Source of the DNA: Planctomycetota bacterium
Lineage (GTDB): Bacteria > Planctomycetota > Phycisphaerae > Phycisphaerales > SM1A02
Assembly: GCA_003671075.1 (NCBI GenBank)
Contig: QWPT01000024.1
Location: 1 to 39,516 of the forward strand
DNA: 39,516 nt
Direction of reading: 5' to 3'
Below the pieces are notes generated by a model. That model saw only the letters and a program-made list of their open reading frames with translations, did not search any database and was not told where the DNA came from. The position numbers were made by a program, and so were the translations under genes. The first letter of the stretch is position 1; each line of letters starts with the position of its first letter. Below, piece after piece: positions 1-39,516 of this stretch.

Positions 1-213
1 GCGACCGTCGGCGTGGCCGTAATCCTCACCAAGCGTCATGGCCAACGAGCGCACGCGCGCAGCAATGGCGGCGCTGGGAACGAGAACGCGTTCGATGTCT
101 TCATGAATACGGTCTTCATGAATACGGGCTTCATGAATACGGGCTTCATGCACATGCTCTTCGCGCATATGGGCTGCGTCGGCAAGGCCTTGATGGATTC
201 GTTCGTCGGGCAT
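1..213 (-). CDS. hpt: Hypoxanthine phosphoribosyltransferase, N-terminal part (runs off the window)
   Basis: Purine salvage enzyme joining hypoxanthine or guanine to PRPP in the cytoplasm. Only the first 71 residues are in the window; the gene continues past base 1. Residues from about 40 (DIERVLVPSAAIAARV, then LAMTLGEDY) match the family's usual start, where an Ile/Val-Leu strand is followed by a helix and a D-Y motif. Before it lies an unusual His/Glu-rich extension made of a repeated pentapeptide (I-H-E-A/D-R), encoded by a 15-bp tandem repeat. The ATG at 213 has a strong AGGAGG Shine-Dalgarno sequence about 6 bases upstream. It follows gatB by 24 bp, so the two are probably co-transcribed. 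The PRPP-binding loop lies outside the window, so activity cannot be judged. The family call rests on a short stretch but is fairly secure. Confidence 0.8.
   Translation of the reverse strand, partial: MPDERIHQGLADAAHMREEHVHEARIHEARIHEDRIHEDIERVLVPSAAIAARVRSLAMTLGEDYGHADGR
99..150. repeat. 15-bp tandem repeat inside hpt
   Basis: Three copies of a 15-bp unit (ttcatgaatacgg plus two variable bases) and the start of a fourth lie in a row. Read on the minus strand they encode I-H-E-A-R or I-H-E-D-R pentapeptides in the N-terminal extension of hpt. The unit length is a multiple of three, so frame is kept. Confidence 0.85.
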
Positions 214-237
214 GAGCGCCTCCTTCGGCAATTTCGT

Positions 238-1779
238 CTACTGGCCAAGGCGCGATTTGATCGCGTCGTTCACCGTCTTCGCGTCGACCTTGCCGCCCGA
301 GAGTCGGACGACCGCGCCGACGATGCGACCGATCGCAGCCATCTTTCCTGCGCGCACATCGTTGGCCGCCTGTTCATTGGCGGCAATTGCGGCATCGACC
401 CACACGAGAAGCTGACCCTCGTCGCGCTCGATGATGAGACCAAGCCGCTCGGCGACCGACTTCGCGTCATCACCGCTCTCGCAAAGCGCGGCAAAGAGCG
501 CGTCGACGGCCTGCGGTCCGATGGTGCCCTGTTCACGCAACGCGAGAATTCCCGCAACTTGCGCCGCGCTGACTCCGATCGCATGCACGCCCACGCCGCG
601 CTGATTGGCATGCTTGGCGCCGATGTTGAGGAGGAGCTTTCCTGCGGCGTATCCCGCGGTTTGTTCGGTTGCACCGGTGGCAATCGCCGCCTGCACGCAT
701 GACTCGAAGAACATGCAGGTTGCTCGCTCATCGACAATGTTGCGCGTGTCGATGTCGCTCAGTCCGTATGTCGCGGCATAACGCGCACGCCGCGCAATCG
801 GCAGCTCGGGCACCCGCGCGGCAACCTCGTTGCGCCACGCGTCGCTCACTTCGACCGGCACCAGATCCGGCTCGGGGAAATAGCGGTAATCGTGGGCGTC
901 TTCTTTTTCGCGCTGCAGAAGCGTCTTCAGCGCAACATCGTCCCATCCACGCGTCTGCTTCATGCCTCGGCCCATCGTCCGACCAGTCTCGCGCCACTGC
1001 GCAACTTGACGCGTCGACTCGTATTCAATCGCGCCCTTGAGAGCGCGGAAACTGTTGAGGTTTTTCACTTCGACGATCGGCGTCTTCACCACCGAACCAT
1101 CGGCAAGCTCAAGCACCAAATTGATGTTGGGCTCGAAGCGCATGTGCCCCTTCTGCATGATTCCCTCGGTGACCCCGAGAAATCGACAGAGATTGCGCAG
1201 CTCCTCCGCGAAAGTCACCACATCGTCGGCGCAGTCGAAGTCGGGCGCGGTGACCACTTCGAGGAGCGGCGTGCCTGCGCGGTTGAGGTCGACGAGTGAC
1301 CCGGCGTAGTGATGTCCGCCCGGAAGGTCGTGGCCGAGCTTTCCCGTGTCCTCTTCGAGATGGGCGCGGATGATGCCAATCGCGCGTGTGCCGCCAGCAG
1401 TTGCCACGATGTCGACCTTGCCGTCATGGCAAAGCGGCAGGTCGTACTGCGAAATCTGGTAGCCCTTGGGCAGATCTGGGTAGTAGTAGTTCTTGCGATC
1501 CCACTTGGAGTGGCGCGCGATCGAACAACCGAGCGCAATGCCGACCATCATCGACATCTCAACCGCGGCCTTGTTCATCACCGGCAGCGCGCCGGGCAGC
1601 GCGCACACCACTGGATCGATCAGTGTGTTGGGCGGCTCGTCGTAATGCGACGGATGCGCCGCGTTGGCCACGCGGGTGAACATCTTGGTTCGGGTCGCGA
1701 GCTCAATGTGGATCTCGAGGCCGACCATCAAGGTCGTGCGCGTGATCACGGCGGTCTTCGAATCGACGGTGGTCGCCAT
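238..1779 (-). CDS. gatB: Aspartyl/glutamyl-tRNA(Asn/Gln) amidotransferase subunit B
   Basis: Subunit of GatCAB, which phosphorylates and amidates misacylated Glu-tRNA(Gln) and Asp-tRNA(Asn). The protein is 513 aa, slightly longer than usual. Family signatures appear in order: GLEIHIEL near the start, the YYYPDLPKGYQISQYD block, TPLLEVVT, RFEPNINL at the usual R-C-D-V-N-x-S site, and HDYRYFPEPDL, followed by the helical C-terminal tail domain that contacts tRNA. Only one Cys remains at the usual zinc-ribbon position (VVCALPGALP), so this is a zinc-less variant. The ATG at 1779 was chosen because the open frame continues upstream only into the divergent cyclophilin gene; about 16 residues precede the conserved domain. 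It is probably co-transcribed with hpt. gatA and gatC are not in the window. Confidence 0.96.
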   Translation of the reverse strand: MATTVDSKTAVITRTTLMVGLEIHIELATRTKMFTRVANAAHPSHYDEPPNTLIDPVVCALPGALPVMNKAAVEMSMMVGIALGCSIARHSKWDRKNYYYPDLPKGYQISQYDLPLCHDGKVDIVATAGGTRAIGIIRAHLEEDTGKLGHDLPGGHHYAGSLVDLNRAGTPLLEVVTAPDFDCADDVVTFAEELRNLCRFLGVTEGIMQKGHMRFEPNINLVLELADGSVVKTPIVEVKNLNSFRALKGAIEYESTRQVAQWRETGRTMGRGMKQTRGWDDVALKTLLQREKEDAHDYRYFPEPDLVPVEVSDAWRNEVAARVPELPIARRARYAATYGLSDIDTRNIVDERATCMFFESCVQAAIATGATEQTAGYAAGKLLLNIGAKHANQRGVGVHAIGVSAAQVAGILALREQGTIGPQAVDALFAALCESGDDAKSVAERLGLIIERDEGQLLVWVDAAIAANEQAANDVRAGKMAAIGRIVGAVVRLSGGKVDAKTVNDAIKSRLGQ

Positions 1780-1812
1780 ATATTCGTCGGATAGTACGAC
1801 ACGGGAGCGCAC

Positions 1813-2922
1813 ATGGAGGCGGCTGGTCATAATGCGGCGATGACCGTAGCGCTCCTGCTTGCATCGGCCGCGATGACCTCCACCACACTGACACCCCGCA
1901 CCGAACTGGCCAAACCCGGCGCTCCGCTGGTCGCGCGACTGACTGGCGTCGAAGGACCTTGCAAACTTCTTCTTCTGGACGCCGACGCGAAGGAGCTCGC
2001 GCGCGCGTCGGCATCGGCCGGCGACATCGACCTCGCCGCGCTGTTTCCCACGCTTCGTGCCAGTACTGGCGTATTGCGCGTGCAGGCCGTGGTCGGAGGT
2101 TCGCCCGACGGCGCGCCGCTCGTGGTCATCCCGCTGAAGAACCGCGAGTCGATCCGCACCACCACCGACCTGCGACCCGACGGCAAGACTTCGTACATGC
2201 GGGTGATTGGCTGGGGCGACGAGTTGCTCGAACCCAACAACGAGGCGTATCAGAAGCTCAAGGCCAGTTGGCCGAAGCCCGATCCGCAGCCCGCGTCTGG
2301 GTTTCGGCTCATGTGCGACGAGGATGTGGTGTTCGAGACCACCGCTGGCCGCATCCGCTTTGCCATGCGCCCCGATCAGGCGCCCAACACCGTGCGCAAC
2401 TTCATCGAACTCGCAGAAAAGGGCTTCTTTGACGGCACAATCGTCCATCGCATCGTGCCCGCCGACCGCAACGGCAATCCGTTCGTGATCCAAGGTGGCG
2501 ACCCAACGGGCACTGGCGACGGCGGGCCCGGCTACGACATCCCGCTCGAGCCCTCGAAGCTCCCGCATGATTTCGGCGTCCTCTCGATGGCGCGCAACGA
2601 TTGGCCCGACAGCGCGGGCAGCCAGTGGTTCGTGTGTCTGTCGCGCGAGGCGACGGCGCGGCTCGACGGGCAGTACTGCGCGTTCGGTTATGCGGTGGAA
2701 GGCGCGGACACGATCATGAAGATCGCTGCGGGCGAAATTGCCGACGCTGCAATCGGCCGACCGAAGTCTCCCGAAACCGTGCTGCGCGCATTCACCCTGC
2801 CCGCGCCCGCATGGATCCCCGACAGCGGCGCAACGAAGAACGCGTCGTCCAAACACGGACGGCCCGACAAACGCGTCGAGCGCCCGGTCGCGCCCGCCGC
2901 ACCTGCGGAGAACGACCGATGA
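1813..2922 (+). CDS. Cyclophilin-type peptidyl-prolyl cis-trans isomerase
   Basis: Catalyses proline isomerisation during protein folding. The 369-aa protein has an N-terminal non-catalytic domain (to about 165) and a cyclophilin domain at about 170-335. Landmarks are the HRI motif, FVIQGGD, GSQWFV (GSQFF in most members) and LDGQYCAFG, so the catalytic Arg and the FxxQGGD block are present. The C-terminal ~35 residues are a basic, Pro-rich tail. The ATG at 1813 has GGGAG five bases upstream; a second ATG at 1840 starts a more hydrophobic segment (MTVALLLASAAM) that could be a weak export signal, so location is unsettled. It is divergent from gatB with 33 bp between starts, and its stop overlaps the start of the next gene, which suggests translational coupling to the transporter. 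Confidence 0.9.
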   Translation: MEAAGHNAAMTVALLLASAAMTSTTLTPRTELAKPGAPLVARLTGVEGPCKLLLLDADAKELARASASAGDIDLAALFPTLRASTGVLRVQAVVGGSPDGAPLVVIPLKNRESIRTTTDLRPDGKTSYMRVIGWGDELLEPNNEAYQKLKASWPKPDPQPASGFRLMCDEDVVFETTAGRIRFAMRPDQAPNTVRNFIELAEKGFFDGTIVHRIVPADRNGNPFVIQGGDPTGTGDGGPGYDIPLEPSKLPHDFGVLSMARNDWPDSAGSQWFVCLSREATARLDGQYCAFGYAVEGADTIMKIAAGEIADAAIGRPKSPETVLRAFTLPAPAWIPDSGATKNASSKHGRPDKRVERPVAPAAPAENDR

Positions 2923-4253
2923 ATTCGCAAACATCAAGCAAGCACATTCCCGGCGCGTACATCGCGGCGTCCCCCCTCCCATCTCCCAACCTCGGCCTGT
3001 GGAACAAGGGTTTCACCTCGCTGCTGTTCACCCAGTTTTTTGAGGCCGCCAGCGACAACATCATCAAGGGCGTGATTTCCTTTGCCGTTGCGTTTGGCGC
3101 ACCGTGGGAAAAAGTCTTCGGCGATGGCGGCAACGGAATCGTCGGACTCGCGTTCACGCTGCCATTCATCCTGTTGTCGGCGTTCGGCGGCCGCCTCGCT
3201 GACCGCCGCTCGAAATCGCAGATTACCGTCATTTTAAAGGCTGTTTCGTTCGCAGTCGCCGCGCTGGCCGCGATGAGTTTCGCCAGAGGTGACGCGTGGA
3301 TGGCCTTAGCCGCCCTCATCGCCTTCTCGGTGGTGAGCGCGTTCTTCGGCCCCGTGAAGTACGGAATGATCGCGGAGCTCGTTGACCCGCAGCAGCTCGC
3401 GCGCGCAAACGGCATCATCAATATGGCGACGAATGTCGCGGTGATTCTGGGCATGCTCGTCGCGGGCATCGTCGCCGCGCATTGGAAGTCGAGCTTTGTC
3501 GATGGTGTCCCCGCTGGCAGCAACGCCTGGCTTCCTGGCATCGCCATGTTCGTGGCGGTCACGCTCGGATTCCTGACTTGTCTCACGCTTCCCAAGCTTG
3601 CGCCGCAGAGTCCTGACCTCGCCATCGACTACAACCCGTTTTCGACCTACATCCAAACCATGCAACTGATGGCCAAGTCGCCGTTGCTGGCGGTCGCGGG
3701 CGCGTGGACCTTCTTCTACTTCATCGCCGCGGTGGTGCTGCTCATTCTGCCCGACTACTCCGCGTTCCTAAAAGTCGAGGACAGCGAAACGGCGTATCTG
3801 ATGGCGGCGCTCGCGGTGGCGATCGGCGTGGGCTGCGTGATTGCGGCGTACGCGGACACTCCGCAACGGCGCCCGCTGTTCGTGCCATTTGGCGCGGCCG
3901 GACTCGCCGTCTCCTTCGTGCTGCTGGGCGTTGCGCCGGCCGATTTCACCATGACGATCGTGCTGCTGTTGGTTGCCGGCTTCTTCGCCGGCTTCTACAT
4001 CATCCCCCTCCAATCCATGCTGCAAGCGCTTGCGCCCGACGATTGCCGAGGGCGGGTGCTCGGCACCGCCAACGGGCTGAGTTTCGTCCTCGGGGCGGTC
4101 GGAAGCGTCCTGTTTCTTGGCCTCCGCAGGCTCGATATGCCGTCCAACCGGATCTTCATCGTCCTCGGGCTGCTCTGCGCGGCGATGGCGGTGGTGATGC
4201 TGATCTGGCTCAAGAAGCACTTTGCGCGGCCCTCGGACGAAGCGCGTCGGTGA
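2919..4253 (+). CDS. MFS transporter, LplT-like (putative lysophospholipid transporter)
   Basis: A 444-aa inner-membrane protein with about 12 hydrophobic segments. The motif after the second helix, FGGRLADRRSKS, is the MFS loop 2-3 signature, and FFGPVKYGMIAELV is typical of the LplT/Aas branch that flips lysophospholipids for re-acylation. The start ATG overlaps the cyclophilin stop (ATGA at 2919-2922), which fixes the start and implies coupled translation. No acyltransferase domain (as in Aas fusions) follows. The substrate is inferred from subfamily resemblance only. No T-rich terminator follows; a weak GGGG/CCCC hairpin lies just after the stop. Confidence 0.85.
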   Translation: MNSQTSSKHIPGAYIAASPLPSPNLGLWNKGFTSLLFTQFFEAASDNIIKGVISFAVAFGAPWEKVFGDGGNGIVGLAFTLPFILLSAFGGRLADRRSKSQITVILKAVSFAVAALAAMSFARGDAWMALAALIAFSVVSAFFGPVKYGMIAELVDPQQLARANGIINMATNVAVILGMLVAGIVAAHWKSSFVDGVPAGSNAWLPGIAMFVAVTLGFLTCLTLPKLAPQSPDLAIDYNPFSTYIQTMQLMAKSPLLAVAGAWTFFYFIAAVVLLILPDYSAFLKVEDSETAYLMAALAVAIGVGCVIAAYADTPQRRPLFVPFGAAGLAVSFVLLGVAPADFTMTIVLLLVAGFFAGFYIIPLQSMLQALAPDDCRGRVLGTANGLSFVLGAVGSVLFLGLRRLDMPSNRIFIVLGLLCAAMAVVMLIWLKKHFARPSDEARR

Positions 4254-4368
4254 AGCCTCGGGGCGGCTCCCCCCACTTCCACCTACGGTTTCTCTGCATT
4301 TCCATCTATCCCCCTTCCAATTCGGTAGTGAAGTGCCGATGCTTGCGTAGATACCTGCAAGGAAACCT

Positions 4369-5253
4369 ATGCACCCACGCCGATTCATTGCTGTTTGCGC
4401 TGTTGCGGTCACCGCCCTCGGCGGCAACTCTGCGTTCGCGCTCGCATCAAACCTTGATGTGATTGGCGCCGATGTCGTGATGCATGGCGGTGCTCTCTTG
4501 GCGCAGGCCACTCCGCCCGGAGTGCCGACGACGCCCGGCTCGATTCCGACTCCAAGCCGAAATCGGCCTCGAAATCCCGTTGATCCAGCCGCGACTCCCG
4601 CCACTGCTCCCATCACTGCTCCCACCACAACTCCCGCGAGCAACCCTGAAAAGCCCACTCCGAGTTCCACTCCGGGCAAGCAAGACCCGAGTGATCCGAT
4701 CAGTCCGGAGAAGCCTGAGCCGAGCGCCGTTCCGGGCAAGCAGGACCCGAGCGATCCGATCCGTCCAGAGCGCCCAGAGCCGGGCTCGACGCCGGGCAAG
4801 AATGAGCCTGGACCGAAGGTTTCGCCGCGCCCCGACACTATGCCTGGCCAAATGCCGAGCAAGCGGATGCCTGGCGATCCGATCAGGGCGCCCAAGCCGC
4901 CAGGATTCGGTTCGACCCCGGCCAAGAACGAACCGGGCGCGCCGATCAGGGCGCCCAAGCCGCCAGGATTCGGTTCGACCCCGGCCAAGAACGAACCGGG
5001 CGCGCCGATCAAGGCACCCAAGCCACCAGGATTTGGTTCGACGCCGGCCAAGAACGAACCAGGCGCGCCGATCAGGGCGCCCAAGCCGCCAGGATTCGGT
5101 TCGACGCCGAGTCGCAACAGCCCATCGGAGCGACCGATTCCCGCGCCGAAACCACCGTCGATCGCGCCCGCTGGGGCTCCTTCGGCACCCGCGGCTCCGG
5201 CCAAGCCCGCCACTCGGCCGACGACCCCGCCGCGTCCACCGCTGTTCCGCTGA
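4369..5253 (+). CDS. Secreted proline-rich repeat protein
   Basis: No enzyme domain is recognisable. The 294-aa protein starts with a signal peptide (basic MHPRR, hydrophobic FIAVCAVAVTALGG, small residues after) and is otherwise disordered, rich in Pro, Lys, Gly and Ser. Early segments are loose copies of TPGKQDPSDPI and PEKPEP; the centre is 3.7 near-exact copies of a 21-residue unit containing APKPPGFGSTPAKNEPGAP, encoded by a 63-bp DNA repeat; the end is Ala/Pro-rich. Such proteins are often cell-envelope linkers, but the role here is unknown. AAGGA five to six bases before the ATG supports the start. A large open frame on the opposite strand is a by-product of the repeats and GC content. 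Confidence 0.75.
   Translation: MHPRRFIAVCAVAVTALGGNSAFALASNLDVIGADVVMHGGALLAQATPPGVPTTPGSIPTPSRNRPRNPVDPAATPATAPITAPTTTPASNPEKPTPSSTPGKQDPSDPISPEKPEPSAVPGKQDPSDPIRPERPEPGSTPGKNEPGPKVSPRPDTMPGQMPSKRMPGDPIRAPKPPGFGSTPAKNEPGAPIRAPKPPGFGSTPAKNEPGAPIKAPKPPGFGSTPAKNEPGAPIRAPKPPGFGSTPSRNSPSERPIPAPKPPSIAPAGAPSAPAAPAKPATRPTTPPRPPLFR
4882..5115. repeat. 63-bp tandem repeat, about 3.7 copies
   Basis: Units begin at 4882, 4945, 5008 and 5071, spaced exactly 63 bp. Each encodes 21 residues (I-R/K-A-P-K-P-P-G-F-G-S-T-P-A-K-N-E-P-G-A-P). Units 1 and 2 are nearly identical and unit 3 carries several synonymous changes, suggesting staged duplication. Confidence 0.9.
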
Positions 5254-5266
5254 CGCGCGGCAACAC

Positions 5267-5344
5267 TGAACGACGACCCTGAACGACGACCCTGAACGAC
5301 GACCCTGAACGACGACCCTGAACGACAACCCTGAACGACAACGC
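5267..5344. repeat. 13-bp intergenic tandem repeat, six copies
   Basis: Six direct copies of tgaacgacgaccc stand head to tail; the last two carry a g-to-a change and the final copy also ends differently. They fill the gap between the proline-rich gene and the terminator hairpin by tRNA-Cys. No spacers separate the copies, so it is not a CRISPR. Confidence 0.92.
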
Positions 5345-5364
5345 CCCGCTGATGCGGGGCGTTT
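5342..5364 (+). terminator. Rho-independent terminator after the proline-rich gene
   Basis: An 8-bp perfect stem, cgccccgc / gcggggcg, with loop tgat, is followed by TTT on the plus strand. It lies between a plus-strand gene and a minus-strand tRNA and could also mark the tRNA 3' end, although the minus side has no clean T run. Confidence 0.7.
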
Positions 5365-5369
5365 AGAAA

Positions 5370-5442
5370 GGTCGCGGTGGGAGTCGAACCCACGAATCAC
5401 GGATTTGCAATCCGTTCCCTTAGGCCACTTGGGTACGCGACC
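5370..5442 (-). tRNA. tRNA-Cys (anticodon GCA)
   Basis: A 73-nt cloverleaf folds cleanly on the minus strand. The acceptor stem GGTCGCG pairs with CGCGACC; the D arm has CCC/GGG; the anticodon arm is ACGGA-TTGCAAA-TCCGT with anticodon GCA reading UGC/UGU; the T arm is GTGGG-TTCGACT-CCCAC. The CCA end is not encoded and must be added after transcription. Confidence 0.96.
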
Positions 5443-5557
5443 AGCGGAGGGACTATCGCACCAATCGGTCCGCTCGTCAACGCAAAGGAAGAAGAACCTC
5501 GTTGGACCCGTCGGCATAAACCGACCTTCCGTACTTGGAGCGCTTGCTCGATCGCGG

Positions 5558-6604
5558 ATGACCGCGGAAACTGTCGATGCTTCCACCATGCCGCAATTGC
5601 TCCCCAACTTCGCCGCCGCGCTTGTCTACACAGGGCTTGTCTACACAGGGCTTGTCTACACAGGGCTTGTCTGCACAGGGCTTGTCTGCGCAGCTCCTCT
5701 CCACGCAGGCGACGACGCGAGCGTTTCGTCGAGGTCGCAAGTTGCAACCACGCCAGCGGCCGTCAAGACCACCGCGCAGCCTGCCACCGACCTCGGTGGC
5801 TACCGCCTTCCGCTGCTGCGCGAAGGAACCACCCTCGCGCGCGTCTTGGGCGACCTTGCCCAGGACCCCGACGAAAAGCTCTGGCTCTTCCGACCGATTG
5901 ATCCCGAGACCGGCGGACTTCGCCGCGAGTTTGTGCTTCTGCCCTCGCCCGTGCTCGAGGACCTCGTGCGCACAGTGCGCGCGGCCGGTGCGCCGGTGCA
6001 GTTTGAAATGACCGGGCGCATCTTCATCTACCGCGGGCGAAACTTCCTGCTCGCCGACTTTGCGCCCACCATCATGCGCTTCGATACGAAGCTCGGAGAG
6101 GCGCCCAAGCCGACCGACGCCGCGAAGACCACGCCCAGCGGTGATGACAAGTTTGTCGCGCCGCCAACAAGTTCGGTCAAGGACGGCGCGACCAAGGACG
6201 ACGCGGTGGTCACGGAGATTGAGCGCCGCCTCGAGGAGCGTGTTGGCCGAACGCCGCAACCGCACGCCGTCGACAACTCCGCCACTCGCGATGCAAGCGC
6301 GCCGAACAAGTCGATCGCGCCGATCACCAACGGCTCGCGCCTTTCGCAACGACTTGGACGCATTGCTCGCGATCCGCAGTCGGGCGGTTGGCGATTTGTT
6401 CCGCAGCAAACCACCGGTAGCGGCGATGCGTCGATCGAGGTCCTGCCCTGCATGCTGCTCGAACGGCTCGAAGCCGCCGCGCGCGAAAGCGACGCGTCTC
6501 CCGCAATCCTGATTTCAGGAACGGTCTACGCCTACGAGGGCCGAAGCTACCTGCTGCCGTCGAGTTTCCGACGCGCCCGTGAAGGCCGCGGTTTGGGCAA
6601 CTGA
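5558..6604 (+). CDS. Secreted protein of unknown function with two related halves
   Basis: Not recognised as a named family. After an N-terminal export segment there are two similar modules. The first (about residues 90-170) runs from LARVLGDLAQDPD through W-L-F-R-P to GRIFIYRGRNFLL. The second (about 265-345) runs from LSQRLGRIARDPQSGGWRF to GTVYAYEGRSYLL. Both end in a G-x-x-x-x-Y-x-G-R-x-[FY]-L-L strand, so this looks like an internal duplication joined by a low-complexity linker. The hydrophobic core of the export signal consists of L-V-Y/C-T-G pentapeptides encoded by a 15-bp tandem repeat. The open frame extends back to 5405 but overlaps tRNA-Cys, so the ATG at 5558 or 5588 (MPQLLPNF) is the likely start. 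Confidence 0.72.
   Translation: MTAETVDASTMPQLLPNFAAALVYTGLVYTGLVYTGLVCTGLVCAAPLHAGDDASVSSRSQVATTPAAVKTTAQPATDLGGYRLPLLREGTTLARVLGDLAQDPDEKLWLFRPIDPETGGLRREFVLLPSPVLEDLVRTVRAAGAPVQFEMTGRIFIYRGRNFLLADFAPTIMRFDTKLGEAPKPTDAAKTTPSGDDKFVAPPTSSVKDGATKDDAVVTEIERRLEERVGRTPQPHAVDNSATRDASAPNKSIAPITNGSRLSQRLGRIARDPQSGGWRFVPQQTTGSGDASIEVLPCMLLERLEAAARESDASPAILISGTVYAYEGRSYLLPSSFRRAREGRGLGN
5621..5695. repeat. 15-bp tandem repeat in a signal peptide, five copies
   Basis: Five consecutive 15-bp units of cttgtctacacaggg occur; unit 4 has one g substitution and unit 5 is more diverged. They encode L-V-Y-T-G or L-V-C-T-G in the hydrophobic core of the protein that starts at 5558/5588. Confidence 0.93.
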
Positions 6605-6640
6605 CGGCGCGTTGTCGATCCAGGCGATCGCAAGTTCAGC

Positions 6641-8164
6641 TTAGATCGAAGTCCACGCGTTCAGCAGCGCGGCGAGATCCTGTGAATTCACCACACCGTT
6701 GGGAACGAGATCCGCAGTGCCCGGTCCGCCCCACTGGTCGAGGAGAATCGCAAGGTCTTGCGCGTTCACCACCGAGTCAGCGTTGAGATCGCCGAACACG
6801 CCGCCCGTCGGCGGGCCGAGCGTGCCGTCGGCGTTCACTCGCGCAACCCACACATCGCTCGAACCGATTGTGAGTCCGCCCTGCCAGGCGATCACGCTGC
6901 CGCCGTTCACCGCGTTGGCAGTGACGAATCGATACTTGTTGCCGAAGCTGGTGGCGATGTCAAACCGCGTGGTCGTACTGCCATTGGGGGCAAGCACTGC
7001 GCACCGGACATTGTCCTGATTTGCGCTGGTGGAATCGTCGTAGCTGCAGCCGATGTTGTCGCCGACTCGGAAGCCGCGCGCGAATGTTCGTGAGTAAGTC
7101 ACCGTGGACATCGGCTCGACCGCCGCGCCGTTGATGCCCCACTGGCGGACACCCTTGGCAAAACATTGGCCGTAGACGCCGTAAATCGAGGTGTTTGGCG
7201 TGTGTTGCGCCCAGAACACATAGAGGCGATTGTCGGTGCCGACAACCATCGACGGATCGACGCGCTCGAAGGTCGTCGTTGTTGTGACCGATGTTCCGCT
7301 CACGCCGTATAGCGGAGTGCCGTTGGCGTCGATGCGCTGCACCCAGCATTGCAGCGGGCCGTTGGCGTACCAAGCGAAGTAACCGCCGCCCGCGCCGTCG
7401 GAGATGAACTGCGGATAGTTGCCGAATTGCAGCGAACCCGTGGTGAACACGCTCACACCAACTGCTGCCCACGGCTTGGTGCCGTTGGCCTCGATGCGAT
7501 GCGCGCGCAGGATCTTCGCGCCATTGAAACTCACATAACGCACGCAGGAAACGATCACTGCGCCGCTGAGCGATGGCTCGATGTCAGCGACATTCTGCGT
7601 CGCGCCTGTTTCGCTGATGATGATCGGCGTTGCAAATGTTGGCGCGCCCGTCAGCGGATCAAGCCGTTGAACGCGAGTGGTGGCATCTTGAATGTGTGCG
7701 ACCCAAACAAATCCGTCGCTGGCGACCGTGACTTGCGCCGAAGCCACAAAGCCCGTGGTGGTGGTGACGATGGTGTTCCAGAGAATCGCGCCCGTCGGCG
7801 AAACTGCGCTGCATTCGATGCGCCCAGTAATGCTGTCGTACGCGACATAGGCGTTGCCCGCCGAGTCGCTGGCCATTCCATAGTCGGTGGTCGAGGAAAG
7901 CCCGCGGTCCTTCACCAGGGTCGGCGACTTCCACAGCGACTTGCCGTCCTTATCGAGGCGCGCGATCGACACGTCGTAACCCGCGCCGGTGAAGCAGCTG
8001 ATGTAGTGGCTGTTGTTCGGCCCCGCAGCGATCTTGGCCTGCACATCGTCTGACGCCGTGGCGATCAGCGAGAGCGGCGCGTTCGGATCAGTCGAATAGT
8101 CAGCGGTGACAACCGAGGCGAAACAGAGGATGGCCAAGCAGCTTGCGTGGAGAACAGTCTTCAT
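6641..8164 (-). CDS. Secreted protein with C-terminal dockerin-like (EF-hand) pair
   Basis: A 507-aa exported protein. The signal peptide is MKTVLHASCLAILCFASVV followed by T-A-D. The body (about 25-450) repeats strand-loop patterns with W-V-x-R-I/V-D/N-A-N/D-G-T and bulky motifs such as G-x-x-W, suggesting a beta-propeller-like fold; the catalytic or binding role is unknown. The last 50 residues carry two dockerin-like calcium loops, GDLNADSVVNAQDLAILL and PNGVVNSQDLAALLNAW; the second lacks the usual first Asp residues. ATG 8164 was preferred over GTG 8170 because it gives the standard basic start. It is convergent with the gene ending at 6604 and divergent from 8386. Confidence 0.82.
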   Translation of the reverse strand: MKTVLHASCLAILCFASVVTADYSTDPNAPLSLIATASDDVQAKIAAGPNNSHYISCFTGAGYDVSIARLDKDGKSLWKSPTLVKDRGLSSTTDYGMASDSAGNAYVAYDSITGRIECSAVSPTGAILWNTIVTTTTGFVASAQVTVASDGFVWVAHIQDATTRVQRLDPLTGAPTFATPIIISETGATQNVADIEPSLSGAVIVSCVRYVSFNGAKILRAHRIEANGTKPWAAVGVSVFTTGSLQFGNYPQFISDGAGGGYFAWYANGPLQCWVQRIDANGTPLYGVSGTSVTTTTTFERVDPSMVVGTDNRLYVFWAQHTPNTSIYGVYGQCFAKGVRQWGINGAAVEPMSTVTYSRTFARGFRVGDNIGCSYDDSTSANQDNVRCAVLAPNGSTTTRFDIATSFGNKYRFVTANAVNGGSVIAWQGGLTIGSSDVWVARVNADGTLGPPTGGVFGDLNADSVVNAQDLAILLDQWGGPGTADLVPNGVVNSQDLAALLNAWTSI

Positions 8165-8385
8165 TCTCACAGGATGACAGTTTCCACCGCCTTGCCAAGG
8201 GTCTGGTTTCGAGTTGAGGAGAAACGGCGGAGGCTTGCTGGAATAAACGGAATCTCGGACGCGGTAGCGCGGAAGTCGGGAATCTCTCGGCCACGAATGG
8301 GCTCGTTCCGCGTCAGCTTGGAAATTTCGCAGTATTCTTCTGCGGTACCCCGGCCCTGGCTGAGTTTGTGCGAAAGGACCCGCAT

Positions 8386-10317
8386 ATGCGCCTCTTCCCG
8401 ACTCTCATGTCGAAAAACACTGTGATTTCGCCCCGTTGGCGAGCGCTTCGTTGGCTTGCCCTCGTTGCGTTTGCGCCTTCGTTGGGGGCCGCGTTGATGG
8501 CAGCGCCGCCGGCCTCCGCGCCGCAACAAGACGCGAAGCAACGAGGCAATCCCGCACCGACGCAGATCTCCAAGCCGCGAGAAGCGCCGGCCCCTAGCAG
8601 GCCAACTGCGCCGCAGCCCGCCGTTCAGAAGCCCGTCGTGCAAAAGCCCGTCGTGCAAAAGCCTAGGGAAGTTGCGCCCGCGCGACCCACCCAAGCACCT
8701 CCAGTTGCGCCGAGGCCCGCTGCGCAGAAGCCCGCCGAGTCGAAGCCCGTTGCGCCGAGGCCCGTCGAGTCGAAGCCTGTCGTTCAGAAGCCCGTCGTTC
8801 AGAAGCCCGTCGTTCAGAAGCCGAGGGAAGCTGCGCCCGCGCGACCCATCCAAGCACCTCCAGTTGCGCCGCGGCCCGCTCCGCAGAAGCCCGTCGTTCA
8901 GCAGCCCGTCGAGTCGAAGCCTGTCATTCAGAAGCCGAGGGAAGTTCCGACTGCGCGCAAGCCTGAATCGAAGCCTGAATCGAGGCCCGAATCGAAGCCC
9001 CAATCGAAGCCACGCGATGTTCGAGCCAACGAACCCGTCGAGCCCACGCGGCCCGCGCGCGATGACAAACCGATCATGCGCCCGCCTTCGACGCCGATCA
9101 TTAAGCCGTCACCCACGCAGCCGACGATCGTTGATGCGGAGGTTGGACGCGGTTCGAGTAACGCATCTGGTCGAGATTCCGCGAAACGCCCGACGCAAGA
9201 TGGAAGTGCGAGCATCGTCGCTTCCCGGCCCGAGGCGCAGCCCGAGCCTCGCCCCATGCCTCGCCCCATGCCTCGCCCCGAGCCGCAGCCCATGCCTCGC
9301 CCCGAGCGCTTCATCTCTGACACTGTGCATGGCGTTCCCGTCGTGCGAACCCATGGGAAGGGTGACCAGTTTGGTGGTAGTGGCGGCAGCAGCCGAGTCC
9401 ACGACTACGACTACCACATCGACAACCAAACCCGCACGCAGTACGCCAACAATGTCGCGCTGTGCAACGGCTGGTCGAGTGGCGCGCGCTGGTCTGACTG
9501 CGGCCCTTGCGACACTTGGCAGCGTTACGAATGCAACGATGGCTTCGCGCTTTCGGTTGGGTTCGGCAGCGGCTTCAGCTTCGGCTTCTTCTATGGCTCG
9601 AGTTGCGCGCCGCTGTGCAGCAGTTGGAGTAATCCCTGGTGGGAGGGCTACGCGAGTTCGTGGAACTGCGCGCCTTATTCGTATTCGTACTCGTTCGCCT
9701 ATGGATGGCGGCCGTGGTGGAACCGTTGGAACGGATGCGGGCCATGTCCGTATCCCGCGTGGACGCCTTGCTACACCTACGGACCGTATTTCGCGCCCCC
9801 GACCTACACGCAGGTCTATACGCCGGTCTACATCCCGACCGTCTACCAAACTCAACCGCCGTCGCTTCCGAATCCTGATGCGCTTTGGGCGTTTCTCGCC
9901 GACGGATACGACCGAGATGCCGAGGACGGCTTCGTGCTTCTCGAAGCGGGATATCCCGCCGACGAGCGCTGGACGATTGGTCAGGCCATTGCCCGCGCCT
10001 TCCGCAGCGATACCGTCGGTGCCGCAGACCTGTTTCGCGAGGCGTTCATCGCCGATCCTTCCGCGATCACTCGGACATCGCATGATCCGAAGTTCATCGC
10101 TCGACTCGAGGCGCTCGAGCGCGCAGTTGAGCCGGCGGCATCGGCAGCGCAGCCATCGATTGATGCGTTGATCGTGCTGTCGGCTTCACAAGCCGCGCGC
10201 GGCGATCTCGCAACCGCCTATCTCAACGCCACCACCGCGCAGGCGGAAGGCGATCGTTCCGCAGGCGCGGCGGCGTTCATCAGTTGGTTGCGGGCGGAGC
10301 TGCGTAGGCGGCCATAA
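8386..10317 (+). CDS. Exported proline-rich repeat protein with aromatic/Cys-rich central domain
   Basis: A 643-aa protein of unknown function. A short basic region and hydrophobic segment (WLALVAFAPSLGAALMA) make a signal peptide. Residues about 50-310 are low complexity, built from P-V-V-Q-K, P-x-E-S-K and P-M-P-R units. Residues about 340-500 are rich in Trp, Tyr, Cys and Gly (C-x-x-W-S, CGPCDTW, YSYSYSFAYG, CGPCPYPAW), suggesting a disulphide-stabilised surface domain. The last ~140 residues are helical, with A-D-L-F-R-E-A-F and A-T-A-Y-L-N-A-T-T-A-Q-A-E-G patterns like TPR helices. ATG 8386 has AAAGGA seven bases upstream; an in-frame GTG at 8368 is less likely. A 499-aa frame overlapping on the same strand is a shadow of the repeats. 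Confidence 0.78.
   Translation: MRLFPTLMSKNTVISPRWRALRWLALVAFAPSLGAALMAAPPASAPQQDAKQRGNPAPTQISKPREAPAPSRPTAPQPAVQKPVVQKPVVQKPREVAPARPTQAPPVAPRPAAQKPAESKPVAPRPVESKPVVQKPVVQKPVVQKPREAAPARPIQAPPVAPRPAPQKPVVQQPVESKPVIQKPREVPTARKPESKPESRPESKPQSKPRDVRANEPVEPTRPARDDKPIMRPPSTPIIKPSPTQPTIVDAEVGRGSSNASGRDSAKRPTQDGSASIVASRPEAQPEPRPMPRPMPRPEPQPMPRPERFISDTVHGVPVVRTHGKGDQFGGSGGSSRVHDYDYHIDNQTRTQYANNVALCNGWSSGARWSDCGPCDTWQRYECNDGFALSVGFGSGFSFGFFYGSSCAPLCSSWSNPWWEGYASSWNCAPYSYSYSFAYGWRPWWNRWNGCGPCPYPAWTPCYTYGPYFAPPTYTQVYTPVYIPTVYQTQPPSLPNPDALWAFLADGYDRDAEDGFVLLEAGYPADERWTIGQAIARAFRSDTVGAADLFREAFIADPSAITRTSHDPKFIARLEALERAVEPAASAAQPSIDALIVLSASQAARGDLATAYLNATTAQAEGDRSAGAAAFISWLRAELRRRP
8619..9011. repeat. Region of 15-bp and 12-bp tandem repeats
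   Basis: Within the 8386 gene, 15-bp units such as cccgtcgttcagaag recur singly and in runs of two or three, encoding P-V-V-Q-K. Towards 8961-9008, 12-bp units encode K-P-E-S. All units are multiples of three. Copies differ by synonymous bases between runs but are almost identical within runs, pointing to recent local duplication. Confidence 0.85.
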
Positions 10318-10337
10318 TCGCTGCGAATCGCAGTGTT

Positions 10338-11198
10338 TCAGCCCGTCCACGCGCTCAACAAGATTGAGAGGTCCTGCGCCGCGACCACGCCGTCATGGTT
10401 GAAGTCGGCCGCGCCGCTTCCGCCCCATGAGTCCAGCAGAACCGTCAGGTCGGGCGCGTTGATCCTATTGTCGCCGGTCAGGTCGTAGATGGTGGGCGGG
10501 AAAAACACGACCGTGAGTTGCGGCCGCGATGCCGCGACACCCGACTCGCGTGCATCGAATCGCTTGACCGACTGCAAGGTGGTTTCGTTGCCCAAGACGC
10601 ACCATCCGAAATTGGTCGCACTGGCGTTGAGCATCGCCTGCACATCGGCGACAAGCTGCGTGGAAGTTGGCCATGTGTAGTAGCCGACGCCGCCAACCGA
10701 GCGCGCCGAACTCACCGCGGGGTTGAACTCGCCACCGGGAATAGTCCAAAGCGTGGCTGGGTACAGGCGATGCAGCCAAGTCACATCGTTGGTCATCGCC
10801 GGCGCGCCGCCGCCGCCGAACGCCACGCTCGCGCCTTCGCCCCACGACACCTGGAAGCGCTTGAGATTGATGGTCTGCGCGACGGTCTGACCGGCGGCGG
10901 AGCAATACATGCGCAGCGAGACGGAACTAATGAGCGATCCCGCCGGAACCGATGAGAAATCAAAGCGAACCGCGCCGCGGCGCAGCGTGGAGCCACCGTT
11001 GATACCGACGCGCCCGGCGAAGAAGTATTGGGCAGCGCCGCAGCTGTAGGTTCCCGCGGGGTCTTCGATGATCGTGTTATCCGCGACGCTGGTGAGGACG
11101 ACGGTGTCGGCCCGCGCGTATGGGGCGCCTGCCCATGCGCCTGCCCATGGCAGAACGGATGCGGTGGTGATGGCGAGGATGGAGAATTGAGTCTTCAT
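10338..11198 (-). CDS. Secreted DNRLRE-domain protein with dockerin-like pair
   Basis: A 286-aa exported protein. After the signal peptide (MKTQFSILAITTASVLPWAG) comes a single beta-rich domain like the DNRLRE family of surface proteins: T-S-V-A-D-N-T-I-I-E-D at the start, RRGAVRFDFSSVPAGSLIS in the middle and FDARESGVAASRPQLTVVF at the end. Two dockerin-like loops follow: GDNRINAPDLTVLLDSWGG and NHDGVVAAQDLSILLSAW. ATG 11198 is chosen because it starts a canonical signal peptide; 12 further codons are open upstream. The family is thought to act in extracellular or surface binding; no ligand can be named. It lies 20 bp from the convergent 8386 gene. Confidence 0.83.
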   Translation of the reverse strand: MKTQFSILAITTASVLPWAGAWAGAPYARADTVVLTSVADNTIIEDPAGTYSCGAAQYFFAGRVGINGGSTLRRGAVRFDFSSVPAGSLISSVSLRMYCSAAGQTVAQTINLKRFQVSWGEGASVAFGGGGAPAMTNDVTWLHRLYPATLWTIPGGEFNPAVSSARSVGGVGYYTWPTSTQLVADVQAMLNASATNFGWCVLGNETTLQSVKRFDARESGVAASRPQLTVVFFPPTIYDLTGDNRINAPDLTVLLDSWGGSGAADFNHDGVVAAQDLSILLSAWTG

Positions 11199-11328
11199 TC
11201 GAATACGCAAGGCTAACAACCAACTGGCGGACAATCCGCGCGCCGCCTGGAATGCTCGGCGCGCTGGATCCTAAATCGATTTTGTGTCTGATCGCAGCCG
11301 TGCACAGCAGTCCTTCAACAACCGCTGC

Positions 11329-13170
11329 TCAGCTCCACCCGTTCAACAGAATCGCAAGGTCGCTGCCCCCAACCAATCCATTGCCGTCGATGTCGGCCGA
11401 CGAGGTCTTCGGATTCACAGGGCCCCACGCGTTCAGCAGGATGGCGAGATCGGTCGCGTTGACCGACCCATCCTGATTCAGATCGGCAGCATTCCCGCCG
11501 CCCGTGACGGTGACCTGAAGCGTCAGGGTTCGCGAGGCGCTGGTGGCACCCGGCAGGTTCGCGTCGCTGGTGGCGATGGTCGCAACTTGCGAATACACAC
11601 CAGGCGCGCGGCCATTGGAATCGAAGCTGAACACCAGGCTGCTCGCCGCCGCGCCGATTCCACTGTCAACGCTGTCGACCACCGAGAACGGCGCAACAAG
11701 TCCCGTCGCGCCATCGACGTCGAGCGTCGCCTGTGCGGCGGTGTAGCCGAAGTTGTACATGGGCACGATGATCTGCACCGCCCCGACATTCGCCGCCGTT
11801 GAAATCGGCGCGGTTGTGGTGGCGACCACACTGGCCGCACTCCACGATGCACGCGCGTGTGCGAGCACTGAACCAGTCAGGGTGCGGGTGATGGTGGGAT
11901 TTTGCGCACCTTCAACTGCAGTGGTGATGGTGGCGCTGGCGTTGATGCTGGCCGCAGCGGCGGTGTTCACCAAGAGATTCACCGCGATCGACGAGGGAGC
12001 AAGCGGCGCAGTGACTTGCTGGCTTCCAACCAGCCCCGCCGAACCAACAACGCTCGCCAACAACGCATCGCTGCCCGAGACATGCACCACATTCGCGCTG
12101 TTCCATACCAGCACGGGAACCGTCACCGTCGCGCCGACGATGACAGGACCAAAGGTCGCCTGCATGGTCGCGTTCATGATCGGCGGAACCTGATAGTCGA
12201 CGACCACCGGCAGGTGATCGGAGGCAGCAAACAGCATGTCGGCGGCCACATTGGAACGAGGAATATCGGTAGGAAAGTAGTCGTTGTTGCCCGTATTGAT
12301 GTCGAGGTTGTAGTGATTGCCGTCGTTGCCAAATGTGCGGTAGGTGCCCGCGATCATCGAAAGTCCGTCGCCATCGTGGAAGTCGATGCTGGAGAACTGG
12401 AAGTCAAAGCGGTCATCGACGCCGCCGCCAACCAGCGCGCCCGAAAGCAGGCGCGGCGATTGGGTGTGCTTGATCGCGTTGGTCGCGCCGGTCCAGTTGG
12501 CCGTGCCGAGCGGATCGACGCACTGCGCGTTGCCAGCAGCGGTCATCGTTGCGTAGGTCGCCTCGGTGTTGGTGTAGAGGTTGTAGTCGCCGCAAAAGAT
12601 CGCATGCACGCCGGCACCGAGCGCGTCGGCGTTGGCGCGCAAGGCGATGGCGCCGGTGTTACGCGTGGCTGCGTCGACTGTGGTGTTGCTCGCTTTCAGA
12701 TGCGATGAGTAGATGTAGAAGCGCGCGGATGTCGAGGTGTAGCCGTTGAGCTGAAGCAGCCAACGGTCACTGTTGCGCGAAGCGCCCGTGAAGATATCCG
12801 CGTGGCCCGACACGATTTCCGTCAGGAGATCAGTGCGGTAGTACATGGCTTGCGCCCCACCCGCGCCATCTTCCGTGCCCGAGGTGGTGTAGGTTCCACG
12901 CGCATAAGGCACACCGGGAAACGCCGAAAGCACGAGCGCGTCAACCGAAGCCAAGACCGTGTTGGGAATCTCCTGAAAGCACATCACCGCGGGCGCAGTG
13001 GCAAAACCGAACTTGTCGTCTTGCCCCATGGCGGTCAACACGCCGCGCGCCGAAGGGATGTCGCCGATCAACTTCGCAAGGTTGTAATCCACCACCCGAA
13101 GCTGCGCAAAAGCGCCGCTGGCAGAGCACAAAATCACGCCGGCGAGAACGAGCAATCTAGTTAGAAACAT
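11329..13170 (-). CDS. Secreted endonuclease/exonuclease/phosphatase-family protein with dockerin-like pair
   Basis: A 613-aa exported protein. The signal peptide is MFLTRLLVLAGVILCSAS plus GAFA. The EEP hydrolase fold spans about 24-330, with metal-site and catalytic motifs in order: VVDYNLAKL, CFQEIPNT (Glu), YSSHLKAS (His), FCGDYNLYTN (Asp, Asn) and ASDHLPVVVDY (Asp-His), so it should be active on a phosphodiester or phosphomonoester. Next come about 230 residues of Ig-like or beta-sandwich repeats, then two dockerin-like loops, LNQDGSVNATDLAILLNAW and IDGNGLVGGSDLAILLNGW. Extracellular DNA is a plausible but unproven substrate. ATG 13170 has GGAAGA about 8 bases upstream. The frame stays open upstream but holds no export signal. 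Confidence 0.87.
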   Translation of the reverse strand: MFLTRLLVLAGVILCSASGAFAQLRVVDYNLAKLIGDIPSARGVLTAMGQDDKFGFATAPAVMCFQEIPNTVLASVDALVLSAFPGVPYARGTYTTSGTEDGAGGAQAMYYRTDLLTEIVSGHADIFTGASRNSDRWLLQLNGYTSTSARFYIYSSHLKASNTTVDAATRNTGAIALRANADALGAGVHAIFCGDYNLYTNTEATYATMTAAGNAQCVDPLGTANWTGATNAIKHTQSPRLLSGALVGGGVDDRFDFQFSSIDFHDGDGLSMIAGTYRTFGNDGNHYNLDINTGNNDYFPTDIPRSNVAADMLFAASDHLPVVVDYQVPPIMNATMQATFGPVIVGATVTVPVLVWNSANVVHVSGSDALLASVVGSAGLVGSQQVTAPLAPSSIAVNLLVNTAAAASINASATITTAVEGAQNPTITRTLTGSVLAHARASWSAASVVATTTAPISTAANVGAVQIIVPMYNFGYTAAQATLDVDGATGLVAPFSVVDSVDSGIGAAASSLVFSFDSNGRAPGVYSQVATIATSDANLPGATSASRTLTLQVTVTGGGNAADLNQDGSVNATDLAILLNAWGPVNPKTSSADIDGNGLVGGSDLAILLNGWS

Positions 13171-13366
13171 AACTGAGGTCTTCCAAGGAGTTCGTCGAAC
13201 GATCGCACTGTAAGCCTGCGATACGCAATTCGGAAGAACTATCAATTGGATTGGCGGTGAATCAGCGTCAACCTTCACCGCAGGTGCAACCCAAACTCCC
13301 GAAACGAAAGCGGATGCGCCGCTAAAATCTGCGCTCCCGCATCGGAAACACAGGAGTTCACCAAGC

Positions 13367-15241
13367 ATGCGTCAAGTCTTCTGCGCGATCGCCGCCCTCG
13401 CGCTTACCGCCCCTATCGCCGCCCAGCAGGTCGCGCCCGAAGTCTTCACCCTCGAAAACGGGATGAAGTTTCTCCTCCTTCCGCGAACCGATCAGCCCAA
13501 TGTGATCGCCGCCGGATGGGTTGCCAAGGTTGGCTCAGTGAACGAGCGCCCGGGAATCACGGGAATCAGCCATTTCTTTGAGCACATGATGTTCAAGGGC
13601 ACCGACACCATCGGCACCTCAGACGCCGCCGCCGACGCCAAGTATCGCGCGCAGCAACAGTCGCTGCGGGCGCGGATGAACGCGATCACTTGGAGCGGTC
13701 AGTACCAACGCTACTTCGAGGGCGAGATCAGCGACGCCTGGGCAACCGAAAACGATACGCCTGAGCTGGCGAAGCTCCGCGCCGAGTTGAAGACGCTCAT
13801 GGACTCGCAGCAGGGACGCCTCGGGAGCGACAAGATCGCCGAACTTCAGAAGGACGCTGCCGCCGCGACTGGCGAAGCGAAGGAACGGCTGCTGCGCGAG
13901 GCCGACATGATGAAGGCGCAGCAGGACAAGGCGCGCAGCATCGTCAAGGATGAGTTCGACAAGATCTACACGGCGCAGGGCGGCTCGGGGATGAACGCTT
14001 ACACCTCGAACGACTTGACCTTCTACTTCATCAATGTTCCGAGCAACAAGTTCGAACTCTGGGCGTGGATGGAGTCCGATCGTCTCTCGAACTCGGTGTT
14101 CCGCGAGTTTTTTGCCGAGCGCGATGTCGTGCACGAGGAGCGCCGCTTGCGCACCGAAAGCACGCCGACGGGAGTCTTCCAAGAGCAGTTCGACGCGATG
14201 TTCTACGCGGCGAGTGGATACTCGTGGCCGGTGATCGGATGGACGAGCGATCTCAACAGTTACACGATGGAGGAGGCGATGAAGTACTTCAACATCTACT
14301 ACCGCCCCAACAATCTGTGCGGCGTGGTGGTCGGCGACTTCAACCCGAGCGAAGTGAAGGAAACGATTCGCAGCTATTTCAGCCGCCTCAAGCGTGGCGA
14401 GCAGGCGCCGCCGCCCGTGATCACGCTTGAAGTTGAACAGATGGCGGAGATGCGGCTCAACGCCGAGTGCGACTGCCAGCCGTCGGTCGAGGTGCGTTAC
14501 CACGCGGTGCCGTTTCGTCATCGCGATTCGTACGCGCTCGAGGTCATGGCGGCGGTGCTCAATGGGCGCACCGGCCGACTCTACAAGTCGTTGGTCGAGG
14601 GCGCGGAAATTGCGGCTGACGCAGGTGCGCAGTTTGATGCGCGCAAATACGCGGGCGCATTCAGCTTCTTCGCCGAGGTGAAAGGCGACTCCGATCCGAG
14701 CGATCTCGAGCAAGCGTGGTACGCGCAACTCAAGAAGATCCAGGACGAGGCCGTGCCCGCCAACGAATTGCAGAAGGTGAAGAACCAGTTCGCGGCTTCA
14801 AATTTCCGCCGCCTCAAGAGCAACTTCTTTCTGCTGGAGCAGCTGGGAAGTTACGAGGGACTCGGAACCTGGCAGGAAATCAACGATGCTCCGAAGCGCA
14901 TCGATGCGGTGACGGCCGAAGATATCCAACGAGTTGCGCGCGACTACTTCGCGGATAAGAATCGATCGGTCGCGACCTATCGACGCAAGGCTGGTGCGGA
15001 AGATGGCGCGCAGGCAACTGACGTCGACGCTGATATCGCGGCGCTTCCTGAGGTTATGCGCGCGCAGGCGGGTGCGGCGGCGACGCAGATCGCCAGGGAA
15101 ACCGACGCCAACAAGCTTGCGGAAGGTATGGCGCAGATGCAGAGTCAGGCTGAGCAAGTTCCGCCGCAGATGAAGCCGCTCTTCGACTTCATCCTCGCCA
15201 AGATCGAAGCACGCCTTGCAGAACTCGAGGCAGGTAAGTGA
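13367..15241 (+). CDS. M16-family zinc metallopeptidase, catalytic partner
   Basis: A 624-aa exported protein (MRQVFCAIAALALTAPIAAQ signal). The inverted zinc motif HFFEH is at residues 69-73. The distal Glu ligand lies in AERDVVHEERR near residue 251, about 100 residues further from HxxEH than in classical members, because a charged, probably coiled-coil insertion occupies about 85-195. NAYTSNDLTFYF matches the conserved block after the insertion. A second M16 domain covers about 330-540, and the last ~60 residues are a Gln/Ala-rich helix. CAGGAG precedes the ATG by about 10 bases. The stop overlaps the next start (GTGA at 15238-15241), so the two peptidase chains are translationally coupled, as in heterodimeric M16B enzymes. 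Confidence 0.9.
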   Translation: MRQVFCAIAALALTAPIAAQQVAPEVFTLENGMKFLLLPRTDQPNVIAAGWVAKVGSVNERPGITGISHFFEHMMFKGTDTIGTSDAAADAKYRAQQQSLRARMNAITWSGQYQRYFEGEISDAWATENDTPELAKLRAELKTLMDSQQGRLGSDKIAELQKDAAAATGEAKERLLREADMMKAQQDKARSIVKDEFDKIYTAQGGSGMNAYTSNDLTFYFINVPSNKFELWAWMESDRLSNSVFREFFAERDVVHEERRLRTESTPTGVFQEQFDAMFYAASGYSWPVIGWTSDLNSYTMEEAMKYFNIYYRPNNLCGVVVGDFNPSEVKETIRSYFSRLKRGEQAPPPVITLEVEQMAEMRLNAECDCQPSVEVRYHAVPFRHRDSYALEVMAAVLNGRTGRLYKSLVEGAEIAADAGAQFDARKYAGAFSFFAEVKGDSDPSDLEQAWYAQLKKIQDEAVPANELQKVKNQFAASNFRRLKSNFFLLEQLGSYEGLGTWQEINDAPKRIDAVTAEDIQRVARDYFADKNRSVATYRRKAGAEDGAQATDVDADIAALPEVMRAQAGAAATQIARETDANKLAEGMAQMQSQAEQVPPQMKPLFDFILAKIEARLAELEAGK

Positions 15242-16764
15242 ACGGACACGCCATCAAGCAAATCATGAAGCAAATCATGAAGAAAATCATGAACCCCACC
15301 GCCACCATCCTCGCGATCGCCGTCTTCACTGGAATCGCTGTGATTCCCGCTGCGGCGCAGACCATGCCCGCTCGTCCCGAGCAGATCAAATTCAAGCCGC
15401 TCACCTTCGACCCACCGAAGGCCGCCGACTATCGGCATGTGCTTTCCAACGGCATCGTCGTGTTCCTCGCTCCGAGCAACGAGCTCCCGCTCATCGATTT
15501 ATCGATGGCGTTCAAGGGCGGCGACTACCTCGAATCCGCCGACAAAATTGGGCTCGCGGGAATGACCGCCGACTTGATGCGCTCGGGCGGAACTGAAAGC
15601 CTGGCGCCGACGGAGCTCGACGAAAGACTTGATTTCCTCGCAACCGAAATCTCGATCGGTGCCAGCGCCACCATTTGCGGAGCGTCGATCGACTGCCTCA
15701 AGGCGAACTTCGACGAGAGCCTTTCGCTCATGATGGACATGATTCGCAGGCCGCGCTTTGACGAAGCGAAGCAGAAGATCGCCGTCGACGACATGCTTGA
15801 GCAGATGAAGCAGCGCAACGACGACGCTGATCCGATCCTCGGCCGCGAGTGGGACATGGCGCTGTATGGCGAGAACCACTTCGAAGCGCGCGAGCCGACC
15901 GAGGCCACGATTCGTGCCATCACCAAGAGTGATATGGCCGCGTTCGCCGCACGCGTGTTCAATGCGAGCAATGTGATCGTCGCCGTGAGCGGCGACTTCG
16001 AAACCAAGGACATGTTGGCAAAGCTCGAGGCAGCGTTTGCCGCGTGGCCCAAGGGCGAGCGCATGGTCAACCCGCCGACGCCGACCGCCGAACTTCAGCC
16101 GGGCGTGTATCACATCGAGAAGAACATCCCGCAAGGAAAGGTCTATATCGGCGCGCGTTCCATCACCCGCGACGATCCCGATTACTTCGCAGCGTTGGTC
16201 ATGAACCAGATTCTCGGCGGCGGCGATTTCACCAGCCGCATTGTGAGCACGGTGCGTTCCGACGAGGGCCTCGCGTATTCCGTGGGCAGCAAACTCGACG
16301 CGGGCGTGTACTACCCCGGTGAGTTTCGCGCAGGATTCCAGTCGAAAAACGCGACGGTTGCGCTGGCGATCAAACTTATCGCTGGCGAGTTCGAGAAAAT
16401 GCGTACCAGCGAAGTCGGCGCCGAGGAACTCGCCGCTGCGAAGAAGGCGTTCATCGAAACCTTCCCGCGCGCGTTTGAGTCGAAGGCGGGAATGCTGCAG
16501 ATCTTCACCGGCGACGAGATGACCGCGCGCGATCCCAAGTACTGGCAGGCTTACCGCGACAATGTGTCGAAGGTCACCGCTGCTGATGTGAAGCGCGTTG
16601 CCAATCGCCTGCTCGACCTAGACAAGATGGCGATCTACATCGTCGGCAACTGGGACACCATTGCCCCGGGCGATCCAACTGGCCGCGCGAAGATGGCGGA
16701 GTTCTTCAACGATCAGGCGGAGCATCTGCCGCTGCGCGATCCGATGACGATGCAGCGACCGTGA
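15238..16764 (+). CDS. M16-family peptidase-like protein, non-catalytic partner
   Basis: Up to 508 aa, exported (LAIAVFTGIAVIPAAAQ hydrophobic core). It has the M16 fold but no HxxEH: the place reads GLAGMTADLM. It keeps the C-terminal-domain signature with substrate-binding Arg and Tyr, GGDFTSRIVSTVRSDEGLAY. In M16B heterodimers one chain supplies zinc and the other supplies this R/Y pair; the preceding gene has the zinc site, so the pair probably acts as one periplasmic enzyme. The start is ambiguous: GTG at 15238 overlaps the upstream stop, and ATG codons at 15265, 15277 and 15289 lie in a 12-bp repeat (I-M-K-Q/K). A strong terminator follows at 16801. Confidence 0.9.
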   Translation: MNGHAIKQIMKQIMKKIMNPTATILAIAVFTGIAVIPAAAQTMPARPEQIKFKPLTFDPPKAADYRHVLSNGIVVFLAPSNELPLIDLSMAFKGGDYLESADKIGLAGMTADLMRSGGTESLAPTELDERLDFLATEISIGASATICGASIDCLKANFDESLSLMMDMIRRPRFDEAKQKIAVDDMLEQMKQRNDDADPILGREWDMALYGENHFEAREPTEATIRAITKSDMAAFAARVFNASNVIVAVSGDFETKDMLAKLEAAFAAWPKGERMVNPPTPTAELQPGVYHIEKNIPQGKVYIGARSITRDDPDYFAALVMNQILGGGDFTSRIVSTVRSDEGLAYSVGSKLDAGVYYPGEFRAGFQSKNATVALAIKLIAGEFEKMRTSEVGAEELAAAKKAFIETFPRAFESKAGMLQIFTGDEMTARDPKYWQAYRDNVSKVTAADVKRVANRLLDLDKMAIYIVGNWDTIAPGDPTGRAKMAEFFNDQAEHLPLRDPMTMQRP

Positions 16765-16800
16765 CTTGCGCGTGCGCCGCTGCGCACGAGAAAAAAGAGA

Positions 16801-16839
16801 ACACAGCCGCCGTCCCCCACGGGCGGCGGCTGTGTTTTT
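16801..16839 (+). terminator. Strong, probably bidirectional rho-independent terminator
   Basis: A 12-bp perfect stem, acacagccgccg / cggcggctgtgt, is followed by TTTT on the plus strand and preceded by an A-rich run that gives TTCTCTTTTTT on the minus strand. It closes the M16 pair and may also end the small minus-strand ORF at 16851. Confidence 0.92.
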
Positions 16840-16850
16840 CAGTCAGTCGT

Positions 16851-17126
16851 TCATGCTGCGCGCGGACCGTCGTCATGCGCGCAGGTTTCGTCGAGCGCCG
16901 CGCGTAGCTTTGCCAGCGAGAAGCACGCGTTGTCCAACGCCATCAGCGGGTCAAGGCTGCGATCGCGATGCGGCAGCGTTTGGACGCAGGTGGGAAAGGG
17001 AAGTGACTTGGGATATTCGTCTTTCGGGCACTCTTCAATGCCGTCGATTGGCGGGGTTCCCACAAGTTTGAGTCGAGCGTATCCGTGCACGAGAACTTCC
17101 CTTTCCAGTGCCGATCCGTGGCACAT
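16851..17126 (-). CDS. Small hypothetical protein (91 aa)
   Basis: No family recognised. The frame lies between two terminators, so it would form its own unit. The protein has a Pro/Cys-containing first half (GTPPIDGIEECPKDEYPKSL), then L-M-A-L-D-N-A-C-F-S-L-A-K-L-R-A-A-L-D-E, which looks like an amphipathic helix, and a His/Asp-rich end. The upstream Shine-Dalgarno sequence is weak. The plus-strand frames over the same DNA look less protein-like. Its reality is uncertain. Confidence 0.45.
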   Translation of the reverse strand: MCHGSALEREVLVHGYARLKLVGTPPIDGIEECPKDEYPKSLPFPTCVQTLPHRDRSLDPLMALDNACFSLAKLRAALDETCAHDDGPRAA

Positions 17127-17206
17127 GTTGGCCGCACCTGCGACACCATCCCATCGGCGGTCTCAACGCCCTACTTCGCACAAGCCTCGCTATTCGGGCG
17201 AGAAAG

Positions 17207-17232
17207 AAAAACCCGCGCAGGATCTGCGCGGG
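17207..17232 (-). terminator. Rho-independent terminator of the coiled-coil gene
   Basis: On the minus strand, 30 bases after the stop at 17263, CCCGCGCAG-ATC-CTGCGCGGG forms a 9-bp perfect stem with a 3-nt loop, followed by TTTTTC. This closes the minus-strand run that begins at parA. Confidence 0.92.
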
Positions 17233-17262
17233 CGAAGGACATAAATACGCGATGAGCAGGCG

Positions 17263-20010
17263 TCAATCGTGGAGCAGCATCGCTGGTTCCATCGACTTCG
17301 CTGGGCGACGGGAGAGCAGCATGACCACTCCCACGAAACCGGCGCCCACGAGCACGATGATGGCGAAGAGCGCACCCGCGCGCTTGAGGCGCTCAGGATC
17401 AGGCATCACTTCAGCGACGGCAAAGACAGTGCGACCAACTTCCTGTTTCGCGTTGGCGATGCCGACGCGGAGAAAGTCGCTGCGGCGGCTGGGATCGCGA
17501 TTGGCTTCGGCAACGGCCGTCGTGGCAATTGCGTCGAGCGTGGTGCGAGTAGCCGCCTCGCCTTCGCCACGAAGCGCGAGACGAATGGTCGAACCTTCGG
17601 AACTCACGGTCACGCGCTCAGCGAGGTTCTGAACCAACGCATCGCTCTCGGCGTGGGTGCGACCGCGCTCGGCGAGGCGAGCGGAAACGAGTCCGCCCCA
17701 AATGGGATCGTCCACGCGTTCCTTGACGAGCATCGCAATTGGAGTGGCAATGGAGGTCGCCTCGCCATTCATTTCTGCGGCGTTGGCGGACTCCGACTTC
17801 GAATCCTGCACACGACTATTGACTTCGAGCTCGACGGTCGCGACGACAGGCGCCGGGACAAGCATGCCCGAGACAGACCAGGCGCACAGCGCGGCCAGGC
17901 CGAGCATGGTCGAGCAAAGTGCGGCTGATGTGAAGAAGCGCGTGCCGGCGGCGCGGCGGCCGACTGCCTCCTCGCTGGAGTGCAGCATGGAACGAAGGTC
18001 CACGATTTCCTGGCGTTCGCGTGCGAGTTCAACCCGCTCAGCCTCGATCTCTGCGGTCGATGACGGGCGCACGATCGGCTGAGCAACCGCTGCGCGCGAC
18101 TGCATGGCCTTCAGTTCCTTCGCTTTGCGCTTGAGTCCCATGCGCAGTGCGCTGAGGCGCTCGCGGCGGGTGCGCAGAAACGAAGCAACCTGAGCGAGCT
18201 GCTCAAGCTTGGGCTGAATCATCTCGGTGACGCGCGCTTCCGCGAGCGTTTCGATTTGGGCCAGCGACGGCATGTCTTGATCGGAATTGGCGTGAGCGCG
18301 GAATTCGTCGAGCGTGGCGCGGGTGTCGATGATCTGCTGCTCAAGCAGGAGAATTTGCTCGGCCTGGTTGTCGGCAAGTTGCGTGATCGAAGCGATGCGC
18401 GCCTCGGCCACGCGGGTTGCCTCGATGGCCGCCGACTTGACCGCATCCTTCGCGGCCTGCTTTGCGCCATCACGCTCGCGCTCGATGCTGGTGATGCGCG
18501 CCCGCTCGGCGTCAAGCGCGGCGCGGGCAGAGGTCTGCTGCGACTCGAGCGCGCGGGCGTGCTCGGTGGCGCGGGCGGTGTATTCGGTGGCGCGCGTGGC
18601 GTTGGCCTGCTCCGCCAAACGCACCAGTTCTTCCGCGGCGCTGCGATCGGACTCAGCCTTCGCAAGCGCTGCTTGGTGGCGGTTGCTGGCGGTTCGCGCG
18701 ACTTCGAGTTGCTTGCGCAATTCGTCGACGGTCTTGCGCGCGGTCGCAACTTCGCTCTCAAGATTGGTGATCGCCTGACGGGCGGCGCGAAGTTCGCCTT
18801 CACCTGAATTCGATTGCGAGCGCGCAGTGGCAACCTCGGCACTCGCCTTGGTAGCGGCGACCTTGGCATCGGAAAGCTCGCGCTCAAGCTTGGTCGCGGA
18901 GGACTTCGCCTGCGCGAGTTCCTGCTCAAACTTCTGCTCGGTCATCTGCGCGGCGTTTTTGGTTGCCGTGAGTTCTTTGGCGAATTCGTTGGAGAACTGC
19001 TCGGCCTCCACCAACTCCGCCTCACACTTGGCGCGTGCGGCGTTCGATGCGGCGAGCTCGCTCTGCAAGCGCGTCTTCTCTGCATTGGCGGCCTGAACCG
19101 CCTCGGCGAGCGATTTCTGCGTGCGACCGGTGGCGGCCTTCGCCTCGTTGAGTTCGGCGCGCAACTTGTCAGCGGCGCTCTTGGACTCGACCAGCTGCTG
19201 CTCGATGCGGGCAGTGTTGCCGCGCGCATCGGACAGTTGCTTCTCGAGGGTCACGGAGGCGTTGCGCGCCTCGGTCCACTGCGATTCAAACTTCGCCGCA
19301 CTCTTGCGAACCTCGGCGAGATCGGACTCCAGTTTGGTTGCGCTCTTGCGCTGTTCCGCCAGTTGCGATTCCAACTTCGACAATGCGTTACGCAAGTCGG
19401 CGACATCGGCGTTGGCCTTCTGCGTGCCCTTGCGAAGTTCTCCGCGCAGATCGGTGCACTGCGACTCCAACTTCGACGACGCGTTGCGCGACTCGCCCAA
19501 TTCCGACTCGAGCTTGGCGGCGGTCTTGCGGGCTTCGGCGAGGTCGGAGGCGGATTTCTCGGTGTTTTTGCGAAGATCCACCAGCTGCGACTCGAGCGCG
19601 CTGCTCTTGGACTTCAGTTCCTTGCCTTCGACGGCAAGCGATTCGGCGCTCTTAGTTGCGCGGCCGAGTTCGGACTCAAGACGATGCCCGACGCTGCGCG
19701 ACTCGCCGAGCTGCGATTCGAACTTCTTGGCGTTGTCGCGCGATTGCGCCAACTGCGACTCGAAGGCGGCGGCGGATGAACGGGCCATCGCCAGTTGCGA
19801 TTCCAGTTCGATGTGGCGGTTGAGCAGGCGCGACCGCTCGTCCTCGAGCGATTTCATTTCGCGGGCAAGGCGTTCAGCCTCCGCGGCGCGATCGGCTTCA
19901 TCGCCTGCGCATGCGCGCAACTTGGCGAGCGAGCGCTCGACATCGGCTAGAACCGCCAGGGTGTCGCTCGTGCCGGGGTGAGTTGAGTTGGGTGAGTTCA
20001 AATTAACCAT
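17263..20010 (-). CDS. Long coiled-coil protein with two C-terminal membrane segments
   Basis: A 915-aa protein. Residues about 20-640 are an almost unbroken coiled coil built from 14-residue units (L-E-S-Q-L-A-E-x-R-K-S-A-x-K and variants), visible in DNA as degenerate 42-bp periodicity. A first transmembrane segment (FFTSAALCSTMLGLAALCAW) lies at about 705-730, then an extracytoplasmic domain of about 150 residues beginning with a T-V-E-L-E-V strand, then a second membrane helix (ALFAIIVLVGAGFVGVVMLL) after V-M-P-D-P. This TM-domain-TM order resembles Wzz-type polysaccharide co-polymerases, but with a giant cytoplasmic coiled coil in front. ATG 20010 is preferred; a TTG at 20019 sits closer to GGAGG. 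It lies 92 bp after murJ. Function unknown; an envelope scaffold is a guess from position. Confidence 0.85.
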   Translation of the reverse strand: MVNLNSPNSTHPGTSDTLAVLADVERSLAKLRACAGDEADRAAEAERLAREMKSLEDERSRLLNRHIELESQLAMARSSAAAFESQLAQSRDNAKKFESQLGESRSVGHRLESELGRATKSAESLAVEGKELKSKSSALESQLVDLRKNTEKSASDLAEARKTAAKLESELGESRNASSKLESQCTDLRGELRKGTQKANADVADLRNALSKLESQLAEQRKSATKLESDLAEVRKSAAKFESQWTEARNASVTLEKQLSDARGNTARIEQQLVESKSAADKLRAELNEAKAATGRTQKSLAEAVQAANAEKTRLQSELAASNAARAKCEAELVEAEQFSNEFAKELTATKNAAQMTEQKFEQELAQAKSSATKLERELSDAKVAATKASAEVATARSQSNSGEGELRAARQAITNLESEVATARKTVDELRKQLEVARTASNRHQAALAKAESDRSAAEELVRLAEQANATRATEYTARATEHARALESQQTSARAALDAERARITSIERERDGAKQAAKDAVKSAAIEATRVAEARIASITQLADNQAEQILLLEQQIIDTRATLDEFRAHANSDQDMPSLAQIETLAEARVTEMIQPKLEQLAQVASFLRTRRERLSALRMGLKRKAKELKAMQSRAAVAQPIVRPSSTAEIEAERVELARERQEIVDLRSMLHSSEEAVGRRAAGTRFFTSAALCSTMLGLAALCAWSVSGMLVPAPVVATVELEVNSRVQDSKSESANAAEMNGEATSIATPIAMLVKERVDDPIWGGLVSARLAERGRTHAESDALVQNLAERVTVSSEGSTIRLALRGEGEAATRTTLDAIATTAVAEANRDPSRRSDFLRVGIANAKQEVGRTVFAVAEVMPDPERLKRAGALFAIIVLVGAGFVGVVMLLSRRPAKSMEPAMLLHD

Positions 20011-20111
20011 CTGCAGCAAACGCCTCCATTTCGCCGAATCGGCGCTTTCGAGGTGTCGCTGAAGTGCGACTTCAATATTGCTTGCTTACGGGTGCGCAGC
20101 CAGATCCGATA

Positions 20112-21776
20112 TCAGTGCGCGCTTGATCTCAGGAACGGCAGTTTGCGGCCGAGCGCCCATCCGAGTTCGGGCATGCGCAGCACGATGGCCGCGCCGCAGA
20201 AAGTGATTGCGCCAACGGCGACTTTCGCGACCAGCGCCGTCGCCATCGCCACCGTTGATCCGCCGCTTGGAACGACGAACGAGGTGGCGAATACCGCCAC
20301 ACCCATCGCCAATGCCGCTGCAATCGACCGCGCGAAACTGGCGAACACCTCGCGGTCGACGATTCCGCGGACCTCCCCCGCCAACGCGCGCGCAAGGATG
20401 ATCGCCTGCAGAATGGCGCAAATCGAAGTCGCCCACGCCAGCCCCGCCTCACGCAGCGGAGTGAAGATCAACGCGATGTTCAGCGCAAAATTCAGCGCGA
20501 CCATCGCAACGGCGATCTTCACCGGCGTCATGGGCTTCTTCATTGCATAGAACGCGCGCGTGAAGATGTGGATCGATTGGTACGCCCAGATCGCGGGCGC
20601 AAATCCGAGCAGCACCCACGCAACGCGAGTGGTGTCGTTTGCGCCAAATGCGCCGCGCTGGAACAGCACCCCCACCGCTTCGCGCGCGACCAACATGAGT
20701 CCGACGCTTGCGGGAAGCCCGATGAAGAGCGTGAGGCGCAGGCCGCGGCGCACGGTGGCGGCAAAGGCGGACGGGTCGTTGCTTTGGCGCGCAAGCAGGG
20801 GAAAAATCGCGGTGGCGATGGAGATTCCGAAAACGCCAAGCGGAAACTCGTAGATGCGCGCGGCGTTGGTAACCGCGGTCATGGCGCCTTCGGCCAGTGG
20901 ATAAGGCATGCCGAAAATCGTTGGGCCGAAGATGCTCGGCCAGCTAGCGATGATGCCGTCGACGACGATGTTGATCTGCAGCACGCCGAGTCCGAGCATC
21001 ATCGGGCCTGCGCCGAGCAGCGTGGCCCGCACCGAAGCCCACGCGGTTGCGTCGCGCGGCGCAAACACCGGCCGCACGCTGCGCAACGCGACCATCGTCC
21101 ACGCCACCTGCAGAAACCCTGCAAAAAGCACAGCAAACGCCAGCGCGCGCAAATGAGTTCCCGTGTCGAGCGAGCCCGCGAGCACCAGCGGATACATCCC
21201 AAGCGTCACTGCGATCATGAGAATGTTCAGCAGGATCGGGCTGCCCGCGGTGGGCCCGAAGCGACCGTGGGTTTGCAACGCCGATCCGCCCACTGCGACC
21301 AAGCACACCAGCGGCATGTACGGAAGCATGATCGCCGCCAGCTCGTAGGCCAACCGCGCATAGCGCAGGCTCACGGTCGGAAGCAGCACGCCACCAACGC
21401 TGGTCGATGGTCCGATGCTGTACTGAATCTCGGGCGCATCACGCCACAGCATGAATATGAGAACCTCGCCAATGACGACGAGAAGCCAGAGGAATCCCGC
21501 GAGCAGACCCATGAGAAGTCCCGCGTATCGACGGGCGCGCTCGGGATCGTCGCGCACGAGCTCGGTGTAACGCGGCACGAACGCCGCGGAAATTGCACCT
21601 TCGCCGAACAGGCGTCGAAAGAGGTTGGGAATCTGGAACGCGAAGTTGAACGCGTCGGTGTACGAACTGATGCCAAAAACGCTTGCCAACGCAGCATCGC
21701 GCACGAGACCGGTCATCCTGCTGACAAGCGTCAGGATGCCGAAGGTGCGGGCGTGTTTCTCAAACTGTTCGGCCAT
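20112..21776 (-). CDS. murJ: Lipid II flippase MurJ
   Basis: A 554-aa polytopic membrane protein of the MOP superfamily that flips the peptidoglycan precursor lipid II across the inner membrane. The N-terminus GILTLVSRMTGLVRDAALA and F-Q-I-P-N-L-F-R-R-L-F-G-E-G-A are hallmark MurJ sequences, with the conserved Arg residues in helices 1 and 2. About 13-14 hydrophobic segments follow, the normal number. It sits between a lipoprotein gene (29 bp upstream) and the coiled-coil membrane protein, in a long minus-strand run. A 517-aa open frame on the opposite strand is a shadow. Confidence 0.96.
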   Translation of the reverse strand: MAEQFEKHARTFGILTLVSRMTGLVRDAALASVFGISSYTDAFNFAFQIPNLFRRLFGEGAISAAFVPRYTELVRDDPERARRYAGLLMGLLAGFLWLLVVIGEVLIFMLWRDAPEIQYSIGPSTSVGGVLLPTVSLRYARLAYELAAIMLPYMPLVCLVAVGGSALQTHGRFGPTAGSPILLNILMIAVTLGMYPLVLAGSLDTGTHLRALAFAVLFAGFLQVAWTMVALRSVRPVFAPRDATAWASVRATLLGAGPMMLGLGVLQINIVVDGIIASWPSIFGPTIFGMPYPLAEGAMTAVTNAARIYEFPLGVFGISIATAIFPLLARQSNDPSAFAATVRRGLRLTLFIGLPASVGLMLVAREAVGVLFQRGAFGANDTTRVAWVLLGFAPAIWAYQSIHIFTRAFYAMKKPMTPVKIAVAMVALNFALNIALIFTPLREAGLAWATSICAILQAIILARALAGEVRGIVDREVFASFARSIAAALAMGVAVFATSFVVPSGGSTVAMATALVAKVAVGAITFCGAAIVLRMPELGWALGRKLPFLRSSAH

Positions 21777-21805
21777 CGCAGTCCATCCTCAGTCGGTCGC
21801 GCGCG

Positions 21806-22225
21806 TCAAGGATTGGGCTTCTGCGTTGGTGCTTTCGTGCTGGACTGCATGGTGAGCAGACCGTTGGACATCCTGGGCTCAAGCGATCGGCGGCGCAGCG
21901 TGAGTTCGGCGGTGCGCGTGTCCTTGGTAAAGATCGCCGTGGAAGCATCGGCGTTTCCGTCGATCTTCACAGTCTGCCATCCGTTTTCGTCAAAGCGCTT
22001 CGCGCATTTGGTGACGGAACGCCGCGCATTCTCAACATCGCCAGCAAGAAGAAAACTTCCGCCGCTGACGGTGCCGCCGCTGCGACGAATGTCGGCACTG
22101 CGAACGGTCGTCATTTCTTGAGGCAAGGGGACATCGCTCTCGAGGAGCATCGTGTCATGTGAACAGCCCACGAGTAGGAGTGCGGCGAGAGGAAGGATGG
22201 CGAAGACGCGACGAGCAGCGAGCAT
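21806..22225 (-). CDS. Small lipoprotein of unknown function
   Basis: A 139-aa protein with a clear lipobox: LPLAALLLVGC places the acylated Cys at about 21, followed by Ser-His, so retention in the outer leaflet is likely. The mature part has no recognised domain; it has a short beta-rich middle (SGGTVSGGSFLLAGD, W-Q-T-V-K-I-D-G, AELTLRRRSL) with one Cys and a low-complexity Pro/Lys end. It lies 18 bp after the FAD oxidoreductase and 29 bp before murJ, so it is probably in the same transcript. Confidence 0.8.
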   Translation of the reverse strand: MLAARRVFAILPLAALLLVGCSHDTMLLESDVPLPQEMTTVRSADIRRSGGTVSGGSFLLAGDVENARRSVTKCAKRFDENGWQTVKIDGNADASTAIFTKDTRTAELTLRRRSLEPRMSNGLLTMQSSTKAPTQKPNP

Positions 22226-22243
22226 GGTCGGAGGATACCGCGC

Positions 22244-23527
22244 TCAACGAACGGCGAGTGCGGTGAGCGCGGCTTCGGCGGCGAGGCGGCCTGAGCGCAT
22301 CGCGCCATTGATCGACGCGTCTTCGAGATGATCGCCGGCGATGAACACGCGCGGACCGAGGATCTCGGGAAGAAACGCGGGCATGCGCGCGGCGAGATCC
22401 GCTGGCCATTGCCGCGCAATCGCGTGGCGAATGCGCTGGACGGCGATGAGTTCCCATCCGTCGGTGGCGCCGCGACCGAACGACGGACGCAGAATCTGTG
22501 CGACGGTGCGCCGCATGTCCTGCGCCACATCGACGGCGTTGTCGGCGTTGCACGGGAGCGACGCGGCATTTGCCACGAACAGCCCGCGGCCCGCGCAGGC
22601 ATATCCCGGCGCAATCGTGCTCATGGCGGCGCCGTGGTTGAACGCGCCCATTCCCGTGCCGTTGAGCAGCAGCCAGCGCGGAAGGATCGATGGATCGGGC
22701 GTGGAGAACCAGGCGCTCAGCGTGCTGCACCAGCGGATGTCCGCCAGCGTGGGCACAAGCCGACGCAGATCGTGCGCGCCAGTGGCGAGGATGACAGCGT
22801 CGGCGTCGCGCGTCTCGCCCGACTCGAGCAGCACGCGGGTGGACTCGATGCGAGCAACGCGCGCGCGCAACCGCACCGCGTCGGCGATCGGCGCCGCGAT
22901 TTGTACGGCAATCTCACCCATGCCCTTGGCGGGAACGCAAGCGAATCCGTCGGCGAACATGCGCAGCAGAAAGTTCAAGCGCGAGGTGTCGGTGTTCAAG
23001 GAGCGATCGAAGAACACGCCGCCGAAAAAACTTCGGAAGAACGAATCGATGGTGCGTCGGGAAATTCCTGCGGATTCAAGCTGCGAAAGCGCTGTTTTTC
23101 CACTCGCTGCGCCTGGGCCATCGGCGGGTCCGCGCAGAGCGGCGAGCGCAAATGGGATCATCTTCATCGCGTCGGCGATGGGTAATGCGCCGCGCAGAAT
23201 GCCACCGATCGCGGCCATTGGTTCGCGCAACGGATGAGCGATTGCCGCGGTACGCGCGCCGTTCCAAACCAACGCTCCGGGCGGGAATGCCTTGAGGTCC
23301 AGCGCGCGCAGATCGAGAAATCGCGGCGCCTCGGGATACGCGGAAAGAAAGATCTGGAACCCGCGATCGACGGTGAATCCATCGATCGCATCACTGGCAA
23401 CGCGGCCGCCAATGCGGTCAGACGCTTCGAGAATTTCCACGCGCACGCCGCGCACCACCAGCGTTCGTGCGGCGCAGAGGCCGGCGATTCCTGCGCCAAC
23501 GATGATGATGTGACGTTCAGCGGACAT
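22244..23527 (-). CDS. FAD-dependent oxidoreductase (amine-oxidase/phytoene-desaturase-like fold)
   Basis: A 427-aa protein. The N-terminal dinucleotide motif VGAGIAGLCAARTL, then an acidic residue at the end of strand 2 (VEILEASDRIGGR), is the classic FAD-binding start of this superfamily. AVILATGAHDLRRL marks the second FAD contact, and R-V-F-I-A-G-D-H-L-E-D-A-S-I-N-G-A gives the C-terminal FAD motif (GD with small residues after). Substrate unknown; relatives oxidise amines, protoporphyrinogen or carotenes. It overlaps the upstream VanZ-like gene by 11 bp, so the two are coupled. It is far from blh and there is no evidence that ties it to retinal or carotenoid supply. Confidence 0.85.
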   Translation of the reverse strand: MSAERHIIIVGAGIAGLCAARTLVVRGVRVEILEASDRIGGRVASDAIDGFTVDRGFQIFLSAYPEAPRFLDLRALDLKAFPPGALVWNGARTAAIAHPLREPMAAIGGILRGALPIADAMKMIPFALAALRGPADGPGAASGKTALSQLESAGISRRTIDSFFRSFFGGVFFDRSLNTDTSRLNFLLRMFADGFACVPAKGMGEIAVQIAAPIADAVRLRARVARIESTRVLLESGETRDADAVILATGAHDLRRLVPTLADIRWCSTLSAWFSTPDPSILPRWLLLNGTGMGAFNHGAAMSTIAPGYACAGRGLFVANAASLPCNADNAVDVAQDMRRTVAQILRPSFGRGATDGWELIAVQRIRHAIARQWPADLAARMPAFLPEILGPRVFIAGDHLEDASINGAMRSGRLAAEAALTALAVR

Positions 23528-24431
23528 CGTGAGTAGATGCTCGAGTCGAGGCGCGGCGTTGCAAGATCGTGGCTTGCGCCGTCAGGGCGACTAGCACAGT
23601 GGCGAAAGCAAATCCGCGGGAAAGTACGCTGAAACCCTCGCGTTCTAACGCGAGGTCTTCGCTGGCGCCTTCGATCATGTTTGTAGGAAACATCAGATAC
23701 ACCAGCGCGTTGAAGGCTGCCATGAGCATGAGCGCGATCGCAGCCGCGCCGAGTAAGCGCGCGGCTCTCGCGCGCGGGCTCACGATTGGCAACACGCGTG
23801 GACGCGCCATGCGCTCGACGATGTAGGTCGCGAAGGCGGCGCCGACGAAACCCGAGAATCCAACCGCGTAGACGAAGGTTCCTAGGAAGACCTCGCCCAA
23901 GCTGATGTAATCCCACAGCACCATGGCCGAGCCGAGCATGAGGACCCAGGCGATGGTGAGGGCCGCCGCGATCATCCACGAACTTCCGCGGGAATACACC
24001 ATCGATTGCGCGAGCTCCGCATCGGCGCGCTCCTGCGTGCCCGGCGCGGTCGCCTCGCGCTGCGCAACGAAAAGCGCGCCCGCCATGAGTACGCCGAGCC
24101 AACCAGCAATCATGTCGTAGATGCTGAAAGTTCGGCCGAGGAGTTCGATGGCCTGCGTGCGTTCGTCGAAGTAGACCCATGCGGCTGCGAGCGCGAAGCC
24201 GATCGACGCGCGGCCAAACGGTTTGGCGTGCATCCAAATCCACGCCAGCGTGCCGAAGGCCAGAAAGTGCACGAACTTATCGAAGACCCCGCCGCCGCCG
24301 AAACCCAAGCGTGGCCAATGGGTGGCGATACTCACTGGCACGAGGTAGCAAACGAGGGCGATGCGCCAAGAGTTGCGCGCGCGCAACGCCAACGCCGCGG
24401 GATCGACACCGATGGAGTCGGTGAATGCCAT
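23517..24431 (-). CDS. VanZ-like membrane protein
   Basis: A 304-aa integral membrane protein. The first ~130 residues match the VanZ fold: a first helix, then F-D-K-F-V-H-F-L-A-F-G-T-L-A (the conserved D-K-x-x-H-F motif), a helix, and F-D-E-R-T-Q-A-I-E-L-L-G-R before YDMIAGWLGVLMA. The second half adds about four more helices without a recognised family. VanZ homologues affect glycopeptide resistance, but most members have no known role. The ATG at 24431 lies 3 bp downstream of the parA stop, and the gene's end overlaps the FAD oxidoreductase start, so all three are likely one transcript. Confidence 0.8.
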   Translation of the reverse strand: MAFTDSIGVDPAALALRARNSWRIALVCYLVPVSIATHWPRLGFGGGGVFDKFVHFLAFGTLAWIWMHAKPFGRASIGFALAAAWVYFDERTQAIELLGRTFSIYDMIAGWLGVLMAGALFVAQREATAPGTQERADAELAQSMVYSRGSSWMIAAALTIAWVLMLGSAMVLWDYISLGEVFLGTFVYAVGFSGFVGAAFATYIVERMARPRVLPIVSPRARAARLLGAAAIALMLMAAFNALVYLMFPTNMIEGASEDLALEREGFSVLSRGFAFATVLVALTAQATILQRRASTRASTHDVR

Positions 24432-24434
24432 GAT

Positions 24435-25829
24435 TTACGAGCCCCGCACGCGCGAGGCGCTGCGGAACGGATGCGATGCATCGACGGACTCGACGATCGG
24501 AGTAACTTCGCTCGGCGGAATCGGCGTTGCGGCCTCGACAGTGCGCACAGGCTTGGCGCGCGGCTGGTCGGCGGGCTTGGCTTCCACGGCCTTCAATTCC
24601 GCGGCCTTCATTTCCACGCCCTTCAATTCCACCGTCTTCTTCGCTTTCGCCGAAGGCTGCACTGGCGCGGGCGTGGACGGAGTTCTTGTGCTCTTGGCGG
24701 TGCTGATCTTCGCCGCAACGATCTTCTGCGAAATTCCCGCGGAAACGGCGGAGTTGCGCGGGCTCACGTTCGCACTGGCACGTGCACTTGCACTTGCATT
24801 TGCACTTGCGCTCGCAGCAGAAACGCTGTCGCGCGGCGCGGTCTTGGCGATCCTGGCTGCGCGGGCAGCGGCGGCGCTTTCCGGCGTGAAGCGAGTTGCT
24901 TGCAGTGCGGCGGCGGCGGCGGCGGCAGCAGCGGCGGCAGCGGCAGCAGCGACAGCAGCAGCGGCGGCGGTCGGCTTTCCTGCGCGCGCTTCGGGCACGC
25001 CGTGAGCGATCTCCCACTCACGCACATAGCGCTCGGCAAGGGCGCGATAGTCGATCGCGCCTGGGCACCACGGCGCGTAGTCGAAGATGGTCTGCCCGAA
25101 ACTCGGCGCCTCGGCAAGCTTGATGTTGCGGCGAACCGCGGGCATGAAGACTTTCGCGCCATCCCAAGGCAGGCCACTTCCTTCGGTTTCGGCGAAGAAA
25201 TTGATGAGTTCGTTGACGACTTCGCGGCTATGAGCGGTCTGGGTTTCGTGCATGCACAGCACGACGCCTCCGACCCTGAGGCCAGGATTCAGGCCTTGCG
25301 AGAGCAACTGCACGGTTTCGAGAAGCTTGGTGAGTCCCTGCATCGCCAAGAACTGCGCCTGCATCGGAACGATGACTTCTTCGGCGAGGCAGAGGCCGTT
25401 GAGCGTGAGCACGCCGAGGCTCGGCGGGCAGTCGATGAGAACGAAGTCGAACTCATCGCTGATTTGCTCGAATCGCTCGCGCAAAATGCGGTTTCGATCG
25501 GGATGGGAGGCGAGCTCGGTTTCGGCACCAGCGAGGTCGGTGGTTGAAGGCAGCAGCCAGAGGTTGTCGCGCACCTGCACGATGGAGTCACGCAGCGAAG
25601 CATCGGGCTCAACGAGCGCCTCGTAGGCGGTGCGGCCGACGGTCGCGCCATCAACGCCCAGATGCAGCGAGAGATGCGACTGCGGATCGAGGTCGATCAG
25701 CAGCGTGCGGCGGCCGAGCGATGCGATCGCTGCGCCGATGTTGACGGTAGAGGTCGTTTTCCCAACTCCGCCCTTCTGGTTGAGGAAGGCGGCGACGCGC
25801 GGTGGAATGACGCTCGGAACGACAGGCAT
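24435..25829 (-). CDS. parA: ParA/Soj-family ATPase with long low-complexity C-terminal tail
   Basis: Residues 1-260 form a normal ParA domain: deviant Walker A NQKGGVGKTTSTVN, LIDLDPQSHLSLHLG (A'), D-F-V-L-I-D-C-P-P-S-L-G (Walker B) and VFMPAVRRNIKLAEAPSFGQ near the end. Such ATPases position chromosomes, plasmids or protein clusters. Residues about 285-464 are atypical: a poly-Ala run of more than 20 residues, an A-S-A-S-A-N stretch from a 6-bp repeat, and repeated V-E-L/M-K-G/A units from a 15-bp repeat. No ParB gene is adjacent. On the minus strand a TATACT hexamer lies only 7 bp before the ATG (25837-25842), so a leaderless transcript is possible. The tail could be an intrinsically disordered adaptor. 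Confidence 0.9.
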   Translation of the reverse strand: MPVVPSVIPPRVAAFLNQKGGVGKTTSTVNIGAAIASLGRRTLLIDLDPQSHLSLHLGVDGATVGRTAYEALVEPDASLRDSIVQVRDNLWLLPSTTDLAGAETELASHPDRNRILRERFEQISDEFDFVLIDCPPSLGVLTLNGLCLAEEVIVPMQAQFLAMQGLTKLLETVQLLSQGLNPGLRVGGVVLCMHETQTAHSREVVNELINFFAETEGSGLPWDGAKVFMPAVRRNIKLAEAPSFGQTIFDYAPWCPGAIDYRALAERYVREWEIAHGVPEARAGKPTAAAAAVAAAAAAAAAAAAAAALQATRFTPESAAAARAARIAKTAPRDSVSAASASANASASARASANVSPRNSAVSAGISQKIVAAKISTAKSTRTPSTPAPVQPSAKAKKTVELKGVEMKAAELKAVEAKPADQPRAKPVRTVEAATPIPPSEVTPIVESVDASHPFRSASRVRGS

Positions 25830-25901
25830 GGCGGCGAGTATAGGAAAAACGCCCTGAGAAAACCGTCGGTGAAACGGACGACGAACCCAAAGGCGCGCGC
25901 C

Positions 25902-27575
25902 TTACTTTCGCGTCGCCAGATCGATCGCGATGGTTCGCGGACGAGCGCGCCACGGCACGGTCGGAAACGGCGCGTCGGCGAAACCCCCGGGGAATGAGCG
26001 ACGGAAACCGACCTCGACGATGGTGGCGTCATCCTCGCGACTGATCCAATCGGGGGGAATGAAGAAGCTTGCGCGCAATTGCCCAGGAAATGAGCCGAAT
26101 TCAATCGAATCAACCTGCAGTTCGCACGACTCGACAACGACGGCGCCCGTTGCGTCAACGCGTACAAATCCCGGCGTCGCCCCGCGTACGAGAATGGCGT
26201 CGACTGCGGAGAGCGGCGGTTCGATTCCGCGCGCCTCGAGATAAATCTCCCAGCCCGCAAGCCGCTCGCGCACCGCGATACGGGTTTGAAGCAGGACCTG
26301 TGCTGCGGCGCGCTGACCGAGCGAAACGCTCACGAGATTCAGTGGCGCGTAGCACTCGATGATGTCGAGGCCGCCACCCCGAACCGGCAAGACCGCGGGC
26401 GGAACCGTGAGGTTTTCGGCGATGCCGGCGCAGCTCACCCGCAACTGCTCGAGCGCGCCTGGCTCGTCGACCGCCAGCGGATTGCGCACCGTCGTTGCAC
26501 GAGCGATGCGGGTGCGCCTCACCTCGGCGCACGGAATTTCCAACGCAAGCGGAAGCACATCGGTCTCGTTGCCGGCGATCCACTGATACTGCACCAACTG
26601 CGCGCGCATCGTGGGATTTGCAACGGCGAGTGTGACTGAAGTCCGGTCGGAGTCCTCGATCCACCAAAGCGCGTGGCCACGAACGCGCACGAATTCATTG
26701 ACGCTGGCAGCGAGTCGGGCGCTCGAAAACTCGCGTTCCAGCGCGAGTTTGAGCACGCTGCGCAGTTCCTCGGGATCGGCGATCCACGCGGCGATCGGCG
26801 CGGGCGCGGTGGTATCGGAGCAAGTTGCGACCAACAGCTCGGCGAGTTCAGTGGCGGGACCAACGCCGCCCGCCATCGTTCGTGCAAGCGCGGCGCGCCA
26901 AATGGCGGTGTTCGCGCGCGCGGCGAGGTCGTCGCCGCTGTTCTGACGGAATGGCGCTGGCTCAGGCCATCCGCGCATCGGCACGCCGATGGCGTAGCGA
27001 AATCGCTCGAAGGGCGCGCGTGGATCGGGGAGCGAGAGCGCGTCGTTGCGCGGCCCTTGCGGAGCGATCATGCCCGCGCGCGCGGCCAGCGCATCGAAGA
27101 GCGTCGCGGGGCCAGGCGCAAACACATTCAAGTCCACCGCGCCGCTGCCGATGAGAAGGATCGACGAATCCGCGGCCGTCGAAGGAATGTCGACAACGAG
27201 AAACGCCGAAGTTGCGCCGATGGGACGCGCCTCGGCGAGACGAAGCGGATTGGTCGCCGCAGCCCAGCGAACCAGCGATCCGCCATCGGCTTGCGGCGTG
27301 GGCGCGGGCAAGTACGGCCAAAAAAGTCGGCCAGAAACCGCGATGCGCGTCATGCCGTCGCGCGAGGAAAGCTCGATCGACCCGATGGATGCATCGACGC
27401 CCACGCGCACGTCGACCAGCAACGGCTCGCCGCGTACCGCGACCAACTCGCGCACCGCCGGCTCAACCTCGGCCCTCCCAGGCGCCACAACGAGCGCAAG
27501 CGCAAGCACGGATGCGAGCGCTTGCGCGATCGAATGCATGGAGCGCTTCAGGGCAAAAGACCGCATCGCGAACAT
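25902..27575 (-). CDS. Exported protein of unknown function
   Basis: A 557-aa protein with a signal peptide (IAQALASVLALALVVAPGRA). The body has no recognised catalytic motif. It looks like several beta-sandwich segments (GEPLLVDVRVGVDASIGSI near the start, SVTLAVANPTMRAQLVQY in the middle, RASFFIPPDWISREDDATI near the end) around a central helical part with AALARTMAGG. Four Cys residues are scattered. Start codons at 27575, 27566 and 27539 are all possible. It lies 72 bp upstream of parA on the same strand and divergent from the lipoprotein at 27693. It appears to be a lineage-specific surface or periplasmic protein. Confidence 0.72.
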   Translation of the reverse strand: MFAMRSFALKRSMHSIAQALASVLALALVVAPGRAEVEPAVRELVAVRGEPLLVDVRVGVDASIGSIELSSRDGMTRIAVSGRLFWPYLPAPTPQADGGSLVRWAAATNPLRLAEARPIGATSAFLVVDIPSTAADSSILLIGSGAVDLNVFAPGPATLFDALAARAGMIAPQGPRNDALSLPDPRAPFERFRYAIGVPMRGWPEPAPFRQNSGDDLAARANTAIWRAALARTMAGGVGPATELAELLVATCSDTTAPAPIAAWIADPEELRSVLKLALEREFSSARLAASVNEFVRVRGHALWWIEDSDRTSVTLAVANPTMRAQLVQYQWIAGNETDVLPLALEIPCAEVRRTRIARATTVRNPLAVDEPGALEQLRVSCAGIAENLTVPPAVLPVRGGGLDIIECYAPLNLVSVSLGQRAAAQVLLQTRIAVRERLAGWEIYLEARGIEPPLSAVDAILVRGATPGFVRVDATGAVVVESCELQVDSIEFGSFPGQLRASFFIPPDWISREDDATIVEVGFRRSFPGGFADAPFPTVPWRARPRTIAIDLATRK

Positions 27576-27632
27576 GCCGAGATCGTACGGTGTGGGCGCG
27601 AAGACGCGAAGCGCCCGCGTATGCTGCGCGGG

Positions 27633-27661
27633 TTGACTTCAAGATTCAGGTACGCAAGATT
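27633..27661 (+). promoter_or_regulatory. Possible sigma-70-type promoter for the 27693 lipoprotein
   Basis: TTGACT (27633-27638) is followed after 17 bp by AAGATT (27656-27661), about 31 bases before the ATG. The -35 match is good and the -10 match is poor. The downstream DNA is two 15-bp repeats (caagattcaggtacg, caagattcagttact at 27640-27669), so part of the -10 could be accidental. Confidence 0.3.
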
Positions 27662-27692
27662 CAGTTACTCAAGTTTAAGGACTCAAGGTTTC

Positions 27693-28100
27693 ATGCTTCA
27701 CGCACGACCCATCGGCTCGGTGTTCATCGCGACTCTGCTCTCGATCGCCATTTGCGCGTGCGACAAGCCGCCGACTGCGCCGACACCGACTCCGACTCCA
27801 GCACCGACTCCCGCTGCCCCTGCTGTTCCCGCTGCGCCTGAGGGCGTGAAGAACGACGAGGTCAAGATCTCCAAGGAGTTGTGGCCGAACGGCAAGCTGA
27901 AGTACAAGTACGAAATGCGGCGCAACCTCGATGGCAAATGGGCGCGAAACGGCCCGAGCAGCGCCTTTTTCGACCACGGCGTGCTCGAGCGCGAAGGCAC
28001 CTACAAGAACAACATTCGCGTGGGCGAGTGGAAGTATTACGACGACAAGGGCACGCTTCTCCGCACCGAACAGCGCGGCGAAGGCCAAGCCGAGGGATAG
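27693..28100 (+). CDS. Lipoprotein with MORN/YwqK-like repeat
   Basis: A 135-aa protein. VFIATLLSIAICAC places the lipobox Cys near residue 22 (I-C-A-C), so it is likely membrane-anchored. A Thr/Pro linker of T-P repeats (about 25-50) leads to a small domain with W-P-N-G-K-L-K-Y-K-Y-E, HGVLEREGTYKNN, VGEWKYYDDKGTLLRTE. These G-x-W/Y-x-Y-Y-D/N-x-x-G units resemble MORN repeats of the YwqK antitoxin-like family. The frame is open far upstream but only the last 135 codons read as protein. ATG 27693 is the natural start because it begins the signal. It is divergent from 27575 and convergent with 28123. Confidence 0.8.
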   Translation: MLHARPIGSVFIATLLSIAICACDKPPTAPTPTPTPAPTPAAPAVPAAPEGVKNDEVKISKELWPNGKLKYKYEMRRNLDGKWARNGPSSAFFDHGVLEREGTYKNNIRVGEWKYYDDKGTLLRTEQRGEGQAEG

Positions 28101-28122
28101 CCTGAAGGGCCGTGAACGGCGC

Positions 28123-28872
28123 TTACTCGCGTACTAGCCGAGGCGGGCCGAGCTTGAGATCGGCGATCACAATCGGGTGCGCGCAAGCCGCCGCAGCAGC
28201 GCTGGCCGCGGAAGAATTCACCCGCGCCGCTTCGGAAATCGCGGGAGTCGAATCGATCGCGGGCGCGGGACTCGGCTGCGTGAAACTGAACTCGGTGGCC
28301 GACACATCGCCACGCTGCAGCGGCGGCGCAAGATCAATTGGAATCAGGCGGACGCGTCGATCGACCAAAGTTGCGATACGCGGATCGGGCGGCGCAACAT
28401 CGTCACGGAGAAACCCGCCTGGGAAGTTGAATCCGCCGGGCATGCCGATGTGGTAGACGGTTCCCGCGGGCGTGAGTGGGATGTTCCCTAGGACAGTGCG
28501 GCGATAAAGACTGCGAGGAAACACGGCGAAAAGCGCTCCGTTTCCGCGCATCATGCTGGCGTCACTCGAAGTCGCGCCGGCGGGTCCGCCAAACGGGCCG
28601 CCAAACGGGCCACCAAATGGACCACCAGTAGGAACGCGGTAAACACTTTGAAACGCCGTCGGCAACCGCATGTCTACTGGCAAGACTCGCAAGCTTTTCT
28701 CGATGCCGCCGCGGTCTTCGATGCCGGCCTCGAGCATTTGCAGTCGCGGGCGCAGCGGGCCAACGGTCACTGACGGATCAGCGACTGTTGGGGGCAACAC
28801 GGGCAGGACCGCATGAACGGCGCAAAGAATGGTGGTCGCGGCGAAGAGCACGACGGGATATCGGCTGCCCAA
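28123..28872 (-). CDS. Exported hypothetical protein with G-G-P-F repeats
   Basis: A 249-aa protein with an N-terminal hydrophobic signal (YPVVLFAATTILCAVHAVLPVL). No known domain. A central run of G-G-P-F units, encoded by a 12-bp tandem repeat at 28582-28627, is followed by a beta-like segment (GALFAVFPRSLYRRTVLGN, AGTVYHIGMPGGFNFPGGF) and an Ala/Ser-rich end. It lies 27 bp after birA on the same strand, so it may belong to the HIT-nadC-birA transcript, and is convergent with the lipoprotein at 27693. Confidence 0.68.
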   Translation of the reverse strand: MGSRYPVVLFAATTILCAVHAVLPVLPPTVADPSVTVGPLRPRLQMLEAGIEDRGGIEKSLRVLPVDMRLPTAFQSVYRVPTGGPFGGPFGGPFGGPAGATSSDASMMRGNGALFAVFPRSLYRRTVLGNIPLTPAGTVYHIGMPGGFNFPGGFLRDDVAPPDPRIATLVDRRVRLIPIDLAPPLQRGDVSATEFSFTQPSPAPAIDSTPAISEAARVNSSAASAAAAACAHPIVIADLKLGPPRLVRE

Positions 28873-28899
28873 ACCCGCACACTTGAGGCTGCGGTCGAT

Positions 28900-29670
28900 T
28901 CAGCGCGATGATCCGCGGCGACCGCCCCACTCGGCAACACTCGTCGAATGGGCGGGAAGAAAGTGCTCGCCGGAATCGGTGCGCACGACGAGGCCGCGCA
29001 TCGGATCGACCGAACGGACCTCGCCTTCGACGGGACCGGCGGGCGTGGAGAAGAGCGCGCGAGTGCCGCGTAATGCGTCGCGAGCAAGGAAATGCTCGAC
29101 GAGCGCGGCGTCGGAGGCGAGCAGCGCACGATCGAGCGTGCCGATGAGCGCGCAGAGAACCTCGATGCGATCGGCGTGCGCGCCGAGCATCGCCAGACTG
29201 GTGGCGCGGTCCTCGAGCTCGGCTTCGAAGCGCGGCTGCGCGATGTTCATGCCGATGCCGATGAGGGCGCGGCCGGAAGTGGTTTCGATGAGCACGCCCG
29301 CGAGCTTGCGGCCGCCGACGACGATGTCGTTGGGCCACTTGATGCCGACGCGTGCGCCGAGGGTGGATTCGGCGGCCTCGGCGGCGGCGACGGCACCAGC
29401 GAGCGCGAGGCGTTCGGCGGGCTGCGCGTCGACGACGAAGGTCACGGCGATTCCCATGGTCGCGGTGTCGGCCCAGTTGCGGCCGAAGCGCCCGCGGCCG
29501 GAGGACTGTCGCCACGCCGTCACCAGCGTGCCCGCGTGGGCTGAGCGGGTTTCGGGCGCGTCCTGCGTTGAAGTCGTTGTTTCAAGCGCAACGGCGGTGC
29601 GCAACAGCGTGCAATCAGCGCAGGCAGCGTGAAGACGCGCGGGCCAGGCGCTGAACGGCGCGCTGGTCAC
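28900..29670 (-). CDS. birA: Biotin-[acetyl-CoA-carboxylase] ligase, catalytic type without DNA-binding domain
   Basis: A 256-aa cytoplasmic enzyme that activates biotin to biotinyl-AMP and attaches it to carboxylase carrier domains. Markers are the T-T-S-T-Q-D start of the catalytic domain, Q-S-S-G-R-G-R-F-G-R (the GRGRxGR biotinyl-AMP loop), V-G-I-K-W-P-N-D-I-V-V-G-G-R-K-L-A-G and G-I-G-M-N-I. The C-terminal SH3-like domain (about 205-250) is present. The N-terminal HTH of repressor-type BirA is missing, so it is a group I ligase with no regulatory function. The first codons overlap the nadC stop by 4 bp. Confidence 0.95.
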   Translation of the reverse strand: MTSAPFSAWPARLHAACADCTLLRTAVALETTTSTQDAPETRSAHAGTLVTAWRQSSGRGRFGRNWADTATMGIAVTFVVDAQPAERLALAGAVAAAEAAESTLGARVGIKWPNDIVVGGRKLAGVLIETTSGRALIGIGMNIAQPRFEAELEDRATSLAMLGAHADRIEVLCALIGTLDRALLASDAALVEHFLARDALRGTRALFSTPAGPVEGEVRSVDPMRGLVVRTDSGEHFLPAHSTSVAEWGGRRGSSR

Positions 29671-30671
29671 GGACGATGCTCTGCGGTGGAGGTGGGGTCC
29701 CAGTTCGGAGCGGGGTCGAGAGCCAAATCGAGAGCGGGGTCGAGGGCTAGGTCGAGACCCAAATCAAGAGCAGGCGCCGAGTGCGTGATCGCGCCGACGG
29801 AGATTCGATCAACGCCGCTCTGCGCGATGGCACGCACGGTGTCGAGGCGCACGCCGCCAGATGCCTCGAGCAGAAGGCCCGGCGCACGCGCATCGCGCCG
29901 ACGCACCGCCTCGGCGAGCATTGCTGGTTCCATATTGTCGAGCAGCACCATGTCGAGCACGCCCGGTTCAGCCGCGACCAACGCAAGCAGTTCGTCGAGT
30001 TGTGTCAGCGCATCGACCTCGCACTCGACGAAGGCAACCGGCGTGTGCGCGCGAGCAGCGCGCGCGGCACTGCGAACGCGATCAGCCAAACTGCCCGCAG
30101 CAAATGCGCCGATGTGATTGTCCTTGAGCAGCACCGCATCGAAGAGACCGATGCGATGAAGCGTTGCACCGCCGCAGCGAGTAGCGTATTTTTGCAGCGT
30201 GCGCAGGCCTGGAACCGTCTTGCGCGTATCGCACACCTGCGCCCGAGTTGCGCGCACCAACTCAACAAATCGCGCCGCGTGCGTTGCATTTCCCGAGAGC
30301 AGCGTGAGGAAATTGAGGATCGTGCGCTCGTGCGCGAGCAGCGTGGCGAACGGACCTTCGAGCGTGGCGACCTTGGTGGCGCGTGCAAGTCGCGCGCCAT
30401 CGTGCGTGTGAGCGATGAGCGTGAGTCCAGCGCGACGCGCGATGATTTCCGCAACGGGAAGGCCCGCGAGTACGCCGTCCTCGCGGCTCACGATGATGGC
30501 GCGGCCGCGCATCGACGCGGGAATCGATGCCGCGCTGGTGATGTCGCCAACGCCGCCGAGATCCTCCGCCAGCGCACGCGTCACCGCAACCTCGGCATCG
30601 GCGCGCGCGAGCGCATCAAAGAGTGCGGGCAGCGCGAGTTGGTTCCAATGGATGCGGTGCGCAGCATCCAT
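29667..30671 (-). CDS. nadC: Nicotinate-nucleotide diphosphorylase (carboxylating)
   Basis: Converts quinolinate and PRPP to nicotinate mononucleotide in NAD synthesis. The 334-aa protein has the family's motifs: EDLGGVGDITSAA near the start, HERTILNFLTLLSGNATHAA, CDTRKTVPGLRTLQKYA and then G-L-F-D-A-V-L-L-K-D-N-H-I, plus SGGVRLDTVRAIAQSGVDRI, where the phosphate-binding Gly residues sit. The length is about 50 residues over usual because the C-terminus adds an L-D-L-A-L-D-P repeat tail encoded by tandem 18-bp units near 29700-29770. The stop overlaps the birA start (ATGA); the start lies 1 bp after the HIT stop. Confidence 0.95.
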   Translation of the reverse strand: MDAAHRIHWNQLALPALFDALARADAEVAVTRALAEDLGGVGDITSAASIPASMRGRAIIVSREDGVLAGLPVAEIIARRAGLTLIAHTHDGARLARATKVATLEGPFATLLAHERTILNFLTLLSGNATHAARFVELVRATRAQVCDTRKTVPGLRTLQKYATRCGGATLHRIGLFDAVLLKDNHIGAFAAGSLADRVRSAARAARAHTPVAFVECEVDALTQLDELLALVAAEPGVLDMVLLDNMEPAMLAEAVRRRDARAPGLLLEASGGVRLDTVRAIAQSGVDRISVGAITHSAPALDLGLDLALDPALDLALDPAPNWDPTSTAEHRP

Positions 30672-30672
30672 G

Positions 30673-31077
30673 TCAGAGCGCCGCCTTCATCTTGGCGACC
30701 ATGTCTTTCGCGCGACCTGATTCGAGCGTGCCTGAATTCCAGCCCACACCCAGTCCAGCCGAACCGATTTTGGGAATGATGTGAAAATGCACATGCATCA
30801 CCGCTTGATGCGCAGCAGCGCCGTTGTTCTGCAGAATGTTGTAGTCGGTCGCACCAGTCGCGCTCATAACCGCCCGCGCCAACCGCGGCAGAACCCGACC
30901 AATCGCCGCAGCGCTCTCGTCGCTCAACTCGTGAAGCTTCGCCTTCGCTTCCTTCGGAATGACAAGAAGATGGCCATCGGAAACCGGCCCAATGTCGAGG
31001 AACGCAAGAACATGCTCGTCCTCATAGACACGATGGCAAGGAATCTCGCCGGCAAGGATCCTAGAGAAGATCGTCAT
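30673..31077 (-). CDS. HIT-family nucleotide-binding hydrolase
   Basis: A 134-aa protein of the histidine-triad superfamily, which hydrolyses nucleoside phosphoramidates or dinucleoside polyphosphates. H-V-H-F-H-I-I-P is the histidine triad itself, preceded by N-N-G-A-A-A-H-Q-A-V-M. The typical start is TIFSRILAGEIPCHRVYED, so the ATG at 31077 is used rather than the upstream codon at 31113, which would add 12 residues of unlikely sequence. It is the first gene of the probable HIT-nadC-birA-28123 transcript. The substrate cannot be told from sequence. Confidence 0.92.
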   Translation of the reverse strand: MTIFSRILAGEIPCHRVYEDEHVLAFLDIGPVSDGHLLVIPKEAKAKLHELSDESAAAIGRVLPRLARAVMSATGATDYNILQNNGAAAHQAVMHVHFHIIPKIGSAGLGVGWNSGTLESGRAKDMVAKMKAAL

Positions 31078-31142
31078 GCCCACGAGTGTAAGCCCAACCC
31101 ATCCGAGCACCAACGCCCATCACCACCCGAGCACCAAAGCGC

Positions 31143-31177
31143 AAGCACTAGGGCCCAAGCACTAGGGCCCAAGCACC
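31143..31177. repeat. 14-bp intergenic tandem repeat
   Basis: Two exact copies of aagcactagggccc and the beginning of a third (aagcacc) lie between the HIT start and the end of the dehydrogenase gene. The 14-bp unit is not a multiple of three, in contrast with the repeats inside genes. Nothing else was recognised in 31078-31220. Confidence 0.9.
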
Positions 31178-31220
31178 AAAGGACGCCGCCGCAGCGGCGA
31201 CCGCAAAAACACGCCCGCTC

Positions 31221-32552
31221 TTAGGGAAACACTCCGCGGATGTCGTAGATCTTGCCGATTCGCTCGAGTGCCGTGCAGATTGCTGCGGTGCGCATGTCGC
31301 ACTCGTAACGGGCGCGCGCCACTTGCACGCGGCGCGCGGCCAGCGTCATTTGCTTGCGAATGTGGATGTCGAGATCTTGCTTGCGGAAGTTGAGTTCGAG
31401 CCGTGCCTCGCGCCACTCGAGCGCGCTGGCGAGATCCGATGCCGCGCCCGCAAGCACATCGGGCACGATTTCGATTCCTTGGCGCACCAGGACTTCTTCG
31501 GCGCCGGCCGTGATGTTTGCACCGCCAACCTCAACCACCACCCGCGCGCGGCACATCTCCGCGCGCGTGATATCGAGGCAACCATCATCACCGCAAAGAA
31601 TGCAAATTTCCCCAGGCGCGCTCCAGAAGTCGCGCTCGAGAATGGTGGTTGCAGATGAGAAGCCGTCGATATCGCCCGTCTGTGCGCGATGTTCGGCGAG
31701 TGCGATGACATCGATTCCGCCGGGCTCATAGATGGCGGCGCTGCTGGTGAGCACCGCCGTGATCCGTGCACCGCGCAACGCGAGCGCATGAGCGACGGCG
31801 CTGCCGATTTGGCCGAAGCCAACGATGGAGACGCGCGCGGTTTCGAGCTCCATCATCGATGCGCCGAGAATCTCATCAAGCACCGCGATCACGCCCGCCG
31901 CGACCAACTTGCCGCGACCGCTAAAACCGCCGAGTTCCACAGGCTTTCCCATCACCGCACGCGACTGATCCTGGCGCGAAGGCTCAGGCGTGGTTTGCGC
32001 GAGCGTGTCGAAGAACCAAGCCATGACTTGTCCGTTGGTGCCGGCTTCGGGTGCGATGATGTCGTAGGCGGGCCCGATCTGATGGCTGATCGCGCTGCAG
32101 TAGCGCCGAGTCAAGCGCATGAGTTCGTTGCGCGAAAGTTCGCGCGGATTGCACTTCACACCGCCGAACGCGCCGCCAAACGGCACGCGCACGAGCGACG
32201 CGCGCAAGGTCGCCAGCACCGCGTGTCCCTTCACGGTGTCGAGCGAAAGCCGAGGAGCCAAACGCACGCCGCCGAGATACGGCCCGAGTGCGTTGGAGTG
32301 CTGCACGCGATAGCCCTTGAACAGGCGATGGGCGCCGTCGTCCATTTCCACGGGAAACTGCACCATGACCTCGCTCTTGGGCTGGGCGAGAATAATCTGT
32401 TGCTGATGACGAAGGCCGACCATCTCCGACGCGGCGAGCAGGCGCTCGGCCGTTTCGTGGAAGAGATTTCCCGCCTGCGGCGTAACCCCGATTTCCTCGA
32501 AAATGCGCGAGGAAACGGGAAGTGAGGTGCGGGTGACGGTCGAGCGCTCCAT
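31221..32552 (-). CDS. Glu/Leu/Phe/Val dehydrogenase-like protein with altered active site
   Basis: A 443-aa protein with the full-length glutamate dehydrogenase fold: dimerisation/catalytic domain to about 190, then a Rossmann domain with G-F-G-Q-I-G (245-250). Family landmarks survive: VQHSNALGPYLGGVR, L-S-L-D-T-V-K-G, VPFGGAFGGVKCNPREL, LTRRY and APEAGTNG. Compared with the canonical enzyme, the substrate-binding Lys of P-x-K-G-G is Leu93, the Lys before the P-Y-G-G loop is Arg117, the catalytic Lys of G-G-A-K-G-G is Phe129, and the catalytic Asp of A-P-D-x-G-T is Glu169. It is therefore probably not a normal glutamate dehydrogenase; it may be inactive, regulatory or a changed specificity. 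No second dehydrogenase lies in the window. Confidence 0.85.
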   Translation of the reverse strand: MERSTVTRTSLPVSSRIFEEIGVTPQAGNLFHETAERLLAASEMVGLRHQQQIILAQPKSEVMVQFPVEMDDGAHRLFKGYRVQHSNALGPYLGGVRLAPRLSLDTVKGHAVLATLRASLVRVPFGGAFGGVKCNPRELSRNELMRLTRRYCSAISHQIGPAYDIIAPEAGTNGQVMAWFFDTLAQTTPEPSRQDQSRAVMGKPVELGGFSGRGKLVAAGVIAVLDEILGASMMELETARVSIVGFGQIGSAVAHALALRGARITAVLTSSAAIYEPGGIDVIALAEHRAQTGDIDGFSSATTILERDFWSAPGEICILCGDDGCLDITRAEMCRARVVVEVGGANITAGAEEVLVRQGIEIVPDVLAGAASDLASALEWREARLELNFRKQDLDIHIRKQMTLAARRVQVARARYECDMRTAAICTALERIGKIYDIRGVFP

Positions 32553-32642
32553 GTTGGTTTGAAGATACGCCCGATGCGCGCCGCGGCTGCCGAAAGCGGA
32601 ATTATCTTTGGAGAACGGACAAACAGCGGCCCGCCGTTGGCG

Positions 32643-33683
32643 TCAAGGCTTGACGAACTTCAGCCGCCCCCACCAGCGCGGATCGTGCATGTCGATCTGC
32701 CACTGCGGCGTCCATACCCAGTTGTCCTCAGCCTTTCCCTTGGTCTTCTCGTACGCGGGAGGCCGAGGCGCTGATGCCTCCGCATCGGCTGGCGTCTGCT
32801 TGAAACTATCGTTGATCGGCTTCGCCACCGGCTTCGGCGCGATCTTGCCTTCCCAATTGTGATCCCACTGCACGCGGGAGAAATTCAAGCGCCACTCGTC
32901 GCCCGGCTTAGGCACGGCGGACCCGCGCTCTTTCTCACCGAACCCTGGCCGATCCATGTTCGGCGGCTTAAACGCGCTCCACGGAATCGCCCACTCGAGC
33001 GACCAACCAGTGTCTTTGTCGGTGGGATCGTTGAGCGTGCCATTGATATGCACAAAAGTCTTCAGCCCCTCCGCGTTCCAACCGTGCTCAGCGGGACCGT
33101 CGTCCTTGTAACGGCGATGCAAGTAGAGATCGAAGATGGTTGCGAGCGCGTTGACCTCGAGCTCGTAGTACTCGCGCGCATCGCCGTCTGGATCGATGAA
33201 GACCTCGAAGTCGTTGTCGCGAAAAACGATCTCGTCGTGCTTGGCGAGCGTGCCCCAGATGTGGGCATCACTGATTTCGGCGCCAATATAGAGAAACTCC
33301 CCGTCCCAAAGCATCTTCGCGCGCGTGCGGTAGCGAGGCGTGGGGAGCTTTGGACCTTGGATGTCAAGAAAGTCCTCGGTCCACGCGGCCTTGCTCCACG
33401 CGGCATCATCGAGCGTTCCATCGAGCGCAGGCGCAGTGGCGGTGAACGTGCAGTTGTAGGAACGCGGCGGGAACTCAGGCTTCTGCGCAGTGGCGTCGCC
33501 CGCAGGCGGGAAGGCGGGTGCGGCGGCGGGTGGAGCGGTAGGCGGAACGTTGGGCGGAATGGCGGGCGGGACGTTGGGCGGAATGGCGGGCGGAACGGTG
33601 GGCGGAATGGGGGTTCCTGCGATGGTCACCGCGAGTGTCGCTGAGAGCGCGATCGCTGCGAACAGTGGAGTTCGTGAGTGCAT
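32643..33683 (-). CDS. Exported CBM9-like (carbohydrate-binding module 9) protein
   Basis: A 346-aa protein with a signal peptide (LFAAIALSATLAVTIA) followed by a P-P-x-I/V-P-P-N-V repeat region from a 24-bp DNA repeat. The mature domain (about 70-330) matches the CBM9-like family of secreted sugar-active proteins: DGTLDDAAWSKAAW at the start, W-D-G-E-F-L-Y-I-G-A-E-I-S-D, N-D-F-E-V-F-I-D-P-D-G-D and Y-Y-E-L-E-V-N-A near the core, EWAIPWSAFKP, and W-R-L-N-F-S-R-V-Q-W. These are ligand-binding positions in that fold. No catalytic module is fused. The start at 33683 is favoured over 33695; neither has a strong Shine-Dalgarno sequence. Confidence 0.84.
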   Translation of the reverse strand: MHSRTPLFAAIALSATLAVTIAGTPIPPTVPPAIPPNVPPAIPPNVPPTAPPAAAPAFPPAGDATAQKPEFPPRSYNCTFTATAPALDGTLDDAAWSKAAWTEDFLDIQGPKLPTPRYRTRAKMLWDGEFLYIGAEISDAHIWGTLAKHDEIVFRDNDFEVFIDPDGDAREYYELEVNALATIFDLYLHRRYKDDGPAEHGWNAEGLKTFVHINGTLNDPTDKDTGWSLEWAIPWSAFKPPNMDRPGFGEKERGSAVPKPGDEWRLNFSRVQWDHNWEGKIAPKPVAKPINDSFKQTPADAEASAPRPPAYEKTKGKAEDNWVWTPQWQIDMHDPRWWGRLKFVKP

Positions 33684-33822
33684 GGCGCGAAGCATAGTCG
33701 AGCGCGCGGCACCCGCAGGCGACGACGGATGGCGCAGAGGGAGGAGGATGGCGAGGGATTTGCGGGGCACGATGCGCGTTGTCGACTTCGTGCAGTTCGA
33801 CGCTGGATATGAGCGGCGATGA

Positions 33823-34215
33823 TTGAGGCGGGTTTTTGTTTTGCGCGGGAGGGTGGCGTGCGGACACAGTGCGCAGCTGGTCGTCGACTGCGACTTCCCC
33901 TACTACACGGCGACCGGCGGCACGCAGATCGCCTGCTCCGCGACCGACACGGGCTGCGGATTCGGCAACGGCGGCGTGCAGATCCGCTTCGCGCGTTGGC
34001 AAGCTCGTCGCCCGGATGCTCCGATGCATCGTGCTGCGTCAGCGTCTGCACGTTCGATCCCTTCTGCTGCAACTCGGCGTGGAACGCGATCTGCGCGAAC
34101 GAGGCACGCACCACCTGCTACCGCCTCGGCGACCCCAACTACGACGGCGACGGCCAGACGAACGCGGCAGACGAGCGCGGCAGACTTGGCGACGCGGCTT
34201 TCGAACTGGGGTTGA
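33823..34215 (+). pseudogene. Frameshifted remnant of a dockerin-type secreted protein
   Basis: Three protein-like pieces sit in two alternating frames. Up to about 33995, one frame gives V-V-D-C-D-F-P-Y-Y-T-A-T-G-G. From about 33996 another frame gives GCSDASCCVSVCTFDPFCC and then GDPNYDGDGQTNAAD. After a 13-bp near-duplication (gcggcagacgagc at 34164-34176, then gcggcagac) the first frame resumes with L-A-T-R-L-S-N-W-G and a stop. Removing the 13 bp restores N-A-A-D-L-A-T-R-L-S-N-W-G, a dockerin-like end. The Cys-rich and dockerin motifs match secreted proteins of this lineage. No proper start or signal peptide was found. A sequencing error is possible for the first shift. Confidence 0.7.
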
Positions 34216-34230
34216 TGTGCATGTGATCAA

Positions 34231-34258
34231 GTGACAGAGATACCGTGACAGAGATACC
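34231..34258. repeat. 14-bp tandem duplication
   Basis: Two exact head-to-tail copies of gtgacagagatacc lie just after the pseudogene. Only about 20 bp separate them from the terminator hairpin. Confidence 0.9.
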
Positions 34259-34278
34259 GGCGCGGGCATGAAGTCTCG

Positions 34279-34320
34279 CGCGCCCCGCGCATGACGAATG
34301 CGCGGGGCGCGGTGCTTTTT
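34279..34320 (+). terminator. Strong rho-independent terminator upstream of the rhodopsin gene
   Basis: A 14-bp perfect stem (cgcgccccgcgcat / atgcgcggggcgcg) with a 5-nt loop (gacga) is followed within 4 bases by TTTTT on the plus strand. It should stop read-through from the pseudogene side and isolate rhodopsin-blh as its own unit. Confidence 0.9.
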
Positions 34321-34622
34321 GCGGGCGCTCCACGGAAGGGGCCCGCGAGCACCGGTCTGTCCGTCGCGGTCTCAAGCACCGTGAAGTCGTCCACCGTGAA
34401 GTCGTCGCCCCTCGCCTCGAACACGCCGGCGAGGTCGGCCGCGTCATCCCTCCGCGAAAACGCTCCAAAACGGACGATTGTTTTCGCGATTGCCAAACCT
34501 CCGAATCCATCCCCGCTTGAAACGCTAACCAAGACGCGTGCGGGGTTGTTTTCCCGTCTGAACTTTTCCGACGGACGGGCCCACGGTGGGCGATTGTCCG
34601 CACGGGCTACAGGAGATCTCTA
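34321..34622. other. Leader region before rhodopsin; no convincing gene
   Basis: About 300 bp between the terminator and the rhodopsin start. Short open frames on both strands have no family match. A 15-bp tandem duplication (caccgtgaagtcgtc) lies at 34377-34406. A promoter for rhodopsin must lie in this stretch, but no clear -35/-10 pair was found; AGGAG at 34611-34615 is the ribosome-binding site. Confidence 0.6.
34377..34406. repeat. 15-bp tandem duplication in the rhodopsin leader
   Basis: Two exact copies of caccgtgaagtcgtc follow each other about 220 bp upstream of the rhodopsin gene. Confidence 0.9.
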
Positions 34623-35426
34623 GTGACGACAATACTCGCAGAAATGTCAACGACGATGCGCGCCCTAAACGCTGGGCTGTCCATTGAAGGGGTCACGATG
34701 TACCTCTTCTGGCTCTCGACCGTGGCGATGGGCGCCGGAATGTTCTACTTCTGGCTGCAGCGCAAGACGGTCGCGACGCAGTACCAGTCGGTCATGACGG
34801 TCGCTGGAATCATCTGCGCCGTGGCGGCGTTCCACTACTGGCGCATGAGTGGCATTTACATCGAGGGCGTCGCGAGCCTCTTCGACGACAACGGCAAGCG
34901 CATCGCGGGCGCCACGATCGGCCAGTTCCCGACTGCGTACCGCTACATCGACTGGCTCATCACGGTGCCGCTCCTCGTGCTCGAGATCCCGCTGCTCCTC
35001 AACCAGGGTAAGAAGGGCGCCGGGCTCTTCCGCACGCTCGTCGTTGCAGCGCTCGTGATGCTCGTCACCGCATGGGTCGCCGAAGAGAGCCCCACCGGCG
35101 GCTCGCAGTGGTGGACCTGGTACATCGTGAGCTGCTTCGCGTGGTTCTACATCGTGTTCGTCCTCTTCACGCAGGCGACCGCTGCGATGGCTTCCTCGCC
35201 GCCGAGCATCCAGGAGAGCCTCAAGACGCTCCGCCTCTTCGTGCTCGTGGGCTGGACCATCTACCCAGTCGGCTTCCTCATGGCGCTCGCAGGTGATCAG
35301 GGCGAGAGCTGGCGCGAGATTCTTTACAACATCGCCGATGTGATCAACAAGGTGTTCTTCGGCCTCGTCTGCTACCAGGGCGTGAAGGGTCTTCAGGATT
35401 CGAAGTCCCACGCTGCACACGCGTAA
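34623..35426 (+). CDS. Proteorhodopsin-type light-driven proton pump
   Basis: A 267-aa seven-helix membrane protein that uses retinal to move protons outward and so makes proton-motive force from light. Helix C reads RYIDWLITVPLLVLE: Arg107, Asp110 (proton acceptor), Thr114 and Glu121 (proton donor) give the D-T-E motif of outward proton pumps. Helix G has NIADVINKVFFGL with counter-ion Asp239 and Schiff-base Lys243. The proteorhodopsin-type His is His71 (AAFHYWRM). Leu118 aligns with residue 105 of proteorhodopsin, where Leu/Met gives green and Gln gives blue absorption, so green is predicted. The start is a GTG with AGGAG seven bases upstream. The blh gene begins 18 bp after the stop. About 25 residues precede the first helix, with no long signal sequence. 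Confidence 0.95.
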   Translation: MTTILAEMSTTMRALNAGLSIEGVTMYLFWLSTVAMGAGMFYFWLQRKTVATQYQSVMTVAGIICAVAAFHYWRMSGIYIEGVASLFDDNGKRIAGATIGQFPTAYRYIDWLITVPLLVLEIPLLLNQGKKGAGLFRTLVVAALVMLVTAWVAEESPTGGSQWWTWYIVSCFAWFYIVFVLFTQATAAMASSPPSIQESLKTLRLFVLVGWTIYPVGFLMALAGDQGESWREILYNIADVINKVFFGLVCYQGVKGLQDSKSHAAHA

Positions 35427-35444
35427 CAGAGGGGTTTCCCTGTC

Positions 35445-36515
35445 GTGAACGCTTCCCCGTCATCCGCCGCCGCGCGCGCGACGCCTCTCGAGGTGTCACC
35501 GCCGGCGGCGGGTGCGGGGAGCGTCGTTTTTGGCCCGCGCGCGCTTCCGTGGGCGGTGCTCGCGACGGCCCTCGCGCTGGGCGCGGCGGACCCGGCGCTC
35601 ACCGCTCGCGCGGCGCCGTGGCCGTTCATCGTGGCGCTCGTCGTCTTCGGCATGCCCCATGGCGCGGCTGATTGGACCGTGGCCGCGCGGCTCGCGAATC
35701 GCAACGATCTGCGCACGCGGCTCTTCGGCTTCAGCGGATATCTCGTGCTGATGGCGCTGAGCCTCGGGCTCATCGCCTGGCAGCCGGGCGTTGCGGCGAT
35801 GCTCTTTCTTCTTCTCACAATGATCCACTTCGGCATGGCGGACGCGACCGCGCTCGGTGGCGACGACGACGGCCCGCTCGCGCGCTGGGGACTGGCGCTC
35901 GGCCGCGGGCTTCTGCTTCTTGCGACGGCGTTCGCCGCGCACCCTGCCGAGGCGTGGGCACCGTTTGCAGAAATCGGCGAGGCGTTGTCGCCGCGGGCGT
36001 CGGCTGCGTGGCGGCCGGACCTCGGGACGCTGCAACAGTGCGCGCTCGTCGGCGTGGCGGCGGGCGTGGTGCTTGCGCTTGCGAGCGTCATCGCGCGCGC
36101 ACGCAGGGGCCACGCGCGCGACGCGGCGCTCGACCTCGTCGAACACGCGATGGTCGCCGCGGTCGCGACGCTGGCCGATCCCCTCTTCGCCGTCGGCTGC
36201 TATTTCATCGGCGTGCACGCGTTTCGACACACGAGGCGGCTCGCATGCACTTCGACGATCGTCGACCCCGCAGCGACGCCGCGCGGGCGCGGTGCGGGAT
36301 TCGTGCGGCGGTTGCTGCGCGTCCACCAGCTGAGCCAACCGCTGATGTGGCCGACGGCGCTCTGCCTCGCGCCCCTCTGCTGGCTGCTCGGCGGATTTAA
36401 CGCAGGCGCGATCGCCGCCGCGAGCATCGCGTTCTACATGATCACGACGCTGCCTCATCACCTGCTCGGGCTGAAGCTGCCCAAAGCAGATATGCCTCCC
36501 GCGGCAGCAAGCTGA
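35445..36515 (+). CDS. blh: Beta-carotene 15,15'-dioxygenase of the Brp/Blh family
   Basis: Cleaves beta-carotene to two retinal molecules, supplying the rhodopsin chromophore. The 356-aa polytopic membrane protein has the family's iron-binding His blocks: GMPHGAADW (His72), I-H-F-G-M-A-D (His128), GCYFIGVHAFRHTRR (His258, His262) and TTLPHHLLGL (His338/339). Several hydrophobic segments separate them, as in known Blh proteins. The first ~30 residues are an Ala/Pro-rich extension. Start GTG 35445 follows a GAGGGG about ten bases upstream. The gene is directly downstream of rhodopsin, the usual arrangement for a self-sufficient phototrophy cassette. Beta-carotene biosynthesis genes (crtE, crtB, crtI, crtY) are not in the window and must be elsewhere. 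Confidence 0.93.
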   Translation: MNASPSSAAARATPLEVSPPAAGAGSVVFGPRALPWAVLATALALGAADPALTARAAPWPFIVALVVFGMPHGAADWTVAARLANRNDLRTRLFGFSGYLVLMALSLGLIAWQPGVAAMLFLLLTMIHFGMADATALGGDDDGPLARWGLALGRGLLLLATAFAAHPAEAWAPFAEIGEALSPRASAAWRPDLGTLQQCALVGVAAGVVLALASVIARARRGHARDAALDLVEHAMVAAVATLADPLFAVGCYFIGVHAFRHTRRLACTSTIVDPAATPRGRGAGFVRRLLRVHQLSQPLMWPTALCLAPLCWLLGGFNAGAIAAASIAFYMITTLPHHLLGLKLPKADMPPAAAS

Positions 36516-36658
36516 GCTCCGGAGGTTCGCGCCGCGTTCACGCCGAGTTCGCGCTGAGTGCACGCCGAGTTCACGCTCGTCACCGCAATCGCGGGGGTGT
36601 AGAGGGGTGGGTGTTCGACGGTGATGCGCTGTTGGGATCGCTGGGCATGGGGACTGGT

Positions 36659-38071
36659 CTACCGCCACTCCTCGCGCAGCACCCGCGCAAAAACTGGATT
36701 TTTCGTGTGCACGCGATCCCACGACTGCACCAACCATGCGTGCGCCTCGTCCTGGCTCCAACCTTTACGGCGCATCGCCCACGCCTTGAGCACAAACGCC
36801 GTGCGGCTGTGCCCACCATGACAGTGGACGAGCACCGGCCGCGTGGGATCCTCGGCCAGCAGCGCATCGATCGACGCTACGGCATCGGCCAGCGCCGCGC
36901 GTGGATTCGCGTTGTCGTGCTCCTCGTACTGGTCGATCAGAAACACCTCGCGCCGCACCGCATGGCGCGCAAATGCGCCGCCCGTGCGGCACAGCGAGAC
37001 GACCGCCCAATCGGTCGGCGCCTTCGACGCACCCGTGAGATCGGCGGCGTAGATCGGAAGATCGGCGTGGACCCGCGTGGGTCCGCCCTCCGCGTCGCTC
37101 GGCGTGAACGGGACAGGCTTGTGACCGAGCAGCCCACGTGCGATCTCCTGCAGCGCGACGTAGTCGTAACGCCGTTCGCCCGTCGGGGTCTGCATCGCGC
37201 CGTGGACATACGTGGTCCAGCGGCTCGGGATCGCTTGGACGCCCCACCGTGCACCCGCGAGCGAACCCGCGACACATCCCACGGTGTCGGCGTCATCGCC
37301 GAGGTCGATCGCGGTGCGAACGGACTCTTCGAAGTCGCTCGCGTGGCGCACCGCCCACACCGCCTGCGCGAGGCAGGTCCACACGGTGCCGTTGCCGAAC
37401 TTCGCCTGCGCGGGAGTCCACGACGAGTCGAGGAGCGCGCGCCAGTGCTCGCGCGCGATGGGATGGAGCGCGGCGATGGCGCCGTCCATTGCGACGAACA
37501 TGTCCTCACCGAGCACGCCCGCGCGCACCATCGCGGTGTGGATCGCAACGCCCTCGTGATTCGCATCATCGTGATGAGTGAGCCGCGACTGGGCCCGCGC
37601 GAGAGCGACCGCGGACTCGAGCGGCCCTCGGAGCGTGAACAGCGCGACGGGCGTGTTGCGCATTAGCGAGCCGTTGCCTGCAGACTTGCCGCCGTTCGTC
37701 GTGTGCGCGTGCGCGGCGGCGCCCTCGTGCGATGCGCACGCAAGCGCGTGATGAGTCAGGATTCCGACATCCTTCGCCGTGCTCGCCCACGCGCGCCAGC
37801 GTGACCAGAGGTCCGCAGGATCGAGCGCGCTGCGCGTGAGCAACGACTCAGCCAGGGCGAGCCCCATGTGAGTGTCGTCGGTGAACTCGCCTGCTTCCCA
37901 AGAACCGCCGCCGATCATCTCGCCGCGGCCGCCAAGCACAGGCTGCGGAAAGCGCGCGGAGTAGAGGCCGCCGTGCTGGAACTCGAACGGCGCACCGAGG
38001 GCGTCGCCGACGGCTGAACCGACGAGGGCGCCGATGGCGTGTTGGGTTTGGATGGAGGGGTGGGTGGGCAT
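36659..38071 (-). CDS. ADP-ribosylglycohydrolase fused to a Cys-x5-Arg phosphatase-like domain
   Basis: A 470-aa cytoplasmic protein with two domains. Residues 1-320 are the DraG/ARH family: G-S-A-V-G-D-A-L-G-A-P at the start, E-F-T-D-D-T-H-M (magnesium Asp residues at 65-66) and D-L-G-D-D-A-D-T (259-263), where the second metal Asp residues sit. These enzymes remove ADP-ribose from proteins or small molecules. Residues about 330-470 hold V-L-V-H-C-H-G-G-H-S-R-T (Cys417, Arg423), the P-loop of protein tyrosine or dual-specificity phosphatases, with an upstream Asp-rich loop (LIDQYEEHDNAN) that may supply the general acid. AAGGGA lies before the ATG. It is convergent with blh and divergent from the HNH gene. 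The substrate is unknown. Confidence 0.88.
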   Translation of the reverse strand: MPTHPSIQTQHAIGALVGSAVGDALGAPFEFQHGGLYSARFPQPVLGGRGEMIGGGSWEAGEFTDDTHMGLALAESLLTRSALDPADLWSRWRAWASTAKDVGILTHHALACASHEGAAAHAHTTNGGKSAGNGSLMRNTPVALFTLRGPLESAVALARAQSRLTHHDDANHEGVAIHTAMVRAGVLGEDMFVAMDGAIAALHPIAREHWRALLDSSWTPAQAKFGNGTVWTCLAQAVWAVRHASDFEESVRTAIDLGDDADTVGCVAGSLAGARWGVQAIPSRWTTYVHGAMQTPTGERRYDYVALQEIARGLLGHKPVPFTPSDAEGGPTRVHADLPIYAADLTGASKAPTDWAVVSLCRTGGAFARHAVRREVFLIDQYEEHDNANPRAALADAVASIDALLAEDPTRPVLVHCHGGHSRTAFVLKAWAMRRKGWSQDEAHAWLVQSWDRVHTKNPVFARVLREEWR

Positions 38072-38244
38072 GGGTCCCTTTCGTGCGCATCAGTATCAAG
38101 GAACGAAGGCTCAGGGGCACGCTCAGGGCGAGGGCGATCAAAGAACCTGCACGCCGCCATGACCTGGACGACAGAGCGCCTGCATCGCCGAAGATCCCCC
38201 AATCTGGTCTCCTTTGGGCGTTGAACCTCCGCTAATCTCCCGCC

Positions 38245-39189
38245 GTGCAGATTCAACAATTCGTGACTGAAGTACAGCGCCAGCCCGTCTTCAGGCAAGA
38301 CGGCAAGCGAGCGCCCAACAAACCTCTTACGGTTCTGTTCGCTCTCGGGTTGGCTGGCAGATGCCAGCGAGTCATCCGATACGCCGACGCGGAACAGCGA
38401 TTGACTGAGTTGCTCATCCGTTTCGGACCCCCCCGAGATAATCCGAAGCCAGAGCAAGCCGTATGGAGACTGCGCGACCGCGAGCATCGAAGGTATCGGG
38501 TCTGGTACATCGAGAACCAGGAGCGTGTGGGCACGGTCGGTGACGACGATCCTCGTCTGAGCGATCTGCGCGCGCATGCAGCGTTTGGCCTGAGCGACGA
38601 GGCGTACGAGCTTTTCGCGGGAAAGCCACACATCGCGCGCTTCGCTGCGGAGTGCATCGCTGATGAACTGCTGCCCGACACCGAGCGCGAAGAGCTGCTC
38701 GAGGCCATCGGGCTCGGCGGCGAAGACTTCGCCGACGCGACGCAGGCGCAACAGGCCGACCTCGAGCTCCACCTTACAGAGCGAGAGCAAGTCCTCTCCA
38801 GGCGCTCACGGCGGTACGCAGCGTTCGCGAAGAAGGTCCTTGCGGCGTATGCACATCGCTGTGCGATTTGTTCGGTTGCGCCGAAGCTTGGCGAGAGACA
38901 CTTCGGGCTTGAAGCAGCGCACATCCGCTGGGTCCAAGCGGATGGCCCGGACACCATTCCGAACGGGCTCTGCTTGTGCCGAATGCACCATGTCGCACTG
39001 GATCGTGGCGCGATTACTTTCGACCGACAGCTGAAACTGGATATCTCTCCCCACCTCACGCGCAGCGGTGGCTTTGATGATTGGATTGGCAGGTACTACG
39101 GAACGAGGCTCCAGGCGCCTTCTCGAGCCGAAAATCATCCGCATGAGCAAGCGCTGGACTGGCATCGCTCGCAGGTCTTCAAGGGATAG
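38245..39189 (+). CDS. HNH endonuclease of the phosphorothioate-DNA-binding (SBD-HNH) type
   Basis: A 314-aa protein. The N-terminal half resembles the sulphur-binding domain of type IV restriction enzymes such as ScoMcrA/SprMcrA: GKRAPNKPLTVLFALG near residues 20-35, then Y-A-D-A-E-Q-R-L-T-E-L-L-I-R-F-G-P-P (45-63) and P-E-Q-A-V-W-R-L. The C-terminal half is an HNH nuclease: C-A-I-C (206-209), L-E-A-A-H-I-R-W-V (His226), N-G-L-C-L-C-R-M-H-H (Asn240, His248/249). This class cuts DNA that carries phosphorothioate linkages. The start is GTG 38245 with a weak ribosome-binding site. No dnd genes lie nearby, which fits an enzyme that restricts incoming modified DNA. The family assignment rests on motif order. 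Confidence 0.83.
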   Translation: MQIQQFVTEVQRQPVFRQDGKRAPNKPLTVLFALGLAGRCQRVIRYADAEQRLTELLIRFGPPRDNPKPEQAVWRLRDREHRRYRVWYIENQERVGTVGDDDPRLSDLRAHAAFGLSDEAYELFAGKPHIARFAAECIADELLPDTEREELLEAIGLGGEDFADATQAQQADLELHLTEREQVLSRRSRRYAAFAKKVLAAYAHRCAICSVAPKLGERHFGLEAAHIRWVQADGPDTIPNGLCLCRMHHVALDRGAITFDRQLKLDISPHLTRSGGFDDWIGRYYGTRLQAPSRAENHPHEQALDWHRSQVFKG

Positions 39190-39197
39190 CGCCGGTC

Positions 39198-39404
39198 ATG
39201 GGTGAACCTCGACGTGAACACTGCCCCACCCCCGACTGGTACTCCACCCACGCCGCCTGCTTCCGCGCGCGATGGCTCGCGAGGAACGCAGACGCGCAGA
39301 CCTGCGCGCTCCTCACGCAACCCGCGCCAATCGGCTTCGGCGCATCGATCGCCGACCGCGACACCGCGCGCATGATCGCGCAATGGGCGTACCCCACCCC
39401 CTAA
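39198..39404 (+). CDS. Small hypothetical protein (68 aa) downstream of the HNH gene
   Basis: An open frame begins 8 bp after the HNH stop. Third codon positions are strongly GC-rich. The protein has Trp, Tyr and Cys residues (PTPDWYSTHAACFRARWLA) but no recognised family or export signal. It may be translated with the nuclease gene. It ends 2 bp before the stop of a gene on the other strand. Confidence 0.45.
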   Translation: MGEPRREHCPTPDWYSTHAACFRARWLARNADAQTCALLTQPAPIGFGASIADRDTARMIAQWAYPTP

Positions 39405-39406
39405 CC

Positions 39407-39516
39407 CTACGCGCCGCTCCCGCCGAACATCGCCACCAGCTCCTCGCGCGTCATCGTGTTCACCGGAACCGTCCACTCCTCGCCGCTGGCCGCAACGCGC
39501 GCGCGCGGCGCCCCCG
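39407..39516 (-). CDS. C-terminal end of an unidentified protein (runs off the window)
   Basis: On the minus strand the last 110 bases read as open coding ending in V-A-A-S-G-E-E-W-T-V-P-V-N, then TMTREELVAMFGGSGA and a TAG stop at 39407-39409. GC-rich third positions support the frame. The fragment is too short to name; the E-E-L-V-A-M-F segment suggests a terminal helix. Confidence 0.5.
   Translation of the reverse strand, partial: GAPRARVAASGEEWTVPVNTMTREELVAMFGGSGA

Follow-up and report, generated by a model that had tools for sequence, protein, structure and literature searches.

A rhodopsin–blh gene pair of Planctomycetota and Verrucomicrobiota in genomes without a recognizable lycopene cyclase

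A draft Phycisphaerales genome carries an intact two-gene phototrophy cassette, in which a type-1 rhodopsin gene is followed directly by a gene of the Brp/Blh family. Rhodopsin and blh are a known gene pair, and the cassette is real, belongs to a known clade, and as a find of phototrophy is nothing unusual. The variation lies in the supply of the chromophore: the pair is kept across two phyla without a recognizable lycopene cyclase. On balance, we favor the reading that it is a mobile cassette for a green proton pump whose Blh would be fed with external beta-carotene, which would make the host a provitamin-A-dependent photoheterotroph.

Host and Distribution

The stretch of DNA analyzed here (the window) is contig C31, 39,516 bp long, of genome G000, a draft of 113 contigs and 3.35 Mb that is 97.6% complete. 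A preliminary description of the window had taken the host for a planctomycete, which holds: the genome is that of a lake-type planctomycete of the Phycisphaerales, and the rhodopsin is also found in a Phycisphaerales member of the same family (G267). Across the order, 52 of 400 sampled genomes (13%) carry a rhodopsin, and among the 15 listed members of the genus only G000 and its sister species G060 have one. Given this frequency, and since three papers from 2017–2019 already describe the clade (PMC5673642, PMC6040077, PMC6461901), the remark that rhodopsins are less explored in this lineage was overstated.

A scan of the genome collection yielded 62 loci, nearly all labeled Planctomycetota or Verrucomicrobiota, the exceptions being unlabeled or apparently mislabeled bins. 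Two contigs with the cassette, L118 (CAIOSS010000308.1) and L143 (CAMDMA010000001.1), bear the labels delta proteobacterium and Candidatus Kuenenia, respectively, which look wrong. In a rhodopsin tree of 68 rows, the check that had been proposed for this protein, the window sequence falls among 30 planctomycete and verrucomicrobial rows that form a starred set; the reference branches are long and the exact point at which Exiguobacterium rhodopsin (ESR) joins is unsure. Tree position and the best PDB match, ESR, place the protein on the Exiguobacterium-like branch of the PVC bacteria. Two earlier papers recognize a Planctomycetes–Verrucomicrobia rhodopsin branch related to Exiguobacterium (PMC5673642, PMC6040077), and a third reports one green rhodopsin from a freshwater Phycisphaerae genome (PMC6461901). 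The window rhodopsin is a new member of this published branch.

Other rhodopsins also occur in the order. Three loci (L049, L050, and L054, from G035 and G182) encode divergent rhodopsin-like proteins with altered motifs, e.g. RYMNW, and no DTE. Genomes G007 and G053 combine a xanthorhodopsin-like rhodopsin (L051, L052) with a crtI-crtB-crtY-blh cluster, a second type of phototrophy in Phycisphaerales.

The Gene Pair

The features of the cassette and its upstream region are listed in Table 1.

Table 1. Features of the rhodopsin–blh cassette and its control region (window coordinates)
Feature	Position	Strand	Basis or remark
Intrinsic terminator separating the pair from upstream genes	34279..34311	+	14-pair stem, 12 G-C, then GTGCTTTTTG
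CGAATCC element (YGAATC), candidate promoter or regulator site	34502..34508	+	120 bp upstream of the start codon
Leader hairpin GCCC-ACGGT-GGGC, candidate RNA structure or palindromic operator	34579..34591	+	covariation
Ribosome-binding site AGGAG	34611..34615	+	sequence
Type-1 rhodopsin gene with DTE motif, predicted to encode an outward proton pump absorbing green light	34623..35426	+	PF01036, motif residues, AlphaFold model
Brp/Blh beta-carotene dioxygenase gene	35445..36515	+	PF15461, TIGR03753, conserved His, adjacency to rhodopsin

The rhodopsin reading frame has a GTG start and encodes 267 amino acids, which match PF01036 with 147 bits in a Pfam profile search (cut-off 24.6). An AlphaFold model (pLDDT 85) finds Exiguobacterium rhodopsin (4hyj) as its top PDB match and also matches green proteorhodopsin (GPR); together with the profile match and the helix G Schiff-base Lys243, it identifies a seven-helix type-1 rhodopsin. 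The closest solved sequence is likewise that of the Exiguobacterium sibiricum protein (E 2e-51), followed by green proteorhodopsin. Alignment finds the acceptor/donor motif Asp110, Thr114, and Glu121, the Schiff-base Lys243, and the partner His71 all at the positions given in the preliminary description. Asp110, Thr114, Lys243, and His71 are invariant across 14 aligned clade rhodopsins, and Glu121 is nearly so.

Leu118 corresponds to the tuning site Leu105 of GPR and is of the green type. Tyr167 aligns with the antenna-binding Gly156 at the fenestration site of Salinibacter xanthorhodopsin, so that no carotenoid antenna is expected, and a xanthorhodopsin-type antenna was ruled out on this basis. 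These residues predict an outward proton pump that absorbs green light and has no carotenoid antenna. Since no member of its clade was seen among the solved structures and function is predicted, a light sensor or a pump for another ion might be considered instead; we find this hardly credible, with the DTE motif, Lys243, and His71 all intact, proton pumping in the nearest characterized relatives, and no transducer gene recognized beside the rhodopsin.

The blh frame, also with a GTG start, lies 18 bp downstream and encodes 356 amino acids. It scores 128 bits against PF15461 (Pfam, cut-off 28) and 127 bits against TIGR03753 (NCBIfam, cut-off 95), and the residues His72, His128, His258, and His262 are kept in 34 of 34 sequences, in agreement with the His blocks that had been noted earlier. 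The predicted activity is cleavage of beta-carotene. The preliminary description was thus right in seeing a proton-pump-type rhodopsin and Blh that form a single two-gene unit of a Phycisphaerales genome.

This unit is constant across the clade, with blh directly 3′ of the rhodopsin gene in all 57 loci in which the downstream side is covered. The surrounding genes mostly differ between genomes, no further conserved gene accompanies the pair in the neighborhoods of the clade loci, and its downstream neighbor is not conserved even within the genus. When the window is compared with L118 or L143, homology starts at about position 34540, just upstream of the rhodopsin gene, and the sequence before it is unrelated. 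The rhodopsin and Blh trees are broadly concordant, and both nest the freshwater Verrucomicrobiota L139–L141 among planctomycetes; the two genes have crossed between phyla together. Purifying selection acts on both, with pN/pS of 0.05–0.26 for the rhodopsin and 0.16–0.57 for Blh.

Upstream Region and Integrity of the Pair

The strong terminator reported upstream of the pair proved real, a 14-pair stem at 34279–34311 with a T-rich tail (GTGCTTTTTG). Just before it, at 33819–34226, lies a Cys-rich, dockerin-like C-terminus that is seemingly split between reading frames and may be a decayed gene. Between positions −132 and −105, YGAATC occurs in 26 of 44 Phycisphaerales clade loci, against a background of 1.5% per window, and in none of 16 Verrucomicrobiota. 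The distance of YGAATCC upstream of the rhodopsin is nearly fixed, in Phycisphaerales only; over the whole window the element is not enriched (20 found, 15 expected).

The leader hairpin shows compensatory changes between the window and its relatives and lies about 20–30 nt before the ribosome site. It reaches a covariation score of 0.332 over 23 sequences; shuffling gives 0.153 (0 of 500), and slid controls stay at or below 0.166. RNAalifold gives a weak result with almost no folding energy. The element may fold as RNA or serve as a palindromic operator. A strong ribosome-binding site is present in most Phycisphaerales relatives. A scan for sigma-70 promoters upstream of the pair gave no match, and no Rfam family reached its gathering score near the leader.

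The two genes differ in their distance from the nearest relatives. Between the window and L118 the synonymous distance is 0.034 for Blh, which is 99% identical, and 0.232 for the rhodopsin. Over 198 rhodopsin codons, and at similar synonymous distances, about 2 amino-acid-changing substitutions separate L118 from L143 and about 21 separate the window sequence. Either the window rhodopsin was exchanged or it evolved faster in its lineage; a chimeric assembly of L118 would also be possible.

This roughly tenfold excess of amino-acid changes, together with the occurrence of the pair in just two of the 15 listed genus members, could suggest that the pair in G000 is a decaying relic or lies on a contaminant contig and is not a working system. 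Such an origin is very unlikely, as the frames, the ribosome site, and all functional residues are intact, dN/dS is still well below 1, the upstream elements are conserved, and the same cassette is found in dozens of related genomes.

Carotenoid Genes

Lycopene cyclases of the CrtY/CrtL type (PF05834) and the CarR type (TIGR03462) were searched for in 52 draft clade genomes: 31 from the order and 21 more, taken as non-duplicates, of which 14 are verrucomicrobial. A profile search of the draft genome G000 gave no match to SQS_PSY (PF00494), Lycopene_cycl (PF05834), or CarR. No full-length PF05834 cyclase was present in any of the 31 genomes of the order, where only weak partial matches to the FAD domain were seen, and none was found in the 21 additional genomes; no CarR cyclase was found in the clade genomes tested. 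Two of the weak PF05834 matches in relatives were checked and belong to the geranylgeranyl-reductase family, so that they were not accepted as cyclases. A CrtY in bin L170 was discounted too, because the L170 rhodopsin is identical to that of the verrucomicrobial L169 and the bin is therefore probably mixed.

In control genomes both models detect cyclases without difficulty, as PF05834 also does in relatives. Three members of the order with a xanthorhodopsin-like rhodopsin (G007, G053, and G074) score above 170 bits with PF05834 and have crtB and crtY beside or near the rhodopsin gene, and the basal Prosthecobacter L177 has crtB-crtY.

The preliminary description had called the cassette self-contained, with rhodopsin and blh providing the pump and its retinal supply, and had set the lack of a beta-carotene pathway in advance as decisive against this. 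No such pathway is recognized in G000 (no SQS_PSY, CrtY, or CarR). In this draft, searched with PF00494, PF05834, and TIGR03462, the crtB, crtI, and crtY genes of a self-contained photosystem were not found together, the CrtI homologues being CrtN/CrtP-like only. The step is missing clade-wide, with no cyclase of the CrtY/CrtL or CarR type in the 52 genomes, which contradicts the term self-contained.

The carotenoid genes that are present point to another route. The two real CrtI homologues of G000 form a CrtN/CrtP-like pair on contig C84, next to aldehyde dehydrogenase, glycosyltransferase, and acyltransferase-like genes, a layout that corresponds to a C30 acyclic carotenoid cluster; they were accordingly rejected as a sign of a lycopene pathway. 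We assign this cluster to the C30 route by inference from the family models, its gene layout, and what is generally known of planctomycete carotenoids. The sister species G060 has two SQS_PSY genes, identified as HpnC and HpnD, with HpnE after them, i.e. the squalene route. In the 113-contig draft of G000, hpnCDE were not found, through a gap or a loss, and since these genes are also missing, gaps in the draft may exist. An FAD protein in the window (22244–23527) resembles HpnE, with a score far below the HpnE cut-off, and is therefore no clear source of the missing squalene step.

Marine relatives have a crtI-family gene in divergent orientation next to the rhodopsin gene (L161, 3483–5964; L168, 1347–3840; L159, 4342–5922), accompanied in L161 and L168, and not in L159, by a divergent squalene-synthase-type gene. 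In this small-genome lineage (L161 and L168), that gene is the sole SQS_PSY gene of the genome.

Discussion

In the mechanism that we propose, retinal would be bound on Lys243 of the rhodopsin. On illumination, the Schiff-base proton would pass to Asp110, tuned by His71, Glu121 would reprotonate the Schiff base, and protons would leave the cell. Blh would split each beta-carotene into two retinal molecules. Carotenoids of the host lineage are probably C30 products of the squalene route, not beta-carotene, so that Blh is most likely supplied from outside; beta-carotene or another beta-ring carotenoid would be acquired from algae, cyanobacteria, or other bacteria. Because Blh and the rhodopsin are under purifying selection and a beta-carotene source is not recognizable, imported beta-carotene is the probable substrate of Blh. 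Animals likewise obtain beta-carotene from outside; we know of no carotenoid importer. Escherichia coli carrying a Blh homologue from the gut turned pigmented on added beta-carotene (PMC4110020).

Retinal might instead be made de novo through an unrecognized phytoene synthase and lycopene cyclase (CruA-like, novel, or a relaxed HpnD/CrtN pair acting on C40 substrates), in which case the cassette would be self-sufficient. In Aurantimicrobium minutum, retinal is produced with no known gene for the cleavage (PMC7734400), a precedent by which missing known genes do not equal missing retinal synthesis; HpnD-like proteins also reach appreciable scores with the CrtB model, and the squalene-synthase-type and crtI-family genes of L161 and L168 adjoin the rhodopsin gene. 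We nevertheless regard this reading as unlikely, though worth keeping in mind, as models that detect the controls readily find nothing in 52 clade genomes, the synthases match squalene-route models best, and no extra conserved gene travels with the pair. The same gene linkage in L161 and L168, with only the crtI-family gene in L159, would fit a third reading, in which Blh cleaves an acyclic C30 carotenoid made by the cell itself, the CrtN/CrtP product, and the rhodopsin carries a chromophore that lacks a ring and is not retinal, with no need for beta-carotene; this we consider far-fetched.

What the data set adds is that blh is the rhodopsin's only constant companion and that about 50 genomes of two phyla show no recognizable lycopene cyclase. 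If supply from outside is the true reading, a large group of aquatic bacteria needs scavenged provitamin A for its use of light; phototrophy would be tied to algae and cyanobacteria, and it would be explained how the trait can jump between lineages as two genes only. The missing beta-carotene step gives a clear and directly testable prediction.

We found no description of a rhodopsin–blh pair kept in two phyla without a recognizable lycopene cyclase in the open literature, which leaves most subscription journals outside. The closest known systems are those of the PVC rhodopsin branch (Cabello-Yeves 2017, PMC5673642; Haro-Moreno 2018, PMC6040077; Andrei 2019, PMC6461901), whose accessible text agrees with our findings in the relationship to Exiguobacterium, the host phyla, and the green-type tuning residue. 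That text concerns the rhodopsin only, and neither the constant pairing with blh nor the absence of beta-carotene synthesis was found in it. Exiguobacterium sibiricum rhodopsin, closest in both solved sequence and fold at about 38% identity, has Lys at the donor position where the window protein has the Glu of DTE, and the B–C region of the window protein is longer. One clade rhodopsin, L146 (G065), also has Lys for Glu at the donor site.

The proteorhodopsin photosystem crtE-crtI-crtB-crtY-blh, including that of the verrucomicrobial PR-1 (PMC10284914), resembles the window in the adjacency of rhodopsin and blh and in light-driven proton pumping, which is predicted here. In contrast, the window cassette comes without crtE, crtB, crtI, and crtY, and no crtY-type gene was found elsewhere in G000. 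Dependence on outside retinal has been proposed for bacteria without blh, namely Luna-1 (PMC12422013) and Saccharibacteria (PMC9296517). The window clade would share with these a supply of the chromophore from other organisms; whereas they lack blh and would need retinal itself, the window clade keeps blh, and it is the substrate that is missing.
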